Assembly: GCA_001799575.1 (NCBI GenBank)
Contig: MGTT01000006.1
Span: 1 to 64,000 of the forward strand
Length of the DNA stretch: 64,000 bases
Direction: 5' to 3'
Source of the DNA: Elusimicrobia bacterium GWA2_56_46
Lineage (GTDB): Bacteria > Elusimicrobiota > Elusimicrobia > Elusimicrobiales > UBA9959
In this document: positions 1-64,000 of the stretch, one piece after another
How the letters are laid out: every line of letters starts with the position of its first letter
Position numbering within the stretch: position 1 is the stretch's first letter
Made by a program: the position numbers and the translations under genes
The notes under the pieces: model-generated
Databases searched by the model: none
What the model was told of the DNA's origin: nothing
Seen by the model: only the letters and a program-made list of their open reading frames with translations

Positions 1-111
1 AAAAAGCCACAGGAGCAATACGCAGGATCACGGCAACAAAGCGGACATTTCTAAATGCCGCTACTACCGGACATTTCTATTTGCTTGCAACATAGGGAGA
101 ATTCCAGCGGC
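1..111. other. intergenic edge with duplicated GGACATTTCTA word
   Basis: This non-coding edge sits downstream of the MFS gene. The word CGGACATTTCTA occurs twice (about 42-53 and 68-79), with similar flanking bases. Such paired words can mark the end of an insertion sequence lying outside the window, but no transposase is visible here. The identity is unresolved. Confidence 0.3.
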
Positions 112-1455
112 CTAGGCTTCGTCTTCGACCAGCGGTCGGTGCTCCTCAGGTTGTCCTGACGCCGGGCTTTTTTTAAGCGGGGTCTCGTTCCACAGCCGCA
201 GCATCAGCAACGCGCCTGTAAGCGAGAACGGCATTATCATCCAGGTCCAGGCCCCCCAGCCGAATTTATCCAGCAGCGAGCCCATGAAGAAACCCGTGAG
301 GCCCGAGGCCAGGTACTGCACCCCGTCCAGCAGCCCTGTGACGGTGGAGGCCGCTTTCGTGCCGCCGAAGTCCATGGAGGCGGTGCCGGAAAGCATCCCG
401 TGCACTCCGAAGATCCACATACAGCAGACGCCTATCATAAACGAAGCCGCCAGCGGCGAGGCGGTCCTGCCCAGTATATATAAGGAGACGATCTGGCCCA
501 GGTAAAAGATGAACGCCACCGGGGCGCGTCTGGACTGGAACCAATGGTCGGACAGGTAGCCGCACAGGAGGCCGCCCGCTATGCCTCCAGCGGTGACGCC
601 GCTGCCGGCCAGGGTGAACAGTGAGCTGCCGTGCTCTATCTTGTGAACCTCGCTCAGGAAAGGCACGAACCAGAGCATCAGGCCCTGGCGCACGAATCCC
701 GTGCAGAATTCCGAGACCGCCAGCGTTATGATGACGGGGTTGGTCAGAACCCGCCGGAGCAGGTGGTTGAAGTCCGCCGGCTTGTCCCGGTCCGCGTCAT
801 TGGAGGTGGCGTCTCCGGTGTTGAAATTTTCGAAACCCGCGGCTTTCGGCGTGTCCTGCACCAGAAAAAAATCCACCGCGAACATCGCGGCTATGGCCGC
901 GGAGGGAATGAGGAACACGAAGTACCAGGGCAGATAGGCCAGGATCCAGCCGCCGACCGTCATGGCCAGGAAGTAGCCGCTTGAGATCATGATGCCGAAA
1001 ATGCCGCCGAAGATTCCCCTTTCCTTGACGTGGAACCACGGGGCGTTTACCTTGACTACCGACAGCGCGCCGAAAGACTGGAAGTACTGGTTGGCGGCGT
1101 ACAGGAGCGACATGCCCAGGATCAATTTTGTCTGCCAGCCGCTCAGGAAGAGGAGGCCTATGATCAGATTCAGGGCCGAGGCGCCTGCGGCTCCTATCAG
1201 GATCGCCTTTTTGCCTCCGATGCGATCCGCCAGCGGGCCGTTGAACATGACCGACAGGGCGTAGGTCCAGAAACCGGCCGTTGCGATGACGCCGAACTCT
1301 CCCTTGGAAAGGTGGAAGTAATCCATCATAGTCTTGCCGGCCACGTTCAGGTTGTAGCGGCCCATGTAGAAAGTCGCGTAGGTGAGGCCCAGCGGGAACC
1401 AGTTCATGAAGCGGCGGGTTCTGTATTCTTTGGTGTGGTTCATCGGGTTTGTCAT
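112..1455 (-). CDS. MFS transporter, organophosphate:phosphate antiporter (GlpT/UhpT/UhpC) type
   Basis: Inner-membrane secondary transporter of 447 residues with about twelve hydrophobic segments. The N-terminal signature RYNLN (residues 33-37) after the first helix and the DRIGGKK loop (78-84) are typical of the OPA branch of the MFS, which exchanges sugar phosphates or glycerol-3-phosphate for phosphate. The start ATG has an AAGGA Shine-Dalgarno and overlaps the stop of the upstream HAMP protein, so the two are translationally coupled. Placement after a membrane sensor-like protein and a receiver protein resembles the logic of the uhp locus. The substrate cannot be read from sequence, and a UhpC-like sensory role is possible. 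Confidence 0.85.
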   Translation of the reverse strand: MTNPMNHTKEYRTRRFMNWFPLGLTYATFYMGRYNLNVAGKTMMDYFHLSKGEFGVIATAGFWTYALSVMFNGPLADRIGGKKAILIGAAGASALNLIIGLLFLSGWQTKLILGMSLLYAANQYFQSFGALSVVKVNAPWFHVKERGIFGGIFGIMISSGYFLAMTVGGWILAYLPWYFVFLIPSAAIAAMFAVDFFLVQDTPKAAGFENFNTGDATSNDADRDKPADFNHLLRRVLTNPVIITLAVSEFCTGFVRQGLMLWFVPFLSEVHKIEHGSSLFTLAGSGVTAGGIAGGLLCGYLSDHWFQSRRAPVAFIFYLGQIVSLYILGRTASPLAASFMIGVCCMWIFGVHGMLSGTASMDFGGTKAASTVTGLLDGVQYLASGLTGFFMGSLLDKFGWGAWTWMIMPFSLTGALLMLRLWNETPLKKSPASGQPEEHRPLVEDEA

Positions 1456-2513
1456 ATTTTTTCCTTGCGTTCCGGTCCGTCGCGTTTTTGTTCATCAGCT
1501 ATCCTGCCGGAAAATTCGGGGTACAGTTTCTTCGCGCAGGCGGGGCAGAAACCGTGGGAAAACTTTATCTCGGAGTGCTTGTCGAAATATTCTTCCACCT
1601 GCCGCCAGTAGCCCTGGTCGTCCCGGATCTTCTTGCAGTTGGCGCAGATGGGCAGCAGGCCGGAAAGAGTTTTCACGTTCGCCAGCGCCTCCGTCAGATC
1701 CTTGTTCGCGAGCGCCAGGGCGCCCGTACGCTCCTGCAGCGAGGCGGCCATGGCGTTGAATGCGGAGGCCAGCGCTCCGAATTCGTCCCTGGAGGTGATG
1801 TCCGCGCGGACGCCAAAGTCTCCTTTGCTCAGGCCGGCGGCGGCCCGCTCAAGCTTGGAGATGGGCGCGGAGATGGATTTGAGGATGACGGAGGCGAGCC
1901 AGACAAGCAGTAAAAAAGACGCCAGCAGTCCCGCCGCCAGTATGATGCGGAGTTCCCCCAGCCGGCCCTGGGCGTAGCTTATATCCCTCCAGGCTTCTTT
2001 CTTTTCGTGGGTGGCCATGCGGGCTATTATGTCAAAAAAATCTTTTTCCGCGTCCGCCCCGGATCCCAGGCTTGTTTTTACCGGATTTTTATCCGGGCCG
2101 GGCCGGAGTTCGGGCGCCGCTTCTCCGGCGCCCTGGCCTATTTTACGCTCCACGGCGTCCAGTTCTTTGAGCAATGTTCTTATCTCAGCGTCGGAGGCGG
2201 GTTCGGAATCGGCAAAAGTCTTTTTATGGAGATCCATCGCTTCCCGGTTTCTGCGGAACCGGGCCAGATCCTGTTCCGCCAGATCCTTTTGTCCCAGTTT
2301 CAGCATACGACGGTGGGAGTTCATCGCTCCCGCCATTCCCCCGCCGGCCGTTTTAATCCGCTCCAGAGCTTCCATCTTGTTTATGGTTTCGTTCAGGATG
2401 GTGTGCTGTATCAGCCTGATCTCGCGGCCTTTGGAAGCGGCCAGCCAGGCGGTGGCCAGCGCCAGAATGGGGGGGGAGATAAGGCCCAGAAGTATCTTAT
2501 GGTTTATTTTCAT
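1452..2513 (-). CDS. HAMP-domain membrane protein with C-terminal Cys-rich module
   Basis: 353 residues. A first transmembrane segment lies near 8-25, then a helical periplasmic region, a second transmembrane segment near 188-212, a HAMP domain (about 210-262), a short coiled coil, and a C-terminal module (283-333) with the pattern LLPICANCKK...GYW...FSHGFCPACAKKLYPE. Cysteines C290, C293, C323 and C326 form two CxxC pairs likely to bind a metal. There is no kinase, cyclase or methyl-accepting domain. It overlaps the receiver gene by ATGA upstream and the transporter gene downstream. The same module ends the neighbouring receiver protein, so both may act on a common partner. The function of the module is unknown to me. 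Confidence 0.75.
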   Translation of the reverse strand: MKINHKILLGLISPPILALATAWLAASKGREIRLIQHTILNETINKMEALERIKTAGGGMAGAMNSHRRMLKLGQKDLAEQDLARFRRNREAMDLHKKTFADSEPASDAEIRTLLKELDAVERKIGQGAGEAAPELRPGPDKNPVKTSLGSGADAEKDFFDIIARMATHEKKEAWRDISYAQGRLGELRIILAAGLLASFLLLVWLASVILKSISAPISKLERAAAGLSKGDFGVRADITSRDEFGALASAFNAMAASLQERTGALALANKDLTEALANVKTLSGLLPICANCKKIRDDQGYWRQVEEYFDKHSEIKFSHGFCPACAKKLYPEFSGRIADEQKRDGPERKEKI

Positions 2514-3145
2514 CTTGGCCTGTTTTTTATCTCTTCCGACAATTCGGGATAAAGCTTTTTAATACAGTCGGGGCAAAAACCATGCGTAAATTCCATATCG
2601 GAGTGTTCTTTCAGATACATCTCCACTTGTTCCCAATAGCCGTTGTCGTTGCGGATCTTTTTGCAGCCGGCGCAGATGGGCAGCAGGCCCGTCAGGGTTT
2701 TTACGCTGGAGAGCGCCGCGGTAAGTTTATTTATGAGGTTAAGGCGTTCCTGCAGCAGTTTATTGCGCTCCATCGCGTAGACCGTCGCGCGCATCAGGAC
2801 GCCGGCATTTACTTCGTCTTTTATAAGATAATCCTGGGCGCCCTCCCTGACCGCCTGCAGGGCCATGGTTTCGTCGTCCAGTCCGGTCAGGATGATTATG
2901 GGGGTTTGCGGGGCGGCGGCCTGCAGTCCGCGAAAAGTAGCCAGGCCTCCGCTGTCCGGCAGATTAAGGTCGGAAAGGAGAAGATCAAAACGTTTTTTAT
3001 TCAGGAGATCCACGGCTTCCGAGAGTTTTCCGGCGGCGGAAAGCCGCATATCGCCGCGTTTAAAAGCCGCGATAAATTTTTTAAGCAGCAATAAATAATC
3101 GGGATCGTCTTCCAATATAAGAACTTCCACCGGTTTATCAGGCAT
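2510..3145 (-). CDS. response regulator: receiver domain plus Cys-rich CxxC/CxxC module
   Basis: 211 residues. Residues 1-125 form a canonical receiver with an acidic pair near 12-14, phospho-acceptor D59 (LLLSDLNLP), T87 and K109. A short coiled-coil linker leads to a C-terminal module (150-202) with C158/C161 and C191/C194, closely matching the tail of the following HAMP protein. There is no DNA-binding or enzymatic output domain, so the module is the probable output. It starts 2 bp after the TPR gene and overlaps the HAMP gene. No histidine kinase lies in this operon, so the phosphodonor must be encoded elsewhere. Confidence 0.8.
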   Translation of the reverse strand: MPDKPVEVLILEDDPDYLLLLKKFIAAFKRGDMRLSAAGKLSEAVDLLNKKRFDLLLSDLNLPDSGGLATFRGLQAAAPQTPIIILTGLDDETMALQAVREGAQDYLIKDEVNAGVLMRATVYAMERNKLLQERLNLINKLTAALSSVKTLTGLLPICAGCKKIRNDNGYWEQVEMYLKEHSDMEFTHGFCPDCIKKLYPELSEEIKNRPR

Positions 3146-3147
3146 GG

Positions 3148-5058
3148 CTATTTCCCCCTGGGGACATCCCCCCCGTTCCAGATCCTGCCGTTATGGCAGA
3201 AGCGGCGCTTTTCTCCTCCGCCGGTCCCGAAAAAGGCGGTGGTTCCGCCGGTTTCCGGGATCCACGTGTCTCCGGCGCGGTACCGTTCTACAAGTCCGGA
3301 CAATATCATCGCCGCCGAAGTATAGCATAACTCGGTTTCTACATGACATAAAAAGTATTTTCGCAGTCCAGGCGCGGTCAGCATTTTAATGCCGCAGGGA
3401 GGGGCCTGGAGGACATCTTCCGGGCAATCGGTGGCCTTTATCAGCCACAAATATTCAGGCTCGGATATTTCCATAAAACCGGTCTTCAGCAGTTCCCTGA
3501 TCCGCGCGTTGAACTTGTCGTCTTCCGGGGAGTTGGAGACGGTTTCATAACGCATAAGCCAGCTTTTGACGCCGGTTCCTCCGTTCCAGTAAGCCCGCAT
3601 CCCTTCCTGGGTCAGGTGTCCGCCCTTGTCAAAAAGAGGCCGCCCGGCGAGATCGCGCAGGGTGAAGATGTCACGCAGCGGGATGTTTTTTTTCTCGAAA
3701 AAATTTACGGCGTCGCGGGTGAGATAATTCCGGTAATTCTTAAAGCCCGCCAGCGTGAGTATAAGCCTGACATGATCCGGTTCCTGTTTCTCTACTATGG
3801 AACCTTTGGTGTAAGAGGTTTTGGCGCGGAGGTAATCCACGGCGCCGTTGCGCTCTGCCAGGCGTATGGCTTTGAGCAGGTTGACGTCTTCCGGCGACGG
3901 GACGGTCTTTTTGTCGTCCGGCGCTCCCCGGCCGCGCAGCTCCTCCAGGAGCTGGCTGTCGGACAAAAGGGCGAAACTTATTTCATCCAGACGTTCGCGG
4001 GCTTTCGCGTTGGCGGGTTCGGCTTTCAATACGCGGGCGTACATGGCTTCCGCCTTTTTGGGCTCCCCGCCGGCTTCATAGGCGGCCGCCAGACCCAGCA
4101 TGGCGTTCAGGTCGTTGCCGTTCGCTTCCAGGGCCTTGCCGTAGTACAGGATGGCTTTGTTCATCTTGTTCAGTTTAAAATAGATCTGGCCGGCCTTCAG
4201 GTGGCAGAAAGCCGCCATAGGGTCGGTCTTGCCGAACAGCTCCGCCGCTTTCCGGTATTCTTCCGCGGCGTCTTCATATTTCCCCAGCCGCGTGAGGTAT
4301 TCCGCCGTTTTCATGCGGTCCGCAAAAGATTCTTTTGGCGCTGGGTTCGGGGCGCGGGGCGCGGGGTTTGTAGCGCCGGGTTTTTTCTGCGCGGTTTTGG
4401 AACGGGCATCCGCGGAGAGGCGTTCGATCTTATTCCGGAGCAGTGCGGTCTGCGCGCGCCGGCCGGAGTCTTCGGAGGCGCTGAGGAGTTCCAGGGCTTT
4501 GCGGTAATTTGTCAGGGCGTCCGCGGTGTTTTTTTGTTTTTCATATTCTGCCGCCAGACAGTAGTAAGTCTTGTAGCTGCCGGGGTAAAGTTCCGCGCCC
4601 TGCGTAAGCGTTTCCGCCGCTCTGTCGCCGTCGCCGAGGCTTGAATATGTCAGCCCGAGTTCCCGGTATACGGGCCAGGCCGTGGGATCCAGTTCTCTGG
4701 CTTTTTTGCAGTTCGGCAGCGCCGCGGCGGCTTGTCCGGCGCCCCGGGCCAGCTTGCAGCGGCCCAGATAGTAGAGATACGTCCCGGTTTTCAGGGCGGC
4801 GGCTTTGTCGGTTATAGCGAGGAGGGGGGTGTGGTATTTGGACCGGCCCTCGGGGAGTATTTCCAGGGCGTAAGCGTAGATATTTTCGTCGGCCGGGTCT
4901 TTTTCCAGGGCCGCGATACAGGTCTCAAGGGCTTTGTCGATACGCCCGAGTTCGTAATATTTTGCCGCTTCCCGCAGCGCCGGGTTTTCCGCGACCGTGC
5001 CGGCCGGGGCGGGGCGGATCAGCGACAGAAGACATAAGAACGCGATCTGTAAACGCAT
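3148..5058 (-). CDS. secreted or periplasmic TPR-repeat protein
   Basis: 636 residues with an N-terminal signal peptide (hydrophobic core about 4-17, Ala-rich cleavage region). Residues 25-370 hold two blocks of tetratricopeptide repeats, separated by a Pro/Ala linker (NPAPRAPNPAP) encoded by a 7-bp repeat. The C-terminal 250 residues are not TPR and carry several cysteines (for example in TDCPED, PPCGIK and FLCHVETELC). I recognise no catalytic motif there. TPRs mediate protein-protein contacts, so an envelope scaffold is plausible. The gene is followed closely by the receiver gene. Confidence 0.7.
   Translation of the reverse strand: MRLQIAFLCLLSLIRPAPAGTVAENPALREAAKYYELGRIDKALETCIAALEKDPADENIYAYALEILPEGRSKYHTPLLAITDKAAALKTGTYLYYLGRCKLARGAGQAAAALPNCKKARELDPTAWPVYRELGLTYSSLGDGDRAAETLTQGAELYPGSYKTYYCLAAEYEKQKNTADALTNYRKALELLSASEDSGRRAQTALLRNKIERLSADARSKTAQKKPGATNPAPRAPNPAPKESFADRMKTAEYLTRLGKYEDAAEEYRKAAELFGKTDPMAAFCHLKAGQIYFKLNKMNKAILYYGKALEANGNDLNAMLGLAAAYEAGGEPKKAEAMYARVLKAEPANAKARERLDEISFALLSDSQLLEELRGRGAPDDKKTVPSPEDVNLLKAIRLAERNGAVDYLRAKTSYTKGSIVEKQEPDHVRLILTLAGFKNYRNYLTRDAVNFFEKKNIPLRDIFTLRDLAGRPLFDKGGHLTQEGMRAYWNGGTGVKSWLMRYETVSNSPEDDKFNARIRELLKTGFMEISEPEYLWLIKATDCPEDVLQAPPCGIKMLTAPGLRKYFLCHVETELCYTSAAMILSGLVERYRAGDTWIPETGGTTAFFGTGGGEKRRFCHNGRIWNGGDVPRGK
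4343..4370. repeat. heptamer array (GGGCGCG unit) inside TPR gene
   Basis: Four consecutive 7-bp units, GGGTTCG, two of GGGCGCG, then GGGTTTG. They encode the Pro/Ala linker of the TPR protein on the minus strand. It is one of about a dozen period-7 arrays in the window. Confidence 0.75.
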
Positions 5059-5068
5059 AGATAAAAAA

Positions 5069-5626
5069 TCACTTCAGTGTCCTGGGAAGCGTGACTCCGC
5101 GCTGGGACTGGTACTTGCCTTTTCTGTCCTTATAGGAAGTTTCGCAGATGCGGTCGGCTTCAAGAAAAACCAGCTGCGCTATGCCCTCGTTGGAATAAAT
5201 TTTGGCCGGCAGGGGGGTGGTGTTGGAGATCTCAAGCGTAAGATGCCCCTCCCATTCCGGTTCCAGCGGCGTTATGTTCACCACGATCCCGCAGCGGGCG
5301 TAGGTGCTTTTGCCTATGCATAACCCTATGACGTTGCGCGGTATCCTGAAATATTCCACCGAACGGGACAGAGCGAAAGAATGGGCGGGCACTATGCAGT
5401 GCGGCGCTTTTATGTCGACGAAAGATCTGGGGCTGAAATTCTTAGGATCCACCACGCAGTTGTGGACGTCGGTGAAAACCTTGTACTCGTCGGCCACCCG
5501 GATGTCGTATCCGTACGAGGACAGGCCGTAGGAAATTTTATTCCTGGCGACCAGCCTTTCCACGAAAGGCGAGATCATTTTCCCTTTAAGACACCTCTCC
5601 CGTATCCACGAATCCGGTTTCAGCAT
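5069..5626 (-). CDS. dcd: dCTP deaminase
   Basis: Deaminates dCTP to dUTP for dTMP synthesis, in the cytosol as a trimer. Family motifs are clear: SSYGYDIRV near the N-terminus, [19 protein letters not shown], and the catalytic-glutamate region [17 protein letters not shown]. The protein is 185 residues when the ATG at 5626 is used. That start has a GGAG Shine-Dalgarno 6-7 bp upstream, whereas a GTG four codons earlier has none. The gene overlaps the end of the squalene/phytoene synthase gene by a few bases, which suggests coupling. Confidence 0.93.
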
Positions 5627-6453
5627 GTTGTTCTCCACGCCCTGTATACCGCCCGCAGTTTTTCTAACCGGTTCAGGCGGATCCGGCGATCCGCCGTCCT
5701 GAACCCGCCCGCTTCCATCTTGTCCAGCAGGTCGGAATAGACCTGGGATATTATGAACGCGCTTAAAAGTTTTTTCTTTCCGGTTCCGCCGGCCAGTTCC
5801 AGCGCCCTGGCGTAAAAGCCGCGCGCGCGCCCGGCTTCAAACCTCATCAATTCTATAAAATTATCCGGGTAAACGGGGCTTTTAAGGTCGTCAGGATCGC
5901 AGTCGAATCTCTCAAGGTCTTCCGCCGGGATGTACACCCTGCCCGACCGGGCGTCCTCGAAAACATCCCTTATTATATTGGTCAACTGTACGGCGTAACC
6001 CAGGTTCTCCGCGTAGGCGCGGGCGTTTTCTCCGTGCCAGCCGAAGATTTCCAGGGCAGATAGTCCCACCGCCGAGGCCACGCGGTACATATAATATTTC
6101 AGTTCCTCCAGGGATGCGTATTCGTTTTTATGCGTGTCCATCCCCACGCCTTCGAGCAGCAGGAGAAAGTTCTCTTTTCGCATGTCAAAAGCGCCTGTCG
6201 CCCAGGCCAGTTCTTTTTCAAGGGGCGTCCGGGGCGCGCCGCCGGCAAACAGCGTTTCCACTCTGTCCCTCCAGGCCTCCAGCGCGGTTTTTTTGGTTTC
6301 CGGCCCGGCGGACTCTTCGTCGGCTATGTCGTCCACCGCGCGGGCATAGCCGTACAGCGCCGAAAGAGCCCGCCGCTGGTCCGCCCGCAGAAATAAAAAA
6401 GCGGGCCTGAAAGAGGAACCCGCTTCGTAAGGCCGCGCTGGATTGGGAGACAT
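5620..6453 (-). CDS. squalene/phytoene synthase family protein
   Basis: 277-residue trans-isoprenyl diphosphate synthase that would join two C15 or C20 prenyl diphosphates head to head. The two Asp-rich Mg-binding motifs are intact: DDIADE (41-46) and DVFED (163-167) within [21 protein letters not shown]. The ATG is preceded by AAGG. No desaturase, cyclase or hopanoid genes lie nearby, so product (squalene, phytoene or presqualene diphosphate) cannot be decided. HpnC/HpnD-type proteins are close relatives. The gene precedes dcd in the same minus-strand run. Confidence 0.85.
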
Positions 6454-6479
6454 ATGCCTTGATCCGATTCGAGAGTCCG

Positions 6480-6518
6480 GATTTAAGATTCAAGATTTAA
6501 GATTCCAATCTTCAATCT
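6480..6518. repeat. heptamer array (AGATTTA/AGATTCA unit) with inverted copy
   Basis: Period-7 units related to AGATTYA are followed by inverted copies (AATCTTC AATCT), so the array can fold as a hairpin between the protease gene and the synthase gene. The TGA stop of the protease (6512-6514) is embedded in the array. Confidence 0.75.
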
Positions 6519-7885
6519 ATTTTTTCCAGATAATCGGTGAATTTTTTCCACTCGGCCGCTTTTTCGAAAGCGAGCCGCGAGTAGGTCGGATAGTATTCTA
6601 TAAGGCTGCCCGGCTTGCCCGGTATGTTTATCGAGATGCCGTGGGTGTTGGAATAGTCTTTTCCCGTGCGATCCATGCCCAGATAGACGTTTTTTACCGT
6701 GAGGCCGGAGGCGATGAACTTATTAAGATCCTCGCCGGCGGCTTTAAGCTTGTCCGCTCCGGGTCTGCCGGCGTCCAGACCGGCGCTGACGAGTTTCACG
6801 AAATGATACAGATCTCCGTAAAAGGAGATCTGCTTGTCCGGGTCGGTGGTTTCGTCGCCGATCTCAAAGCGCAGTACTCCGGTACGGGCTTTTTTATAAG
6901 CCGCGGCGTCGTTTACCTGCATGGCCAGGCCGGTCCAATTCTTTATTTTCCGCGCCAGCTCCTCCAGTTTGTCCGAACGTATGGCCGAAAGCTGGGTGCC
7001 GTATTTGTTTTGCGTCAGCATGTCGTGGTATTCCGGGCGGGAGTACATCTCCTTGAAAGTGTCCACGGCGTATACGCCGGCCTGTTCCGCGCCGGCGCCG
7101 GGATTCGCGAGCATCAGGCCGAAGAAATCCTCGAAGTTCAGGCTGGGCAGCTGGATCACTTCTTCAGAGCCGATTATGATGTCGGCCCCGTCTTTTAGTT
7201 CGTACGCCACCTCGGCCATCTGCATGAAGCAGGCCATGGAAGCGTAGACGTCCACGCGCCCCGCTTCTTTGAAGATCCTGCCCAGATCGGTGGTGCCGAT
7301 GTAGTTGCCGCTGACGAAATCATGAGAAATGGATTTGCCGCCGTCAAGCGGGTTCTCTCCTGGTTTTTTGGGGTCTATCCAGCCCCAGCCGTGATCCCAG
7401 ATGATCAGCATATAGCGCCTGGCGGGATAAGCGGCTTTTGCCCATTTTACGAAAGAGACCACTTCCCTGTAATCCCCCATGTCGACCTTGCCCAGATCCA
7501 TCAGCGCGGGGGAGGCGATGCGCTCTTTGTCCATGTCCCTGACGATAAGATAGCGCCGCACGCCTTCCCAGTCGCCGTCGGCCGCGGTATCGTTCTCAAG
7601 GCCTTTGGAACGGCCCAGTTCCGCCACGATGTTGACCTTATCGCTAGAACCTGCGGTCTCAAAGCGGTTTATGTCGTTGAGGGCGAAAGGCTCGATATTG
7701 CTCCTGCCGTTCATGAAGACCATGATGGTCCAGTCCTTAACGGTTTCGCCGGGGGCGCGGGGCGCGGGGGCCGCGGGAGCGTCGGCTTTGATGTCTTCCG
7801 AACTTACGGTATTGAGCTTAAAGCCGGCGTGGAGGGCGGCAGGGGTAAAAACTATAAAGGCCGTGAGCAAGGCGGCTTTTGTCAT
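6512..7885 (-). CDS. clostripain-family (C11) cysteine protease, exported
   Basis: 457 residues with a signal peptide (core about 4-18, AHA-type cleavage near 20) and an Ala/Pro linker (residues 36-45) encoded by a heptamer array. The peptidase domain begins DWTIMVFMNG (51-60). The catalytic dyad is visible: H165 in IIWDHGWGW and C219 in YASMACFMQM. Clan CD proteases of this family cleave after Arg or Lys and act outside the cytoplasm. A promoter lies immediately upstream with no Shine-Dalgarno. The stop codon falls inside a period-7 repeat. The physiological target is unknown. Confidence 0.85.
   Translation of the reverse strand: MTKAALLTAFIVFTPAALHAGFKLNTVSSEDIKADAPAAPAPRAPGETVKDWTIMVFMNGRSNIEPFALNDINRFETAGSSDKVNIVAELGRSKGLENDTAADGDWEGVRRYLIVRDMDKERIASPALMDLGKVDMGDYREVVSFVKWAKAAYPARRYMLIIWDHGWGWIDPKKPGENPLDGGKSISHDFVSGNYIGTTDLGRIFKEAGRVDVYASMACFMQMAEVAYELKDGADIIIGSEEVIQLPSLNFEDFFGLMLANPGAGAEQAGVYAVDTFKEMYSRPEYHDMLTQNKYGTQLSAIRSDKLEELARKIKNWTGLAMQVNDAAAYKKARTGVLRFEIGDETTDPDKQISFYGDLYHFVKLVSAGLDAGRPGADKLKAAGEDLNKFIASGLTVKNVYLGMDRTGKDYSNTHGISINIPGKPGSLIEYYPTYSRLAFEKAAEWKKFTDYLEKID
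7753..7780. repeat. heptamer array (GGGCGCG unit) in protease gene
   Basis: About three 7-bp units of GGGCGCG and GGGGCCG type lie inside the clostripain-like gene, encoding the Ala/Pro linker between signal peptide and catalytic domain. The same unit appears in the two neighbouring TPR genes. Confidence 0.65.
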
Positions 7886-7893
7886 AAACAGAG

Positions 7894-7921
7894 TTTATAA
7901 ATAATCGTTCCGCCGAATCAA
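7894..7921 (-). promoter_or_regulatory. promoter TTGATT-16-TATAAA, near-leaderless
   Basis: On the minus strand TTGATT (7921-7916) and TATAAA (7899-7894) are separated by 16 bp. The ATG of the protease begins 8 bp after the -10 box, with no Shine-Dalgarno in between. Confidence 0.6.
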
Positions 7922-7929
7922 TAGTCCGT

Positions 7930-10197
7930 TCAGCTCAGCCCGCCGTTGGCGGCCCTTAATTTGTCCGCCAGCAGAGAATTGTAATAGTCTCCGAGACTTT
8001 CCCTGTTCGCGGCGGTTTTATAGATCTTGCCGAGAGGGAATATGAAAGTTCCCCAGGGAAGCCTCATGGACCAGACCCCGTCGTTGCCGTCCGTATTGTA
8101 CCAGACCGCCTGGAAGTCCCTTGCCGCTATTTCGGCCAGAATATGGCCGTAACAGCGCAGCAGTTTCCAGCCGTCGGCGGTGGGGGGGATGTCGGGTTTG
8201 AATTTGTCTTTCAGGGCCTTTTCCAGCTTCAGGATCCCGGCGCTGCCCAGGTCTATACTGGCGGTTTCTTCCAGCGCCGCGGTCAGGATCATTATGCGCC
8301 GGTGTTCGATCCGCGCGTCGGTAAGGCGCTCGGGGTGGCTGGCGAGCCTGCCCCGCACCGCGTCCGCACCCTGAGGCGGTTCAATTTTCCCGCTCCTGAG
8401 CTCGTCTTCCACATATTGCAGATATTTCGCCAGCCAGCCTGGTTCGGGCACGTCGCCTTTCCATAACAGTTCCCAGACACGCGCTACAGGATAGGTCGTC
8501 ATGTGTTTCGGAGCGTCAAAGACCATGGGCCAGCCCCAATGGTCGAAATCCGGCATCTTTATGAGGCGGCCCTTGTGTCTTTCCTGAAGTAGAAAGCACA
8601 GGAAAGCGGAACAATCCTTTACGGTTTCCACGGCTTCCTGCGGGTTCTGCCGGGCCTTGATGAACGTCAGGCGGAGCTTTTTTTCTACTTCGGCCAGGCC
8701 GTCCGTGTTGAAATATATTTTTTTATTGAACTCGTCTTCCAGCGAAGATGCCAGCCTGAATGCCCGTCCCATGAAGTCGTCTTTCCTTGTCTCGGCTTCG
8801 GAGGGGAGGGGCTGGAGGAGGGATGAGGGATGAGGCATGAGGGATGAGGGGGGCGGAGCGTCTTCGGGGGGCCGCGCGCCGCGTGCGTTTATCAAGTTTC
8901 GGATGGGGGTGACTTCCAGGGAGGCCGTAACGGCCGCCTCCGGCGGCCGGGAACCTGGCGGCGGGGGAGGCGGGACGCGGGGCGCGGGGGCTGAGTCGCG
9001 GTGCTGTTTTGCGGCTTCCAGAAGCCCGGAGGCCGAATCGCGCGGCAGTTCGGTTCCCAGTTTTGCGGCCGAGCCGGGATCCGTAAGAGCGATCTCGTTT
9101 ATCAGTCCCGCGGCTTCCGGCAGCTTTCCCGTTTTTATAAGGGCCAGTGTCAGGCGGGCGCTGGCCTGTATCGAGGGGCGGAGGGCCGCGGCTTTCCGGT
9201 AGCGCTCCGCGGCCCCGGCATGGTCTCCCGCGCGGAAATTATAATTGCCCAACTGCATGAGTATTTCCGGTATAAGCGGGGAGGGGAGCGTAAGCGCGGT
9301 TGAAAAAGCGTTAAGTATATCATTGTTCCCGGCCGGGTTCCGCTCCGTCACGGCTTTCTTCATGAGCGCGGAGCCCAGGCCGAAGAGAGGTTCCGCCTTT
9401 TCAGAAGATTTCTCCGAAAGCGTACGGAAAGCCGCCAGGGCTTCATCCGTCTTGCCTTCTTCCAGAGCCAGCCAGGCCAGTTCCAGATTTTTTTTATCCT
9501 CGAAAGGCGCGCCGGCCGGTATTTTCTCAAGCCAATGCCGGGCTTTGGCCGCGTCTCCGGCGAGGCGCAGGATAAAGGCCCTGTAATAGAAAAATTCCGG
9601 TGTCAGAGCGGTTTTGATGTAATCATAGGCCTCCTGCAAAAGGCCCAGATTTATAAGTATCCCGGCGTAAAGCCCGTAAGGGGGCGCGGACGGGTTTACG
9701 GTGAGCAGGGCGGAGGCCAGGTAATTTGCGCGGTGGAGGTTTCCGACTCCGGCCTCCTGCTTTATGGCCGTTTCCAGCTCCCCTGTCGGAGGGCGGGCGG
9801 GCGTTTGCAGAAAGCCGATGACCGTCGAGAGCTGAAGTCTGCTCAGACGCGCTTCCGCGGGAAAGAGCCGCTCCCTGCCGGTGGAAAGATACGGCCCGTT
9901 CCGGGGATCGAAAGCGAAAGCGCCGGCTGAGGGGGAAGTGAAAAGCGTCCGGAGAAAAGTCAGCGGGGGTTTGGCGGCGTACGGCGGTTTAAGCGGTCCG
10001 GGATCCGTGAAAATCGGCAGTATTGTGAGTTCCCTGTCCGAGTAAGCCGGTATGGTGTGGAAAACGAGGGAGGCGGCCTGCGTTCTGATAACGGGGGACA
10101 CGAGCTCGCGTAAATCTTTGAAACTGCCGGTTATTTCATCCAGGGACGGGGCCGCGGCCGGCCGGGGAACGGGGAAATCGTGAAAGTCGTCCGCCAT
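7930..10197 (-). CDS. TPR-repeat protein of unknown function
   Basis: 755 residues, no obvious signal peptide. Residues about 140-390 are helical repeat units of TPR type (alternating Ala/Leu pairs, such as GRAFRLAS- and FRAGDHAGAAERYRKAAAL-like helices). A Pro-rich low-complexity stretch (about 400-470), partly encoded by two heptamer arrays, joins them to a C-terminal domain with many Trp and Tyr residues that I do not recognise. A strong divergent promoter lies just upstream and the ATG has no Shine-Dalgarno. A scaffold role is likely but unproven. Confidence 0.65.
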   Translation of the reverse strand: MADDFHDFPVPRPAAAPSLDEITGSFKDLRELVSPVIRTQAASLVFHTIPAYSDRELTILPIFTDPGPLKPPYAAKPPLTFLRTLFTSPSAGAFAFDPRNGPYLSTGRERLFPAEARLSRLQLSTVIGFLQTPARPPTGELETAIKQEAGVGNLHRANYLASALLTVNPSAPPYGLYAGILINLGLLQEAYDYIKTALTPEFFYYRAFILRLAGDAAKARHWLEKIPAGAPFEDKKNLELAWLALEEGKTDEALAAFRTLSEKSSEKAEPLFGLGSALMKKAVTERNPAGNNDILNAFSTALTLPSPLIPEILMQLGNYNFRAGDHAGAAERYRKAAALRPSIQASARLTLALIKTGKLPEAAGLINEIALTDPGSAAKLGTELPRDSASGLLEAAKQHRDSAPAPRVPPPPPPGSRPPEAAVTASLEVTPIRNLINARGARPPEDAPPPSSLMPHPSSLLQPLPSEAETRKDDFMGRAFRLASSLEDEFNKKIYFNTDGLAEVEKKLRLTFIKARQNPQEAVETVKDCSAFLCFLLQERHKGRLIKMPDFDHWGWPMVFDAPKHMTTYPVARVWELLWKGDVPEPGWLAKYLQYVEDELRSGKIEPPQGADAVRGRLASHPERLTDARIEHRRIMILTAALEETASIDLGSAGILKLEKALKDKFKPDIPPTADGWKLLRCYGHILAEIAARDFQAVWYNTDGNDGVWSMRLPWGTFIFPLGKIYKTAANRESLGDYYNSLLADKLRAANGGLS
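8820..8850. repeat. heptamer array (GGGATGA unit) in TPR gene
   Basis: Four 7-bp units (GGGATGA twice, GGCATGA, GGGATGA) lie within the coding sequence of the 755-residue TPR protein, in the Pro/Ser-rich linker. The unit is identical to the intergenic array at 10834-10880. Confidence 0.75.
8972..8992. repeat. heptamer array (GGGGCGC unit) in TPR gene
   Basis: Three 7-bp units (GGGACGC, GGGGCGC, GGGGGCT) encode an Ala-Pro-Arg linker in the same TPR protein. Confidence 0.55.
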
Positions 10198-10207
10198 AAT
10201 ATGTTAT

Positions 10208-10236
10208 TGTATACTTTTACTTCACCGCCTTGTCAA
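10208..10236 (-). promoter_or_regulatory. promoter TTGACA-17-TATACA for TPR gene
   Basis: On the minus strand a consensus TTGACA (10236-10231) and TATACA (10213-10208) have 17-bp spacing. Only 10 bp separate the -10 box from the ATG at 10197, leaving a predicted leader of about 3 nt and no Shine-Dalgarno. Confidence 0.75.
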
Positions 10237-10240
10237 ACAT

Positions 10241-10849
10241 ATGACCCGAACCATCGTTATTGCCACGCGCAACAGGCATAAGCTCAGAGAACTCAGGGAG
10301 CTTATGCCGGAACTTGAAAGCGTTGAAATGAAGACGCTGGATGAATTTCCCGGCGCCCCGGAAGTCGCGGAGGACGGCGTTACGCTGGAGGAGAACGCGG
10401 CGAAGAAAGCCAAGAGCGCGGCCCTTTTCTGCCGCCTCTGGGCGCTTGCGGACGACACCGGGCTGGAGGTGGACGCCCTCGGCGGCGCCCCCGGCGTCTA
10501 CTCGGCCAGGTACGCCGGCGGCGATTGTTCCTGCGCAGCCAACAATTTAAAGCTCCTGGCCGAACTTTCCGGCCTTCCGCCGGAAAAAAGGACGGCCCGC
10601 TTCCGCTGCGTCATGGCCCTGGCCTCGCCCGGCGGTTCGGTCATAACGGTGGAAGGCCGGCTTGAGGGCCGCATCGCGCTTTCACCCTCCGGAACCGGCG
10701 GTTTCGGTTACGATCCGCTGTTCCTGCCGGCCGGGGCGGATAAGACCCTGGCCGAACTTACTCCCGGAGAAAAGAACGCTCTGAGCCACCGCGCCGCCGC
10801 CGTCAGAAAAATAGAGCCCTATATCGCAAGGCTGAGGGATGAGGGATGA
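10241..10849 (+). CDS. rdgB: XTP/dITP diphosphatase (RdgB/HAM1)
   Basis: House-cleaning pyrophosphatase that hydrolyses ITP, dITP and XTP to monophosphates. 202 residues. The substrate-binding ATRNRHK motif is near residues 8-14, the ADDTGLEVDALGGAPGVYSARYAG block is intact, and FGYDPLF with SHR near the C-terminus match the family. The start is close to a TATACT box on the plus strand, divergent from the TPR gene. The last codons (R-D-E-G) and the TGA stop are made by the GGGATGA heptamer array, so the native C-terminus may have been replaced by repeat sequence. Confidence 0.93.
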   Translation: MTRTIVIATRNRHKLRELRELMPELESVEMKTLDEFPGAPEVAEDGVTLEENAAKKAKSAALFCRLWALADDTGLEVDALGGAPGVYSARYAGGDCSCAANNLKLLAELSGLPPEKRTARFRCVMALASPGGSVITVEGRLEGRIALSPSGTGGFGYDPLFLPAGADKTLAELTPGEKNALSHRAAAVRKIEPYIARLRDEG

Positions 10850-10880
10850 GGGATGAGGGATGAGGGATGAGGGATGAGGG
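10834..10880. repeat. heptamer array, six GGGATGA units
   Basis: Six near-perfect copies of GGGATGA run from the end of rdgB to 10 bp before the -10 box of the sensor-kinase gene. The array supplies the rdgB stop codon and occupies the expected -35 position of the kinase promoter. Confidence 0.95.
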
Positions 10881-10889
10881 AAGTAATGG

Positions 10890-10895
10890 TATAAT
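10890..10895 (+). promoter_or_regulatory. -10 box TATAAT, 8 bp before kinase ATG
   Basis: A perfect TATAAT ends 8 bp before the ATG of the sensor kinase. No Shine-Dalgarno is present and no -35 can be seen, because the region is the GGGATGA array. A leaderless transcript is suggested. Confidence 0.6.
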
Positions 10896-10903
10896 CATTT
10901 TTT

Positions 10904-13075
10904 ATGAAGATCAGGCTTTTTCACAAATTCGTGATGGTCCTGCTGCTTGTGTCGCTGGTGCCCATAACGCTTCTCGGTTACAGGCTGATAAGCATCGGCC
11001 AGCTTGGCGTCAAGACCGCCATCCTTGAACTCCATCTTAACATGGCGGAACGCATTGCCGGCGATTTCCGCGCCTATACCGACCGCATGGACGGCCGGAT
11101 GCGCTTCGTTATGGACGCTATGCTTAAGCTGGATTGGGAGACCAAGCAGGCGCTGCTGGCCTCCCTCATGGACACAAATCCGGAACTTAAGGAAGTTTCC
11201 GTTCTCTCCGCCTCCGGGCGCGAACTTATCAAGGCGCTGAGCCCGTCCTACTCCGCTCCGGCGCCGCCCGGAGCTTCGCAAGGATCCGGTCAGGAACTCC
11301 GGTCGTACGCCGGAGATCCGGCGTTCCGTTCCGCCCTGGCCTCAAAGAAAATAACCGCGCGGTTTGACTGGTCCTCCGGCCGGGCCGAGATGGTTTTCTT
11401 TTATCCCTTTCAGAAAGACATGGCGCTCAGGGCTTCCGTCAGCATGGACAGATTTCCGGCGGCGAGCGAGCTTAAGGAAGTGGGCCGAACCGGTTTCCCG
11501 GTCGTTATAGACCCGGCCGGGCGTCCGGCGGCCTGGCCGGCCGGCGTGGAAGCCGGCGAACTTGGAGGCATAAAAGAGTGGCCGATCACCAGAACGGCCC
11601 TCAGCGCTCTTGCCTCGGGTTCTGCGGAATATGAGAACGCGGACGGCCGGTCACAGATAGGAGCTTATGCGCCGATAGCCGAGCCCGGCGGCGCGGTCAT
11701 CGTGACCCAGTCGAGGGAGGAGGCTTTCCGTTACGCCCTGTTCATGCGGCGGCAGGCGGTTTACGCGGTGCTTGCTTTCGTGCTGGTCGTGCTGGTCGCC
11801 GCTTTCCTGCTGTCCCGGCAGATGACGGGCCCCATACTGGAGCTGACCCGCGTGGCCGGAAAAGTGGCCGGGGGGGATTTCTCGAAGACCGTGGATATAA
11901 ATACCCGGGACGAACTTGAGGATTTGGGAGAGACCTTTAATAACATGGTTCGCCAGCTTAAGACTTATTCCGATATGCAGGTGGACCGCATTATCCGCGA
12001 GCAGAAAAATACCGAGGCCATCCTGTTCTCGACCGAGGACGGGATAGTGATGATAGACGACACCGCGCGCGTGCAGCTTGCCAACCGCAGGGCCCGTTCA
12101 GTGATGGGTGTCAATCAGGATGAAGCCATCGAAGGGCGGCCGCTTACGGATATCATATGCGACGCCGCGGTCAAAAGCGCGGTTTCCGAGGTGCTGGACA
12201 GCCGCAAAGAAAATTTCGTTAAAGAGATAGAGGTGGCGCTGGAACATTCCAGGCGGTTCTTTAAATGCTTCTCCGCTCCTATCGTGGCGCCTGGCAAGAG
12301 CGCGCGTCTCGGCACCCTGGTGGCTTTTTACGATATCACCCTGGACAAGGATCTGGAGCGCATTAAAGAGGAGTTCCTTCATTCCATCACTCACGATCTG
12401 CGTAATCCCATGGGGGCGGTGAAAGGTTTCGTGGAGTTTCTGTTGAAAGAGATCCCCGGCCCGGTCAACGAGGCCCAGCGCAAGATGCTGGTCTCCATAG
12501 ACCGGGCGGCTTTCAGGCTGCTGGGCATGATAAATAACATCCTGGACATCGCCAAGATGGAGGCCGGCAGGATGGAGCTTAAACTGACGCCGGTGGACGT
12601 TTATGAGATCGCCAGAAGGATGGTGGATCTGCTGGAATCACTCGGCCAGCGGAAGAAAATAAAATTCGTGCTGGAAGCGCCGGGCCCGGTCGTCGTGGAC
12701 GCCGACGGCGCGATGCTGGAGCGTATGTTCACCAATCTTATAGGCAACGCCGTCAAGTTCGCGCCCGAGAACGGGATCATCACCGTGCATCTGGAGGAGG
12801 ACGCTGAAAAGGTCACCGCCTACGTGGGAGACAACGGCGACGGCATTCCTCTGGAATATCTGGACAAGATCTTCGAGAAATTCGAGCAGGTTAAGGGGCA
12901 GAAGGCCGGCGGCACCGGCCTCGGTCTCACCATCTGCAAGCATATCGCCGCGGCGCATCTCGGCGCTATACGGGTGGAATCCGAGCTGGGTAAAGGCGCC
13001 AAGTTTATTTTTACCGTGCCGAAAGGACTGGCCCGGGACGACCACGGTAAAATATTTATAAGGGTGGCCGCATGA
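10904..13075 (+). CDS. membrane sensor histidine kinase (HAMP-PAS-HisKA-HATPase)
   Basis: 723 residues. A transmembrane helix (about 8-26), a periplasmic sensor region (27-280), a second helix (286-303), HAMP (304-356), a PAS domain (365-480), and a dimerisation/phosphoacceptor domain with H497 in SITHDLRNP. The ATP-binding domain shows N615 (NLIGNAVKF), DNGDGIP and GGTGLGLTICK. All catalytic boxes are intact. It overlaps the LysM/FecR gene by 4 bp. No cognate regulator is adjacent, and the nearest regulators are at 2.5 and 62 kb. Signal unknown. Confidence 0.9.
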   Translation: MKIRLFHKFVMVLLLVSLVPITLLGYRLISIGQLGVKTAILELHLNMAERIAGDFRAYTDRMDGRMRFVMDAMLKLDWETKQALLASLMDTNPELKEVSVLSASGRELIKALSPSYSAPAPPGASQGSGQELRSYAGDPAFRSALASKKITARFDWSSGRAEMVFFYPFQKDMALRASVSMDRFPAASELKEVGRTGFPVVIDPAGRPAAWPAGVEAGELGGIKEWPITRTALSALASGSAEYENADGRSQIGAYAPIAEPGGAVIVTQSREEAFRYALFMRRQAVYAVLAFVLVVLVAAFLLSRQMTGPILELTRVAGKVAGGDFSKTVDINTRDELEDLGETFNNMVRQLKTYSDMQVDRIIREQKNTEAILFSTEDGIVMIDDTARVQLANRRARSVMGVNQDEAIEGRPLTDIICDAAVKSAVSEVLDSRKENFVKEIEVALEHSRRFFKCFSAPIVAPGKSARLGTLVAFYDITLDKDLERIKEEFLHSITHDLRNPMGAVKGFVEFLLKEIPGPVNEAQRKMLVSIDRAAFRLLGMINNILDIAKMEAGRMELKLTPVDVYEIARRMVDLLESLGQRKKIKFVLEAPGPVVVDADGAMLERMFTNLIGNAVKFAPENGIITVHLEEDAEKVTAYVGDNGDGIPLEYLDKIFEKFEQVKGQKAGGTGLGLTICKHIAAAHLGAIRVESELGKGAKFIFTVPKGLARDDHGKIFIRVAA

Positions 13076-14238
13076 GGATGCCGTCCGCAGCCCTCTTTCT
13101 GATTTTTTCTCTGGCGCTTTCCGTACGGGGCGCGGAGGAGCTTCAGAACGTGGTCGTCAGGCCGGGGGATACGCTTTGGAGTATCGCCAATACCTACCTT
13201 AAGGATCCCAGGAAGTGGAACGAGATCCTTAAATACAACCGTCTGCCGTCTTCCGATCCCTCGATAGCCATGCCCGGCATGGTTATGAAAGTGCCGGTAA
13301 GCCTCATCAAGGAGCAATACCGGGCCGCCAGCCTGGTTTATTATATAAACGACGTTCTCCTGCGGAAAAGCGGATCCGCGGACTGGAAATCCGTTGTTTT
13401 GAACATGAACCTGTTCAAAAGCGATACGCTGCGCACCACCGCCGAGGCGCGGGCCGACGTGAAGTTCTACACGGGAGAGATCCTGAATCTCTATCCGAAT
13501 TCCATCGCCGTGCTCAGGCCGCCGGATAAAAAGGCGGATGTTGAACTTCTGGCCGGCGAGATGCGCGGCTTGCGCTCCAGGGTTATTACCGCCTCCGCGC
13601 GCATTACGCCCAGGACCAAAGACACAGAATTCGGGGCCAGGATAAAAGAAGACCTGACTACGCTGGTGCAGGTTTATAAGGGCCGCGCGGCCGTGGAAGC
13701 GCAGGGCAAAGTGGTGGAGGTGCCGGAGGGTTTCGCTTCCGAGGTCAAGGTGGATATGCCGCCCTCCCAGCCGGTAAAATTGCCGCCCCTGCCGGAGTTC
13801 GAGGGCGGCGGCCCGGCCGCCGGTCCGGCCAAGATCGGGGCTCCCCAGATAAAGATGGACGGCGGCAGGCTTTCGCTCAACATGAAGCTTTCCGCTTCCG
13901 GGCGGGCCGCGCAGGCGGGGCGGATTTCAGGCCCCGGCGTCGATGAAAAAGGTATGCCGGAGATCGGCGACGCCAACGCCAAAGGCATAGACGCCAATGA
14001 GATAGCCAAGCTGATCAGCGTGGCTAATCCGGTGCAGTCTTACCACCTGCAGATCGCGCGGGATCAGAATTTCAGCAATCTCGTCCTTAACCGCAATTAC
14101 GACGCGTTCGACGAGATAGACCTGGCCGAGCTGCTCCAGCCGGGGTCATACTGGATGCGCGTTTCTTATGTGGATCTTCTGGGTTTTGAGGGAAAGTTCA
14201 ACGCCGCCCGCCAGATCACCGTCGGAAAAAAACGCTGA
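13072..14238 (+). CDS. LysM and FecR-like domain protein, exported
   Basis: 388 residues. A signal peptide (about 1-21) is followed by a LysM peptidoglycan-binding domain (27-77, VVRPGDTLWSIANTYL) and a FecR-like beta region (about 105-200), with a Pro/Gly-rich linker (220-280) and a C-terminal beta-rich segment ending in a fibronectin-like strand pattern. LysM plus FecR architectures are common in periplasmic or wall-associated proteins of Gram-negative bacteria. Translationally coupled to the upstream kinase, which suggests the kinase monitors the envelope. Confidence 0.8.
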   Translation: MRMPSAALFLIFSLALSVRGAEELQNVVVRPGDTLWSIANTYLKDPRKWNEILKYNRLPSSDPSIAMPGMVMKVPVSLIKEQYRAASLVYYINDVLLRKSGSADWKSVVLNMNLFKSDTLRTTAEARADVKFYTGEILNLYPNSIAVLRPPDKKADVELLAGEMRGLRSRVITASARITPRTKDTEFGARIKEDLTTLVQVYKGRAAVEAQGKVVEVPEGFASEVKVDMPPSQPVKLPPLPEFEGGGPAAGPAKIGAPQIKMDGGRLSLNMKLSASGRAAQAGRISGPGVDEKGMPEIGDANAKGIDANEIAKLISVANPVQSYHLQIARDQNFSNLVLNRNYDAFDEIDLAELLQPGSYWMRVSYVDLLGFEGKFNAARQITVGKKR

Positions 14239-14249
14239 GTGCGTGGGTC

Positions 14250-14278
14250 TTGACAAGTCAAGGGGGGTCTGCTATAAT
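14250..14278 (+). promoter_or_regulatory. consensus promoter TTGACA-17-TATAAT
   Basis: TTGACA (14250-14255) and TATAAT (14273-14278) both match the sigma-70 consensus exactly with 17-bp spacing, 12 bp after the LysM gene. It is the strongest promoter in the window and faces a stretch with no convincing protein gene. Confidence 0.85.
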
Positions 14279-14284
14279 TAAGGT

Positions 14285-14408
14285 GCGGCGGGCGGTATCT
14301 CATGAGGGAGGCAAGTGGGCTCCTGGTTGTGGTTGCGGGGATCATGCTCGCGCAGCGGATGAGGGACACGGAAAGGCGGCGGTACGGCGCTTTTCGTGTC
14401 CCTTTCGT
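14285..14408 (+). ncRNA. candidate structured small RNA
   Basis: This roughly 124-nt transcript is predicted between the perfect promoter at 14250 and a strong hairpin at 14362-14403, whose 9-bp arms AGGGACACG and CGTGTCCCT can extend inward. Other possible stems are CTCAT with ATGAG, GGAG with CTCC, and GCGGG with CTCGC, giving a branched fold. The hairpin is not followed by a clean T tract. I do not recognise SRP RNA, 6S, tmRNA or a common riboswitch. A 62-codon reading frame crosses it, but it begins inside the promoter and looks fortuitous. It could also be the leader of the downstream TPR gene, which however has its own promoter. Confidence 0.5.
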
Positions 14409-14417
14409 TTGGGGCTG

Positions 14418-14446
14418 CTGACAGCGGCCCCCAATTAGATTATAAT
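14418..14446 (+). promoter_or_regulatory. promoter CTGACA-17-TATAAT, leaderless
   Basis: CTGACA (14418-14423) and TATAAT (14441-14446) are spaced by 17 bp. The ATG of the TPR gene follows the -10 box by 7 bp, so the predicted transcript begins at or next to the start codon. Confidence 0.7.
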
Positions 14447-14453
14447 CTCCTTA

Positions 14454-16235
14454 ATGTATAAAGCGGCTTGCCTGTCTTTCGCGCTTGGGATTTTTTTGTC
14501 CCGGGGGCTTTCGTTTGCCTCTATCGGCGCGCCGGGCCCCGCCATCCCGCCGCCCACGGTTCCCGCTTCGGCCGGAGAACCAACTGGCGAATCTCCGATC
14601 CCTAATTCCGACGGGAAAGCGGCTGGCGTGGCCACGGTCTGGGATCGTATCATGGAGGAGGCCAGCCTGACGAATCTGCGCCGGGGCTATATGCTCATGG
14701 AGGCGGAGAATTATCCCGAGGCCGCCAACGAATTCCTCAAAGCTATAGCCAGAACCCCGGCGGAGCCTTACGCGCGCATTCTGTACGGCTCCAGCCTGTA
14801 CTGGCTGGGCAGCCCGGACAAGGCCATGGCGGAGTTCGAGACCGCCGCCGCGCTGGATCCGCGGAACCCCGTCGCTTACCAGCTCATGGGCATAGTACAC
14901 GCCTGGAAAGGCGAATTCGCTCCCGCGCTGGAAAAATTCCTTAAGGCGCGGGATCTTGCCCCCGATCGGGCGGATGTGCGGATGAACATCGGTTCCATAT
15001 ATCAATCCCTCGGCGATACGGATAAGGCGCTGGACTATTTTCGGGCCGCGGCCAGGCTGGAGCCCAAGAACCCGCTGTACCTTTACCAATTGGGCCTCAT
15101 TTATTCCAGGCTGGGCCGCGTTCCGGAGGCCAAGGCCGCCTTCCGGGGCGCGCTGTCCGCGTTCAGGGATTACGAGGACGCAATGCTGGAGCTGGCCGTC
15201 CTGGAGGAAAAGGACGGAAACATCAAAGAGGCGGTACGCCTGTACCGCAAAGCCCTGGGTATAAAACCAGGCGATAATGTCGCCCGCTTCAGGCTGGCCT
15301 GCCTGCTCTATAAAACCGGCGACGACAAGCGGCTTAACGCTTTACTGGAGGACGCTTTTCTTCTTACGCCTTCCAACGCCGCTGGAGGCATTTCGGTCAG
15401 TCTGGCCTATGCCGGCGGCCCGGACGCGGCGGATTCCCGGTCAGGGGCCGGTAAATCCCCCGGCGCCGAACCCGGCAGGGACAAGCCCGGTTCATTGGAG
15501 AGCGCTGTGGCCAGGGTTCCGTCCGACGAGGACATAAGCATAAAGGCGGAGTTGATCTCCATCCCCAAAACCCGGCTGGTCGCGAGTCCGGAGGGAGCTC
15601 CGAAAGGCCTTAAGGACGCTCTGGAAGCCGGTTTAAACCGGCCGAAAGTCGGTTATTTGAGAAGAGAATACTCGCTCCCCGCGTCGGATGTAAAGAACCG
15701 GGGGGCCAGGGCGGCCCGGATAGCCTCGGAGCTGGACAGCGCGGTAAAGGCCGCCTCCGGCCAGGATCTTGATACGCGTGTGTCGATCAGCCTGGAGACC
15801 AGGAAAGCTTCTGTTTCCCCCGCCGCTGGTGGGGAGTCCCCCAGTGTCGTATATAAACCGCGCGATGTCGGGAACGATATGGGTTTGTGGGTCATGGGCG
15901 CCAACTGGCTGGAGAATGTGGAAGACGCCCTGGAAGACCTGCGGGACGTTTCCGGCGGCACGGAGAAAAACGGGCGTTTCGGGATCGTGCTGGGGCTCGG
16001 CCGGCTTATCCTGGGCGAGCCGGACGCCGCTCTTTCCGCCTTTGAAAGCGTTCCTGCCGGCGCGGCCGCGGATCTCGGCAGATGCGCCGCATGGGTGGAG
16101 AAAGGCGCGCAGGATAAGGCCCTCGCGGCCTGTCTTGATGCGCTTAAAAAGGAGCCGCAAAACAAGACCGTTCTCGCGAACCTGAAATGGCTGAAAAAAG
16201 ATTTATGGATTCCTGCCAAAAGCACGCAGGAATGA
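14454..16235 (+). CDS. exported TPR-repeat protein with repeat-derived C-terminus
   Basis: 593 residues. A signal peptide (about 1-22) precedes TPR units from about 75 to 290 (such as SYRAAARLEPKNPLYLYQLGLIY-type helices), followed by a low-similarity region (310-480) and another helical repeat stretch near 480-580. The final dozen residues, KDLWIPAKSTQE and stop, are encoded by the right half of the dispersed MITE (16195-16238), so the original end was lost or extended by the insertion. Probably an envelope scaffold, function unknown. Confidence 0.7.
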   Translation: MYKAACLSFALGIFLSRGLSFASIGAPGPAIPPPTVPASAGEPTGESPIPNSDGKAAGVATVWDRIMEEASLTNLRRGYMLMEAENYPEAANEFLKAIARTPAEPYARILYGSSLYWLGSPDKAMAEFETAAALDPRNPVAYQLMGIVHAWKGEFAPALEKFLKARDLAPDRADVRMNIGSIYQSLGDTDKALDYFRAAARLEPKNPLYLYQLGLIYSRLGRVPEAKAAFRGALSAFRDYEDAMLELAVLEEKDGNIKEAVRLYRKALGIKPGDNVARFRLACLLYKTGDDKRLNALLEDAFLLTPSNAAGGISVSLAYAGGPDAADSRSGAGKSPGAEPGRDKPGSLESAVARVPSDEDISIKAELISIPKTRLVASPEGAPKGLKDALEAGLNRPKVGYLRREYSLPASDVKNRGARAARIASELDSAVKAASGQDLDTRVSISLETRKASVSPAAGGESPSVVYKPRDVGNDMGLWVMGANWLENVEDALEDLRDVSGGTEKNGRFGIVLGLGRLILGEPDAALSAFESVPAGAAADLGRCAAWVEKGAQDKALAACLDALKKEPQNKTVLANLKWLKKDLWIPAKSTQE

Positions 16236-16238
16236 CAG
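16195..16238 (+). mobile_element. MITE, right-half fragment
   Basis: Contains the right hairpin of the family (ATGGATTCCTGCC...GCAGGAATGAC) only. It forms the 3' end of the TPR coding sequence. No target duplication is visible. Confidence 0.75.
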
Positions 16239-16249
16239 TTGGTCGCCGA

Positions 16250-16284
16250 TTACTGTTCACTGGCCACTATTCACTAACCACTGA
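16250..16284. repeat. heptamer array (YYACTNN unit)
   Basis: Five consecutive 7-bp units of the form YYACTNN (TTACTGT, TCACTGG, CCACTAT, TCACTAA, CCACTGA) fill the gap between the MITE fragment and the THEP1-like gene. Confidence 0.75.
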
Positions 16285-16289
16285 ATTTT

Positions 16290-16832
16290 ATGTCTTTTAA
16301 AAAAAATCTTGCTTTGCGGGTCGGGGACGAGGCGCTTAAGAAGCGTCTTATAGCCAGGCTCGTCTCAAATTACTCCTACTGGCTGGGCGGTTTTTTTACG
16401 GTCGAGATACGTTCCGGTTCGGCCAGGGAGGGCTTTATGCTCAAGACTCCCGGCGGCCGCGCTGAAATTATGGCTTCAAAAGCCATATTGTCGCCCGTTT
16501 CTTTCAACAAATACGGGGTCAGTCTGCCCGCTCTAGACGGACTGGCCGCGCTCAGCCTGGCCGACGCGCGGAGGGATGGGAAAATAGCGTTGATGGATGA
16601 ACTGGGGCCGCTGACGCTTGAATCCGAAAAACTGGCCGCCGCGGCCCTTGAAACGTTAGCGTCAGCCGCTCCCTGCCTGGCGACATTCCGCAAAGGCGCC
16701 AGGCATTTTGAGGATTCTTTTATCAAGATGGACGATACGGAGGTGCTGGACCTGGACGCGGCCGGACTGTCGGGAGTCTTGGCCCGTCTGGACGGCTGGA
16801 TGGAATGGTGGATCAAGCGACTGGCGGAATAG
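16290..16832 (+). CDS. THEP1-like (NTPase_1 family) protein without a P-loop
   Basis: 180 residues. The body follows the NTPase_1/THEP1 pattern: GGFFTVEIRSG (matching the family GGFYTEEVR), NKYGVSLPAL (matching GKYGVNLEAL) and a Walker-B-like IALMDELGPLTL. At the N-terminus, where GxxGxGKT should be, the sequence is NLALRVGDEALKKRL, so nucleotide binding is probably lost. Alternatively it is a structural or regulatory homologue. Its TAG stop lies within the 8-bp target duplication of the adjacent MITE. A second THEP1 domain with an intact P-loop is in the fusion protein at 47236. Confidence 0.6.
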   Translation: MSFKKNLALRVGDEALKKRLIARLVSNYSYWLGGFFTVEIRSGSAREGFMLKTPGGRAEIMASKAILSPVSFNKYGVSLPALDGLAALSLADARRDGKIALMDELGPLTLESEKLAAAALETLASAAPCLATFRKGARHFEDSFIKMDDTEVLDLDAAGLSGVLARLDGWMEWWIKRLAE

Positions 16833-16834
16833 AG

Positions 16835-16949
16835 GTACGCATTCAGTAAACCCGTCATCCCGGCGATCTGTTGGCCGGGATCCATTGAGTAAAGATTTAT
16901 GGATTCCCGCTAAAAGCACGCGGGAATGACGGGTTTACTGAATATTTAC
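16835..16949 (+). mobile_element. MITE, full-length copy with 8-bp target duplication
   Basis: 115-bp non-coding element. The left end begins GTACGCATTCAGTAAACC and the right end is its imperfect inverse (GTAAATATTCAGTAAACC read inward), giving terminal inverted repeats of about 28 bp. Internally it has two hairpins, around CCCGGC...GCCGGG and TTCCCGC...GCGGGAA. It is flanked by the direct repeat GAATAGAG (16827-16834 and 16950-16957). Confidence 0.92.
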
Positions 16950-16981
16950 GAATAGAGGATCGGGTTTATAGGAAAATTTTA

Positions 16982-18388
16982 ATGGATTATACGGCAAATA
17001 TGGATCTCGGCGAAATTAAGGAAGCGCACTTTGTCGGCATAGGCGGCATAGGCATGAGCGGCATAGCCCGCCTGCTGCTCAGAACCGGGGTGCGGGTCAG
17101 CGGTTCGGATTTAAAAAAATCCGAGATAACTCGGACGCTGGAAGCCGAGGGCGCGCGCATCTTTATCGGGCACAGGGCTTCCAATATTGTCGCTCCGGAC
17201 GTGGTCGTGGTAAGTTCCGCGGTCAAAGCGGACAATCCGGAATGGGCGGCCGCCGCTGAAAGAGGGATACGGATAGTCCCACGCGCCCTGATGCTGGCTA
17301 AGATAGCTTCTTCCAGGAAAACGGTGACCGTGAGCGGTTCCCACGGCAAGACCAGTACCACCTCTATGCTCGCCTCGGCCCTGGCGGGGGCGGGCGCGGA
17401 TCCCACGGTGGTGGTGGGCGGGCTTTTTAAGAATATAGCCTCCAATATCAGGCTGGGCTCGGGCGATTACCTGGTGGCCGAGGCCGATGAATCGGATGGT
17501 TCTTTCCTTTATTTCGATCCTCTGGTCGCCTGCGTTACCAATATAGATTCCGATCATCTGGATCACTACAAGAGCATGGCCAATCTGAAAACGGCTTTCC
17601 TGGCCCATCTTGCCAAAGTGCCTTTTTACGGCGCGGCAGTGGTCTGCGCCGACGACCCCGGCGTCGCTTCCATATTGGATAAAGCCGCGGCGCCGCTCAT
17701 TACTTACGGCCTTAAACCCGGTTCGGACTGGGTCGCCGTAAATCTTGTCTCCGGTCCGGACGGTCTGGCTTATGACGCGTATTTTAAGGGGAGAAAGACG
17801 GGCAGGGTCACGCTCGGGATCTCCGGGCGGCATAACGCGCTGAATTCGCTGGCCGCCCTGGCCGCCGGGCGCTACCTCGGCTATGAGTTTAAAGGACTTG
17901 CGAAAGGGCTTGCGGATTTTAAGGGCGTCAAGCGCCGCCTGGAGAAAACCGGCGAGTGCGCCGGGGTGATCTTCCTGGACGATTACGGGCACCACCCCAC
18001 CGAGATAAAGGCCACGCTTGAAACGGTTCCCTCGATGTATGGAAAACGGAGGAGGAAAGGCGGCAGAATTATCGCCCTCTTCCAGCCCCACCGCTACTCC
18101 AGAACCAGCATCCTCCGGCGTGAATTCCCGGCCGCTTTTGAGGCGGCCGATATGACTTATGTGACGGATATTTATGCGGCCGGAGAGAAGCCCCTGCCGG
18201 GCGTGACCTCGGGCCTTATTCTGGACGGCCTGAAAAAACGGGGCTTGAAAGCCGAGAAATTCCCCGGGGCGATGGAGGCGGCAAAAAATCTGCGGGCCGG
18301 GGACGTGCTCATCACCGTGGGCGCCGGAGACGTCTGGAAGCTGGGCGAGGAAATAAGGTTATGCCTAAATACAGTCAGGTTTTTTTGA
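16982..18388 (+). CDS. murC: UDP-N-acetylmuramate--L-alanine ligase
   Basis: Cytosolic ATP-dependent ligase adding L-Ala to UDP-MurNAc, the first step of the peptidoglycan stem peptide. 468 residues with the N-terminal Rossmann glycine cluster (GIGGIGMSGIA, 19-29), the ATP-binding P-loop GSHGKTST (119-126), EADESDGSFL, and the C-terminal LFQPHRYSRT motif. It lies outside any mur/fts cluster and overlaps ksgA by 28 bp. The MITE sits just upstream, so its promoter may lie within or beside the element. Confidence 0.95.
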   Translation: MDYTANMDLGEIKEAHFVGIGGIGMSGIARLLLRTGVRVSGSDLKKSEITRTLEAEGARIFIGHRASNIVAPDVVVVSSAVKADNPEWAAAAERGIRIVPRALMLAKIASSRKTVTVSGSHGKTSTTSMLASALAGAGADPTVVVGGLFKNIASNIRLGSGDYLVAEADESDGSFLYFDPLVACVTNIDSDHLDHYKSMANLKTAFLAHLAKVPFYGAAVVCADDPGVASILDKAAAPLITYGLKPGSDWVAVNLVSGPDGLAYDAYFKGRKTGRVTLGISGRHNALNSLAALAAGRYLGYEFKGLAKGLADFKGVKRRLEKTGECAGVIFLDDYGHHPTEIKATLETVPSMYGKRRRKGGRIIALFQPHRYSRTSILRREFPAAFEAADMTYVTDIYAAGEKPLPGVTSGLILDGLKKRGLKAEKFPGAMEAAKNLRAGDVLITVGAGDVWKLGEEIRLCLNTVRFF

Positions 18389-19125
18389 AAGACGTCCGGA
18401 TGTGCGAACGGATTGCTTCGGTTCTGCGGCCGGAGGATTTCTGTTCCGTGGTCGAGATAGGCCCCGGGCGCGGCGCCCTGACGGAATTTCTTTATCCGCT
18501 GTGGGGGGATAAGCTTTCAGTCGTGGAAATAGATCCTTTGATGACCGCCCGCGTTAAAGAGCGCTTCCCGGAACTGAAGATAGTTAATTCCGATTTTCTT
18601 AAGTCGGATCTGGAAACGGCTTTCTCCGAAGGGAAGATAGCTTTTATAGGCAATCTGCCCTATGACTGTTCCACCGCCATACTTATGAAAGTGCTGGCTT
18701 TCAGCCGGCTCGGGGCCGCGGTGTTCATGTTTCAGCGGGAGGTGGCGAGGAAGATAACGGCTGAAACCGGGGATTCCGATTACGGTTATCTTTCCGTGGC
18801 CGTCCAGGCGCAGAGCGCGGTTTCCCTGCTGGCGGATGTGCCGGCCGGCAGTTTCAGTCCCGTGCCGGAAGTGGATTCTTCCGTGCTGGTCTTCAGGCCC
18901 AGGGCAGCTTTCGCCGGGGCCGGACATAGGGAAGAATTTCTCGGTTTTGTGAAAAACGCGTTCTCTCACCGTCGTAAAACCCTGATGAACTCCCTGTCTA
19001 TGGGACGGGGCATGGATAAAGCCGAAACCGCGGCGCTTATAAAAGCCGCCGGTTTCGACCCGGGCCTGCGCCCGCAGAACCTCTCGGTAGAGGATTACCT
19101 GAAGCTCTTCGCCGCTTTCGGCTAA
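18361..19125 (+). CDS. ksgA: 16S rRNA dimethyladenosine transferase
   Basis: Dimethylates A1518 and A1519 of 16S rRNA with S-adenosylmethionine during 30S maturation (RsmA/KsgA). 254 residues with SAM motif EIGPGRGAL (32-40), acidic VVEIDP, and the catalytic NLPY (98-101), then the C-terminal helical domain (SHRRKTL). Short N-terminus, lacking the usual QNFL (here SQVFL). Start codon overlaps the end of murC. Confidence 0.93.
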   Translation: MPKYSQVFLKDVRMCERIASVLRPEDFCSVVEIGPGRGALTEFLYPLWGDKLSVVEIDPLMTARVKERFPELKIVNSDFLKSDLETAFSEGKIAFIGNLPYDCSTAILMKVLAFSRLGAAVFMFQREVARKITAETGDSDYGYLSVAVQAQSAVSLLADVPAGSFSPVPEVDSSVLVFRPRAAFAGAGHREEFLGFVKNAFSHRRKTLMNSLSMGRGMDKAETAALIKAAGFDPGLRPQNLSVEDYLKLFAAFG

Positions 19126-19181
19126 GACTTCTGTGTAATTTCCCAGTAGAGGGTTCGCGGGGCCTGCCAGCCATGGGGCCC

Positions 19182-19232
19182 ATCGGGCCTGCGGGGCCCG
19201 GCGACTTCGCGCCGGTTCCCCGCAGGCCCGAT
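19182..19232. repeat. long perfect inverted repeat
   Basis: Arms ATCGGGCCTGCGGGG and CCCCGCAGGCCCGAT pair perfectly over 15 bp. A second inner stem CCGGCG/CGCCGG closes a 6-nt loop. It lies between ksgA and the M24 peptidase gene. No T tract follows, so it is not a standard terminator. Confidence 0.8.
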
Positions 19233-19314
19233 CCAACCCATGCCTGTCACCCGCTCCACCGACATCACCAGGGGTTTATCCTTCCACCGTTTTAGAACAT
19301 TATAAACGCAAAAT

Positions 19315-19323
19315 TGCTATAAT
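19315..19323 (+). promoter_or_regulatory. extended -10 box TGCTATAAT
   Basis: A perfect TATAAT with upstream TG dinucleotide lies 9 bp before the peptidase ATG, with no Shine-Dalgarno and only a weak -35. It suggests a near-leaderless transcript. Confidence 0.6.
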
Positions 19324-19332
19324 TGTACTGCG

Positions 19333-20370
19333 ATGAACATACATGAAAAAAGACTGAAAGACCTGCAGCGGCTTCTGAAAAATGAAAAACTTGACGCCAT
19401 GGTGCTTTCCAGGCCCCTGGAACAGGATTTCCTGACCGGATTCCGGATGGACGGTTATGTCCTGCTGGTGTCACGGACGGAGGCCTGGGCTTTCATGCCC
19501 AAAATGCTTCTGGATCACTTCAGATCAAAAGTGGATTTCGTCAACGCCTCCTCTCCCGACAGCCTCCTGGAGGCCGTGGTCTCAAAAGTGAAGGACGCCG
19601 GATTGAAAAAGACGGTTTTTGAGCCGGAAACCGAAACCTACCTCCGCGGCCGGTTCTGGCTGGAGAAAGGTTTTTCGGAGTTCAGGGGGCTTACGGCCGG
19701 TCTGCGCTCCATGAAAGAGGGTGAAGAGATCTCCATACTGCGCAAGTCCTGCCATATCGCCGCCAGGGCTTTCAGGATCATAAAACCCAGGATAAAGACC
19801 GGGCGCACGGAGCTCTCGGTTTCCAGGGAACTGGAAGACCTTATGCAGGCCATGGGCGCCAAGGGCCCTTCGTTCAACCTGATAGTCGGGTTCGGCCCCG
19901 ATTCCGCGCTGCCGCACCACGAGACTTCGGCCAGGCCGCTCGGAAAAAACGAGGCCGTGCTGCTGGATTTCGGCTGCGTATATGACGGCTACTGTTCCGA
20001 CATCACCCGGACTTATTTCCACGGCCGGCCGGACGCGGAATTTAAAAAAGTGTACTCCATAGTGGAGGCCGCCCAGAAAGCCGGCGTAAAGAAAGTCGGG
20101 GCCGGCGCCGCGGCTTCCGATGTGGACAAGGCCTGCCGGGATCATATCGCGGACGCGGGCTTCGGCCAGTATTTTATCCACGGCACCGGCCACGGCGTGG
20201 GGCTTGAGATCCACGAGGCGCCCACCCTGAATACCAAGTCCAAAGAGACGCTCCGGGCGGGCATGGCCGTTACCGTGGAGCCGGGCATATATCTTTACGG
20301 AAAGTTCGGGGTCCGCATAGAGGACTCGGTGCTGGTGAAAAAGAACGGATGTGAAATATTAACGAAGTAG
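19333..20370 (+). CDS. M24B family Xaa-Pro aminopeptidase
   Basis: 345-residue metallopeptidase of the creatinase/PepQ fold that removes N-terminal residues preceding proline. The five metal ligands are present: D212 (LLDFG), D223 (CSDITRT), H287 (GTGHGVG), E316 (VEPGIY) and E330 (RIEDS). The N-terminal creatinase-like domain spans about 1-125. Starts at ATG immediately after an extended -10 box. LemA follows after 8 bp with its own GGAGGG Shine-Dalgarno. Confidence 0.92.
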   Translation: MNIHEKRLKDLQRLLKNEKLDAMVLSRPLEQDFLTGFRMDGYVLLVSRTEAWAFMPKMLLDHFRSKVDFVNASSPDSLLEAVVSKVKDAGLKKTVFEPETETYLRGRFWLEKGFSEFRGLTAGLRSMKEGEEISILRKSCHIAARAFRIIKPRIKTGRTELSVSRELEDLMQAMGAKGPSFNLIVGFGPDSALPHHETSARPLGKNEAVLLDFGCVYDGYCSDITRTYFHGRPDAEFKKVYSIVEAAQKAGVKKVGAGAAASDVDKACRDHIADAGFGQYFIHGTGHGVGLEIHEAPTLNTKSKETLRAGMAVTVEPGIYLYGKFGVRIEDSVLVKKNGCEILTK

Positions 20371-20378
20371 GAGGGATC

Positions 20379-20942
20379 ATGAAGATACTTGCCGTCGTGC
20401 TTCTTGCGGTCGTGGTGTGGGTGGTCATGATATTCAACAAGCTGGTGAACCTGCGCAATCAGGTCGCTAACGCTTTCAAGCAGATAGATGTGCAGCTGAA
20501 ACGGCGCTATGACCTTATCCCCAACCTGGTCAACTCCGTCAAGGGCGAGATGAAATTCGAGACCGCTACGCTGGAGAAGGTCATTCAGGCGCGAGCCGCC
20601 GCGATGAGCGCCGGATCCGCCGGCAATCTGAACGAGCTCATGGCTAAGGAAGGCATGCTTACCCAGGCCCTGGGCAAGCTTATCGCCCTCACCGAAAATT
20701 ACCCCAACCTCAAGGCCAGCGAATCCGTGAAAGCCCTGATGGAAGAACTGACCCACACCGAAAACCAGATCGGTTTCTCCAGGCAGTTTTACAACGACCT
20801 CGTCACCAAGTTCAATACCGAGCAGCAGGTTTTTCCTAACAACGTTTTCGCAGCCATGATGGGCTTTTCCGCCGCAGCCCTGTTCGAGCTGCCGCAGGAT
20901 TCCAAAGAGCGCGAGGTTCCGAAAGTCGAACTCGCGGTGTAA
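20379..20942 (+). CDS. lemA: LemA family membrane-anchored protein
   Basis: 187 residues with one N-terminal transmembrane helix (about 4-21) and a long helical bundle. The family signature FNKLVNLRNQVANAF...QLKRRYDLIPNLV is complete. LemA proteins have an undefined envelope role and very often sit next to an HtpX-like M48 protease, as here: the stop codon overlaps the protease start. Confidence 0.93.
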   Translation: MKILAVVLLAVVVWVVMIFNKLVNLRNQVANAFKQIDVQLKRRYDLIPNLVNSVKGEMKFETATLEKVIQARAAAMSAGSAGNLNELMAKEGMLTQALGKLIALTENYPNLKASESVKALMEELTHTENQIGFSRQFYNDLVTKFNTEQQVFPNNVFAAMMGFSAAALFELPQDSKEREVPKVELAV

Positions 20943-21994
20943 TGAACATCTACGAACAACAGGCCAGGAACCGGCGCATGACCTGGGCGGTCATGTTCGT
21001 TTTCGTGGTTTTTTTTCTGGCGATCGGCCTGGGTTTCGACTTTTTCTATCTGCGCTTCACTCCGTTGAAGACTCTCGGATACGGATGGAACGCCGCCGGT
21101 TATTATGACGTTTCCGCCGCCTCCCAGCCCGTGCCGTTCGGGACCATCGCGGCCCTGCTTATCGGTTTAGGCATGGCGGCTAACAGTATGCTGAACGGAC
21201 GCGGGATGGTGCTTCGCTCCACTCTGGCCCGCCGCGCGGTCTCCGCGGACGAGAAAGAGCGGCAGTTCCTGAACGTGGTGGCCGAGATGGCGACGGCGTC
21301 GGGGCTGCAGCCGCCGGAAGCTTACGTGGTGCCGGATCAGGATCTGAACGCGTTTGCGACGGGGACAAGTCCGCGCAATTCCGTTATCGCCGTTACGGAA
21401 GGGCTTTTGAAATCGCTTAACCGCGAGGAGCTCCAGGCCGTGGTCGCCCACGAGATGAGCCATATAAGAAATTACGATATGCGTCTGATGACCGTGGCGG
21501 CGGCCCTGATGGGCGCTATCGCGCTCCTCAGCGATCTGGCGGGCCGGACCATGCGCCCGCGCTACGGTTCTTTATACGGCCGCGCCGTTCCCTCCAGGTC
21601 TTCTTCCGGAGGGAGAAAAGGCGGCGGCATAGCGATGCTTTTAATCTTTATCGCATGGCTGCTGCTGGTGGTTCTTGCGCCGCTTATTTCCCGCCTGCTG
21701 GCCATGGCCATTTCGCGCGAGCGGGAATACCTCGCCGACGCCTCCGGCGCGGAACTGACGCGCAACCCTCTGGCGCTCGTTTCAGCGCTGGAGAAGATCC
21801 GTAATGCCGTAACGCCGACCTACGCCATAAACAACGGCGTGGCCCATATGTGCATAGCGGACCCGCGGGGCAGTCTTATAGAGGAAAAAATGGGGCTGGC
21901 GGCGGATCTGTTCGCCACGCATCCGCCCATGGAAAAACGGATACTGGCTTTAAAAGTAATGGCATATCAGGCGGAACGGCAGGGTAGAGGGTAA
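20942..21994 (+). CDS. M48 family membrane zinc metalloprotease (HtpX-like)
   Basis: 350 residues with transmembrane helices near 15-35, 65-82, 185-200 and 225-250. The zinc-binding HEMSH (170-174) and the third-ligand region REREYLADASG are present, with the active site on the cytosolic face in HtpX relatives. Such proteases degrade damaged membrane proteins. The last residues and TAA stop are encoded by a GGGTAAA-type heptamer array. Confidence 0.9.
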   Translation: MNIYEQQARNRRMTWAVMFVFVVFFLAIGLGFDFFYLRFTPLKTLGYGWNAAGYYDVSAASQPVPFGTIAALLIGLGMAANSMLNGRGMVLRSTLARRAVSADEKERQFLNVVAEMATASGLQPPEAYVVPDQDLNAFATGTSPRNSVIAVTEGLLKSLNREELQAVVAHEMSHIRNYDMRLMTVAAALMGAIALLSDLAGRTMRPRYGSLYGRAVPSRSSSGGRKGGGIAMLLIFIAWLLLVVLAPLISRLLAMAISREREYLADASGAELTRNPLALVSALEKIRNAVTPTYAINNGVAHMCIADPRGSLIEEKMGLAADLFATHPPMEKRILALKVMAYQAERQGRG

Positions 21995-22052
21995 AGGGTA
22001 TAGGGGGAAGAAATAAGAAACGCCTTACCCCTGAACCCTCTACCCTATAACC
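21982..22052. repeat. heptamer arrays (GGGTANA unit) in inverted pair
   Basis: Units GGGTAGA, GGGTAAA and GGGTATA run from the end of the M48 gene. After about 20 bp, the inverse units occur (TGAACCC, TCTACCC, TATAACC; 22023-22052). The pair can form a stem between the protease gene and efp, and the first arm holds the protease stop codon. Confidence 0.8.
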
Positions 22053-22075
22053 TGTTTCTACGCAAGGAGAACGAC

Positions 22076-22651
22076 ATGATAACATCCACGCAATTCAAAG
22101 AGGGCTCGATCTTCACGAATGAAAACGGCCAGATCGTGGAGGTGCTGACTTATCAGCATCATCGCAAATCCCAGGCCAGAGCCGTGGTCAGGGTGAAACT
22201 CCAGAACCTGGAAACCGGCGCCATTATAGAGACCACCTACCGCCCCGAAGACAAGTTTAAGGAAGTCATGGTGGAAAAACGCCCCAAGACTTATATGTAC
22301 AACGACGGGAACCTGGCCCATTTTATGGATAACGTCAATTATGAGCAGGCCGGCCTGCCGGTGTCCAAAATCGGGCCCCTGATGCAGTTCCTGACCGAGA
22401 ATATGGAAGTGGAAGGCCTTTACCTTAACGACAGGTTTTTCAACATCGCCCTGCCGGCCAATATCGTGATGACCATAACCGAGACCGTGCGTGGGATCAA
22501 GGGCGACACCGTCTCCAATGTGATGAAACCCGCCAAAGTCAATACGGGCCTTGAGATCAAGGTCCCGCTCTTCGTGAACGAAGGCGATAAAGTCCGGGTC
22601 GATACCCGCACTTTCGAGTACCTGGAAAGGGTAACGGAACCGAAAAGATGA
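22076..22651 (+). CDS. efp: translation elongation factor P
   Basis: Binds between the ribosomal P and E sites and relieves stalling at polyproline. 191 residues, three OB-like domains, with the C-terminal signature region VRVDTRTFEYLERV. The tip of domain I is HHRKSQARA, with K31 in the place of the normally modified lysine, but the usual PGKG loop is missing. No EpmA, EpmB or EarP gene lies nearby. Strong AAGGAG Shine-Dalgarno. The HAD gene overlaps by 4 bp. The Pro-rich proteins nearby would be natural clients. Confidence 0.95.
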   Translation: MITSTQFKEGSIFTNENGQIVEVLTYQHHRKSQARAVVRVKLQNLETGAIIETTYRPEDKFKEVMVEKRPKTYMYNDGNLAHFMDNVNYEQAGLPVSKIGPLMQFLTENMEVEGLYLNDRFFNIALPANIVMTITETVRGIKGDTVSNVMKPAKVNTGLEIKVPLFVNEGDKVRVDTRTFEYLERVTEPKR

Positions 22652-23334
22652 TCAAAGCCGTTATTTTCGATATCGACAACACGCTGATGGATTTTATGCG
22701 CATGAAACGCGCCGCCGTGGACGCCGCCGTGGACGCCATGCTGGACGCCGGGCTGTCCATGAAAAAAGAGAAGATGTACGAGTCCATCTTCGAGACCTAC
22801 TGGAAAGACGGGATCGAGGATCAGAACATTTTCGACAAGGTGCTGGTGAAAGAGTTCGGGGCCGTGGATTACAGGATCCTCGCCGCCGGCATCATCGGCT
22901 ACAAGCGGGCCAAAGAGGGCCACATGACGCTTTATCCCCGCGTGAAACTGGCTCTTACCGAACTGATGAAGGGCGGGATAGCGATGGGCGTGCTGTCGGA
23001 CGCGCCCCGCCTGTCGGTCTGGATGCGTATCGTCGCCCTGGGCCTGCATCACTATTTCGAGCACGTCGTCACTTTTGAGGACACGGGCGAGAGGAAGCCC
23101 TCCCCCAAGCCTTTCAGGAAGATCCTGGGCCTGCTCGCGGTCGAACCCCGGGAGGCCATCATGGTCGGCGACTGGGCCGAGCGCGACATCAAGGGCGCCA
23201 AGGCCCTGGGTATCCGCACCGCCTGGGCGAAATACGGGAACGAGTTCGACACCAAGGTTTCCGGCGCCGATTACGAACTGGACGATATTTACGATATCGT
23301 GAAGACGATCAGGAGGGTGAATGAAAAGGTTTAA
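22648..23334 (+). CDS. HAD superfamily hydrolase
   Basis: 228 residues with the haloacid-dehalogenase motifs: motif I FDIDNTLMD (7-15, nucleophile D8 and acid D10), a helical cap, motif II near LSDAPR, and motif IV GDWAERDIKGA. Likely a small-molecule phosphatase, substrate unknown. ATGA overlap with efp and a 14-bp overlap with the next gene indicate one transcript. Confidence 0.88.
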   Translation: MIKAVIFDIDNTLMDFMRMKRAAVDAAVDAMLDAGLSMKKEKMYESIFETYWKDGIEDQNIFDKVLVKEFGAVDYRILAAGIIGYKRAKEGHMTLYPRVKLALTELMKGGIAMGVLSDAPRLSVWMRIVALGLHHYFEHVVTFEDTGERKPSPKPFRKILGLLAVEPREAIMVGDWAERDIKGAKALGIRTAWAKYGNEFDTKVSGADYELDDIYDIVKTIRRVNEKV

Positions 23335-23854
23335 GATAATGGCCGCGCTTCTGGCCGCGGCGGCCCTGAACGCTTCCGCCCTTGAGATCATGTCGGCTTC
23401 CCCCGTAAAAACGGAAAAAGGGAAAAAGGCCGACTTTGTTTTTTCCGGCCCGGCAACCGTTAAAAATATCTCCTTTGAAAAAGGCGCCGTGGTTATGCCC
23501 GTGACCGTGTACAAGGACAAGATCTACAAGGACATCAAACTGCTGTCCAAGTCGGTTTACGTTAAGATAGAAGCGTGTTTTCTGAAAGAAAAATGCCCGG
23601 CGTCCGCCCCGGTTACGCCGCCCAGACTTTCGGTTTCCGAAGTCAGAATGCTGAAGTCGCCGGTCCGCGTGGCGAATGTCACCGTGGCGTTTGACGGAGA
23701 TCTGTCCGTGATCTTCGGCGTGATCAAAAGAGCGTCGGGGGAGCTCTTCGCGGCCTATCCCGACAACTTCGAAGTGAAAGACGAGGCGCTTAAAAGTCTG
23801 ATAGAAAAGACGGTGAAAGAAGGATTCAGAAAAGCGGGGAAAATTAAAGATTGA
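23321..23854 (+). CDS. exported hypothetical protein
   Basis: 177 residues with a signal peptide (about 1-20). The mature part has alternating beta-type hydrophobics and a Lys-rich tail, with two cysteines (FLKEKCP). No recognised domain. GGAGGG Shine-Dalgarno inside the HAD gene. The C-terminus and TGA stop lie in a short AGATTGA heptamer array directly before a MITE copy. Confidence 0.6.
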   Translation: MKRFKIMAALLAAAALNASALEIMSASPVKTEKGKKADFVFSGPATVKNISFEKGAVVMPVTVYKDKIYKDIKLLSKSVYVKIEACFLKEKCPASAPVTPPRLSVSEVRMLKSPVRVANVTVAFDGDLSVIFGVIKRASGELFAAYPDNFEVKDEALKSLIEKTVKEGFRKAGKIKD

Positions 23855-23861
23855 AGATTCC
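23841..23861. repeat. short heptamer array (AGATTGA unit)
   Basis: Three units (AAATTAA, AGATTGA, AGATTCC) at the end of the hypothetical gene contain its TGA stop. The unit matches the array at 6480-6518. Short, so chance is possible. Confidence 0.45.
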
Positions 23862-23938
23862 GTCATCCCGGCGATCTGTCAGCCGGGATCCATTGAGTAA
23901 AAATTTATGGATTCCCGCTAAAAGCACGCGGGAATGAC
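23862..23938 (+). mobile_element. MITE, core copy without outer ends
   Basis: From GTCATCCCGGC to GCGGGAATGAC, with both internal hairpins and the GATCCATTGAGTAAA centre. The outer inverted repeat tips are absent, and a partial duplicate of the right end follows. Confidence 0.85.
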
Positions 23939-23989
23939 TGGTGAAAAAGCGGGAATGACGAAGCAGTTGAATTTATCGGCGGGATTTTA

Positions 23990-25606
23990 ATGAAAACACG
24001 CCTGTCGGGTATATTAGTCTTGCTGCTGTTTTCCTGCGCGCCGGGCGCTTTCGCTTTGAAAGTGGAATATCTCCCGGCCGCCCCGTCGGCCGTCCCCGCG
24101 GCCGGCGGCGTTCCGGCGCGCGGCCGCGAAGTCGCCAGCGGCCGGGCTTTCGTCCGGTTTGAGGCGGGCGTCTCTTCGGCGGCAGCCGCTGATACCCTTT
24201 CCTCAGCCGGGTTTAAACTTGTCACATGGGACTTTGTCGGCGGCTGGAGCCTTGTGGGACTGCCTGAGGGGATGAGCGTTTCAGCGGCCCTCCCCGTTCT
24301 TCTGGCGCTGCCGGGTGCGGCGGCCGCGGAGCCGTCCGGCGTATACCGCGTAAAAAAAACTTCCAACGATCCCGCCCTGGTTCTGCAGTACGGCCTCAGA
24401 CGAACCGACGCTTTACGGGCCTGGGATTTTGAGACCGGGTCTTCCAGCAGGGTAACCGTGGCCGTGCTGGATACTGGGATAGACAGTTCGCATCCCGATC
24501 TGGCGTCTAAACTGGTATCGGGGGCCAGCCGGTTATGCGATAATATTTCGTGCGTTGCGAACGATCCTTCCACGGCCGCCTGTAATCACGCCACCCGCGT
24601 TGCCGGGGTGGCCGCGGCCGCCGCCGATAATTCCTCCGGAATAGCCGGTCTGTCCTGGGGCGCCCGGCTGATCTCGCTGAAGGTGTTCAGCGACGGAGAC
24701 TGCAATCCGGACTGCTCGGATAAGGGCGGGTCTGCTTGCGCCACAGACGACGCGGCCATGATCAAAGCCATCAATTACGCTGTAACTTTGCAGAATTCTG
24801 CGTCCACGGGCAGGATAGTGCTGAATATGAGTTTGGGAAATGTCGTGGAGACGCAAACCCCTTGTTCCGGTTCGATGCAAACCGCGATAACCGCCGCCAG
24901 GACGGCCGGTCTGGTGGTGATTGCCGCCGCAGGCAATGATCCCCGCCTGGCGGTCGGGGTCAACTCGCCAGGGAATTGTACAGGTGTTGTTCCGGTGGGG
25001 GCCACGGACTCCAACGATAGTATCGCTTTTTTTTCAGCGTATGACAGTGTGCATATGTCTACGGGCGTGTCGGCTCCCGGAGTCGGGATTTACACCACCG
25101 ACCTCGGGGGGGCATACGCCTACGCGGACGGCACTTCTTTCGCTTCGCCGCTGGTCGCCGGCCTGGCGGCCCTGATCATTTCGGCGAAACCCGCGTTCAC
25201 CAGTACGCAGGTCGCGGACACGATACGGAATACGGCCGACGAACTTGGAAACGCCGCCTCGTTCGGCCGGGGCCGGGTGAACGCCTATAAGGCGATGATG
25301 CTCGCCGTTAACGGGAGTTTGTCCGCTTTCGCGGCCGCGCAGGCGATGCCGAAAGCTTATGCCTATCCCAATCCGTTCAGGCCCGGCACGGGGCGGCCAC
25401 TGTCTTTCTCCATACCGGACGCGCTTTTAGGTTCGGATCTGAAAATAACAATTTACACTACGGAGGGGGAAAAAGTGAAAAAACTTTCCACCCAGCTCTG
25501 GGACGGCACGAACGAAGCCGGGCAAAAAGTTGCCAGCGGTATATATATTTTTTTCATAAAGACGGACAAGGGCACGTCCAAAGGAAAATTCGCGCTTTTA
25601 CGATAA
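23990..25606 (+). CDS. secreted subtilisin-like (S8) serine protease with FlgD-like C-terminal domain
   Basis: 538 residues: signal peptide (about 1-22), an inhibitor-like prodomain (about 45-120), then the S8 domain with D161 (VLDTGID), H200 (CNHATRVAG), N316 (AAGND) and S383 (GTSFASP). The His motif reads HATRVAG instead of the usual HGTHVAG. Eight cysteines in the catalytic domain suggest disulfides and extracellular location. The last about 85 residues begin AYPNPFRPGTG and resemble FlgD-Ig/T9SS-type sorting domains (LKITIYTTEGEKV...GIYIFFI). Confidence 0.9.
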   Translation: MKTRLSGILVLLLFSCAPGAFALKVEYLPAAPSAVPAAGGVPARGREVASGRAFVRFEAGVSSAAAADTLSSAGFKLVTWDFVGGWSLVGLPEGMSVSAALPVLLALPGAAAAEPSGVYRVKKTSNDPALVLQYGLRRTDALRAWDFETGSSSRVTVAVLDTGIDSSHPDLASKLVSGASRLCDNISCVANDPSTAACNHATRVAGVAAAAADNSSGIAGLSWGARLISLKVFSDGDCNPDCSDKGGSACATDDAAMIKAINYAVTLQNSASTGRIVLNMSLGNVVETQTPCSGSMQTAITAARTAGLVVIAAAGNDPRLAVGVNSPGNCTGVVPVGATDSNDSIAFFSAYDSVHMSTGVSAPGVGIYTTDLGGAYAYADGTSFASPLVAGLAALIISAKPAFTSTQVADTIRNTADELGNAASFGRGRVNAYKAMMLAVNGSLSAFAAAQAMPKAYAYPNPFRPGTGRPLSFSIPDALLGSDLKITIYTTEGEKVKKLSTQLWDGTNEAGQKVASGIYIFFIKTDKGTSKGKFALLR

Positions 25607-25627
25607 TGATAGGAGACCGCTAGTTCT

Positions 25628-25708
25628 GTCATCCCCACAATCTGTAAGCGGGGATCCATTGAAAAAACAGGGATTAATGGATTCCCGCCAACGGCACGCG
25701 GGAATGAC
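25628..25708 (+). mobile_element. MITE, diverged core copy
   Basis: Recognisable by GTCATCC, GGGGATCCATTGA, TGGATTCCCGCC and GCGGGAATGAC. Both hairpins have drifted (for instance CCCCAC/GCGGGG), indicating an older insertion between the protease and DUF192 genes. Confidence 0.8.
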
Positions 25709-25725
25709 AAAGGGTTTGTTGATTT

Positions 25726-26064
25726 ATGATCGTCTTCAACAAAACTAAAAATATCCAGGTAGTTTCCTCGGTCCTTAAAGCCGATACTTTCTCCGCCAGG
25801 CTGTTCGGTCTCATACCGCGCAAAACGCTGGGTCCGGAGGAGGGGTTGTGGCTTGAGCCGTGCGCGATGATCCACACCTGTTTTATGAATTTCCCGATAG
25901 ACGCCGTTTTCCTGGACGCGGGTCTGAAAGTGGTCAGGGTCGTCACGGCCCTGAAGCCCTGGCGGTTTTCGCCCTGGATCCGCGGGGCCGTAAGCGTTCT
26001 GGAACTCGCCCCCGGCAGGGCTTTGTCCGGTCTGGCGGAAGGCGACTTCCTGGAGTTCAGGTGA
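25726..26064 (+). CDS. DUF192 family protein
   Basis: 112-residue single-domain protein with the family pattern of RLFGLIPRK, CAMIHTCFMNFPIDAVFLD and VLELAPGRA. The function of the family is not established. Some members are secreted, but this one lacks a signal peptide. It lies between a MITE and the pilB promoter. Confidence 0.8.
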   Translation: MIVFNKTKNIQVVSSVLKADTFSARLFGLIPRKTLGPEEGLWLEPCAMIHTCFMNFPIDAVFLDAGLKVVRVVTALKPWRFSPWIRGAVSVLELAPGRALSGLAEGDFLEFR

Positions 26065-26070
26065 TTTTGT

Positions 26071-26099
26071 TTGTAAAAACCTGGTAATAAGTTTATAAT
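26071..26099 (+). promoter_or_regulatory. promoter TTGTAA-17-TATAAT for pilB
   Basis: TTGTAA (26071-26076) and TATAAT (26094-26099) with 17-bp spacing. The ATG follows 10 bp after the -10 box and no Shine-Dalgarno is present. Confidence 0.65.
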
Positions 26100-26109
26100 T
26101 ATAACGATT

Positions 26110-27912
26110 ATGCCGCCAGTCAAAGGTTTCCAAAGGAAGAGAAATATCAGGGAGATCCTGATAGAGGGCGGCCTTGTCACCGATGACAAGGTAAAAGTCG
26201 CCGAAGAACTGGCTAAAAAAGAGAACAAGCCCCTCCAGCAGGCGCTGGCGGAACTGAAACTCATAGACGAACTGACGCTTTTGAAAGTCCTGGCCGACGA
26301 ATGGGGATTTAAGGCCGTGGATCTTTCCAAAATGGAAGTGCCCAGGGAGACCGTCCAGGTTCTGCCCGAAGCCATCGCCATGCGGCAGACCTGCGTGCCT
26401 TTCGCCCTCAAGGACAACGTGATGTTCCTGGCGATGTCCGACCCCCGCGATTTTCTGGTGGTGGAGGATATCGGTCTGAGGACCGGCCTTGAGGTCAAGG
26501 CTTACCTTGCCCTGCCCCAGGGGATAAACAAGGTGCTGGACACCGTGTACGGCAAGGCCGACGCGGCGCAGGTGGATCAGCTTGTGGAATCGGTCACCCA
26601 GGCCGCGCCCAAAGGCCCCGGCGAGGAAGAGTCGTTCTCCCTGGCCGAGGAAGCCGAGAAAAAAGACATCAGCGACGTGGACGCCAACGCTCCCGAAGTG
26701 GAGCGCCTGGTCAACGCCATAATCCTGGGGGCGCTGAACATCAAGGCTTCGGACATCCACATAGAGCCTTTTGAAGATCCCAACGGAAAAAACTCCAAGG
26801 TGCTGATCCGCTACCGTGTGGACGGTATGCTCAGGGTCGCCTCTTTCTCCGTGCCCTGGGCCTACCGGCAGGCCATCAACGCCAAGATAAAGATCATGAG
26901 CAACTCCATGAACATCACGGAGCGCCGTATCCCGCAGAGCGGCCGCATCCAGATCATCGCCAAGGGCAATCCCATAGAATTCCGCGTCGAAATAATCCCG
27001 ACCGTGTACGGCGAGTCCTGCGTCATGCGTATCCTGGACCGGGCCTCGGTTCGCGTCGATATCAAGGTCATGGGTTTCCTGCCCGATACGGAAAAGACGC
27101 TCCTCACCCAGTTCCAGGGTATCGGCGGAAAAAAGAATTTCGGCCTCATGCTGGTCTGCGGCCCCACGGGTTCGGGAAAATCCACCACGCTTTACGGCTG
27201 TTTGAACTATGTCAACCGCCCCGACATAAAGATCCTCACCGCCGAGAACCCGGTGGAGTACAATATAGACGGTATCGTGCAGGTTCCGGTGAACCCGGAC
27301 ATTAAACTCGGCGAAGGCAAAAAGTTCGATTTCGCCACCGCGCTGCGCTCTTTCATGCGTCTGGATCCGGACGTTATCATGGTGGGCGAGATCCGCGACG
27401 AGGAGACCGCGCATATCGCCCTTGAGGCCGCCATGACCGGCCATCTGGTTTTCTCCACCATCCACACCAACGACGCCGCGTCGGCGCTGGAGCGCCTGAC
27501 CCAGATGGGCATACCGCGCTTCGTAGTGGCCAACACCATGAAAGGCGTGCTCGCGCAGCGTCTGGCCAGGCGGCTCTGTCCTGAGTGCAAGAAGGAAAGC
27601 GATCTTTCGCCGGAGGAAAGGGCGGTTTTTGAGGCCAATAATGTGAAGGTTCCGGAGGGGGCAAAGCTCTTTCATCCCGTGGGCTGCGAGAAATGCAAAA
27701 ACACCGGCTACAAGGGCCGCTGCGGTATGCACGAATTACTCATCCTTAACGATGCCATCCGCCTGCAGCTCCTGACCGATCCCTCCTCCATCCCTGTCAA
27801 GAATATCGCCATGAAGGGCGGAATGCGCACCATTGCCATGGATGGCCTTGAAAAGGTTCTCATGGGGCTTACCACGGTTAAAGAAGTCCTCGGTGGAGCG
27901 GCTGAGAAGTAA
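26110..27912 (+). CDS. pilB: type IV pilus/type II secretion assembly ATPase
   Basis: 600 residues. An N-terminal MshEN-like domain (about 10-150) precedes the hexameric ATPase core: Walker A GPTGSGKST (351-359), Asp box, Walker B DVIMVGEIRD, His box STIHTNDA, and a tetracysteine zinc site (CPECKKE and CEKCKNTGYKGRC). It powers pilin polymerisation at the inner membrane. The pilin and prepilin peptidase genes are 2-3 kb downstream, so this is a split pilus locus. PilB and GspE cannot be separated with certainty. Confidence 0.92.
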   Translation: MPPVKGFQRKRNIREILIEGGLVTDDKVKVAEELAKKENKPLQQALAELKLIDELTLLKVLADEWGFKAVDLSKMEVPRETVQVLPEAIAMRQTCVPFALKDNVMFLAMSDPRDFLVVEDIGLRTGLEVKAYLALPQGINKVLDTVYGKADAAQVDQLVESVTQAAPKGPGEEESFSLAEEAEKKDISDVDANAPEVERLVNAIILGALNIKASDIHIEPFEDPNGKNSKVLIRYRVDGMLRVASFSVPWAYRQAINAKIKIMSNSMNITERRIPQSGRIQIIAKGNPIEFRVEIIPTVYGESCVMRILDRASVRVDIKVMGFLPDTEKTLLTQFQGIGGKKNFGLMLVCGPTGSGKSTTLYGCLNYVNRPDIKILTAENPVEYNIDGIVQVPVNPDIKLGEGKKFDFATALRSFMRLDPDVIMVGEIRDEETAHIALEAAMTGHLVFSTIHTNDAASALERLTQMGIPRFVVANTMKGVLAQRLARRLCPECKKESDLSPEERAVFEANNVKVPEGAKLFHPVGCEKCKNTGYKGRCGMHELLILNDAIRLQLLTDPSSIPVKNIAMKGGMRTIAMDGLEKVLMGLTTVKEVLGGAAEK

Positions 27913-27928
27913 CATACGAGGTGTTTTT

Positions 27929-28648
27929 ATGGTAAAAAAATTTTTATCAGGATTTTTGTTCGCGGCGGTCGTCATGCAGACGGCCTACGCCGGTTCCGGC
28001 GTTTACGCGGATTTTCCGCGAGCCACGGCCGCGGACCTTAAGCCTTTCGCCAGGGACCTGGGCGGGCTCCTTGGCAGCGGGACGAATCAGACCGCGCGCG
28101 TACTGGGTTTCGGCGGTTTTGATATCAGCGGCAGGGCGGTGATGCAGTTCGAGCCCGAAAAGAAAAACGGTATCCTGAAACAAAATAAACCTTTCGGCCT
28201 GGGCTGGGTGCAGGCGGAAATAGGTATGCCTTTCCGCATAGACGGTTTTATCAAGGCCGGTTCGTTTGATAATATGGCTCTCGCCGGCGGCGGGCTTAAA
28301 TACGGCCTTACCCAGCCCCAGAAAAAAATACAGGCCATGCTCGTCGCCACGGGGAACATCGCCGCCCACAAGTTTTTCTACGCCGCGCATTTCGCTTCCG
28401 GCCTGATCGTTTCCATGAATCTGCCGGGCATAACCCCGTATTTCGGAGTGAGCGCGGACAACACCAGGCTTACCGTGCAGAGCAATACCGCGGATCCTTC
28501 GCTTGTGGATAAGCGCGTTTCCGTTCTGGAGCCCCGGTATATGGCCGGCTTCAGGGCGACTTTTTTGAATTACGGTTATATCTCGGGCGGGTACACCTTG
28601 ACGCACGGCCGGAGCCTCGTGAACGCGGGCCTGGGGCTTAGGATATAG
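27929..28648 (+). CDS. exported beta-rich envelope protein, unknown
   Basis: 239 residues starting at the ATG after an AGGTG Shine-Dalgarno, 16 bp behind pilB. Signal peptide about 1-22 (VVMQTAYAG). The remainder has alternating hydrophobic/Gly-Tyr strands and ends GGYTLTHGRSLVNAGLGLRI, as in small outer-membrane beta barrels. No family recognised. Position suggests co-expression with pilB. Confidence 0.65.
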   Translation: MVKKFLSGFLFAAVVMQTAYAGSGVYADFPRATAADLKPFARDLGGLLGSGTNQTARVLGFGGFDISGRAVMQFEPEKKNGILKQNKPFGLGWVQAEIGMPFRIDGFIKAGSFDNMALAGGGLKYGLTQPQKKIQAMLVATGNIAAHKFFYAAHFASGLIVSMNLPGITPYFGVSADNTRLTVQSNTADPSLVDKRVSVLEPRYMAGFRATFLNYGYISGGYTLTHGRSLVNAGLGLRI

Positions 28649-28678
28649 AAAACTGCTTTCCAACTTTCGCCGCTCTTG

Positions 28679-29152
28679 TTATCCTTTGAATTTTTCCTTG
28701 AAATCCCTGCGCAGTTCCCGATCCAGTTCTTTTTTCTTTACGGCTTCGTGTTTGTCGGGGGCTTTCTTTCCCCTGGCTAGCGCCAGGGAGACTTTGGCCC
28801 AGCCGTTCTTGAAATAGACCTCAAGCGGCACAATGGCCAGGCCTTTGGTTTCGGCGGCGCCCGTCAGTTTTTTGATCTCTTTTTTATTCAGCAGGAGTTT
28901 CCTGGTCCTGATAGGATCCAGTTCTTTGATGGTATTGAACGCGTATGGGGGGATGTGCATACCGTAAAGGTAAAGTCCGTCTTTTTCCGCTCTCGCGAAA
29001 CTCTGGGCTATCTGGGCCTGCTTCAGGCGGAGGGACTTGACCTCTGGGCCTTCCAGCACCAGCCCGGCCTCAAAGGTCTCAAGTATCTCGTAATCATGCC
29101 TGGCCTTGCGGTTGGTCGCCACGGTTTCAAGGTCGGGTCTTTTCTGTTTCAT
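28679..29152 (-). CDS. smpB: SsrA-binding protein SmpB
   Basis: Binds tmRNA and guides it into stalled ribosomes for trans-translation. 157 residues with the conserved NRKARHDYEI, GLVLEGPEVKSLR, HIPPYAF and the basic C-terminal tail. I place the start at 29152 (MKQKRPD), with AGAGG upstream and a TAGAAT -10 further out. Longer in-frame starts run into the hairpin repeat at 29194. No tmRNA gene was found in the window. Confidence 0.95.
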   Translation of the reverse strand: MKQKRPDLETVATNRKARHDYEILETFEAGLVLEGPEVKSLRLKQAQIAQSFARAEKDGLYLYGMHIPPYAFNTIKELDPIRTRKLLLNKKEIKKLTGAAETKGLAIVPLEVYFKNGWAKVSLALARGKKAPDKHEAVKKKELDRELRRDFKEKFKG

Positions 29153-29193
29153 TTGTTTTAAGCCTCTAAATATTCTAGAATTGTAACATAATC

Positions 29194-29230
29194 GGGCCGT
29201 CCGATGGGCATAGCCCTTGATACGGCACAT
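29194..29230. repeat. hairpin repeat GCCGT...GGGCATAGCCC...ACGGC
   Basis: A short element with outer arms GCCGT/ACGGC and inner arms GGGC/GCCC around ATA. A near-identical copy is inserted within the MITE at 57025, so it is a separate dispersed family. Confidence 0.6.
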
Positions 29231-29279
29231 TGTAAGTTGGTATTCCTGATGTTGTTTCAGCGGTTGTCTGCGATTTAAT

Positions 29280-29363
29280 GGGCGGGTGGCGGAACTGGCA
29301 GACGCGCACGGCTCAGGACCGTGTGGCCGAAAGGCCTTATGGGTTCAAGTCCCTTCTCGCCCA
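29280..29363 (+). tRNA. tRNA-Leu (CAG)
   Basis: 84 nt. Acceptor stem GGGCGGG pairs with CTCGCCC, anticodon loop CTCAGGA within CACGG/CCGTG, a long variable arm and T-loop GTTCAAGTC. CCA is not encoded. A T tract follows at about 29365. Confidence 0.95.
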
Positions 29364-29378
29364 TCCCTTTTTTGTCCC

Positions 29379-29935
29379 TAGAAGTTAGAACGTCTTAATT
29401 GATCCCCTGATACGGGATGGGCTTTTGTGTCCATGGGTGTGCGCAAAACTGCGGCCCAGTCCACTCGCTCCATCTTTCTTTGATTCCCTATAAAGTTAAA
29501 ACGTCTAAGCCTATCCCCTGATACGGGATGGGCTTTTGTGTCCATGGGTGTGCGCAAAACTGCGGCCCAGTCCACTCGCTCCATCTTTCTTTGATTCCCT
29601 ATAAAGTTAAAACGTCTAAGCCTATCCCCTGATACGGGATGGGCTTTTGTGTCCATGGGTGTGCGCAAAACTGCGGCCCAGTCCACTCGCGCCATCTTTT
29701 TGATTCCCCTATTAAGTTGGAACATATTAATTGATCCCCTGACACGGAATGGGCTTTTGTGTCGTATGCATTCAGTAAATCCGTCATCCCGGCGATCTTT
29801 TGGCCGGGATCCATTAAGAAAAGATTTATGGATTCCCGCTAAAAGCACGCGGGAATGACGAGCGGAAAAGAGGAGATGACGGGTTTTAGTGAATATTTAC
29901 TTTGTGTCCATGGGTGTACGCAAATTTTATTTGAC
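29379..29935. repeat. 111-bp tandem repeat, about four units
   Basis: Units begin at comparable points at 29404, 29515, 29626 and 29736 (period 111, 111, 110), directly after tRNA-Leu. Each contains a hairpin around CCTATCCC...GGGATGGG and the stretch TGGGTGTGCGCAAAACTGCG. Units 2 and 3 are nearly identical, the outer ones diverged. The fourth is split by a MITE. The 111-bp length keeps a reading frame open on the minus strand, which I regard as fortuitous. Confidence 0.9.
29764..29900 (+). mobile_element. MITE copy inside the tandem repeat, with 8-bp target duplication
   Basis: Begins GTATGCATTCAGTAAA and ends GTTTTAGTGAATATTTAC. It carries a 20-bp internal addition near the right end. It is flanked by TTTGTGTC on both sides (29756-29763 and 29901-29908), and its removal restores the repeat unit. 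Confidence 0.92.
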
Positions 29936-29960
29936 AAGCGTTGGGGATATTAGGTAAATT
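29931..29960 (+). promoter_or_regulatory. promoter TTGACA-18-TAAATT for pilin
   Basis: Consensus -35 TTGACA (29931-29936) and a moderate -10 TAAATT (29955-29960). This gives a leader of about 80 nt before the pilin, which has a good GGAGG Shine-Dalgarno. Confidence 0.55.
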
Positions 29961-30047
29961 TAAGACTGGTAAATGGCCCGGGGTATTATCTATTCATTAT
30001 CCGAAAGGCGGTTTATCAGAAGTGTTATCCAAACGGAGGTATTGTAA

Positions 30048-30506
30048 ATGAAAATGAGCAAGAAAGGTTTCACCCTGATCGAGCTTATGATCGTGGTAGC
30101 CATTATCGGTATTCTGGCCGCGATAGCTATCCCGAAATTCGCCGATCTGATCAATAAGTCCAAGGAAGGAGCGACCAAAGGCGCCCTCTCCACCGTCAGG
30201 AGCGCGCTGCAGGTTTACTACGGCGACAACGAAGGCTGGTTCCCGTCCGGAGCCGCCGCGTTGACCGCCCTTACCGCCAGCGCCAAGTACCTCAACGAAA
30301 TACCGCTGGCTAAACTGCCCGGCACCGGCCTCGCCGACAGCAGCGCCGTTGATTATACCGCCGTCCCGACTTATGTCGGAGGCTGGAACTATAAAAACGA
30401 CTCCACCGTAGCTGCCACATGGGGCAACTTCATAGTGAACTGCGACGACGAGGATATCAAAGGCAGGGCGGATACCAGCATCTATACGCCGTGGTCCGGG
30501 TTCTAA
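30048..30506 (+). CDS. type IV pilin / type II pseudopilin (GspG-like)
   Basis: 152-residue prepilin. The short basic leader MKMSKKG is followed by the class III cleavage motif [13 protein letters not shown] with Glu at +5, and an N-terminal helix running to about residue 50. The C-terminal domain has a single visible cysteine (NCDDED). GGAGG Shine-Dalgarno 8 bp upstream. A strong terminator follows directly, so the gene is probably a high-level monocistron. The adjacent prepilin peptidase would process it. Confidence 0.9.
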
Positions 30507-30524
30507 TAGATGTAGTTTCAGTTT

Positions 30525-30558
30525 AAAAAGGCCCCGCGCAATGTCGCGGGGCCTTTTT
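30525..30558 (+). terminator. Rho-independent terminator after pilin
   Basis: Perfect stem AAAAAGGCCCCGCG / CGCGGGGCCTTTTT with a CAATGT loop and a T5 tract. It can also terminate in reverse because of the A/T flanks. Confidence 0.95.
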
Positions 30559-30603
30559 GATTCTGTCGCGGCGCGCGCACGGGGATGAAATTCCTCAACC
30601 TGA

Positions 30604-31389
30604 ATGATACTTACAACCGTACTGTTTGCGTTCGTATTCGCTTTCGGCCTCCTGCTGGGCAGTTTTCTCAATGTCTGCATTTCCAGGCTGCCGGAAAGCC
30701 TTTCCATAGTCAAACCCCGGTCGCGCTGCCCCAAATGTCTGACGCCCATAAATTTTTACGATAATATTCCGCTTTTAAGTTTCCTTTTTTTACGGGGCCG
30801 CTGCCGAAGTTGTTCGGCGCCTATCCCCTGGCGCTATCCGGCGGTGGAATTGCTTACCGGTATCATTACCATCCTGCTGTTCGGGGAATGGCGGGCCGAA
30901 CCGCTCTGGCTTTCCGCCGCGCTGGCGGCGGCCTATATCCTTATCGTGGCGGCGTTCATAGATTTTGAAACTATGATGATAGCCGATGTTTTTTCATACG
31001 GGCTCGCCGGCCTGGGCTTGCTGGCTTTTTCTTTTAATCCTTATTTCGAAGGGCCGTTTTTAAGCCGTTTCCTGGGTTTTCTGGGGGGCGTCGCCTGCGG
31101 CGCTTTTATTATCTGGCTTATGGCCTGGCTGGGGAAGAAGATCTATAAAAAGGACGCCGTAGGGGAGGGGGATATCTTTCTGATGGCCGGCATCGGCGCC
31201 CTGACCGGCTGGCAGGGCGCGCTCTCGGCGCTTATGATGGCTTCTTTTTTTGGTTCCGTTTACGGCGTGGGTCTGATGCTGTCGGGAAAAGCGAAACGTT
31301 TCGACCATATCCCTTTCGGCCCGTTCCTGGCCCTCGGAGCGGTCATAAACCTTTATCACCTTGTCAGGCCGTCGGATTTCCTGTTTTAA
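30604..31389 (+). CDS. pilD: prepilin peptidase / N-methyltransferase
   Basis: Polytopic inner-membrane aspartyl protease that cleaves and N-methylates prepilins. 261 residues. N-terminal methyltransferase domain with the zinc tetracysteine C42/C45 and C67/C70, then membrane helices with catalytic D120 (FIDFET) and D190 (GEGD). The 3' end overlaps the 3' end of the convergent ddl gene by 26 bp. Confidence 0.93.
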   Translation: MILTTVLFAFVFAFGLLLGSFLNVCISRLPESLSIVKPRSRCPKCLTPINFYDNIPLLSFLFLRGRCRSCSAPIPWRYPAVELLTGIITILLFGEWRAEPLWLSAALAAAYILIVAAFIDFETMMIADVFSYGLAGLGLLAFSFNPYFEGPFLSRFLGFLGGVACGAFIIWLMAWLGKKIYKKDAVGEGDIFLMAGIGALTGWQGALSALMMASFFGSVYGVGLMLSGKAKRFDHIPFGPFLALGAVINLYHLVRPSDFLF

Positions 31390-32401
31390 CTTTCTTCGGG
31401 AACCGCGCCAGTCCCAGGTCGATGAGTTTGTCTATAAGCTGGGGAAAGGTCATTCCTATCGCCCTTGCCATTTTAGGATACAGGCTGTTGTTGGTCATTC
31501 CGGGAAGCGTGTTTGTTTCAAGAGCGTACAGGACGTCGTCCTTGATCAGAAAATCTATCCTGGAATAGCCGTTGCACATCAAAGCGTCGTGCACTTTTAC
31601 AGCCTGTTCCCCAAGGCGCTTTTCCACTTCTTTGGAAATGCGCGCGGGGACAAGCTCCCTGGATTTCCCGTCGGTATATTTGCTCTCATAATCAAAAAAT
31701 TCATTCGCCGGGACGATCTCTACTATGGGAAGCACAAGTTTTTCGGAGGAGTCGTGCTCCCCCATTACCGCGACGCTGACCTCGATCCCTTTGATGTACT
31801 CTTCGATAAGGATATACTCGTCTTCCTTTAACGCCCTGGCTAACGCCCCGGGCAGTTCCATGGCGTTGTGAACTTTTGTCACCCCGATACTCGATCCTGA
31901 AGCATTCGGTTTGACCACGCATGGATATCCGATCGTTTCCCGGATTTTTAAGTCCACCTCTTCGGCCGCGGCCGGATTCTGTCCGCCGCAGACAAGATGT
32001 TCGGGCGTGGCGACGCCCGCGGCGCGGAAGATTTGTTTGCAAAGAAGCTTGTTCATCCCAAGCGCGCTTCCCAGAACCCCGCTGCCCGTATAAGGGATCC
32101 CCAGTATATCAAGGAATCCCTGCAAGCGCCCGTCCTCCCCGTTCGCGCCGTGCAGGGCGATAAAAACTATGTCCGGTTTAAGCCCGCGAAATAATTCCAG
32201 GGCGTTCTTATGCGCTGTTTTTACCGCGCTTAATGAGTTGACGGAATATTCCGTCCAGGAATTATCGGCGTTCCATTCGACGCAGGTCACGTCGAACCGG
32301 TTCCTGTTTATATTCGCGAACAATTCCTTGCCGGTAGCCAGGGAAACCCCGCGCTCCGAGGATGTCCCGCCCATCAACAGTCCGACCATAAGTTTGTTCA
32401 T
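31364..32401 (-). CDS. ddl: D-alanine--D-alanine ligase
   Basis: ATP-grasp ligase making D-Ala-D-Ala for peptidoglycan. 345 residues from the ATG at 32401, chosen because GTGGAGG lies 5 bp upstream (a GTG four codons earlier overlaps that site). Motifs: GGTSSERGVSLATG near the N-terminus, CVVKPNASGSSIGV, ILIEEYIKG, and the Mg-binding ALETNTLPGMTNNS. The gene is separate from murC, so the wall-precursor genes are dispersed. Confidence 0.95.
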   Translation of the reverse strand: MNKLMVGLLMGGTSSERGVSLATGKELFANINRNRFDVTCVEWNADNSWTEYSVNSLSAVKTAHKNALELFRGLKPDIVFIALHGANGEDGRLQGFLDILGIPYTGSGVLGSALGMNKLLCKQIFRAAGVATPEHLVCGGQNPAAAEEVDLKIRETIGYPCVVKPNASGSSIGVTKVHNAMELPGALARALKEDEYILIEEYIKGIEVSVAVMGEHDSSEKLVLPIVEIVPANEFFDYESKYTDGKSRELVPARISKEVEKRLGEQAVKVHDALMCNGYSRIDFLIKDDVLYALETNTLPGMTNNSLYPKMARAIGMTFPQLIDKLIDLGLARFPKKVKTGNPTA

Positions 32402-32510
32402 AGGAGCCTCCACGGCTGTCCGGATAAAATTTGATTTTCCGGCGGAGAAATTGCGGGAGTTGAATTATCCGGCGGACTTAAATTCTGCCAAATTTCCCGG
32501 GAAGAAAATC

Positions 32511-32601
32511 TGGCGGAGAGGGAGGGATTCGAACCCTCGAAGCACTTTTGGCGCTTACAGACTTTCCAGGTCTGCGCCTTCAACCACTCGGCCACCTCTC
32601 C
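32511..32601 (-). tRNA. tRNA-Ser (GGA)
   Basis: Acceptor stem GGAGAGG / CCTCTCC with encoded GCCA end, anticodon GGA inside CAGACCT...AGTCTG, a long class II variable arm and T-loop GGTTCGAATCC. Confidence 0.95.
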
Positions 32602-32611
32602 ACAAAAACTA

Positions 32612-32695
32612 TGGTTGGGGAAGGATTCGAACCTTCGTAGGACGTAGTCCGCTGGTTTTACAGACCAGTGCATTTGACCGCTCTGCCACCCAACC
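32612..32695 (-). tRNA. tRNA-Tyr (GTA)
   Basis: Acceptor stem GGTTGGG / CCCAACC, anticodon GTA within CTGGTCT...AACCAG, a class II variable arm and T-loop GGTTCGAATCC. CCA is not encoded. It lies 10 bp upstream of tRNA-Ser on the same strand, so the two are probably co-transcribed. Confidence 0.95.
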
Positions 32696-32706
32696 TCTCT
32701 GTCGTA

Positions 32707-32734
32707 CCCCACCCGCACCGCATAGCGGGTGGGG
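32707..32734. repeat. perfect hairpin CCCCACCCGC/GCGGGTGGGG
   Basis: 10-bp arms with an 8-nt loop, just upstream of tRNA-Tyr on its strand. No T tract on either side. Role unknown. Confidence 0.7.
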
Positions 32735-32971
32735 CGGATTAACCGCCGGGCTTTATAAGGTGGCGCCCGGTACGCCACAAGGGGGGCTCTGCCCCCCATT
32801 TCATCGTCGCTAGCTCCCCGCGCTTCGCTTGGTCGCTTCGCTGAACCCCCCGAAGCGGTAATTTTCCTGAATAAATCGGTATGGCGCGTCTTTTTGCGGG
32901 CTCATTGCTTGCCGGTCACAATTTACTGCCGTTAGCATAGTATACAAAAATAAAAGGCCTCCGAAAAATAG

Positions 32972-32977
32972 TATAAT
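32972..32977 (+). promoter_or_regulatory. -10 box TATAAT upstream of hypC
   Basis: A perfect TATAAT in an AT-rich stretch about 75 bp before hypC. No clear -35, which may indicate an activator-dependent promoter. A LysR gene lies in the operon. Confidence 0.5.
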
Positions 32978-33051
32978 TTTAGTGGATTATTAACAAAACT
33001 TATAATCCGCCCGGGGAATTTTTAAAATGAGCCGGTCATTCTGGAGAATAT

Positions 33052-33294
33052 ATGTGCATTGCCGTGCCGGGAAAGCTGCTTTCCATAGAAGATAACACTG
33101 CCGAGGTGAATTTCAACGGCGTCAGGAGAAAAGTGGCGCTTGATCTTGTGCCGCAGGCGAAAAAAGGGGATTATGTCCTTGTGCACGCCGGGTTCGCCAT
33201 TACCGTGCTGGAAAGCTCCGAAGCCGAAAAAACGCTTGAACTTTTCGAGGAGATCTATGGTCATGAAAGCCCTGAAAAACCCGAAAAACTTTGA
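33052..33294 (+). CDS. hypC: hydrogenase maturation chaperone HypC
   Basis: 80-residue chaperone that carries the Fe(CN)2CO unit with HypD to the hydrogenase large subunit. The N-terminal MCIAVPGKL motif exposes the essential Cys after Met removal, and NFNGVRRKV and VLVHAGFAI are typical. TGGAG Shine-Dalgarno. It overlaps hypD by 38 bp. Confidence 0.95.
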   Translation: MCIAVPGKLLSIEDNTAEVNFNGVRRKVALDLVPQAKKGDYVLVHAGFAITVLESSEAEKTLELFEEIYGHESPEKPEKL

Positions 33295-34393
33295 ATCCCC
33301 GCTTTGGCGCGATAAAACTCTGGCCGCTTCTGCGTTCGAAAAGATGGCTTCCCTTACCGCCGGGGCCGTTTCCAGGACAGGGAAGACAGTGTCGCTTATG
33401 GAAGTTTGCGGCTCCCACACGATGGCTATAGCCGCTAGCGGAATGCGGCGTCTCTTTCCCAAAGGACTGAAAATGCTCTCCGGGCCTGGCTGCCCGGTCT
33501 GCGTAACAGCCCAGGGCGATATCGACCTTGTGCTTGAACTGGCCGCGCGCCCTGGAGTTATCATCGCCACTTTCGGCGATATGCTTAAGGTAAGGGGCTC
33601 CAACGGCCTGGATCTGCGGTCAATGCGCGAGCAAGGCTCCGACGTCAGCGTGGTCTACTCCCCCATGGACGCCCTGGCGCTGGCCGTGGAGAATCCGGGG
33701 CGGCAGGTGGTTTTCGTCGGGGTGGGTTTTGAAACCACCGCTCCCGTTATCGCCGGCGCCGTGCTCCGGGCCAGGGCCGAAAAAATCAGGAATTTTTCCG
33801 TGATCCCGCTCTTTAAGCTGGTTCCGCCGGCGCTGGAACTCCTGCTTAAGGTTCCGGGCCATAATATTTCCGGTTTTATGCTGCCCGGACACGTCAGCGC
33901 CATTATCGGGCTGGAGCCTTACAGGTTCGTAGTTGAGAAATACTCGGCGCCGTGCGTCGTTACCGGCTTTGAGCCGCTGGATATCCTCGCCGGCATAAAT
34001 ATGCTTCTTGAACAGCTCGTGTCGGGAGTGCCCGCTCTTGAGTCAGAATACGGCCGTGCGGTCAGAACCGAAGGCAACCCGCGCGCCCTGGAAATAATGC
34101 GCGAAGTGTTTTCCGTGACCGAGGCCCGCTGGCGTTCCATCGGAGCGATAAAAAAATCGGGCCTGGGTTTCAGCCGCGCTTTTTCCGGATTCGACGCGGT
34201 GGAGCGTTTTAAGCTGTCCTACCGCGCCGCGCCGGAACCGAAAGGCTGTATCTGCGGCGGCATCCTCCTGGGGAAAGCCCTGCCCGCGGATTGCGGTCTT
34301 TTCGGGAAGGCGTGTTCGCCGTCCCACGCAGTGGGCCCCTGCATGGTGTCGTCGGAGGGCGCGTGCGCGGCCTGGTTTAAGTATGGAGGATAA
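33257..34393 (+). CDS. hypD: hydrogenase maturation protein HypD
   Basis: 378-residue [4Fe-4S] scaffold that assembles the Fe(CN)2CO moiety with HypC and HypE. Conserved cysteine signatures: EVCGSHT, GPGCPVCV, and the C-terminal cluster CICGGI...DCGLFGKACSP...GPCMVSSEGAC. I use the ATG with an upstream GAGG within hypC. A longer in-frame start is just out-of-frame hypC sequence. Confidence 0.95.
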   Translation: MVMKALKNPKNFESPLWRDKTLAASAFEKMASLTAGAVSRTGKTVSLMEVCGSHTMAIAASGMRRLFPKGLKMLSGPGCPVCVTAQGDIDLVLELAARPGVIIATFGDMLKVRGSNGLDLRSMREQGSDVSVVYSPMDALALAVENPGRQVVFVGVGFETTAPVIAGAVLRARAEKIRNFSVIPLFKLVPPALELLLKVPGHNISGFMLPGHVSAIIGLEPYRFVVEKYSAPCVVTGFEPLDILAGINMLLEQLVSGVPALESEYGRAVRTEGNPRALEIMREVFSVTEARWRSIGAIKKSGLGFSRAFSGFDAVERFKLSYRAAPEPKGCICGGILLGKALPADCGLFGKACSPSHAVGPCMVSSEGACAAWFKYGG

Positions 34394-34405
34394 ACGGAAT
34401 CTGTT

Positions 34406-35341
34406 ATGAATATAGAGACATTGAAAGTTTTTCGAGACCTCGTGGATACCGGCAGCTTTTCAAGGACGGCGGAGCTGAATTACATTTCCCAGTCCGCCGT
34501 CAGCCAGCAGATCAAAAAACTTGAGCTGGTGCTCAGGTGCAGATTGTTCAACCGGGTGGCCAATAAGATCGCGCTCACCCGCTGCGGGGAAAAGTTCTAC
34601 GACACCGCCAAGAAAGTGGTTCTTCTTTATAACAACTCCATGGTCTCCATAAAGCAGCTTTCCGCTTCCAGGGCGCCGGAGGAGATAAAGATCTCCACGA
34701 TCTACAGCGCCGGCGTTTATTTCCTTCAGGGCCACATCAGAAAATTCATGGCGGACTGCCCCGACACCAAGGTGAGCGTGGAATACCGGCAGTTCTCGCA
34801 GATCCACGGAGATATAATCTCCGGCCGCGCGGATTTCGGCATTCTGGCCTGCCCTTACCGGAAACTGCCGGGCATCACCATGCTGCCCATCGGGGAAGAT
34901 GAAATGGTTCTGCTTACCGGTATGTCCGACAAACTGGCCCGGAAAAGTTCGGTGGCCGTGCGGGAACTGGACGGCCGGGACTTCATCTTCTTCGACAAGG
35001 CGTTCCCGTCCAGGAAATACGTGGATGACCTTTTTAAAAAGCACGGCGTGAAAGTCAACATTAAAATGGAGCTGGACAACATTGAGACCATAAAGACCGC
35101 CGTCTCCTCAGGAGCGGGCATCTCGATCCTGCCGCTCTCGTCCGTGCGCGAGGCGGAACGCGACAACAAGCTGCACGTCGCCCGTTTCACCGACGCGGAG
35201 GTTTTAAGGCCGCTCTATCTCGTCTATAATAAGTCGCGCAAGCTGCCGTCTTCGGCCAAGGCGTTCCTGGAGATCCTGCTGAAAAACCGCGGCCCGAAGG
35301 CGGTCAAACCATGCGCGGCGGAGAAGAAGGTGTCGTCATGA
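34406..35341 (+). CDS. LysR-type transcriptional regulator
   Basis: 311 residues. N-terminal winged helix-turn-helix (1-60, FRDLVDTGSFSRTAELNYISQSAVSQQIKKLE) and a two-lobed periplasmic-binding-like effector domain (about 90-295). It lies between hypD and hypE and its stop overlaps the hypE start (ATGA), so it is co-expressed with maturation genes. It may autoregulate the hyp cluster or control a distant hydrogenase. CysB/CbbR-like DNA binding fits the HTH. Confidence 0.92.
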   Translation: MNIETLKVFRDLVDTGSFSRTAELNYISQSAVSQQIKKLELVLRCRLFNRVANKIALTRCGEKFYDTAKKVVLLYNNSMVSIKQLSASRAPEEIKISTIYSAGVYFLQGHIRKFMADCPDTKVSVEYRQFSQIHGDIISGRADFGILACPYRKLPGITMLPIGEDEMVLLTGMSDKLARKSSVAVRELDGRDFIFFDKAFPSRKYVDDLFKKHGVKVNIKMELDNIETIKTAVSSGAGISILPLSSVREAERDNKLHVARFTDAEVLRPLYLVYNKSRKLPSSAKAFLEILLKNRGPKAVKPCAAEKKVSS

Positions 35342-36351
35342 TCCTGGAAAAAACAGTAAAACTCGGGCATGGAAGCGGCGGGCGTATGACGCACGAACTT
35401 ATAGAAAGCCTGTTCCTGAAAGCTTTTTTCAACCCGGCGCTTGCGCCGCTTGAAGACGCCGCCGAGATCCGGGCGGGAAAAGAGCGTCTTGCGTTCACCA
35501 CCGATTCATATGTGGTGGATCCGCTGCGGTTCCCGGGCGCGGATATCGGGCGCATAGCCGTCTGCGGAACCGTAAATGACCTCGCGGTGAAAGGGGCGAA
35601 GCCGCTGGCTCTCTCCGCCGGATTCATCATGGAGGAAGGCTTCCCGATCTCCGAGCTTAGGAGAATAGCCGGCTCCATGAGAGCGGCGGCCCGGGAGGCG
35701 GGCGTCCGCATCGTCACCGGGGACACCAAAGTGGTGGAAAGAGGGAAAGCGGACAAACTGTTCATCAATACCTCGGGCGTGGGGCTTATACCGCCGGGTT
35801 TAAAACTTTCTTCCGCCTCTATCCGCCCCGGCGACGCCGTTATCCTCAGCGGCCGCCTGGCCGACCATGGCGTGGCGGTCATGAACGCGCGCGGCCGTCT
35901 GGGCCTTTCGGGCGGCATCCGGAGCGACGCCGCCCCTCTTAACGCCATGATCTTCCGCGCGCTCAGGGCTTCTTCCGGGATGCGGGCCATCCGGGATATA
36001 ACCCGCGGAGGCCTGGGCACCGTCCTGAACGAGGCCGCCTCCGCCAGCCGGACCGCCATCGAGATAGACGAGACCGCGATCCCGGTGAAGCCGGCGGTGG
36101 AGAACGCCTGCCGCCTGCTGGGCCTGGATCCGCTGTACGTCGCCAACGAGGGAAAGGCCGTGTTTTTCGCCCCGGCTTCCGACGCGCCGAAAATAGTCGC
36201 CGCTTTGCGCTCCCACAAGTACGGCCGCGAGGCGCGCGTCATAGGCCGGGTCATGTCCGGTAAAAAGCCCCAGGTGCGCCTCAGGACCGCCATCGGCGGA
36301 ACCCGCCTCGTATTGACGCTCGAAGGCGAACAACTTCCCAGGATCTGCTGA
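35338..36351 (+). CDS. hypE: hydrogenase maturation protein HypE
   Basis: Dehydrates the HypF-derived carbamoyl group on its C-terminal cysteine to a cyanide ligand precursor. 337 residues of the AIR-synthase fold: HGSGGRMTHELIE at the N-terminus, FTTDSYVVDPL, GGDT-like TGDTKVV, and the diagnostic C-terminal PRIC. ATG overlaps the LysR stop. Confidence 0.95.
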   Translation: MILEKTVKLGHGSGGRMTHELIESLFLKAFFNPALAPLEDAAEIRAGKERLAFTTDSYVVDPLRFPGADIGRIAVCGTVNDLAVKGAKPLALSAGFIMEEGFPISELRRIAGSMRAAAREAGVRIVTGDTKVVERGKADKLFINTSGVGLIPPGLKLSSASIRPGDAVILSGRLADHGVAVMNARGRLGLSGGIRSDAAPLNAMIFRALRASSGMRAIRDITRGGLGTVLNEAASASRTAIEIDETAIPVKPAVENACRLLGLDPLYVANEGKAVFFAPASDAPKIVAALRSHKYGREARVIGRVMSGKKPQVRLRTAIGGTRLVLTLEGEQLPRIC

Positions 36352-36358
36352 GGCGGGC

Positions 36359-37189
36359 ATGAAAAAAACTTTTTTTTGGGGATTGAGTTTCCTTATCACC
36401 GCGCTTTTCGCCGTTTTTCAGCGTGTAACCGGCCCTACGTACCCTCTTAAAGACGCCGTATTCCTCGACGGCGGTTCCTCCGCCGGATTCCTCCTGCCCA
36501 GGAGCTGCGCCGTTGGCGGGGGGGGCTGTCTTATAGAAATAAATTCCCCTGAAAAAGTGAAAGGTTATGTCTCCTGGCGCCGGTACAGAACCGAAGATCC
36601 CTGGGCCGAAATAATTATGCCGTACCGGAACGGTGTTTTATCCGCGCGGCTCCCCGGGCAGCCGCCGGCCGGAAAACTGGAATACCGGGTTTTCATAAAA
36701 CAGAAAAAAGGCGATCTGGAATTATACGGCAAACCGGTGGTGGTCAGGTTTAAGGGGGTTGTGCCGAAAGCCATACTGGCCCCGCATATCTTATTCATGT
36801 TCCTTTTCATGCTTTTTTCGGTGCGCATTTTTATAACGGTTTTTACCGCGGACACGGTGGTCAGGCACGCCGTAATACTCAATATTATCTTCCTCATGCT
36901 GGGCGGATTTATTTTCGGCCCGCTCACGCAGTATCACGCTTTCGGCGCTTACTGGACGGGCTGGCCTTTCGGACATGACCTGACGGACAACAAGACGCTG
37001 GTGATGTTAACGTGCTGGCTGGCCGCGCTTTACGCGGTTTTCAGGGCCAGGGAGCCCAGGCCCTGGCTTTTGGCCGCGTTCGCGGTCACCGCGGCGGTCT
37101 ATCTGGTGCCCCACAGTCTGTTAGGCAGCGAACTGGATTACTCAAAAGCAGATACAGCGACGAAGACTGCCATAGGCCATAAGCTTTAG
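36359..37189 (+). CDS. membrane protein of unknown function in hyp cluster
   Basis: 276 residues: one N-terminal transmembrane helix, an extracytoplasmic beta-rich domain (about 30-140, with VKGYVSWRRYRTEDPW), then four helices (about 141-255). The helical part has histidines at HILFMF, HAV, YHAFG and GHDLTDN. No family recognised. It begins 7 bp after hypE. The last residues AIGHKL and the TAG stop are encoded by a GCCATAG-type heptamer array, so the natural C-terminus is uncertain. Confidence 0.65.
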   Translation: MKKTFFWGLSFLITALFAVFQRVTGPTYPLKDAVFLDGGSSAGFLLPRSCAVGGGGCLIEINSPEKVKGYVSWRRYRTEDPWAEIIMPYRNGVLSARLPGQPPAGKLEYRVFIKQKKGDLELYGKPVVVRFKGVVPKAILAPHILFMFLFMLFSVRIFITVFTADTVVRHAVILNIIFLMLGGFIFGPLTQYHAFGAYWTGWPFGHDLTDNKTLVMLTCWLAALYAVFRAREPRPWLLAAFAVTAAVYLVPHSLLGSELDYSKADTATKTAIGHKL

Positions 37190-37272
37190 GCTGTAGGCAG
37201 AAAGACTGCCATAAACCATAATCTTTCTGCCTATGGCTTATGGCGGGCGCGGCGCCCTTACGGCCTATGGCT
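37169..37272. repeat. heptamer array (GCCATAG unit) with inverted copy
   Basis: Units GCCATAG, GCCATAA, GCTTTAG and GCTGTAG are followed by diverged and inverted units (TTCTGCC, TATGGCT, TATGGCG), then a last inverse unit at 37264. The array contains the stop of the membrane-protein gene and ends 8 bp before the hypF ATG. Confidence 0.8.
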
Positions 37273-37280
37273 AACTTCTA

Positions 37281-39599
37281 ATGTCCAGAATTATCAGGAA
37301 ACAAATCCTCATTAAGGGCGTTGTCCAGGGCGTGGGCTTCAGGCCGCACGTTTATAAACTCGCCGTTGAGCGCCGCCTCTCGGGCTGGGTAAAAAATGAC
37401 GCCGCCGGCGTCACCATCGAAGCGCAGGGGCCTGAGGCGGAGCTCGCCGGTTTTATCCGGGAACTGCAAACCCGCCGGCCGCCGGCCGCCAGGATAGATT
37501 CGCTTAAAACTTCCAGCCGCCCCGGCGGGAGCGATAAAAATTTCGTCATCATAAAAAGCGGGGGAAAAACGAAAGCCGGGGCGCGTATCCCCGCCGACCT
37601 GGCGCTGTGCGCCGACTGCCGCCGGGAACTCCTGGATCCCTCGGATCGCCGCTATCTTTACCCTTTCACGAACTGCACGAATTGCGGCCCCCGCTTCACC
37701 ATCGTCAAAAAACTGCCTTATGACCGCCCTTTCACCACCATGCGGGAATTTACGATGTGCCGCGAGTGCCTGGCGGAATACCGGGATCCGCTGAACCGGC
37801 GTTTTCACGCCCAGCCTAACGCCTGCCCGGTATGCGGGCCCAAAGTCAGCGTCGCAGCCGGCGGCCGGAAACTGGCCGGCCGCGCCGCGCTTGAGCTGGC
37901 CGCTGATTTTTTGAAGAAAGGGAAAATAATCGCCCTACAGAGCCTGGGCGGGTTCCACCTGGCCTGCGACGCCTCCGATCCCGCGGCCATTCTGAAGCTG
38001 CGCCGCCTGAAAGACCGGCCGGCCAAGCCGTTCGCCGTAATGACGGCGACGCGCGCGGAGGCGGAAGAGTTCTGCCTTATCTCCGGGTCCGAGGGCGAGG
38101 CGCTCGCCTCTCCGGCCGCGCCCGTGGTCATGCTGCGGAAAAAACGCGCCGGAATTTTAGGCCGGGTCGCGCCGGGGCTCGACACGATAGGCGTGATGCT
38201 GGCTTACACGCCCCTGCACGCGGCGCTGTTCCGGCTGCTGCGCGCATCCGGGTTTAAGAGCCCGCTGGTCATGACCTCCGGCAACCGCCGGGACGAACCG
38301 ATCTCACGCGACCGCGCCGGCGCGGAGGAAAATCTGGGCGCGCTGGCCGGCCTTATCCTTTTCCACGACAGGGAAATACATAACCGCGTGGACGATTCTG
38401 TGGGCTTTTACGCCGGGGGCGCGTTCCGCCTTGTCAGGCGGGCCCGCGGCTATGTCCCGGACTCGGTGAAGCTGCCTTTTTCCGGAGCCGTAAGCGCGCT
38501 AGGCTGCGGCGCGGATCTTAAAAGCGCGTTCTGCCTTACCCGCGGCGGGGAGGCTTTCGTCTCGCAGCATATCGGCGACCAGAGCGAATATAAGAACCAG
38601 GCTTTCTACGCCGAGACCCTGGCCAAAACCAAAGCTCTCCTGAATGTGAGTCCCGGAATTATCGCCCATGATCTGCATCCCGATTACCATTCGTCGGTTT
38701 ACGCCCGCTCGCTTAAGGGCGTAAAGGTTCCCGTCCAGCACCATGTGGCGCATGTGCTGAGCGCCGCCGCGGAACACGCTGTCGAAGAGCCATTTATCGG
38801 CGCGGCATTTGACGGGACGGGCTACGGCACGGACGGGCGGATCTGGGGTTCGGAGCTGTTCGTAGTGGCGGATAAGACCTGGCGCCGGGCCGCCGGACTG
38901 CGTTATTTTCCTTTGCCAGGCGGGGATGCCGCGGCGCGCGAGGTCTGGCGTTCCGCCCTGTCGCTGGTGAAAGACGCTCTGGGTTCCGGCTGGCGGCGGG
39001 AAGCGGGCCGGCTTTTCCGCGGGGTGGACTGGAAAAAGCTGGAGGCGGTGGAAAAGTTGGCGGCCCGGGGCATCAACGCCCCTATGACTTCAAGCATGGG
39101 CCGGCTTTTTGACGCTTTCAGCTTTATCGCGGGGCTGGGACCGGAGGCCGGTTACGAGGGCCAGGGGCCGATGGAACTGGAAAGCCTTTGCGTCCGCCCT
39201 TCCGGCCGGCCTTACGCGTTCGACATCCGGAAACAGGATGGGTTTTTTATAATCGACCCGCGGCGCGCGGTACTGGCAGCCGTGAGGGAACGCGGCCCCC
39301 GGCGGGCGCGTACCATAGCCGAAAGGTTCCACGCCGGTCTTGCCGGGATGCTGGCAGACGCCGTTTGCGCGGTCAGCCGCGAGACCGGCATTAAGACGGC
39401 GGTCTTATCCGGCGGTGTTTTCCAGAACCGTACTCTCCTCGCCCTGGGAATAGAAAAACTGGAGAGCAGAGGATTCAAAGTTTTCGCCAATGAGAAAGTC
39501 CCCGCCAACGACGGCGGCATAGCCCTGGGCCAGGTCTGGTACGCCCTGAAAGGTTACAGGGAATCCCGGCCCGCCCCGCGGACTGGAGATGTCGCTTGA
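37281..39599 (+). CDS. hypF: carbamoyltransferase HypF
   Basis: 772 residues. Transfers the carbamoyl of carbamoyl phosphate, via carbamoyl-AMP, to HypE. Domains: acylphosphatase (1-90, GVVQGVGFRPHVYKLA), two zinc-finger-like CxxC pairs (CADC, CTNCG, CREC, CPVCG; 110-190), YrdC-like (200-380), and Kae1-like with HDLHPDYHSS and QHHVAHVLS metal ligands. Complete. A heptamer array occupies the space where a Shine-Dalgarno would lie, so translation initiation may be weak or leaderless. Confidence 0.95.
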   Translation: MSRIIRKQILIKGVVQGVGFRPHVYKLAVERRLSGWVKNDAAGVTIEAQGPEAELAGFIRELQTRRPPAARIDSLKTSSRPGGSDKNFVIIKSGGKTKAGARIPADLALCADCRRELLDPSDRRYLYPFTNCTNCGPRFTIVKKLPYDRPFTTMREFTMCRECLAEYRDPLNRRFHAQPNACPVCGPKVSVAAGGRKLAGRAALELAADFLKKGKIIALQSLGGFHLACDASDPAAILKLRRLKDRPAKPFAVMTATRAEAEEFCLISGSEGEALASPAAPVVMLRKKRAGILGRVAPGLDTIGVMLAYTPLHAALFRLLRASGFKSPLVMTSGNRRDEPISRDRAGAEENLGALAGLILFHDREIHNRVDDSVGFYAGGAFRLVRRARGYVPDSVKLPFSGAVSALGCGADLKSAFCLTRGGEAFVSQHIGDQSEYKNQAFYAETLAKTKALLNVSPGIIAHDLHPDYHSSVYARSLKGVKVPVQHHVAHVLSAAAEHAVEEPFIGAAFDGTGYGTDGRIWGSELFVVADKTWRRAAGLRYFPLPGGDAAAREVWRSALSLVKDALGSGWRREAGRLFRGVDWKKLEAVEKLAARGINAPMTSSMGRLFDAFSFIAGLGPEAGYEGQGPMELESLCVRPSGRPYAFDIRKQDGFFIIDPRRAVLAAVRERGPRRARTIAERFHAGLAGMLADAVCAVSRETGIKTAVLSGGVFQNRTLLALGIEKLESRGFKVFANEKVPANDGGIALGQVWYALKGYRESRPAPRTGDVA

Positions 39600-39758
39600 G
39601 GAGAAATGGGCGAGCTTTTTTTTAAGAAGATTTTTTGATTTCGGTCTACTGGAATTGCGTGAGCTTTTGGATAGTCGCGCGCAAATATTGTAGATTAATA
39701 CTGTCATGGGGACTGCGGGGATTTTCCACCCGCGCGGTTGGATCTCAGGAGGCGTGTA

Positions 39759-40637
39759 ATGCCCTTAGGCCTGTTCCATTATCAGATACTCTGCGACGTG
39801 CTTGAAAAAATACATTATATTTACGACGAGACCGAGCTCGCCGAAACCATACTTTTAAAAGTTTCTGAAGCGCTTGATACCGAAGCCGGAAGTATTTTCA
39901 AAATACATCCCGACGCGACCATCGAACCGTTGTCCGCCTACGGCGCTCCGTTGGACTCCCTGAAAAAAATTCAATTTAAAACCGGCAAGGGTGTGGTGGG
40001 CTGGGTGGCACAGTACGGCCAGCCGATCAAAGTGGACAATCCCCTGAGCGACCCCCGCTTTATGGGCGCCGTGGACGGAACCACGGGATTCAAGACAAAA
40101 TCCATTCTGGCGGCGCCGATAATGACCCGCGGCGTGCCGGTGGGCGTGATAGAATTCATGAATAAAAGGGGCGGGACTTTCGCCATTCCCGACCTGGAAT
40201 TAATATCCATAGTCGGCCGGGAAATAGGCATAGCGTTTGAGAATGTCAAGCTTATAAAAAATCTCGCGGCCAGCCGGGCGTTCAAAGACGCCATAGTTTC
40301 CAGCCTTTCCGCCGGGCTGCTGGTAATGGATATGAAAGGACGGATCCTCGCTCTTAATCCCAGCGCCATGCGCATCTTAAATCTGAAATGCGAATGCAGG
40401 GAAGACGATCCCCCCGCTATGCGCGACGTACTGTCCGCTTATCCGGATTTTCTTAAGGTTCTGGAACTCATAGCCGCCTCCTGTTCGACCCCGGCGGCCA
40501 GAAAAGAATTAAATCTGACGCTGAACGGGAAACCTTCGATTATCGGATATTCCGCCGTTCCGCTTTCCACTCCGGATGGAAAATGTCTCGGTTCAGCCGT
40601 CCTGTTCCAGGATATTACTTCATTCGTTAAAAAATAG
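39759..40637 (+). CDS. GAF and PAS domain signalling protein
   Basis: 292 residues from the ATG after AGGAGG. A GAF domain (about 20-165, with TGKGVVGWVAQYG and AAPIMTRGVPVGVIEFMNK) is followed by a PAS domain (about 175-290, FKDAIVSSLSAGLLVMDMKGRILALNPSA). No output domain follows, so it may be a detached sensory half of a two-component system. No partner gene is adjacent. Confidence 0.8.
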   Translation: MPLGLFHYQILCDVLEKIHYIYDETELAETILLKVSEALDTEAGSIFKIHPDATIEPLSAYGAPLDSLKKIQFKTGKGVVGWVAQYGQPIKVDNPLSDPRFMGAVDGTTGFKTKSILAAPIMTRGVPVGVIEFMNKRGGTFAIPDLELISIVGREIGIAFENVKLIKNLAASRAFKDAIVSSLSAGLLVMDMKGRILALNPSAMRILNLKCECREDDPPAMRDVLSAYPDFLKVLELIAASCSTPAARKELNLTLNGKPSIIGYSAVPLSTPDGKCLGSAVLFQDITSFVKK

Positions 40638-40706
40638 CGGGAATGCCGTACGCCGCGCGGGTAAGGCCCCGAAATTCCATTCGAGGCGGGGGTCTTAAGG
40701 GGAAAT

Positions 40707-41960
40707 ATGAAAACGCTGACCGCGGGCCTGATCTTTTTGTCGCTGAGCCCCGCCCTGCCGGCCGGGGAAGTTCAGCGCCTCAACCTTAAAGCCTATCTGG
40801 ACGAAGTGCGCGCCGGCAATCCGGAGATCGCCGCCGCCGCGGCCCTGTCCGGGGTCTATTCGGCGAGGATCAAACAGGCCTGGCTGCCCGAAGACCCGCA
40901 GCTGGAATTCGAACGTATGTACGCGGACGGAACTCTGGGTTCCGGCGCGGCGGAGCGCAATATCCTCATACGCCAGGCGTTCCGAAACCCTTATAAAATG
41001 TATCTGCAGAAGGGCGCCGCCGCCGCCGAGAACGGCTATTACTCCGGCCTGAAAGAGGACAGGATAAACCGCACGCTGGCCGAAGCCAGAGCCGCCTTTT
41101 ACGAATATGCGCTTGCCTGGCATCACGAACTCGTCTACTCAGAGAACCTGGAACTCTCCAAGAAATTCTCGCGCATAGCCGAAACCCGCTACGCCGTGAA
41201 CCAGGGTTCGCAGAGCGACGCGATAAAGGCCCAGGTGGAGCTTTCAAAAGCGATGAACATGGTTATCACGGCGCGGCAGGAAAAAGAAACCGCCGCCGCG
41301 CGCGTGAATAATCTGCGCGGTAAACGCCCCGACGCCCCGGTGGCTGAGCCGGAACCTCTTGAGGCAAACGCTCCCGTTTTTGAGTATTCCTCTCTTGAAG
41401 CGGCGGTTCTGGCAAAGAATCCCTACCTCGCCGCCATGGCCTCGCGCCTCAAGTCGGCTGAAAAGAAATTGTCGCTGGCGCGCGCCGGGTACGCCCCGGA
41501 CTTCATGCTGAGCTGGCGGCGCCGCGCTTCGGACGATGCGGCCATGAACGGCACCTACGACGTATCGCTGGGGCTAACCGTGCCTCTTTGGTTTGCGAAG
41601 CAGTCCGCGGGGACGCGCGAAGCCAGATCCGAGCGGGACATGGCCGCGGCGGAATATGAGGCGGCCGGAAACTCCGTCCTCCTGGAATTGAAAACGATCA
41701 CAGTGAAACTGGATTATTACCGCCGTCTGACCGACTTATACGGCAATACCGCCCTGCCGCAGGCGGAAGTTTCGCTGAAAGCTTCCGAAGCCGCCTACCA
41801 GGCGGGGAAAACCGACTTCCTGGATCTGGTGGACGCAAACCGCACGCTTCTTGAGACCAAACGCGAATACTACGAATATATCGCCGCCTATGCCTCCTGG
41901 CTGGGGCGTCTTGAAAGTCTTACCGGAGCGGAATTCGGAAAGAACGGGGATCCATTATGA
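40707..41960 (+). CDS. TolC/CusC-family outer-membrane efflux protein
   Basis: 417 residues with a signal peptide (about 1-18) and two OEP repeats of long helices and beta hairpins, typical of the trimeric outer-membrane channel of RND pumps. LVDANRTLLETKREYYEYIA near the C-terminus is characteristic. First gene of the efflux operon, overlapping the adaptor gene by ATGA. It implies a Gram-negative envelope. Confidence 0.9.
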   Translation: MKTLTAGLIFLSLSPALPAGEVQRLNLKAYLDEVRAGNPEIAAAAALSGVYSARIKQAWLPEDPQLEFERMYADGTLGSGAAERNILIRQAFRNPYKMYLQKGAAAAENGYYSGLKEDRINRTLAEARAAFYEYALAWHHELVYSENLELSKKFSRIAETRYAVNQGSQSDAIKAQVELSKAMNMVITARQEKETAAARVNNLRGKRPDAPVAEPEPLEANAPVFEYSSLEAAVLAKNPYLAAMASRLKSAEKKLSLARAGYAPDFMLSWRRRASDDAAMNGTYDVSLGLTVPLWFAKQSAGTREARSERDMAAAEYEAAGNSVLLELKTITVKLDYYRRLTDLYGNTALPQAEVSLKASEAAYQAGKTDFLDLVDANRTLLETKREYYEYIAAYASWLGRLESLTGAEFGKNGDPL

Positions 41961-42985
41961 AAAAGAGCGCATTGACAGCCGGCATTATTTTCGTGTTCCT
42001 GCTCGGCGCGGGAGTTATCGTCTACAGGCATTTCCACGGCGGCCATACCGCCGGCCAAAAGGCCGAGATTTATTACTGCCCCATGCACCCCGACTATACC
42101 GCGGACAGGCCCGGCGATTGTCCCATCTGCGGCATGCACCTGGTCAAGCGGGAAAACGCCGCGGCCGCCGCGGCTTCCGTGGCCGGACGCGGTATATTTT
42201 CCCTGACTCCGGAAAAGCAGGAAATGATAGGTCTCAAAACTGAAAAAGCCGCTTACCGTTCCCTTTCCAAAACTGTGCGCGCTTCCGGTAAGGTGGCCTA
42301 TGACCCGGATCTGTACCGCGCCATAAGCGAATACCGCGAATCGCTGGCCGCGTACGAGAAAATAAAGGGCAGTTCCTGGCAGGAGGCGATAGACCGCGCC
42401 GGGGCCGTGGTGGACTCCTCAAAGCTGAAGCTGCGCCAGCTTGGTATAGGCGAAGAGCAGCTGGACTCACTCGATAAGGATCCGGGCCGTTATGACAATC
42501 TGCTGCTGGCCGAGGACAAGGTGTGGGTTTACGCCCAGGTTTATGAGTACGAATCGGCCGCGGTAAAACCGGGCCAGAAAGCGGTGATCATCTCGCGCGC
42601 CTACCCGGGCCGGGAATTTTCCGGCACGGTGCGCTCCCTGGATCCTATCTTTTCCGAGGAAACCCGCACGCTGCGCGCCCGCATAGAGACCGAAAACCCG
42701 GGCAGGGAATTACGCTCCGAGATGTACGTCGAAGCCGTTATAAAGGCCGACCTGGGGACGGTGCTGGCCGTGCCCGTCTCCGCCATACTCAATACCGGCG
42801 AGAAAGAAATAGCCTTTGTTATGAAAGGCGAAAGCGCTTTTGAGCCCCGCGAGGTTAAGACCGGCCGCCGGAACGACGATTACGCCGAGATAATTTCCGG
42901 CCTGCGGGCCGGAGAGAAAGTGGTGACCTCGGCCAATTTTATGATAGATTCCGAGTCCAGGATGAAGGCGGCATTGGACAATTAG
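41957..42985 (+). CDS. RND efflux periplasmic adaptor with heavy-metal-binding domain (CusB-like)
   Basis: 342 residues. An N-terminal anchor helix, then a heavy-metal-binding domain (about 33-60) YYCPMHPDY...CPICGMHLV, which in CusB-like proteins binds Cu(I) or Ag(I), then the barrel-hairpin-lipoyl architecture (VRASGKVAYDPDL, VWVYAQVYEYE). It connects the TolC-like channel to the CusA-like pump. Confidence 0.9.
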   Translation: MKKSALTAGIIFVFLLGAGVIVYRHFHGGHTAGQKAEIYYCPMHPDYTADRPGDCPICGMHLVKRENAAAAAASVAGRGIFSLTPEKQEMIGLKTEKAAYRSLSKTVRASGKVAYDPDLYRAISEYRESLAAYEKIKGSSWQEAIDRAGAVVDSSKLKLRQLGIGEEQLDSLDKDPGRYDNLLLAEDKVWVYAQVYEYESAAVKPGQKAVIISRAYPGREFSGTVRSLDPIFSEETRTLRARIETENPGRELRSEMYVEAVIKADLGTVLAVPVSAILNTGEKEIAFVMKGESAFEPREVKTGRRNDDYAEIISGLRAGEKVVTSANFMIDSESRMKAALDN

Positions 42986-42999
42986 CAGTTGGCGTTTTT

Positions 43000-45900
43000 A
43001 TGATCAAGGATATTATCGCTTTTTCGGCGCGCAACAGGGTATTGGTGCTGGTATTCGCGCTGGCTGCCATGGCGGGCGGCATCTATTGCGCCGGAAACAT
43101 AAATCTTGACGCCATACCGGATCTGTCCGACACGCAGGTCATAGTCTACTCCAGGTGGGATCGTTCGCCCGACATCATAGAGGATCAGGTCACCTACCCG
43201 GTCATAACCTCGCTGCTGGGTTTGCCGAAAGTTAAAACCATACGCGGCTTCTCCGACTTCGGCTTCTCCTACGTTTATGTTATATTCGAGGACGGTACCG
43301 ATATCTACTGGGCCCGGGCCCGCGTTCTGGAATACCTGAGCAAAATACTGCCGCAGCTGCCTGAAGGCGTGAAGACGGAGATGGGGCCCGACGCCACCGG
43401 GGTGGGCTGGGTCTACCAGTACGCTCTGGTGGATAGAACCGGCCGCCACGATCTGGCGCAGTTGCGCTCTTTCCAGGACTGGAATCTGCGTTACCAGCTT
43501 CAGTCGGTGCCCGGCGTGGCCGAGGTGGCCGCGATAGGCGGCTTCCAGAAGCAGTACCAGGTGAATCTTAACCCCAACTCGCTGGCCGCCTACAACATTT
43601 CCATCGACAAGGTCCTTAAAGCGGTGCGCGACGGCAACGAGGAAGCCGGGGCCCGGCTGATAGAATACTCCGGCGCGGAGTATATGATCCGCGGCAAGGG
43701 CTACGCCAGATCCGTGAAGGATATAGAGGACATCGTGGTCGCCGGCGGCGGCGGTACGCCGGTGCTTTTGAAAAGTCTGGGCACGGTCGCCTCCGGCCCC
43801 GAAATCCGCCGCGGAGTATCGGATCTGGACGGCGAGGGGGACGCGGTTGGCGGCATAATTATCATGCGCCACGGCGAGAATGCGCTGAGAGTTATAGAAC
43901 GCGTAAAAGAGCGGATAGAACAGGTTAAGTCCTCTCTGCCGGAAGGCATGGAACTGATTACCGTTTACGACCGCTCGGATCTGATAAAGCGGGCCATCGC
44001 CACCCTCAAACGTCAGCTCACCGAGGAAATGCTGATAGTAAGCCTGGTCATTTTAATTTTCCTGTGGCATCTCCCGTCGGCCATAATACCCATAGTCACC
44101 ATACCCGTCTCCGTGCTGCTGGCTTTCATCCCCATGTATTTTATGGGGATCTCTTCCAACATCATGTCTTTATCCGGCATCGCCATCTCCATAGGCGTGC
44201 TGGTGGACGGCGCCATAGTGGAGGTGGAGAACGCCTACAAAAAACTTGAGCTATGGCAAAGCGGGGGGCGTAAAGAGGATTTTCACGCGGTGCGCCTGGA
44301 AGCCCTGCAGGAAGTGGGTCCGGCGGTTTTCTTCTCGCTGCTGGTTATCGCGGTGGCGTTCATGCCTATCTTCACGCTGGTGGATCAGGAAGGCCGGCTT
44401 TTCAAACCGCTGGCCTATACCAAGAACCTTACGATGTTCGTGGCGGCCATACTTGCCATCACGCTGGATCCGGCTTTGCGCATGATGTTCACCCGCATGG
44501 ATTACGCAAACTTCAAACCGGTCTGGCTTTCCAATGCGGTGAACGCGGTTACCGTCGGCAAATATTATCCCGAAGAAAAGCATCCCATCTCCCGCCGCTT
44601 GTTCGCGGTATATGAGCCCGTCTGCCGCTGGACGCTGGAACACCCCAAAAAAGTTATAGGCGCCGCGCTGCTCCTTATAGTTACAACTATCCCGGTTTAC
44701 CTTAAAACGGGTTCCGAGTTCATGCCGCCGTTGAATGAGGGCACCATACTTTATATGCCCACCACGCTGCCGGGCATCTCCGTCACCGAGGCGCAGAAGC
44801 TGCTCCAGGCGCAGGATCGGATCCTCAAGTCCATCCCGGAGGTCGAGCGTGTTTTCGGCAAGGCCGGCCGCGCAGATACCTCCACCGACCCGGCCCCGTT
44901 CTCCATGATGGAGACCGTGGCCGTGCTCAGGCCCCAGGATCAGTGGAGGAAGAAAGACCGCTGGTATTCGTCGTGGCTGCCGGAAGTTCTCCAGAAACCT
45001 CTGCGCCACGTCTGGCACGACCGTCTAAGCTGGGACGAACTGATCACGGACATAGACTCCAGAATGCAATTTCCCGGCGTGTCCAACGCCTGGACCATGC
45101 CGATAAAAGCGCGCATAGACATGCTTACGACCGGCGTACGCACTCCTGTCGGGATCAAGATCTTCGGCGCGGATCTGAAAAAAATAGAGGAGACCGGCCT
45201 GGAAGTCGAGCGCCTGGTCCGCCGGGTAAAGGGCACGCGCAGCGTATACGCCGAGCGCACCGCCGGCGGCTATTTTCTGGATTTCACGCTGAAACGGGAG
45301 GCGCTGGCCCGCTATGGTCTGACCGTCAAAGAGGCGCAGATGTCCCTTATGACGGCCATAGGCGGACAGAACCTTACCACCACGGTGGAAGGCCGCGAGC
45401 GCTACTCGGTGAATGTGCGTTACGCGCGCGACTTCCGCGACAATCTGGACAAGCTGCGGCGGGTGCTGGTCACCGCCGAAAACGGCGTGAACGTGCCGCT
45501 GGCCCAGATAGCCGACATAGAGTTCCGCCAGGGCCCCGCGATGATACGCGACGAGAACGGCCTGCTTTCAGGGTACGTTTACGTGGACATCGAGGGCGTG
45601 GACGTCGGCACGTACGTAAAGGACGCCAAAAAGCTGGTGGGGGAAAAACTGAAGCTCCCGGCCGGTTACACCCTGCAATGGAGCGGCCAGTACGAGAATA
45701 TGCTGCGCGTGCGCGAACGCCTCAAGTTCGTCCTGCCGCTGACCATCTTCCTGATCTTCCTGCTCATTTACATGAACACAAAGTCGGCGGTGAAAACCTC
45801 CATCGTGCTGCTGGCCGTGCCTTTCTCGCTGATAGGCGCGGTGTGGCTGGTGTACCTGCTGGGCTATAATATGTCCATAGCGGTCTGGGTGGGCATGATA

Positions 45901-46251
45901 GCCCTGATGGGCCTGGATGCGGAGACAGGCGTGTTCATGCTGCTCTACCTGGAGCTGGCCTATGAAGAGATGAAAAAGGCCGGCCGCATGAACTCGCCGG
46001 AAGACCTGGAAGAGGCCGTGATCCGCGGCGCCGTGAAGCGCATCCGTCCCAAGCTGATGACCGTGACGGCGGCGTTCATGGGCCTGGTTCCCATAATGTG
46101 GGCGCTGGGCGCCGGTTCCGACGTGATGAAACGCATAGCCGCGCCGATGATAGGCGGCCTTTTCACCAGTTTCGCGCTGGAACTGCTGGTCTACCCGGTC
46201 ATCTTCCATCTGTGGAAAGGCCGCGAATGGAAAAATCTGAAAAATATTTGA
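43000..46251 (+). CDS. CusA/CzcA-family heavy-metal RND efflux pump
   Basis: 1083 residues, twelve transmembrane helices and two large periplasmic loops. N-terminal IIAFSARNRVLV, NLDAIPDLSDTQVIV (motif of the HME subfamily), the VDGAIVEVEN stretch in the proton-relay helix and WVGMIALMGLDAETGVFM near the C-terminus are characteristic. Proton-driven export of Cu/Ag or Co/Zn/Cd; the CusB-type adaptor favours copper or silver. 14 bp after the adaptor gene. Confidence 0.93.
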   Translation: MIKDIIAFSARNRVLVLVFALAAMAGGIYCAGNINLDAIPDLSDTQVIVYSRWDRSPDIIEDQVTYPVITSLLGLPKVKTIRGFSDFGFSYVYVIFEDGTDIYWARARVLEYLSKILPQLPEGVKTEMGPDATGVGWVYQYALVDRTGRHDLAQLRSFQDWNLRYQLQSVPGVAEVAAIGGFQKQYQVNLNPNSLAAYNISIDKVLKAVRDGNEEAGARLIEYSGAEYMIRGKGYARSVKDIEDIVVAGGGGTPVLLKSLGTVASGPEIRRGVSDLDGEGDAVGGIIIMRHGENALRVIERVKERIEQVKSSLPEGMELITVYDRSDLIKRAIATLKRQLTEEMLIVSLVILIFLWHLPSAIIPIVTIPVSVLLAFIPMYFMGISSNIMSLSGIAISIGVLVDGAIVEVENAYKKLELWQSGGRKEDFHAVRLEALQEVGPAVFFSLLVIAVAFMPIFTLVDQEGRLFKPLAYTKNLTMFVAAILAITLDPALRMMFTRMDYANFKPVWLSNAVNAVTVGKYYPEEKHPISRRLFAVYEPVCRWTLEHPKKVIGAALLLIVTTIPVYLKTGSEFMPPLNEGTILYMPTTLPGISVTEAQKLLQAQDRILKSIPEVERVFGKAGRADTSTDPAPFSMMETVAVLRPQDQWRKKDRWYSSWLPEVLQKPLRHVWHDRLSWDELITDIDSRMQFPGVSNAWTMPIKARIDMLTTGVRTPVGIKIFGADLKKIEETGLEVERLVRRVKGTRSVYAERTAGGYFLDFTLKREALARYGLTVKEAQMSLMTAIGGQNLTTTVEGRERYSVNVRYARDFRDNLDKLRRVLVTAENGVNVPLAQIADIEFRQGPAMIRDENGLLSGYVYVDIEGVDVGTYVKDAKKLVGEKLKLPAGYTLQWSGQYENMLRVRERLKFVLPLTIFLIFLLIYMNTKSAVKTSIVLLAVPFSLIGAVWLVYLLGYNMSIAVWVGMIALMGLDAETGVFMLLYLELAYEEMKKAGRMNSPEDLEEAVIRGAVKRIRPKLMTVTAAFMGLVPIMWALGAGSDVMKRIAAPMIGGLFTSFALELLVYPVIFHLWKGREWKNLKNI

Positions 46252-46283
46252 GTAAAAACAGGTTTATGATAATGGAGATTTGT

Positions 46284-47180
46284 ATGAGCGACAAGATACT
46301 GGCTTTTATTTCTTCCATCTGTCCGTTTTGCAGGGCAAAGCGGCGCTGGCCCGGTTCTTCCTACGGCCGCGCAATGCGCAGGCTGGAAAAATTCTGCCCT
46401 TTTTGCCGCGCTTATGCCAGGATACATATGGGCGGCAGCGTGAAAAAAATATTGGTTTTAACTGTAGCGCTGGGCGGATTTTGCGGTAATGCCCGGGCTT
46501 TACACCCGCTCATAAGCGAGGATACCGGTTTCCTCGGCAAAGGCGTCCGCCAGGTCGAGACCGGCTTCGAATACTCCGCGGCAAGCGGGGGGGCGGACGT
46601 CTATTCCCGTTCACTGGCGGCTGAATTTTCTTACGGCCTTAACGGCAAGGCCGACATTCTCCTTAGCGCGCCCTGGCAGGGATGGACCTCCGCCGGGATG
46701 TCTGAAAGCGGGCCGGGCGATCTGGCGCTTGAGGCTAAATTCCAGGTGGCTGAAAAAGCCGGCTGGGTTTTAGCCCTCAAGCCGGGACTGTCGCTGCCCG
46801 TCGGCGATGAAGAGAAAGGCCTGGGCTCCGGCAGGAGCGGTTTCTGGTCTTACGCGATAGCGGGACGCGCCTCCGGCCCGTGGCAGTTCTATCTCAACGC
46901 GGGCTTTCTGTTGAATAAGAATTCCGGCGGGGAAGAGGAGCACATCGTCAAAGCTTCCGCCGCCGCGGCCCTTGAGATCGCGCCCGGGACGCTGGTCAGC
47001 GCCGACCTGACCACCGAGACCAGCGCCGATCCTGCGTCGCTTAAACATCCCGCCGCCGCCATCTTCGGCCTGATCTGGTCCCCGTCGGAGAACCTGGATC
47101 TGGACGCGGGCGCAAAATTCGGACTGAACGACGAAGCCGACGACCTTGGCCTCCTGGCCGGCGCGACTTTCAGGTTCTGA
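46284..47180 (+). CDS. outer-membrane beta-barrel (transporter-like) protein with CPFC-containing N-terminal extension
   Basis: 298 residues from the ATG at 46284 (GGAG Shine-Dalgarno). The first 48 residues contain two CPFCRA motifs. The following M-G-G-S-V-K-K segment starts a normal signal peptide (NARA cleavage), so the true start may be the ATG at 46428 (AGGA upstream), giving 250 residues. The mature part has alternating beta strands ending GLLAGATFRF with a terminal Phe, as in outer-membrane barrels of the phenol-MetA type. Located directly after the metal pump. Confidence 0.65.
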   Translation: MSDKILAFISSICPFCRAKRRWPGSSYGRAMRRLEKFCPFCRAYARIHMGGSVKKILVLTVALGGFCGNARALHPLISEDTGFLGKGVRQVETGFEYSAASGGADVYSRSLAAEFSYGLNGKADILLSAPWQGWTSAGMSESGPGDLALEAKFQVAEKAGWVLALKPGLSLPVGDEEKGLGSGRSGFWSYAIAGRASGPWQFYLNAGFLLNKNSGGEEEHIVKASAAAALEIAPGTLVSADLTTETSADPASLKHPAAAIFGLIWSPSENLDLDAGAKFGLNDEADDLGLLAGATFRF

Positions 47181-47235
47181 TGGCTAAATCTATTCCCGGC
47201 ATGGTTCCCAGACGTTTGTCCGGAGTAAGGCTTTT

Positions 47236-48924
47236 ATGCCGGAATTGATCGTGAAGGGCTTAAAGCCAGGCCGCGGCCGCCGTGCGGTCTGGCGCAAAGC
47301 CGCGGTGCTTGGCAGCCTGTGGGCCGCCTCGGAAATAGTGCTGGGCAGTTTTCTCCACAACGCCGGCATCCCGTTTTCAGGTGAGTTCCTCACAGCGGTA
47401 GGCATAGCTATACTTGTGGCCGGACACAGACTGTGGCCCGAGCGCGGCCTCATGTGGCGCGCGGGTATCGTCTGCGCGGCCATGAAATCCGTTTCACCCA
47501 GCGCCGTCATACTCGGGCCGATGATCGCCATTTCCCTGGAAGGGGTGCTGCTGGAAATAGTGGTGCGTCTGTCCGGCGGAAATGTTGCCGGTTATTTGCT
47601 CGGCGGCGGCCTGGTTATGGGCTGGGTACTGATCTATAAAACAGGCTCGATACTGCTCTTCTATGGTCCGGACGCGGCGGCCCTTTACGTTATAGGACTT
47701 GAATGGCTGCGGTCATTTACAGGCCTTGCCCCGGACAATTTGTACGGGCCGCTGCTGTTTCTGCTTGCGCTGTATTTTACCGGCGGACTTATCGCGGCTG
47801 TCATCGGCATCAGCGTGAAATATACCGGGGCCGGCGGTTCCGCATCGCCTGGGCCGGGGGGGATTTACAGCAAGCCGGCGCAGCCCGGTGTGCCCCGACC
47901 CGCATATTCTTTGTGGGCGCTTGTTTTCCATGTGGCTTTCGTGGCGGCGGCAATGTCGGCCGGCCATGATTTGCCGCCCGCGGCCATGTGTCTGGCCACC
48001 GGGGCATATGCCGCCGTCTGTGCCTGGTTTTATCGCCGGGCGGCGGCGCTGCTGAAACGGCCCGGCGTATGGGGAGGAATTCTGGCGGTTTCCCTGCTGG
48101 CCGGGCTGGCGCTCGGCTCGCCTGTTTCCGGCCTTTACATGGCGCTCAGGGCATTTGTTCTTGCTATCGGCTTTTCAGCTATCGGAGAGGAGTTGTTTAA
48201 CCCCGCCATACGTTTACGCCTGGAACGGCTTTGCGGCAGTGAATTTTTCGACACCCTGGAACAGGCATTCGGCACCCTTCCCGCGGTGCTTAACGCCATG
48301 CCGGGAGGGGCTGAACTTGTTAAAAGTCCCGTGCGATCGCTTGGCGGGGCGATCGCCAGAATGCCGGGCTGGCTCGCCGGCTTTGACGGGCAAAAAGTCT
48401 TTGTTATCACGGGCGGTCACGGCTGTGGTAAAAGTTCGTTCGTCTCCGCCCTGGCCGGGGAGCTGCGCGCGTCCGGTAAAAAGCCGGGCGGGATCTTGTC
48501 GGCCGGACTCTGGCGGGATGGAGCGCGCGCGGGTTTCGACGTGATAGATCTGGATTCCGGGGTCAGGACGCCCCTTTGCCGCCGCGGCGGATCCGGAATT
48601 ATAGTGGCAGGCGATTTTAATTTTTATGAGGAAGGTCTTTCCGCGGGCCTGAGAGCGCTGGCCGGCGAAAAAACGGCTTCCGCCGACGCGGTGTTCGTGG
48701 ATGAGCTCGGTTTTCTTGAGCTGGAGGGAAAAGGCTGGGCGCCGGCTTTTGATAAGCTGCGCGGCCTTGGAGTTCCGCTTGTTGTAGTGGTCAGGGATTA
48801 CTTGCTGGAGCGGATAATCCGTTCATTGGCGCTGGAGAGGCCGGTTATCTGGGAAACCGGCAAAACCGATCTTAATTCCGCGCTGCAGGAACTTTTGGCG
48901 GCCATCGAAGCGGCAAAAAAGTAA
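47236..48924 (+). CDS. polytopic membrane protein fused to THEP1-type NTPase
   Basis: 562 residues. Residues 1-335 contain about eight transmembrane helices with the appearance of an ECF S-component or a biogenesis permease. Residues 385-560 form an NTPase_1 domain with P-loop GGHGCGKSSF, ILSAGLWRDGARAGFDVIDL, and Walker B VFVDELGFLEL. THEP1 is normally a soluble enzyme. The fusion suggests NTP hydrolysis coupled to transport or membrane sensing. A NifX-like gene follows. Substrate unknown. Confidence 0.7.
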   Translation: MPELIVKGLKPGRGRRAVWRKAAVLGSLWAASEIVLGSFLHNAGIPFSGEFLTAVGIAILVAGHRLWPERGLMWRAGIVCAAMKSVSPSAVILGPMIAISLEGVLLEIVVRLSGGNVAGYLLGGGLVMGWVLIYKTGSILLFYGPDAAALYVIGLEWLRSFTGLAPDNLYGPLLFLLALYFTGGLIAAVIGISVKYTGAGGSASPGPGGIYSKPAQPGVPRPAYSLWALVFHVAFVAAAMSAGHDLPPAAMCLATGAYAAVCAWFYRRAAALLKRPGVWGGILAVSLLAGLALGSPVSGLYMALRAFVLAIGFSAIGEELFNPAIRLRLERLCGSEFFDTLEQAFGTLPAVLNAMPGGAELVKSPVRSLGGAIARMPGWLAGFDGQKVFVITGGHGCGKSSFVSALAGELRASGKKPGGILSAGLWRDGARAGFDVIDLDSGVRTPLCRRGGSGIIVAGDFNFYEEGLSAGLRALAGEKTASADAVFVDELGFLELEGKGWAPAFDKLRGLGVPLVVVVRDYLLERIIRSLALERPVIWETGKTDLNSALQELLAAIEAAKK

Positions 48925-48931
48925 AAGTAAG

Positions 48932-48960
48932 TTGACTGCCGGCGGTCAAGTTGTTACATT
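48932..48960 (+). promoter_or_regulatory. promoter TTGACT-17-TACATT
   Basis: TTGACT (48932-48937) and TACATT (48955-48960) with 17-bp spacing, 31 bp before the NifX-like start codon, which has GGAGGAGG upstream. Confidence 0.5.
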
Positions 48961-48990
48961 ATAGCGGGAATACTGTGGAGGAGGACATAA

Positions 48991-49365
48991 ATGAAAATCT
49001 GTATACCGACTGAAACAAAAGACGGACTGAAAGCGAAAGTCTACGGGCATTTCGGCAGCGCGCCGTATTTTACGGTTTGCGACACTGAAACGCTTAACTG
49101 TGAGATCATAGACAATGGAAATCTGGATCACGAGCATGGCATGTGCAACCCGCTTAAGGCCGTGGGTAATGCCAAACCCGATGCCGTGGTCGCCGGAGGC
49201 ATGGGAGCCGGAGCCATAAACGGCCTCAGGGCCGCGGGAATAAAAGTTTATCTCAGCCCGGCGTCTACGGTGGAAGAAGCCGCAAAAGCCGTAAAGTCCG
49301 GCAAACTGAAAGAAGCCGATCCCATGCACGCCTGCGGTCATCACGGCGGACACGCCTGTCATTGA
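48991..49365 (+). CDS. NifX/NafY-like dinitrogenase iron-molybdenum cofactor family protein
   Basis: 124 residues. The MKICIPTE start, GHFGSAPYFTVCD and VVAGGMGAGAINGLRAAGI match the small RNase-H-like family that binds metal clusters. The His/Cys tail (MHACGHHGGHACH) could bind a metal ion. Nitrogenase genes are absent, so a role outside nitrogen fixation is likely. Next to a metal efflux operon and the THEP1 fusion. Confidence 0.9.
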   Translation: MKICIPTETKDGLKAKVYGHFGSAPYFTVCDTETLNCEIIDNGNLDHEHGMCNPLKAVGNAKPDAVVAGGMGAGAINGLRAAGIKVYLSPASTVEEAAKAVKSGKLKEADPMHACGHHGGHACH

Positions 49366-49422
49366 GCTAGTGTAGTGCGTCGCAAATAGCTTTACTTTTG
49401 ACTGGCCGGTTTTGGTTTTGCC

Positions 49423-50574
49423 TTAATCGCAGACATACACGCCGGAACTGCCTGCCAGGACTGTTCGTTTAAGATAAGATTCCGTGTCCGAGGCCAGGGA
49501 AATATAATTCTGAAGTTTTTCGATCATTAAGCCATTATGGTAATTATCGGAAAGAACAGCGTTCAGATATTCTTCCAAGGGGCTTGGCCGGTTGTTTTTG
49601 TAAATATGCAGGAATGTGGCAGCGATCTTGTTGAGTTCCAGTAAGAACGGCCGCCCTTCCTCCGAGATCATAAGGTCTGCACCGAAGAGGCAGGGTAGCG
49701 GGGTAATGATCCTGATAAGATCGAATAATTCCCTGCGGTACGTTTCCAGGCAACCGTCCTCCCAGGAATGCTGGCGGAATAATTCCCCGATAGTTTTCAC
49801 TTCGTCCCGCGCCTTGGCCAACTGGAGCTGGCCGGAGATCCTGTTGCAGGCAAGCGGCCACTTGCCGCAGGCGCGCGCGGACAGCCCCGAAGGCAGATGC
49901 ACTTTGTGTACTACATGGTTGCTGCCATTCAGATAGGGATCCCTGGTCTGGAGGAGTTCGGAAAGCACCAATCCATTATCCCGGTGGAACCATTTGTCCT
50001 GCCGGGAGGCAAAATCCGCGAAATCCCCTATCTTGTCCCGGTGAAATATCCTGTAATCGGAGCCGTCAGGCATCCGGGAGCGGGCCGAATAGAACGATTT
50101 TGCGATCAGGTATTCGGAACGGAATTTCCCAACGGCGTTTCTGACGGCCGCCGATCCCAGGGCTTTTCTGTCTGGAACCAGTATTTGTTCCGGCAGGAGG
50201 ATCCTGCCGGGGGGATGAAGGGCGAGATAAATGCTTTGGGCCTGCTTGCTGAAAAACTGCCGTGGCGCCCAGCCGAAGACTTTTTTCCCGTTGCTCAGGC
50301 AATATAGGACGAAATAAGACGGGATATCCGCCGTGAGCTGAAGATCAAAAACGTCATATCTGGAAAAAATCTCCGCGCCTGCGAGATCGCAACGTTCCTC
50401 CTCCAGGATATCGGCCTCCAGGCCGGAGTTCTTATAAAAAGACAGCTCGCCGGAGAAAAAACCGTCTCCGAACAGATATTTCTGCAGGTAGCTTTGCGCG
50501 TAAGATTTGTTGAACGCGCAATTGAACAAGCTGCCGCGCAGCACTATCGCAACGCGCTTGCGCTTTTTATCCAT
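49423..50574 (-). CDS. ATP-grasp-like protein of unknown function
   Basis: 383 residues. The C-terminal part FGADLMISEEGRPFLLELNKI follows the ATP-grasp pattern in which Asp and Glu/Asn bind Mg-ATP. Upstream sequences (AKSFYSARS, GLVLSELLQTRDPYLNG) are compatible with the central domain. The N-terminal pre-ATP-grasp-like region starts RVAIVLRGS. It is 12 bp downstream of the CxxCxGxG gene on the same strand. Possibly a carboxylate-amine ligase acting on a peptide, but this is uncertain. Confidence 0.5.
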   Translation of the reverse strand: MDKKRKRVAIVLRGSLFNCAFNKSYAQSYLQKYLFGDGFFSGELSFYKNSGLEADILEEERCDLAGAEIFSRYDVFDLQLTADIPSYFVLYCLSNGKKVFGWAPRQFFSKQAQSIYLALHPPGRILLPEQILVPDRKALGSAAVRNAVGKFRSEYLIAKSFYSARSRMPDGSDYRIFHRDKIGDFADFASRQDKWFHRDNGLVLSELLQTRDPYLNGSNHVVHKVHLPSGLSARACGKWPLACNRISGQLQLAKARDEVKTIGELFRQHSWEDGCLETYRRELFDLIRIITPLPCLFGADLMISEEGRPFLLELNKIAATFLHIYKNNRPSPLEEYLNAVLSDNYHNGLMIEKLQNYISLASDTESYLKRTVLAGSSGVYVCD

Positions 50575-50586
50575 GCGCCGCTCTTT

Positions 50587-50922
50587 TTATCTGTTCACGT
50601 TCGATGTTATATTGCTCATCGGTTCAATTGACAGATCAGCGTTGTCATGCGGCTCGAACGACAATTTATAATCCGGGTAGTTATAGGCGGTGTTATTGGC
50701 GCTGTAATTCTCGACGGCGCCGGAACCATGGCATACCTGGCAGGTAAAAATTCCGGTTCCTTCGCTTCCGCAAACCGGGCATTCAAACTGCCGCGGGTCG
50801 CCGTTTATTCCGAATTCGCTGAAATTGTCAAAACCCTCGGCCCAACTGATCGTGCCGCTGCCGCCGCACTTCCAGCACTTGCCGGCGTATGTTCCGGATC
50901 CCTTGCAATTAGGACACTGCAT
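50587..50922 (-). CDS. CxxCxGxG zinc-binding protein (DnaJ central-domain-like)
   Basis: 111 residues. Four motifs CPNCKGSG, CWKCGGSG, CPVCGSEG and CQVCHGSG, similar to the zinc domain of DnaJ, but without J domain or substrate-binding domain. The C-terminal 40 residues are Asn/Ser-rich and disordered. AGGGGGA Shine-Dalgarno. Likely co-transcribed with the ATP-grasp-like gene. Could be a small chaperone-like or redox protein. Confidence 0.65.
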   Translation of the reverse strand: MQCPNCKGSGTYAGKCWKCGGSGTISWAEGFDNFSEFGINGDPRQFECPVCGSEGTGIFTCQVCHGSGAVENYSANNTAYNYPDYKLSFEPHDNADLSIEPMSNITSNVNR

Positions 50923-51094
50923 ATTCAGATTCCCCCTCGGTTTAAGGTGCCGCGCGATATCTGTTGAAGAACGCGCCTCTACCGCTATGATAACAAAAAA
51001 CAGCTTCTCAAATAAAAAAATTCACGGAAGCATAAATTGCCAATTTCGAGCGGATAAAATTATAGAATGAAAAAGGGATTTATAAGGACGGGTT

Positions 51095-52153
51095 ATGAAA
51101 TCAAAAAAAGTTTTGCCTGACCAGGCAAAATCCAGGTTGCCTCAGGGTTATCCTGCTTTCCTTGCTGACCTGAAGAGTCGGATTGGCTCTGCGCGGATCA
51201 AGGCGGTTTTGGCAGTGAATTCCGAGCTTATAGCCCTTTACTGGGATATAGGGCGGCAGATTCTTTCACGGCAGAAAAAAGAAGGCTGGGGGGCTGGTGT
51301 CATCGGCAGACTTGCGCTTGATCTGAAGCGAGCATTTCCAGATATGACCGGCTTCTCTCCGCGCAACCTGCTGTATATGAAGCAGTTCGCTGAGGCCCAT
51401 TCTAAATCCCCAATTTCGCAACAGCTTGTTGCGAAATTGCCTTGGGGACATAATGTGCTCCTTATTGACCGGCTGGATAACAACGAGACGCGGCTTTGGT
51501 ATGCGCAAAAAACGTTGGAGAACGGCTGGTCCCGCAATGTCCTGGCCATGCAGATAGAAAGCCGCCTAATAGAGCGTCAGGCGAAAGATAAAAAAACGAC
51601 CAATTTCCCGGTTCGGCTTCCGAAGCCGCAGTCGGACTTGGCCGAAGATGCGCTCAAAGATCCCTATGTCTTTGATTTTCTTTCAATGAGCGGGAAAATG
51701 CGCGAGTTGGATATTGAGAAAACGCTGGTAAACCACATAACGGATTTCCTATTGGAGTTGGGCGCGGGGTTCGCATTTGTGGGAAGACAATACCCGCTGG
51801 AAGTCGCCGGGGAAGATTTTTACATCGATTTGCTCTTCTACCACACCAAGCTCCATTGTTATGTCGCTATTGAACTGAAGACCGGCGATTTTAAACCGGA
51901 ATATGCCGGTAAAATAAACTTTTATCTTTCGGCGCTGGACGACCTGGTTAAATCGCCAGCCGATAACCCGTCAATAGGAATAATTCTCTGCGCCGCTAAA
52001 AACAAAATCCTGGCAGAGTATGCGTTGCGGGATATGGCAAAGCCCATCGGCGTTTCAAGTTATCAGTTCACGCGCAGCCTGCCCAAAGAATTCAAGCCCA
52101 GCCTCCCCACTATCGCAGAGCTTGAAAAGGAATTGGGCGGGGGGAAGCAGTGA
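51095..52153 (+). CDS. YhcG-type PDDEXK nuclease family protein (DUF1016)
   Basis: 352 residues. N-terminal DUF1016 helical domain (YWDIGRQILSRQKKEGWGAGVI...FPDMTGFSPRNLLYMKQF) and a C-terminal PDDEXK nuclease fold with D in DFYIDLLFY and E-x-K in AIELKTG, followed by YAGKINFYLSALDD. Family members are typical accessory genes, often next to restriction-modification genes, though no methylase or restriction subunit is here. AAGGA Shine-Dalgarno with TTGCCA-18-TATAGA upstream. Confidence 0.88.
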   Translation: MKSKKVLPDQAKSRLPQGYPAFLADLKSRIGSARIKAVLAVNSELIALYWDIGRQILSRQKKEGWGAGVIGRLALDLKRAFPDMTGFSPRNLLYMKQFAEAHSKSPISQQLVAKLPWGHNVLLIDRLDNNETRLWYAQKTLENGWSRNVLAMQIESRLIERQAKDKKTTNFPVRLPKPQSDLAEDALKDPYVFDFLSMSGKMRELDIEKTLVNHITDFLLELGAGFAFVGRQYPLEVAGEDFYIDLLFYHTKLHCYVAIELKTGDFKPEYAGKINFYLSALDDLVKSPADNPSIGIILCAAKNKILAEYALRDMAKPIGVSSYQFTRSLPKEFKPSLPTIAELEKELGGGKQ

Positions 52154-52680
52154 CAAGGAGATTGCTTATTTTTGTCGTCTTAATGCCTCTTCTTAATTTT
52201 ACTCATGAAGCAGGACATTGGGTAGGCTACAAGCTTTGTCAAGTTCCTGTAACAATGAGATTTCAACGCGTTGAAGTACAAGAAAAAAGCACAAGCAGAA
52301 TTGTAAATGTCATAGGGAACTGGTCTGGCCCGACAGTAAACTTCCTGATAGCCGGTATTTCTTTGATATATCCGCAACAACTCGCAATTGTCGGGTTTCC
52401 CGCGATTTCACAGCGTCTAGCGGCACAGATGTTCGGGCTGCCCCTATATTGTGCGGGCAAAACAAAATTTAGCAACGATGAAACAATTCTCTTCCCGGAA
52501 GAAATACGTCTATTCGTATGCCTTCTTTTCATCTTCGCATATGGAGTGTGGAGTTTTAAATTTTGCCAAGCGCTCGGATTTACAAGAGTTTCTCTTCGCG
52601 TAAGTGCCGTAATTATCGGGGGAATGTTTTGGATAGTTTACGGTTTGATGCTTATGCGCTTGGACAAAATTTTAATTTAA
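52150..52680 (+). CDS. AT-rich membrane protein with HExxH motif
   Basis: 176 residues from a GTG that overlaps the nuclease stop (GTGA), preceded by GGGGGA. Helices near 4-16, 60-75, 115-130 and 145-170. HEAGH in NFTHEAGHWVGYKL suggests an M50-like or minigluzincin metalloprotease, with no clear third ligand. Lower GC than its neighbours, with AT-rich third positions, indicating recent transfer. The pairing with the nuclease may be incidental. Confidence 0.55.
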   Translation: MTRRLLIFVVLMPLLNFTHEAGHWVGYKLCQVPVTMRFQRVEVQEKSTSRIVNVIGNWSGPTVNFLIAGISLIYPQQLAIVGFPAISQRLAAQMFGLPLYCAGKTKFSNDETILFPEEIRLFVCLLFIFAYGVWSFKFCQALGFTRVSLRVSAVIIGGMFWIVYGLMLMRLDKILI

Positions 52681-52990
52681 ATAAAAGTTCGCTTTTGGGG
52701 GGGCGTGTGTCGCCAGAACGGTGGGGAGCAAAATCGGACTTTGAATGAAGCTGCCGAAAAATCCCGGCAGTTTTTGTTTTTATAGGCGGAATATGCTGAA
52801 TTCCCTTTAAATTCGCCGGTTTCAAAAAAGGGCGGTGCAGATGGCTTCCAATCCCTGAAATTGTGGTAAAAATTTATAATCCTGGGTGTCTAAACGCGTT
52901 AAAAACACAGTAAAAACCCCCGCATCTTTACCCATTTCTCATTGGAGAAACAGGCAAATACTGCAGGGGTTAACTTTAAGAAAGTGGAAG
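52681..52990. other. intergenic region between membrane protein and tRNA-Glu
   Basis: About 310 bp. The only clear signal is the terminator at 52751-52778. I see no ORF with a start signal, no repeat that recurs elsewhere and no duplicate of the tRNA-Glu 3' end. Confidence 0.5.
52751..52778 (+). terminator. Rho-independent terminator
   Basis: Stem CTGCCG / CGGCAG with an 8-nt loop, then TTTTTGTTTTT. It ends the nuclease-membrane protein transcript. Confidence 0.85.
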
Positions 52991-53063
52991 CGCCCCCAAA
53001 GGGATTCGAACCCTTGATCTCTGCCTTGAAAGGGCAGCGTCCTAACCGCTAGACGATGGGGGC
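52991..53063 (-). tRNA. tRNA-Glu (TTC)
   Basis: 73 nt. Acceptor GCCCCCA / TGGGGGC with discriminator G, anticodon TTC within CTGCC...GGCAG, T-loop GGTTCGAATCC. CCA not encoded. Confidence 0.96.
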
Positions 53064-53167
53064 GCAATAAATAAATTCGCCGCTGAAATTTTGTATGATT
53101 TACACTGCGTTTTCAGCACTGCGGATCTATCGCGGGAAGTAAGTTTATCAATTCTTCCCGCCCTTGT

Positions 53168-53262
53168 CAAACTTGCGTTTGTGCGGTAATAAACGCGATG
53201 CGCACGGACGGCCAAACTTGCGTTTGTGCCGTAATAAACGCGGTGCGCACAGACGGGCAAAC
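53168..53262. repeat. 45-bp tandem duplication before membrane protein gene
   Basis: Two copies of a 45-bp unit starting CAAACTTGCGTTTGTGC (53168 and 53213), plus the first bases of a third (53258). Each unit can form GCGTTT/AAACGC or GTGCG/CGCAC hairpins. It fills most of the leader between tRNA-Glu and the gene at 53303. Confidence 0.85.
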
Positions 53263-53302
53263 AGGCGGAAATCCGCACAAAAAAACACGGTCTGGGGGTT
53301 GT

Positions 53303-54082
53303 ATGGACGAACAGAACGGAAAAATCCAAAGCGCGGAATCCGCTCCGGGATCCGAAACCGGCGCGGAACTGGCCCGCGTCCGTTCCCGCAATAAAATCCT
53401 TAAAATCGCCGCCGCCGTCCTTTCCGTGTTGTTCCTGTCCCTCCTTGGCGCGGTGATATTTTTATATCTGAAAGTCTCCGCTTTCAGGGACGTCCTTATG
53501 CCCCAGACCGAAACTTTTCAGGATTCCGCTTTCGGAGCCGGGGAAGAAGCTCTGCCGCCGGGCCTTCCGGCGCCGTTCCGGGTGTCATCTTCTTCCGTTC
53601 CCGCGCCGGACGGCTCAGCTCTTACCGTTTTCACCAACTCCGGGGAATACGCGCAGGAAGAGGGCGGAATAACTTTGGAGGACGGGGAAAGGGCGGCCAA
53701 AGCGTTCTCCAGGTACGCGGAGCGGCCTATTGTCAAAGCGTTCATGGCGGAACTGAAAAAGGATCCCGCTTTCGTCCAGGCGCTGAAAGAAAAAGACGCG
53801 AACGCCCCCCTGGCCATGATGTCCTCCATCCAGAAGAGTAAGGGCATACAGGTTCTGGCGGCTAAGTTCGCCATGCGGCGGGATTTTATCCCCTTTATGA
53901 TGGAAGTGATGAACGATCCGGATCTTAAGCCCCTGCTTGGTAAATTGCCGATGGGGGGAGCGGGGTCCATGGCGCAGATGCTTAGGATGCTGCCCGCTTC
54001 CGGCGGATCGCCGCAGTCTGACCGCTCCGCCGTGGAAAGCTCCGGAACCCGGACAGGGCATAAAAAGAAAACCTCCCCGTAA
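53303..54082 (+). CDS. single-pass membrane protein, unknown
   Basis: 259 residues from the ATG after GGGGG. A short cytoplasmic N-terminus, one transmembrane helix (about 33-57), a Pro/Ser-rich stalk (85-120) and a helical C-terminal domain with repeated short motifs (AFMAELKKDPAFVQALKEKD, FMMEVMNDPDLKPLLGKL). No known domain. The upstream in-frame extension is repeat sequence and is not used. Confidence 0.6.
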   Translation: MDEQNGKIQSAESAPGSETGAELARVRSRNKILKIAAAVLSVLFLSLLGAVIFLYLKVSAFRDVLMPQTETFQDSAFGAGEEALPPGLPAPFRVSSSSVPAPDGSALTVFTNSGEYAQEEGGITLEDGERAAKAFSRYAERPIVKAFMAELKKDPAFVQALKEKDANAPLAMMSSIQKSKGIQVLAAKFAMRRDFIPFMMEVMNDPDLKPLLGKLPMGGAGSMAQMLRMLPASGGSPQSDRSAVESSGTRTGHKKKTSP

Positions 54083-54092
54083 TAAATGTCTA

Positions 54093-54121
54093 TTGACGCC
54101 GGCTGGTTCGCGAGGTATACT
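54093..54121 (+). promoter_or_regulatory. promoter TTGACG-17-TATACT for M23 gene
   Basis: TTGACG (54093-54098) and TATACT (54116-54121) with 17-bp spacing, 45 bp before the M23 peptidase start. A second TTGACA at 54134-54139 has only a weak -10. Confidence 0.65.
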
Positions 54122-54165
54122 CTATCAGGGCGTTTGACAGCTTCTTTCCTATATTGGTTAAATGT

Positions 54166-55143
54166 ATGAATATGCCGCAAAGGAAGTTCACGAGATTCCT
54201 GAAGAGCGTTGCCAGGCCTGTAAGTATTTTTATCGTTCCGCATAACGGGCTTCCCTCTCTCAGGTTTAACTTTCCAGCCGCCCTGCTGCTGTTCTTCGCC
54301 GTTTTTTGGACAGGGATCACGATCTGGGCCGGCTATGTCGCCGGCCGGCACTTCGACTATTACGTCACCAAGGCTGATAACCGGATCCTGCGCGCTAAAA
54401 TGGGCTACGTGTCGCAGCAGGTTGAAAAAGGCCTGGCTTATCTGGAGATGACCAGGAAGACCGACCGCCAGCTTCGCAAGATGCTGGGCATGGAACCCGG
54501 CCTGGCGGATAATGGCGACTCCGTGGGCGGCCCCACCGCGTCCGATCTTTCCGATTTCAGAAAGTTCCTGTTCAGCAGGGCCTCCGAGATACGGGAAACT
54601 TCGCTTAATAACACCATCTTCAGGATGCAGGAAGAATCGCGGCGGCGCCTTTCAAGCTACGCCGAGGTTACGTGGTATGTGGCTAACAAGCACAACACCG
54701 CCAGGGCGACGCCTTCCATCTGGCCGGCTTCGGGCCGCATTACTTCTTCTTTCGGTTACCGCCTCGCCCCTTTGATGAGCGCGAGCGAGTATCATACCGG
54801 AATAGATATCGCCAACGACCCCGGCACCCCTGTCTACGCCACGGCCGACGGCGTGGTGCGTTACGCCGGCTGGGCCAACGGTTACGGTTTGTCCATGGTG
54901 CTGGATCACGGGTTCGCCTATTCCACGCTTTACGGGCATTTCAGCGAACTTATGGTCAAAGAAGGGGCGCAGATCAAGCGCGGGCAGCTTCTCGGGCGCA
55001 TGGGCTCCACCGGCACTTCAACGGGGCCTCATCTGCATTATGAGGTGTGGTTGGACGGTATGCCTAAAAACCCGATGAAATATTTCCAGGCGGGGAACAA
55101 AAACGGCCCTCTTGCCAATATTTTTGAAGATATGTTTTCTTGA
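54166..55143 (+). CDS. M23 family peptidoglycan endopeptidase, membrane-anchored
   Basis: 325 residues from the ATG at 54166 (a second ATG is two codons on). One transmembrane helix (about 40-62), a coiled-coil linker, and a LytM domain with YHTGIDIA, STLYGHFS and GPHLHYEVW, all zinc ligands present. Cleaves peptide cross-links or activates amidases in the periplasm. Bactofilin follows after 12 bp, a pairing linked to cell-shape control in other bacteria. Confidence 0.92.
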   Translation: MNMPQRKFTRFLKSVARPVSIFIVPHNGLPSLRFNFPAALLLFFAVFWTGITIWAGYVAGRHFDYYVTKADNRILRAKMGYVSQQVEKGLAYLEMTRKTDRQLRKMLGMEPGLADNGDSVGGPTASDLSDFRKFLFSRASEIRETSLNNTIFRMQEESRRRLSSYAEVTWYVANKHNTARATPSIWPASGRITSSFGYRLAPLMSASEYHTGIDIANDPGTPVYATADGVVRYAGWANGYGLSMVLDHGFAYSTLYGHFSELMVKEGAQIKRGQLLGRMGSTGTSTGPHLHYEVWLDGMPKNPMKYFQAGNKNGPLANIFEDMFS

Positions 55144-55155
55144 AAAGGAGCGGCT

Positions 55156-55557
55156 ATGGCGTTTTTTAAAAACACGAATATAACATTCGACACTAAAAAT
55201 TCCGACACGATAATAGGCCATGAGGCTTATTTCCAGGGCACCATCACGGCCAAGGGGTCTTTGCGCGTGGATGGCCGGGTGGACGGCTCCATTGTGGACG
55301 CCAAAATGGTGACCATCGGAAAGACCGGGAAAATAAAGGGCGATATTTCCTGCGAGACCTGTTCCGTTTCGGGCGATGTTAAGGGCAATGTTTCCGCGCT
55401 GGAGCGCATCGAACTTCTGCCCGGTTCAAAGGTGGACGGCGATCTGCGCGCCCCCTCCGTGCTGGTGGAAGAAGGGGCTGTTTTCAACGGCAACTGTTCC
55501 ATGACCAGCCTGAAAGCGTTTAAGAACGAAAATCTGGAAAAGGCGGTAAGGCAATAA
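55156..55557 (+). CDS. bactofilin
   Basis: 133-residue cytoskeletal beta-helix protein of the polymer-forming family (DUF583). The core GTITAKGSLRVDGRVDGSI...GDISCETCSVSGDVKGNV is an array of short parallel beta-helix rungs with hydrophobic i, i+2 pattern. It assembles non-nucleotide filaments at the membrane and scaffolds wall enzymes such as the upstream M23 peptidase. GGAG Shine-Dalgarno. Confidence 0.93.
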   Translation: MAFFKNTNITFDTKNSDTIIGHEAYFQGTITAKGSLRVDGRVDGSIVDAKMVTIGKTGKIKGDISCETCSVSGDVKGNVSALERIELLPGSKVDGDLRAPSVLVEEGAVFNGNCSMTSLKAFKNENLEKAVRQ

Positions 55558-55558
55558 A

Positions 55559-56251
55559 ATGATCTCTTTTCTATCAACCCATAAAAGGTTTATTTTCACG
55601 GTGGTCGTGGTCGTTTTCGTCGGTTCCACTTTTTTCTTCAGCGGCCAGGTGCTCACCTCTTCCGCCGATGCCGTGGCCGAAGTGGGGGGTAAAAAACTTC
55701 CCTACCAGCGCTTTTTGCAGCAGGTCAACCGCGCCCTGGCCGGTTTCAGGGATTCCGGCACCGAGGTCAGCGACGTCATCTCCAGGAGCGTGAAGCAGGA
55801 GATCTTCAGGGAGATGGTCATTGAAGAGCTCCTCTCCCGGCAGGCGGATAAAATGGGGATGCGCGTGCCGGACTTCGAAGTGGCGGTGGAGATACAGAAC
55901 ACTCCCCAGTTCCTGGAGAACGGCGCCTTTAACCCCCGGCTCTATTACCAGGCCATTTTCGATCAGTTCCAGATGGCGCCCGGCGAATACGAGTCGTGGC
56001 GCAAGAAAGCCCGGCTGGCCGGCAAGTTCCAGCAGTTCCTGTTCACCAGCGTGAAAGTCACCCCTGAGGAACTCAAGGGCTATTACCTCGCCAGGAATAA
56101 GAGCCTCAAGGATTTCGACAAGAACAAGGATAAATACCTGGACGAACTTTCCAGGGAAAAATTTTCCCAGGTCGCGAACTATTTCCTGCGCCAGCTGCAG
56201 TCGCAGTTCGAGATCAGAAGCTATCTCGAACAGCGCGAACAGGGGCGGTAA
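55559..56251 (+). CDS. SurA N-terminal-domain chaperone-like membrane protein
   Basis: 230 residues. One N-terminal transmembrane helix (about 10-30) and a SurA_N/PpiD-like helical domain (YQRFLQQVNRALAGF, VKQEIFREMVIEELLSRQADKMGMRVPDFEV). It ends where the parvulin PPIase domain would begin, so it probably has chaperone but no isomerase activity. 1 bp after bactofilin. Confidence 0.8.
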   Translation: MISFLSTHKRFIFTVVVVVFVGSTFFFSGQVLTSSADAVAEVGGKKLPYQRFLQQVNRALAGFRDSGTEVSDVISRSVKQEIFREMVIEELLSRQADKMGMRVPDFEVAVEIQNTPQFLENGAFNPRLYYQAIFDQFQMAPGEYESWRKKARLAGKFQQFLFTSVKVTPEELKGYYLARNKSLKDFDKNKDKYLDELSREKFSQVANYFLRQLQSQFEIRSYLEQREQGR

Positions 56252-56274
56252 CAGCGGGGCGCCCTGCCCACATC

Positions 56275-57000
56275 GTGATAAAAATCGAAAATCTCACCAA
56301 GAACTTCGGCTCCTGCAAGGCCGTGGACGCCCTGAATCTTGATATCGCTCCGGGTGAGATTTTCGGTTTCCTGGGCCCGAACGGCGCGGGCAAAACCACC
56401 ACTGTCAAGATTCTGTCCGGCATAATGAAGCCCACGTCGGGGCGGGTTCTGGTGGGCGGCCACGACGTGGTAAAGGATTCCCTGGCGGCAAAAAGGGTTC
56501 TGGCCTATATTCCCGACGAGCCGTTCGTTTATCCCAAACTCACCGGTTTCGAATTCCTGCGTTTTGTGGGCGATATCTACTCCGTCCCGTACGAAGAACA
56601 GAAAGAACGTATTCCCGGGCTGCTGGAACTCTTCGATCTCACCGCCCAGAGCGGGGAACTGCTGGAGGCCTGGTCCCACGGCATGAAGCAGAAGCTGCTT
56701 ATCGCCAGCGTCCTTCTGCGCAGGCCCAGGGTTGTGCTCTTCGACGAGCCGACGGTCGGCCTGGATCCGAAAAGCATCAGGCGCTTCAAGTCCCTGCTGC
56801 TGGAGATAGCCGGGCAGGGTACCGCCGTTTTCATGTGCACGCATATCCTGGATATGGCGGAAAAACTCTGCACGTCCCTGGGCATCATCTACGCCGGCCG
56901 TCTGATAGCCAGGGGCACCGCGGCCGAAGTCAAAAAGATGGCGTCCGGCTCCCGCGCCGACCGCTCTCTGGAAGAAGTGTTTTTGGAATTGACAGAGTAG
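56275..57000 (+). CDS. ABC transporter ATP-binding protein
   Basis: 241 residues from a GTG start. Walker A GPNGAGKTT, Q-loop replaced by IPDEP (YIPDEPFVYPKLTG), signature WSHGMKQK (in place of LSGGQ), Walker B VVLFDEP and H-loop CTHIL. ABC-2 exporter type. The partner permease is 157 bp downstream, separated by a composite MITE insertion. Confidence 0.92.
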   Translation: MIKIENLTKNFGSCKAVDALNLDIAPGEIFGFLGPNGAGKTTTVKILSGIMKPTSGRVLVGGHDVVKDSLAAKRVLAYIPDEPFVYPKLTGFEFLRFVGDIYSVPYEEQKERIPGLLELFDLTAQSGELLEAWSHGMKQKLLIASVLLRRPRVVLFDEPTVGLDPKSIRRFKSLLLEIAGQGTAVFMCTHILDMAEKLCTSLGIIYAGRLIARGTAAEVKKMASGSRADRSLEEVFLELTE

Positions 57001-57009
57001 TAGGTAGTT

Positions 57010-57133
57010 GTCATCCCGGCGATCCGGCCGTCTGAGGGGCATAGCCCTTGAAACGGCACCTACACAGGTATTGTTGGCCGGGATCCATTGAGTAAGGAAT
57101 TATGGATTCCCGCTAAAAGCACGCGGGAATGAC
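57010..57133 (+). mobile_element. MITE with a second hairpin element nested in it
   Basis: Core MITE from GTCATCCCGGC to GCGGGAATGAC, lacking outer tips. Between GATC (57021-57024) and TTGGCCGGG (57074) it has a 49-bp insert that resembles the hairpin repeat at 29194. It lies between the two ABC genes. Confidence 0.88.
57025..57073. repeat. hairpin repeat nested in MITE
   Basis: Arms GCCGT/ACGGC and GGGC/GCCC around ATA, matching 29194-29230 with few differences. It replaces the short loop of the left MITE hairpin. Confidence 0.7.
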
Positions 57134-57157
57134 AGTTCTGCCACCTGCTTCCCCTCT

Positions 57158-58825
57158 ATGCTCAACGTCCTCTTTAAAAGGAAAGCCCGCACATTCGCCA
57201 ACACGCTGAAAGCGCTGCGGGGCTGGACCCTGGCCAAAAACCTGATGTTCCTTTCCGTCGGCGGCCTGATGCTCCTGGCGCTTTACGGCGGGTTCTGGCG
57301 GCTTCTGAACTATCTGGAGGGCGTCCAGCTTATCGGCCCCATGCTCTCCTGGAAGCTGACCTCCATGGTCCTACTGATAACTTTTTCGATGGTGATAGTT
57401 TCATCGATCATCATTTCCATGACCACGCTTTATTACGCTTCCGACCTCAAATTCCTGTTTTCCTGTCCCATAGACCTGCGTTCTCTGTTCATGGATAAGG
57501 CCCTGGAGACCGTCTTCTATTCCTCCTGGACGCTGCTGCTGGTCATCCTGCCCTATATCGCCGCGCTGGGCCGGGTGAAAGGGCTGGACGCCGGTTTTTA
57601 TTTTTCGTACGCGCTGCTTATTGTCCCGTTCGTAATGCTGGCCGGCTCTTTCGGCATCGTTTTCAGCATGCTGGTGATGTACGCTTTCCCCTCTTCAAGG
57701 ACGCGTGACATCACCTGGCTTCTGGGCAGCGTGTCCGTGGCTTTTGTCTACGTCGCTTTCCGTTTTTCCAAGCCGGAGGTTCTGCTGCGGCCGGACAGCC
57801 TGGAGGTGGTGGCCCAGTATATCCAGTATCTGCAGTCCCCTACCGCGCCCTGGCTGCCGTCGTGGTGGGTGACAAAAGCCATGGCCTCCTATCCAGCCGG
57901 AGACTGGGGGGCTTTCTTCTTTTACGCCGGCGTCCTGATCGCCGCGGCATTCGCTGTCTATGCGGGTATGTATTTCCTTTCCGGCTTCGTCTACGCCAAA
58001 GGTTTCAGCGGAGCGCAGAGCGCGCCTAAATTCCGTGGGAGCGAACGGCTGCTGCCGGAACAGCGGCTTGCGCTGAAATACGGTGGTCTCAGGCTCCCGC
58101 TGACATTGTACTGGAAGGATCGCCTGCTGCTCCAGCGCGACCCACGTTACTGGTCGCAGCTCATCCTTATCGCGGCCCTGATAGTGGTTTACCTGTTCAG
58201 CATCCGTCAGCTGCCGCTGGACTCCCGGGAGATCAAAAGCCTGGTTTCGTTCCTGAACATAGGCGTGGCGGGGTTCGTCATGGCGGCCATAGGCCTGCGC
58301 TTCACTTTCCCCGCCATCAGCCTGGAAGGCGCCAGCTTCTGGCTTTTAAAGGCCGCGCCCGTGACCGCGGCGCAGATCATGAAAGAGAAGCTTCTGCTCT
58401 CGCTTCTCCCCTCCATAACTATAGGCGCGGTGCTTATAACTTTCTCGAATCATTTGTTGAATGCCGACTTCTTTGTTTCCGCTCTTTCCACTTTTACCAT
58501 ACTGATCGCGGCCGTAACGGTTTCGGTTATGGGGATAGGCCTGGGCGCGCTGTTCCCTGACTTTAAAGTGGAAAATATCCACCAGCTGGAGTCCTCATAC
58601 GGCGGCTTTATATATATGGCCTGCGCCATGGGATATTTAGGCCTGGTGGTGGCCGTGGAAGCCTGGCCGGTGCAGATGCATTTTGCGCGGCGTTTCGGCC
58701 TGGCGCATGCCTGGGACTGGCGCGGCCTGGCGCTGTGCGCCGGCACTTTCGCGGCCCTGAACGCGGCGGCGCTGATTATTCCCTGGAAGCTGGGGCTCAG
58801 GAATCTGGAGAGGTACGAGATATGA
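57158..58825 (+). CDS. ABC-2 type exporter permease
   Basis: 555 residues with about fourteen hydrophobic segments in two halves, a fold used by large ABC-2 export permeases. Repeated VVYLFSIRQLP and TILIAAVTVSVMGIGLGALFP-type helices. The start ATG has no evident Shine-Dalgarno, perhaps due to the MITE upstream. Partner of the ATPase. Substrate unknown. The deacetylase gene overlaps by ATGA, so glycan export is possible. Confidence 0.85.
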   Translation: MLNVLFKRKARTFANTLKALRGWTLAKNLMFLSVGGLMLLALYGGFWRLLNYLEGVQLIGPMLSWKLTSMVLLITFSMVIVSSIIISMTTLYYASDLKFLFSCPIDLRSLFMDKALETVFYSSWTLLLVILPYIAALGRVKGLDAGFYFSYALLIVPFVMLAGSFGIVFSMLVMYAFPSSRTRDITWLLGSVSVAFVYVAFRFSKPEVLLRPDSLEVVAQYIQYLQSPTAPWLPSWWVTKAMASYPAGDWGAFFFYAGVLIAAAFAVYAGMYFLSGFVYAKGFSGAQSAPKFRGSERLLPEQRLALKYGGLRLPLTLYWKDRLLLQRDPRYWSQLILIAALIVVYLFSIRQLPLDSREIKSLVSFLNIGVAGFVMAAIGLRFTFPAISLEGASFWLLKAAPVTAAQIMKEKLLLSLLPSITIGAVLITFSNHLLNADFFVSALSTFTILIAAVTVSVMGIGLGALFPDFKVENIHQLESSYGGFIYMACAMGYLGLVVAVEAWPVQMHFARRFGLAHAWDWRGLALCAGTFAALNAAALIIPWKLGLRNLERYEI

Positions 58826-59538
58826 GAAAATTAATTTTTTTACTGGTCACGAGTTCCTGCTTTCTGTTCACCGGATACTGGATACCGGCTGCCGGTTACG
58901 GTCTTGAAGCCGGTAAATTTTACTCCGACGGCAGCCCTAAAAAGGCGGAGTTCTCCCTTACTTACGACGACGGCCCCGGCTTCATAACGGAAGACCTGCT
59001 GAAGCTCCTGGAGCGCCACGGCGCCAGGGCGACTTTTTTCATGACCGGCTATTCCGTGCGTAAATATCCGGAGGTCGCGGCCAAAATCGCGGCGGCGGGG
59101 CATCTTATAGGGAACCATACGGACAAACACGAATTTTACCCTAAAGTGGACAAAAGCCCCGACCGCGAGAAAATCCTGGCGAAAGAATTGGACGGCGGCG
59201 CGGCCGCCATAGAAAAGGCGACCGGAAAAAAGACGCTGTTCATGCGCATGCCTAACGGCTACAACAGGGACTGGGTAAGGAAAGTCGTGGCCGCAAAAGG
59301 TTATATCATGGTCAACTGGACATACGGCAGCGACTGGACCGCCATCGCGGAAGATAAGATGGCGGCGGGCTATCTTAGCCACGTCAACCCCGGCGCCATA
59401 CTTCTTATGCACGACGGAGGGGGGGAGAGCCGGGCCAAGACCCTCCGTATCACCGAAAAAGTGCTTCTCGAAGCGAAAAAGAAAGGCCTTAAAGCGGTCG
59501 CCCTGGATACCCTGCTGGACATAAAAACCGGCGAATAG
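58822..59538 (+). CDS. polysaccharide deacetylase (NodB-like), exported
   Basis: 238 residues from the ATG that overlaps the permease stop. Signal peptide about 1-23. Carbohydrate esterase 4 motifs: TYDDGPG (48-53; D49/D50), metal ligands H99 and H103 in NHTDKH, R-x-P in MRMPNG and the LLMHDGG motif. Removes N- or O-acetyl groups from peptidoglycan or another polysaccharide in the periplasm. Confidence 0.92.
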   Translation: MRKLIFLLVTSSCFLFTGYWIPAAGYGLEAGKFYSDGSPKKAEFSLTYDDGPGFITEDLLKLLERHGARATFFMTGYSVRKYPEVAAKIAAAGHLIGNHTDKHEFYPKVDKSPDREKILAKELDGGAAAIEKATGKKTLFMRMPNGYNRDWVRKVVAAKGYIMVNWTYGSDWTAIAEDKMAAGYLSHVNPGAILLMHDGGGESRAKTLRITEKVLLEAKKKGLKAVALDTLLDIKTGE

Positions 59539-59574
59539 CGTCAGTCGCGGCGTATGAAATGTTGTAGAATAAGG

Positions 59575-59595
59575 AAAAGGTGCCAGGCACCTTTT
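59575..59595. repeat. 21-bp perfect palindrome, copy 1
   Basis: Arms AAAAGGTGCC and GGCACCTTTT around a single A, downstream of the deacetylase gene. An identical element with a central T is at 59734. Confidence 0.95.
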
Positions 59596-59618
59596 GGAGG
59601 GCCGGCGGTAATCCGCCC

Positions 59619-59637
59619 CGCGCATTCGGCGCGGGGT
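59619..59637. repeat. GC-rich hairpin
   Basis: CCCCGCGC and GCGCGGGG flank ATTCG or a similar short loop. No T tract. Lies between palindrome copy 1 and the truncated tRNA. Confidence 0.6.
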
Positions 59638-59687
59638 GCGGGTGGACTAAGGCGCTTTTAAGTTTTGCATCGGGACACAACACAGGC

Positions 59688-59732
59688 GGGCAAGTGGCGG
59701 AACTGGTAGACGCGCAGGTCTCAAAAACCTGT
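59688..59732 (+). pseudogene. truncated tRNA-Leu 5' half
   Basis: The first 45 nt of a tRNA-Leu, identical to the intact gene at 59769 from the acceptor 5' strand through the anticodon arm (CTCAAAA loop). It stops exactly where the palindrome begins. No variable arm, T arm or 3' acceptor strand, so it cannot be functional. Confidence 0.93.
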
Positions 59733-59733
59733 A

Positions 59734-59754
59734 AAAAGGTGCCTGGCACCTTTT
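59734..59754. repeat. 21-bp perfect palindrome, copy 2
   Basis: Same arms as copy 1 around a central T, immediately after the tRNA fragment. Both copies are followed by GG. Confidence 0.95.
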
Positions 59755-59768
59755 GGCACAAAACAGAG

Positions 59769-59852
59769 GGGCAAGTGGCGGAACTGGTAGACGCGCAGGT
59801 CTCAAAAACCTGTGATCTCACGGTCGTGAGGGTTCGAGTCCCTCCTTGCCCA
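59769..59852 (+). tRNA. tRNA-Leu (CAA)
   Basis: 84 nt. Acceptor GGGCAAG / CTTGCCC, anticodon loop CTCAAAA between CAGGT and ACCTG, long variable arm, T-loop GGTTCGAGTCC, discriminator A, CCA not encoded. Confidence 0.96.
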
Positions 59853-59862
59853 GATAAATTTA

Positions 59863-60939
59863 TTATGTATACGGGATGCTTATCCGGGTGGGTTCCGCCT
59901 TGGGTTTCCAGCGGAATTCGGTTTCCTGCAGCTCCACGGCTATCTGGATTATCTCCTTGATGATACAGGTGACCGGGATAGCGAAGATCACTCCCCAGAT
60001 ACCCCCCAGTTCCCAGCCCGCCAGCAGGGCGAACAGCACTATCGCCGGATTAAGTTTAACGGCCCGTTTCATTATATACGGCTGGAGGAACCAGTCGTCC
60101 AGAAAGCGTATGCCGGTGAAAAAAACAAGGATCTTGATTATCGGCAGCATGGCGCCGAACTGGAACCAGGCGACTATCGAAGAGATCACCGCCCCGAGGA
60201 AAGCGCCGGCGTACGGGACGAGGCTTGAAATGCCTATGAGGATCGCGATAAAGGCCGAATAATTCAGATCCATTATCACAAGGCCAGTGAAAGCTATTAG
60301 AAAAATGATCAGCGCCTCCGTCAGGATGCCGCGCAGATAGTTGCCCAGCGAGGCGTCTATTCTGGAGGCTATGTGCAGGATTATTTCCGCGTGCTTGGAG
60401 GGGACATGATCCAGCAGATAGTCTATAAGTGACGAGCCGCCCAGCAGGATGAAGAAAGTTATAAAAGGCACCACGAAACTCAGCGTCAGGGCGGGGATCA
60501 GGGCGAGAAGAAGCTGCGGCATCAGCTCCAGGATATGGCCGAGTTTTTCGGTCAGTTTCAACCCAGCCAGGAAAGGATAATTCCGCACAAGCCTGGAGTT
60601 CAGGTTCAGCACCACGTCCTGTATGCGGCCGGCGTAGACGGGCCAGGACTGCTGCAGGCTTTCCAGTTCGAAAGAAAGGAAATGGAAAAGGAGGTATAAA
60701 ACCGTGAAGAGGAGCGCGCCGAAAGTCAGGTAAAGCCCTATAACGGCGTAGATCCGCTTTATACCGCGCACCTCGAAATGCTTTACGATGGGGTTAAGGA
60801 TGTAGGCGAGCGCGGCGCTAAGGATGAAAGGGAAAACGGCGCCTTTGGCCAGCAGCAGCAGGTAGGCGAATGCCAGGACGATGAGGGCGGGGATAATGAA
60901 TTCGCGGTAGTTCCGCCTGGCCGCGGCTATTTCGGTCAT
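59863..60939 (-). CDS. AI-2E family (PerM-like) membrane permease
   Basis: 358 residues with about seven transmembrane helices and the family pattern: N-terminal pair of helices (LIVLAFAYLLLLAKGAVFPF, ALAYILNPIVKHFE), a long amphipathic loop, then GLVIMDLNYSAFIAILIGISSLVPYAGAFLGA and the DDWFLQPYIMKRAVKLNPAIV motif near the C-terminus. Substrates vary and are mostly unknown. 6 bp after the cNMP-binding gene. Confidence 0.9.
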   Translation of the reverse strand: MTEIAAARRNYREFIIPALIVLAFAYLLLLAKGAVFPFILSAALAYILNPIVKHFEVRGIKRIYAVIGLYLTFGALLFTVLYLLFHFLSFELESLQQSWPVYAGRIQDVVLNLNSRLVRNYPFLAGLKLTEKLGHILELMPQLLLALIPALTLSFVVPFITFFILLGGSSLIDYLLDHVPSKHAEIILHIASRIDASLGNYLRGILTEALIIFLIAFTGLVIMDLNYSAFIAILIGISSLVPYAGAFLGAVISSIVAWFQFGAMLPIIKILVFFTGIRFLDDWFLQPYIMKRAVKLNPAIVLFALLAGWELGGIWGVIFAIPVTCIIKEIIQIAVELQETEFRWKPKAEPTRISIPYT

Positions 60940-60945
60940 GGTTTG

Positions 60946-61428
60946 TTATTTCTCTATATACGTCCGCAGACGGGCCGACATGATCTTGGCCAGTTGGGTC
61001 GAGATGACCACGCCTATCCGGGGGCGCGCGAAAAGCAGGGATTCCAGTTTTATTTTGAAGAGCATGAAGACCCGCGTCTCCTCCAGCGCGGAAGCGGTGG
61101 CGGTGCGCGGCATTTCTTCCAGGAGGGCCATCTCCCCAAAAAATTCTCCGGGCTGTACTTCGGCGATAACTCCGCTCTTTTCCGTTTCCTGATCCTGCCG
61201 GGAAAGGGCTATCTTGCCGGAAAACACGATGAACAGCGCCCGGCCGATATCGCCCTGCGTGAAGACGGTTTCGCCTTTGAGGTAGGTGCGTTCCTGGAGA
61301 TTTTCAAGGATATGGATGAGGTCGCGCTTTTTAATGCCTTCAAAAAGCCTGATGCTCTTGAGGAAGTCTATTTTTTTCAGCGTTTCCTCGTCGTAAATGA
61401 CGTTGAATAAATTAAGCGTTTTGAACAT
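60946..61428 (-). CDS. cyclic-nucleotide-binding domain protein
   Basis: 160 residues, one Crp-type beta-roll domain (about 22-145). The phosphate-binding cassette PGEFFGEMALLEEMPRTATA is intact. There is no DNA-binding helix-turn-helix, unlike Crp/Fnr regulators. The preceding gene ends at its first base. It may regulate the adjacent permease, since CNB domains often control transport proteins. Confidence 0.85.
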   Translation of the reverse strand: MFKTLNLFNVIYDEETLKKIDFLKSIRLFEGIKKRDLIHILENLQERTYLKGETVFTQGDIGRALFIVFSGKIALSRQDQETEKSGVIAEVQPGEFFGEMALLEEMPRTATASALEETRVFMLFKIKLESLLFARPRIGVVISTQLAKIMSARLRTYIEK

Positions 61429-61679
61429 TATTTTTTAGCGAAAAAGCCGTAGAACGCGCGCGCCGCGCGGAACCAGCCGGACGAGATCCCGCTCGCCACG
61501 GTCTGAACGGCGTCCACGACCGGATCCATCGCCGTGAGTTTCCCGTCGGCGTTCAGGGCCAGATATTCCACGGCTTTGGCGGTCTGCCGGAGCTGCCGCA
61601 GGGTCAGGATCGCCTGCGCGGCCAGCGCCACGAAAGCCAGCGTCGCCGTTACCGCGCATACCACGAATATTGTCTCCAT
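61428..61679 (-). CDS. small membrane protein
   Basis: 83 residues. One transmembrane helix (about 4-24), then an amphipathic helical tail (LRQLRQTAKAVEYLAL), resembling DUF948-type small proteins. Shine-Dalgarno GGAGG a few bases upstream. In one unit with the two following genes. Confidence 0.65.
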   Translation of the reverse strand: METIFVVCAVTATLAFVALAAQAILTLRQLRQTAKAVEYLALNADGKLTAMDPVVDAVQTVASGISSGWFRAARAFYGFFAKK

Positions 61680-61737
61680 TTTACATCCTCCCTGAAAAGG
61701 TCACAGTTTGAATTTGCTCCGCTAAAAGTATATAAAA

Positions 61738-61772
61738 CTTCAGCCTTACGTCTTCAGCCCTCAGCCTGCTTC
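61738..61772. repeat. heptamer array (CTTCAGC unit)
   Basis: Units CTTCAGC, CTTACGT, CTTCAGC, CCTCAGC and CTGCTTC. It contains the TGA stop of the response-regulator gene on the minus strand and encodes its last residues (QAEG). Confidence 0.7.
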
Positions 61773-62140
61773 TTCAGGATCCGGCGCTCCAGGACTTTTA
61801 CCCTGGCCAGAAAAACGTCGGTGTTAAAGGGTTTCGTCAGGTAATCGTCGGCGCCGGTCTCGTAGCCCTGCACCTGGTCGTCCGCGAAAGCCCTTATCGT
61901 CATCATCAGTACCGGCATATTCCTGAACCGCTCGTCCGCGCGGATCCTGCCGAGAAGCTCAAATCCGTCCATCTCCGGCATATTGACGTCCAGCACGGCC
62001 AGATCCGCCCCTTCGGCCTGCAGGCGTTCCCAGGCCAGCCGGCCGTTCTCTTCGGCCGCCACCTCATAGCCGGCATCGGTCAGTATTTCCAGCACCAGCG
62101 ACCTGAAAGTGTTGTCGTCGTCAGCCACCAGTACTTTCAT
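61754..62140 (-). CDS. single-domain response regulator
   Basis: 128-residue CheY-like receiver with D7/D8, phospho-acceptor D51 (AVLDVNMPEMDGF), T81 and K103 (LTKPF). All catalytic residues are present and there is no output domain. It lies 24 bp after the atypical regulator gene. Its C-terminus is encoded by a heptamer array. Confidence 0.9.
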   Translation of the reverse strand: MKVLVADDDNTFRSLVLEILTDAGYEVAAEENGRLAWERLQAEGADLAVLDVNMPEMDGFELLGRIRADERFRNMPVLMMTIRAFADDQVQGYETGADDYLTKPFNTDVFLARVKVLERRILKKQAEG

Positions 62141-62164
62141 AAATTCTCCCTTGCAGCCGACCCC

Positions 62165-62875
62165 TTACTCGCTCTTATACATATAACCCACGCCGTAAAT
62201 GGTTCTTATGTTTTTGCCGAAATGGCCGAGCTTGTGCCGCAAAGTCTCCACGTGTTTGTCTATCGTTTCCACGTTTACCCTGCCCGCTTTGTCCTTCCAG
62301 ACCTCGTCCATGAGCCGGTTCCGGGGGATCACGCGGTCTTCGCTGCCCAGGAGAAGGGCGAGGATCTCGAATTCTTTGGGCGTGAGATTATCCATGGAGC
62401 CGGGCGTGCCGGATTTTATGCCGGTTTTTATGGCGCGTTTGACCCTGTCCAGCTCGACGTTGCCGTTCTTCGAGAGGATCACGGTTCTGGCGTGGGTAAG
62501 GCTGGGCAGGAGGCGCCTCAGATGCGCCCGGGTCTTGGAAAGCAGGATGCGCTCGTCTATTTCAGGGGTGATGAAGTCATCGGCGCCGGCTTCCAGGAAC
62601 TGAGAGATAGTGGAATTATCGATTTTATCGCGCGTGGAAAAAACGAGAATAGAGATGTCCGCGCGCCGGCCGGCGAAGTTCTGCAGTTCCCTGGGTGTTT
62701 TAAGGCCGGGCAGTCCTATCTCCGCCAGAGCCATGCCTTTTGCGGACTGCGCCGATTTTTCCAGGCTTTCAAGGCTGTGCAGAACCTGAACTTTCCACGA
62801 TTCCCGGCTGAAAAGCCGGTACCAGCGGTCAGCCAGGCGCCTGTCCTCGGTCAATATCCAGAGCAGAAAATCCAT
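62165..62875 (-). CDS. OmpR/PhoB-type response regulator with degenerate receiver
   Basis: 236 residues. The receiver (1-120) has E52 where the phosphorylated Asp should be (MALAEIGLPG) and lacks the conserved Lys (DDFITPEID). The winged-helix DNA-binding domain (about 145-236) is typical (LTPKEFEILALLLG, VNVETIDKHVETLRHKL, IRTIYGVGYMY). It may act without phosphorylation. Forms an operon with the following canonical receiver protein. Confidence 0.88.
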   Translation of the reverse strand: MDFLLWILTEDRRLADRWYRLFSRESWKVQVLHSLESLEKSAQSAKGMALAEIGLPGLKTPRELQNFAGRRADISILVFSTRDKIDNSTISQFLEAGADDFITPEIDERILLSKTRAHLRRLLPSLTHARTVILSKNGNVELDRVKRAIKTGIKSGTPGSMDNLTPKEFEILALLLGSEDRVIPRNRLMDEVWKDKAGRVNVETIDKHVETLRHKLGHFGKNIRTIYGVGYMYKSE

Positions 62876-63066
62876 TATTCGTCAACCTGAAAGTGCAGCG
62901 GATCCAGGTAAATTCCACCCGCTGCCCCGTACAATTCACCCTTTTTCAATTCTACGATAAAAAGCGGTATTTTGCAAATCTTCGGAATTTCTTCGGGATT
63001 TAAGGGGGGTGCATGAAGTATACTATTACTAAGCGGCGGATGAGGGATGGCAGCAGGGCGCTTTAT

Positions 63067-64000
63067 ATGATGAAAAAAACGATTGCCGGCAAATGGATTT
63101 TGACATCGGTTTTCCCGCGGGCCGGAGACGCTCTCCGTTCTCCGTTCTTCGTTTTTCTGTTCTCCGTTTCTCTGTTCTCCGTTTCGGCGCCGTTCTCCGC
63201 CCGGGCCGATATCGCGGCCGCCGGCGATATGCAGCTGGTAAGTTCGGCGCTGGATGACGGCGGCGGCGAAGCCCTGAAAGGCGGCGAATACTGGAGCAGG
63301 GGGACGATAACCCACGATGCCATGCCTGAGAATGTTGGCCTGGTGACCGGAGGGGATTATTCCAACAGGAAAGGTTTCTACAATCCGCCGTATCTTCTTT
63401 ACCAGAGAGGGCTTCCCACCGTTCTGGTCATGGCCTCCGGGGATATGAGGCTTACCATTCCGGCAGATTCCGTCGGCAAAGAGACCTTTGACATCACGCT
63501 CAATAAAAATCCGGAGAACGAGCCCATGCTGGTGGAACCTGAAAAGATCACCGAGGCCAACAACAAGATAGTCCGCAACGAGGGGCCCTGGGCGCAGTTG
63601 TTCGCCAATAACCTCTCCGAAATGGGTATCTTCGACGAACAGGGCTACTACACCGCCCCGCTGGCCAAGAGGGGCACGCTGGCCATGCGTTATAAGGACG
63701 ACAATAACGACGGCATCCTGGACGGCTCCAATCCTCCGGTGCGGGCTTCCAGCCTGAACGCCTGGAGCCTGGACGAAGTCCACAATACCTGGGTGCAGCT
63801 GCCGGGCGCGGCGGCCGACAAAAGTTCCAAAATGCTTTTCTCCTATTTCGACAAGCCGGGCGTTTACGCGCTGCTGGGCTCGCTGGTGGAGTCCATCCCC
63901 CGCACATTCAAGGCGTTCCCCGTGCCTTTCAGGCCCAACGGCCCCCAGGCCGGCGTAGGCCCGGGGCAGACCGGCACCGCGGCCGCCGGGATCACTTTCG
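63067..64000 (+). CDS. exported protein with FlgD-like C-terminal domain (partial, runs off window)
   Basis: At least 311 residues from ATG at 63067 (or 63070). The signal-peptide core is FFVFLFSVSLFSVSA, encoded by a TCCGTTC heptamer array, with probable cleavage after SARA. The mature part starts DIAAAGDMQLV and is rich in Asp/Asn/Gly with DDNNDGILDG, a possible calcium-type loop. The visible end AFPVPFRPNGPQAG resembles the start of the FlgD-like domain in the subtilase (PNPFRPGTG). Likely secreted surface protein. The stop lies beyond 64000. Confidence 0.7.
   Translation, partial: MMKKTIAGKWILTSVFPRAGDALRSPFFVFLFSVSLFSVSAPFSARADIAAAGDMQLVSSALDDGGGEALKGGEYWSRGTITHDAMPENVGLVTGGDYSNRKGFYNPPYLLYQRGLPTVLVMASGDMRLTIPADSVGKETFDITLNKNPENEPMLVEPEKITEANNKIVRNEGPWAQLFANNLSEMGIFDEQGYYTAPLAKRGTLAMRYKDDNNDGILDGSNPPVRASSLNAWSLDEVHNTWVQLPGAAADKSSKMLFSYFDKPGVYALLGSLVESIPRTFKAFPVPFRPNGPQAGVGPGQTGTAAAGITF
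63134..63184. repeat. heptamer array (TCCGTTC unit) encoding a signal peptide
   Basis: Seven or so units of TCCGTTC, TTCGTTT, TCTGTTC and TCCGTTT type, with two 8-bp steps. The pyrimidine-rich unit yields Ser, Phe, Val and Leu codons in each frame, producing a hydrophobic core. Confidence 0.75.

Follow-up and report, generated by a model that had tools for sequence, protein, structure and literature searches.

The window analysed here is a stretch of 64,000 nucleotides from the genome of Elusimicrobia bacterium GWA2_56_46 (contig MGTT01000006.1). Four tightly packed genes lie on its minus strand, in the order TPR protein, receiver protein, HAMP protein and OPA-type MFS transporter (Table 1). 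By ORF coordinates, the receiver and HAMP genes overlap by 4 nt, as do the HAMP and MFS genes, and a gap of 2 nt separates the end of the TPR gene from the receiver gene. The receiver protein matches PF00072 with 76.1 bits (cut-off 30.2) and, as read from its sequence, has the expected receiver residues, the phospho-acceptor Asp D59 and the conserved T87 and K109; among related receivers the conserved Lys column is kept in 79 of 81. The transporter belongs to the MFS and is of the phosphoglycerate/UhpC/GlpT (OPA) type; TIGR00881, its best NCBIfam model, gives 145.3 bits, far below the cut-off of 407.75.

Table 1. Genes and protein features of the minus-strand cluster, in window positions.
Feature	Position	Strand	Basis
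TPR protein, 636 aa; first gene of the cluster	3148..5058	-	Pfam TPR families
Receiver-module protein, 211 aa	2510..3145	-	ORF; Response_reg E 3e-21
Receiver domain, residues 8-111	2813..3124	-	Pfam PF00072
Continuous helix (receiver helix 5 into coiled coil), residues 114-147	2705..2806	-	AlphaFold2 model; linker length class
C-terminal four-Cys module, residues 150-202 (C158, C161, H188, C191, C194)	2540..2698	-	70% identity to second copy; conservation; model
HAMP-module membrane protein, 353 aa	1452..2513	-	ORF; HAMP E 3.8e-14
HAMP domain, residues 210-261	1731..1886	-	Pfam PF00672
Second four-Cys module, residues 282-333 (C290, C293, H320, C323, C326)	1515..1670	-	Genome search with first copy
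MFS transporter, OPA type; last gene of the cluster, outside the module proper	112..1455	-	Pfam MFS_1; NCBIfam TIGR00881 and UhpC-like scores below cut-off

A sequence-only reading of this DNA had proposed that the adjacent receiver and HAMP proteins end in a common module, and this is borne out: over 61 residues the two copies share 70% identity (genome search, E 2.8e-28), a likeness far above chance. A search of the 2.66 Mb source genome with the first copy returns just these two. Recent duplication of the pair is not supported, their mutual identity being not above that with a copy from Verrucomicrobia (72%). Above cut-off, Pfam sees solely Response_reg and HAMP on the two proteins and nothing over the module of either; HisKA and HATPase_c are absent from both, in agreement with the earlier statement that neither carries a kinase or a known output.

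The same reading had placed the module in a transport-linked pathway with OPA transporters. The uhpA-uhpB-uhpC genes encode, in this order, a receiver, a membrane sensor and an OPA protein, an arrangement that the window resembles, and the overlap of the HAMP-module gene with the transporter gene points the same way. An OPA-type protein is common to the window cluster and to Uhp/Pgt regulation; the latter, however, has a histidine kinase as partner, whereas the window module proteins are without a kinase domain. Around other module genes, none of 1133 ORFs resembles the window transporter, and none matches the window TPR protein; enrichment around those genes is for kinases and receivers. The transport link is local to the window and not general, and as an account of the module such a pathway is highly improbable.

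To place the module among known families, 16 diverse copies, taken alone, were scored against Pfam (E up to 10), NCBIfam and PHROGs. Pfam returned scattered weak zinc-ribbon names with no agreement on a family, and the best values from NCBIfam (0.0017, in one of the 16) and PHROGs (0.012) are unconvincing. In a profile search of solved structures the top hit was 7yjw_A (E 0.011), which aligns along 25 positions with one CxxC half and was taken as chance; glutamate dehydrogenases ranked after it. Foldseek found no match to the module in PDB and BFVD at E < 0.001, and none of 34 chains realigned with VIA-align reached Z 2. In the main texts of the openly licensed literature no description of the module was found. 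A convincing match to a characterised domain, which would have refuted the sequence-only reading, came from none of Pfam, NCBIfam, PHROGs and the solved structures, and the module has no family model in the Pfam and NCBIfam copies searched.

It is nevertheless widespread. Similar tails had been said to occur in other phyla, and a contig scan found at least 572 relatives among the 584 pattern matches listed. The titles of the best 80 of these 572 carry at least 13 phylum-level names: Verrucomicrobia, Deltaproteobacteria, Chloroflexi, Nitrospirae, Ignavibacteriae, Zixibacteriota, Hydrogenedentota, Bacteroidetes, Lentisphaerae, Neomarinimicrobiota, Spirochaetes, Aminicenantes and Acidobacteria, with further names too. 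Within a sample of the window's own phylum the module is present in 15 of 149 genomes, in up to 9 copies. Copy number ranges from 1 to 40 per genome in 19 genomes chosen from matched loci, with 10 copies in G150, the genome of locus L033 and of the cultured carrier Dethiosulfatarculus sandiegensis, and in the phylum of one of those 19 the module occurs in 28 of 59 genomes. Origin from viral or plasmid mobile elements was rejected on grounds of rarity: one of 53 pattern-matching stretches in viral contigs encodes a relative, plasmid records gave matches at 1/72,556 and phage records gave none.

The proteins that carry the module were collected in two samples. The first consisted of the 80 loci best by similarity, with hosts extracted by a Cys/His pattern; on account of both choices a second was picked by profile search without the pattern. 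It comprises 80 stretches that take in the majority of copies in five genomes (G164, G203, G209, G150 and G172) and some copies from three others (G188, G218 and G159), and holds 91 hosts. The module is C-terminal in all 91, followed by tails of 2-39 aa, and all 91 keep the four Cys, which is in keeping with a likely metal site. Trp is kept in 90, Arg and Pro in 89 each, and His in 88, so that of the motif first proposed the four Cys stand and the His is nearly, though not fully, constant. At locus L056 the third Cys is changed to Arg. Over 17 proteins the modules are 59% identical and the receivers 27%, a difference that also points to one binding surface common to the copies but is inflated by the choice of the first 80 loci for their similarity.

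Upstream of the module, Pfam on 79 hosts (25 most frequent of 58 families) shows PAS, Response_reg (23 hosts), GAF, HAMP, Cache, 7TM and TPR. A receiver is present in 52 of the 91 profile-picked hosts, and 39 of 87 host ORFs (L031-L111) have TM-like segments. Catalytic outputs are nearly absent. No GGDEF-like pattern occurs in the 91 hosts, and a kinase ATPase occurs in one, a kinase-receiver-module hybrid with the receiver directly before the module; the ATPase profile was not blind, since it recovered 49 ATPase ORFs in the same 80 loci. The 117 host entries of the first set (the two window hosts entered twice) gave no ATPase by profile and no GGDEF or HD-GYP by simple patterns. As the hosts end in the module and are almost never kinases, the module occupies the place of a kinase core or a GGDEF domain. 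PAS-linked histidine kinases have identical inputs at the identical place in the chain, and differ in the HisKA and ATPase that module hosts do without, the one ATPase among the 91 being upstream of its receiver. The module looks like an unnamed, widespread output part of bacterial sensory proteins. Many receiver and PAS proteins are filed as outputless, and for a large set of them the module is the probable output.

The direction of signalling could also be the reverse, with the module as a C-terminal thiol or metal sensor that alters the dimer and thus N-terminal phosphorylation or activity. Coiled-coil coupling may in principle run both ways, domains attached to receivers may be inputs according to excerpts of PMC5847659, and four Cys with a nearly constant His within one small domain would suit a sensor. 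The N-terminal partners (PAS, GAF, Cache, 7TM), however, are already inputs, which would leave nearly all hosts outputless, and the Cys are constant even where the host has a sensor input already. We consider an input role unlikely.

The main new result for the module is a rule of linker length. Of 61 receiver-module proteins, 60 have a distance of 2 mod 7 between helix 5 of the receiver and the first Cys (23, 30, 37, 44, 51, 58 or 79 residues), the sole exception being 76; the count starts at a column of the profile alignment and leaves out receivers with further domains between them and the module. When each receiver cluster is given a single vote per length, the rule holds for 17 of 18 votes at 35% identity, 22 of 23 at 40% (p about 4e-17) and 32 of 33 at 50%. 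Counted from the receiver Lys instead, 52 of 62 distances fall in the class 6 mod 7 and 7 in the class 0 mod 7 (values below 110 are 34, 36, 41, 42, 48, 49, 54, 55, 56, 62, 69, 87 and 90; one more distance is 111). The 0 mod 7 group, which includes the window protein (49), has by eye a loop past the Lys that is longer by one residue, and because this loop marks most of the 10 off-class cases among the 62, the recount was made from the helix-5 column.

Hosts with PAS domains mostly keep to steps of seven as well: the PAS end motif lies 28, 35 or 42 residues from the first Cys in 58 of 70, the other 12 being at 18 (4), 24 (2), 25 (3), 39 (2) and 47 (1). As a control, the distance between PAS end and H-box was taken in 16 kinase cases from the same loci; the phases were mixed, and the comparison with kinases is therefore drawn from the literature. 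Many of the off-rule PAS motifs appear by eye to lie inside the coil, but those at 24 and 25 are at apparent PAS ends. Within the coil, numbered from the Cys, positions -17 and -10 are a, -14 (mostly Ala) is d and -13 (mostly Leu) is e; the d and e positions are hydrophobic in 80% and 69%, respectively.

Comparable linkers are known from diguanylate cyclases. Excerpts of PMC8041772 describe, for Rec-GGDEF enzymes, linker lengths that differ by multiples of seven and a heptad with an ambiguous a-d-e pattern, both tied to a register switch, and for phytochrome cyclases PMC9587094, likewise in excerpt, gives steps of seven plus a -4 class. Enzymes of the DgcR type (PMC8041772, same excerpts) thus have in common with the module proteins a receiver, an extended helix 5 coiled coil, a C-terminal output, the linker steps of seven and the a-d-e heptad; the output here, unlike GGDEF, is a small four-Cys module without a known catalytic motif. 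So strict a heptad phase implies tight structural coupling, and with the module as last element of the chain this would also fit a structural cap that clamps the coiled-coil dimer, the real output being the input domain or the coil. Conservation across phyla of R, E, Y, H and a D-D-x-G turn is nevertheless unexpected for a pure cap, and we hold that role to be quite unlikely. The heptad rule is a direct handle on the module: sensors and modules can be swapped in the correct phase, making function and partner testable.

The AlphaFold2 model of the receiver protein (single chain, mean pLDDT 90.5) has one unbroken helix running from residue 114 to 147 into the module, which itself is modelled with short strands at 163-165 and 171-173, a helix at 174-181 and a further helix from 192, within the second CxxC. 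The module modelled alone has the identical order of elements (mean pLDDT 88.5, worst of five models 57.1). In both models this order fits a treble clef with an extra helix inserted, and the fold would be treble-clef-like on that basis; as Foldseek and VIA-align gave no structural match, the assignment is our own reading. The module is probably zinc-binding, as predicted from its Cys. Small treble-clef or zinc-ribbon domains such as the ClpX N-domain, McsA and DksA consist of a CxxC, a hairpin and a second CxxC that opens a helix. The module would resemble them in having a CxxC, a hairpin and a CxxC at a helix start, and is unlike them in that neither sequence nor structure gives a match.

A predicted zinc site also raises binding to DNA or RNA, in which case the hosts would be regulators of transcription or translation with an unusual zinc finger. 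The CxxC pairs together with the KKIR stretch would suit this, and HalOD2, a Zn-finger output attached to receivers, is a proposed nucleic-acid binder in excerpts of PMC5847659. Over 91 copies, however, the net charge of the module averages -1.2 (range -5 to +3), which disfavours plain nucleic-acid binding; the TM-like segments of 39 of the 87 hosts would be unusual for DNA binding, and the weak Pfam zinc-ribbon scores do not agree between families. Nucleic-acid binding is accordingly not a likely function. Archaeal HalOD2 and TackOD1 are, as far as the excerpts of PMC5847659 describe them, the nearest published relatives in idea, both having a receiver followed by predicted zinc-binding CxxC pairs, and their descriptions set the module apart. 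HalOD2 has two CxxC 20-25 residues apart after a HalX-like part and is described from a few halobacteria, whereas 29 residues separate the CxxC pairs in both window copies and the module is spread over many bacterial phyla; the conserved Cys of TackOD1 number 11 and lie in five CxxC and one HxxC (same excerpts), against four Cys in the module.

Around receiver-type hosts a kinase is encoded at 35 of 172 positions next to the module gene, at 21 of 156 at a distance of two genes and at 5 of 119 at a distance of three; around other hosts the figures are 11 of 243, 13 of 219 and 3 of 187, respectively; these counts are not fully independent, some loci being common to both samples. At locus L136 a kinase (HAMP-PAS-HisKA-ATPase), a lone receiver and a GAF-module protein stand in succession.

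An output function is favoured on account of the C-terminal place, the lack of a recognised catalytic output, the four Cys, the heptad linkers and the kinase neighbours. We think it fairly likely that the module is a C-terminal output domain that dimerises and binds metal, is driven by a coiled coil and binds a partner shared between hosts; the metal, the dimer, the register switch and the partner are parts that we infer. In such a protein, a single metal ion, probably zinc, would be bound by the four Cys within a treble-clef-like fold, and the module would cap a parallel two-helix coiled coil that continues unbroken from the input domain. Inputs would be a receiver phosphorylated by a separate kinase, or PAS, GAF, Cache, multi-TM or HAMP domains. 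An input would change the rotation or register of the coil and rearrange the two modules of the dimer, and the rearranged pair may then expose or hide a conserved surface to which the shared partner, most likely a protein, would bind. For the window this would make the receiver protein the arm under kinase control and the HAMP protein the arm that senses at the membrane, with one output common to both. Polar residues stay strongly conserved across very different inputs, which suggests that the copies have one binding surface in common, and the Cys-dependent protein interaction that the sequence-only reading had considered is plausible.

More tentatively, these proteins could possibly form a signalling class of their own beside histidine kinases, diguanylate cyclases and chemoreceptors, in which up to 40 different sensors per cell act through fixed-phase coils on dimers of the same metal-binding module, and these address one shared docking partner with neither a second messenger nor onward transfer of phosphate. 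With a name for the module, many orphan response regulators and sensors in various phyla would be re-annotated.

Tandem module genes were rejected as a general rule, since a second module gene occupies 8 of 172 adjacent positions in the case of receiver hosts and 12 of 243 in that of the others; they are real in places. Among 22 module-bearing genomes, GGDEF and HATPase_c are each present in all 22 and by this measure stay candidates for a general partner. CheW is absent from 11 of the 22 and SpoIIE from 4 of the 22, the window's genome included, and because of these absences neither chemotaxis (CheW) nor the SpoIIE phosphatase is required as an obligate partner.

On the minus strand of the window (112-3145), a receiver, a membrane sensor and an OPA protein follow one another in an order that resembles uhpA-uhpB-uhpC, but unlike the latter the set includes no kinase. 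Elsewhere, kinases occur with the module, for example in one host protein and in an operon with a lone receiver and a GAF-module protein (see table). Two further fetched stretches, L113 and L130, hold candidate counterparts of this operon, matched to it by gene size and order. The Tll0287-like partner domain is presumably a heme sensor.

Selected module copies and their settings (positions within each fetched stretch)
Feature	Location	Strand	Remark
Kinase-receiver-module hybrid, 507 aa	L165:7797-9317	minus	Sole module host with kinase ATPase
Module fused with Tll0287-like domain (PF11845)	L142:7041-8405	minus	
Module fused with Tll0287-like domain (PF11845)	L137:7004-8359	minus	
Operon: kinase, lone receiver, GAF-module protein	L136:4382-7376		
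Module relative, unannotated	L148:4001-4138		Dongshaea marina plasmid

The module reaches 40 copies in one genome (G164, loci L149-L184), many of them receiver-module proteins of ∼200 aa belonging to a second subtype, in which a short insertion separates the first CxxC from the Trp. In another genome, ∼15 kb (L228, G159:C85) hold five module ORFs, some with nearly identical modules. The plasmid-borne relative is flanked by IS21 and IS91 transposase genes.

Among single copies, the L056 module has Arg in place of the third Cys, either a real loss in nature or a sequencing error. At the centre of L027 (minus strand) lies a short stand-alone module, a weak match that retains both CxxC pairs.

Follow-up and report, generated by a model that had tools for sequence, protein, structure and literature searches.

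What does the strong promoter at position 14250 of this DNA drive, and to which class does its product belong? The initial annotation of the window (the whole 64,000-nucleotide stretch of DNA that was analysed) proposed a structured RNA of unknown class at this place. As judged by sequence comparison, the locus is a real non-coding RNA gene, conserved within a single Elusimicrobiota family and equipped with a promoter and a terminator of its own. The comparison brings out five features, namely the separate promoter, a selected terminator, a fixed motif, the lack of a conserved reading frame and the independence from the neighbouring gene. Beyond this, we consider it reasonably likely that the product is a stand-alone, operator-controlled, family-specific and probably trans-acting sRNA that uses GAGGGAGGC as its contact site.

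Promoter, terminator and members of the RNA family

The promoter lies at 14250..14278 on the forward strand, with the -35 element TTGACA at 14250-14255 and the -10 element TATAAT at 14273-14278. It was described as a perfect TTGACA-17-TATAAT promoter, and it does match the consensus at 12 of 12 positions with a 17-bp spacer, while the TG at 14270-14271 ahead of the -10 element makes it an extended -10 promoter; it is of the sigma-70 type. Perfect TTGACA-N16-18-TATAAT sites number 12 in the 2.66-Mb genome, versus 0 for the reversed control pattern. The promoter is kept in relatives, and in same-genus genomes both the promoter and the RNA were recovered by DNA search. The small non-coding RNA occupies 14285..14408 (+). 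Both of its ends are predicted, the start about 7 nt past the -10 element and the end past the terminator, and the predicted transcript is about 122 nt in this genome and about 120-140 nt for the RNA gene generally. The fold of the RNA strand is more stable than those of dinucleotide shuffles (z -3.2), with 1 of 200 shuffles equally good.

When we searched with the covariance model R1 at E<=0.1, matches were obtained in 22 of the 59 family genomes, representing 11 of 13 genera, and a few of them were weak. Removal of four weak matches, all from genus g4 and mostly similar to coding DNA, left 18 solid members. Three of the removed matches (G044, G050 and G054) are without the promoter element and resemble coding DNA; the fourth, G053, has GAGGGAGGC, and the promoter element was not seen in the stretch viewed. 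Over the 341 phylum genomes, R1 gave a single match outside the family, which was weak. The weak match in G171 (f9) was likewise rejected, being without the promoter element and similar to coding DNA. Most genera other than the large genus g4 carry the RNA, at one locus per genome, whereas in the greater part of g4 it is absent or can no longer be recognised.

The intrinsic terminator hairpin lies at 14361..14404 (+). Its helix was first noted as 9 bp or more and is in fact longer, with 15 bp formed by the arms 14361-14375 and 14390-14404; the U-rich tail on its 3' side is modest in this genome and longer in most relatives. In an alignment of 10 sequences, 100% of the helix cells were paired and both-sided changes were found at 7 of the 15 pairs; 0 of 500 shuffles reached this covariation, and slid controls paired at 42-72%. 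With all 18 members, 270 of 270 cells were paired and 9 of 15 pairs showed both-sided changes, in an alignment that was fitted to the covariance model and so leans towards structure. The comparative alignment that had been recommended in search of covarying stems thus found the terminator hairpin kept, with compensatory changes in relatives. By this comparison the terminator is under selection, and the hairpin would protect the 3' end of the RNA. RNAalifold detected no conserved stem besides the terminator helix in the 10-sequence cross-genus alignment. Three further complementary pairs had also been reported; they do form in the fold of this sequence but are not conserved across genera. In G040 (L027/L150), the RNA region extends over about 200 nt, because a structured insertion of about 80 nt precedes GAGGGAGGC; this extra part is absent from the same-genus relative G013.

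The fixed motif and its possible partners

Near the 5' end of the RNA, the 9-nt motif GAGGGAGGC (14304..14312, +) is identical in 16 of the 18 aligned members, and the only departures are the two members of genus g10. Mean column identity of the RNA alignments is 54-58%, so that, the hairpin aside, no other part of the sequence is as strongly constrained as this motif, and we propose it as the contact site. Candidate partners may be an mRNA, the ribosome (GGAGG lies within the motif) or a protein. We infer that the RNA would act in trans, with GAGGGAGGC pairing with a C-rich target mRNA or binding a protein. Pairing of this RNA with the ftcD-linked RNA described below was considered and rejected, since inspection by eye gave only about 5 bp between the two.

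The closest competitor to an mRNA-pairing role is sequestration of a protein or of the ribosome, in which GAGGGAGGC, which includes the Shine-Dalgarno (SD) core GGAGG, would capture either the 3' end of the 16S rRNA or some RNA-binding protein. In line with such a role, the motif is fixed at the level of primary sequence and lies outside any conserved stem, and its exact complement GCCTCCCTC is not enriched in the genomes above the reversed-pattern control. However, the fixed 9 nt reach past the SD core, and predicted accessibility is mixed, with the motif often partly paired. The missing enrichment and the mixed accessibility weigh against the favoured reading as well, as do the modest U-rich tail in this genome and the lack of a recognisable RNA in most of g4. 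Moreover, the version of this idea based on CsrA is excluded. CsrB/RsmY-type RNAs, which sequester CsrA, resemble this RNA in their GGA-bearing purine-rich motifs and terminator hairpin, but of the 59 family genomes only two, G010 and G034, encode CsrA (PF02599), and since neither of them carries the RNA, a CsrA sponge was rejected. Overall, we regard sequestration as unlikely, yet worth keeping in mind.

Hfq (PF17209) was detected in 0 of 21 relatives, including this genome (G000), by a search whose control was detected in 5 of 14 genomes. The classical partners CsrA and Hfq thus seem unavailable as far as tested, and the RNA would work without CsrA and, where examined, without recognisable Hfq. 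These properties can be set against trans-acting bacterial sRNAs in general. The RNA is like them in being intergenic, in having its own promoter, a length in the range of about 100-150 nt, a terminator hairpin and a short invariant motif, and in lacking a conserved frame. It differs from them in that none of the 4227 Rfam families is homologous to it, in that the hosts tested are without CsrA or recognisable Hfq, and in its purine-rich motif. The palindrome over its -35 element, common to other RNA genes, is a further difference.

Neighbouring gene and class of the RNA

The RNA is usually flanked by a LysM gene on one side and a TPR gene on the other, and it stands directly ahead of the latter in 15 of 18 members. 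In the window, the TPR-protein gene (assigned on a Pfam basis) is the direct downstream neighbour at 14454-16235. A search with its protein yielded 80 loci, several with the same upstream layout. The closest of the named records with a syntenic TPR gene are Elusimicrobia MAGs, which identifies the window as Elusimicrobiota DNA. This arrangement raises the alternative that the RNA is a 5' leader of the TPR gene, an attenuator or riboswitch in which a signal opens the terminator and permits read-through. The terminator between promoter and gene is attenuator-like, and competition between two GAGGGAG copies for CUCCCU is conceivable. Against this, the TPR gene has a promoter of its own at 14418..14446 (+), CTGACA-17-TATAAT with 11 of 12 matches, separate from that of the RNA. 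Because its -10 element sits 7 nt ahead of the ATG, and a TATAAT-like box precedes the start codon in most relatives, the TPR mRNA is probably leaderless and made from this promoter. In addition, the RNA and the TPR gene are apart in three genomes: the TPR gene is not adjacent in G007, and the RNA is at an unrelated locus in G012 and G032. Finally, in G000, G001 and G002 the arms of the terminator differ without a matching change in the first GAGGGAGGC; since it stays static while the arms covary, there is no conserved alternative pairing, and attenuation by exchange of the GAGGGAG copies was rejected. We consequently judge a leader function improbable. The detachment from the TPR gene, together with the TPR promoter, argues for a stand-alone sRNA forming a separate transcription unit, and by this comparison the RNA is independent of the neighbouring gene.

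No known RNA motif had been recognised at the locus, and the Rfam covariance search advised at that time agrees, with no match at gathering thresholds and, when the limit was relaxed to E of 10, no hit that was credible. The neighbouring promoter loci were also scanned against Rfam, and no credible family for the RNA emerged. The same type of scan located five tRNA genes in the window (29280-29363, 32514-32601, 32612-32695, 52991-53063 and 59769-59852).

The initial annotation considered a 6S-like or a lineage-specific RNA, and of these two suggestions the second stands: promoter, terminator and 9-nt motif recur across most genera of the family. That the RNA is a diverged form of 6S RNA, acting on RNA polymerase, has very little probability. 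Like 6S RNA (RF00013), the RNA is lineage-conserved and single-copy, with a strong promoter, and no recognised 6S RNA occurs in the 59 family genomes, according to a model that is insensitive and detects 6S in only 5 of 14 control genomes. The RNA itself does not match this model either, which means little given the insensitivity. But it is shorter (about 122 nt versus 187 positions of the Rfam model), its sole conserved helix is the 3' terminator hairpin, the long closing stem of 6S RNA with its central bubble is not present, and its promoter carries an operator-like palindrome; 6S identity was rejected on this architecture.

Equally implausible is a small protein or leader peptide, for which one could cite the 62-codon frame noted earlier in this genome, and GAGGGAGG followed by a GTG at SD distance in G000 and G001 (frames of 15 and 11 codons), but 4 of the 6 genera of the first alignment have members without an SD-led frame (G016, g12, G033), the frames differ in start, length and sequence, and the start of the 62-codon frame falls within the -35 hexamer. 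In 14 of the 17 sequences compared, a set that includes this one, a stop codon ends that frame after 4-25 codons. A shared SD-led frame was sought in the 17 sequences and none was found, so that a small ORF was rejected for want of a conserved frame and the earlier statement that no credible protein is encoded holds.

The literature on Elusimicrobiota, as far as searched, describes no small RNA. The RNA is a new, previously uncatalogued family within a known kind, the intrinsically terminated bacterial sRNAs, and its conservation is sufficient for an entry of its own among the RNA families.

A palindrome shared with other promoters

The wider of the findings concerns the promoter, whose -35 element is overlapped by an operator-like palindrome, CTTGACAAGTCAAG (14249..14262, +), in which CTTGAC and GTCAAG flank a central AA. 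Within the family, 54 of 59 genomes contain the pattern TTGACAAGTCAA-N8-TGNTA, versus 2 of 282 other phylum genomes, and the reversed control gave 1 match. We compared 116 distinct palindrome sites; these were picked by the pattern, which leaves only the surrounding positions informative, and there the palindrome is lengthened by a flanking C and G, and G is preferred close to where the transcript is expected to start. At some loci the palindrome stands upstream of, not over, a separate TTGACA promoter. It is about 10-12 bp upstream of such a promoter at L295 and L296 (G000:C11, 39272 and 94766, both on the reverse strand) and directly upstream at L154 (G032). Because it also stands upstream of other promoters, we argue that the palindrome serves as the binding site of a protein, distinct from the site used by the polymerase, and its position over the -35 element of the RNA points to regulated rather than constitutive expression. 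In geometry it recalls MarR/SlyA operators, whose SlyA consensus is TTAGCAAGCTAA (PMC5797941), as a 12-bp inverted repeat with 5-bp half-sites around AA (TTGAC-AA-GTCAA); the half-site is different here, and the likeness is one of geometry only and serves as a lead.

The palindromic promoter fronts not only this RNA but also two other RNA elements and a single-TM protein gene, as well as scattered genes for proteins with signal-peptide-like N-termini. The first of these RNAs is about 100 nt long and mostly lies upstream of an ftcD-like gene. In this genome it is represented by L101/L231 (G000:C5, palindrome 26605-26618, RNA on the reverse strand), with further copies at L113, L175, L206, L227, L230, L248, L135 and L123. 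Its 10 copies share 32 invariant columns and a terminator GCGAAAACCCGC..GCGGGTTTTCGC with 113 of 120 cells paired, and an Rfam scan gave no match. The second is a long GC-rich RNA-like element that begins with GTAGTCYTGATCTTT and is present in several copies in some genomes, G041 having three sites on one contig; it is found at L104/L239 (G000:C15, 82094) and at L127, L134, L183, L188, L207, L208 and others. The single-TM protein gene, at L105/L243 (G000:C18, 89820, reverse strand) and at L112, L125, L126, L128, L131, L136 and others, shares this promoter and has in its leader a conserved hairpin of the form ACTTTGCCTTGAAC..GTGTCAAGGAAAGT; no Pfam family was found for it.

Since the operator-like promoter is common to several other RNA genes, the RNA is probably part of a small regulatory network. 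We infer a putative dimeric DNA-binding regulator that would recognise the CTTGACAAGTCAAG palindrome over the -35 element and would switch this RNA jointly with several further RNA genes and one or more genes for membrane proteins. A wider proposal, which we put forward tentatively and give somewhat less than even chances, is a family-specific RNA regulon in which one dimeric regulator, acting through TTGACAAGTCAA, coordinates several unrelated structured sRNAs (this RNA, the ftcD-linked RNA and the multi-copy GC-rich RNA) and a membrane protein with a structured leader. If true, bacteria that lack CsrA, and apparently Hfq too, would here exert control through RNA. The shared operator would offer a direct handle on a network with several new RNAs in an uncultured lineage that is without CsrA and, where tested, without Hfq.

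Two riboswitch-like elements were also observed among the loci examined. At L014 (G007:C52), a palindromic promoter is followed downstream, at positions 820-898 on the reverse strand, by a sequence that resembles a c-di-GMP-I-UAU riboswitch, below threshold (56 bits, cut-off 65.9). At L106 (G000:C15), a fluoride riboswitch occupies 30-91 (+), just before a short membrane-protein-like gene.
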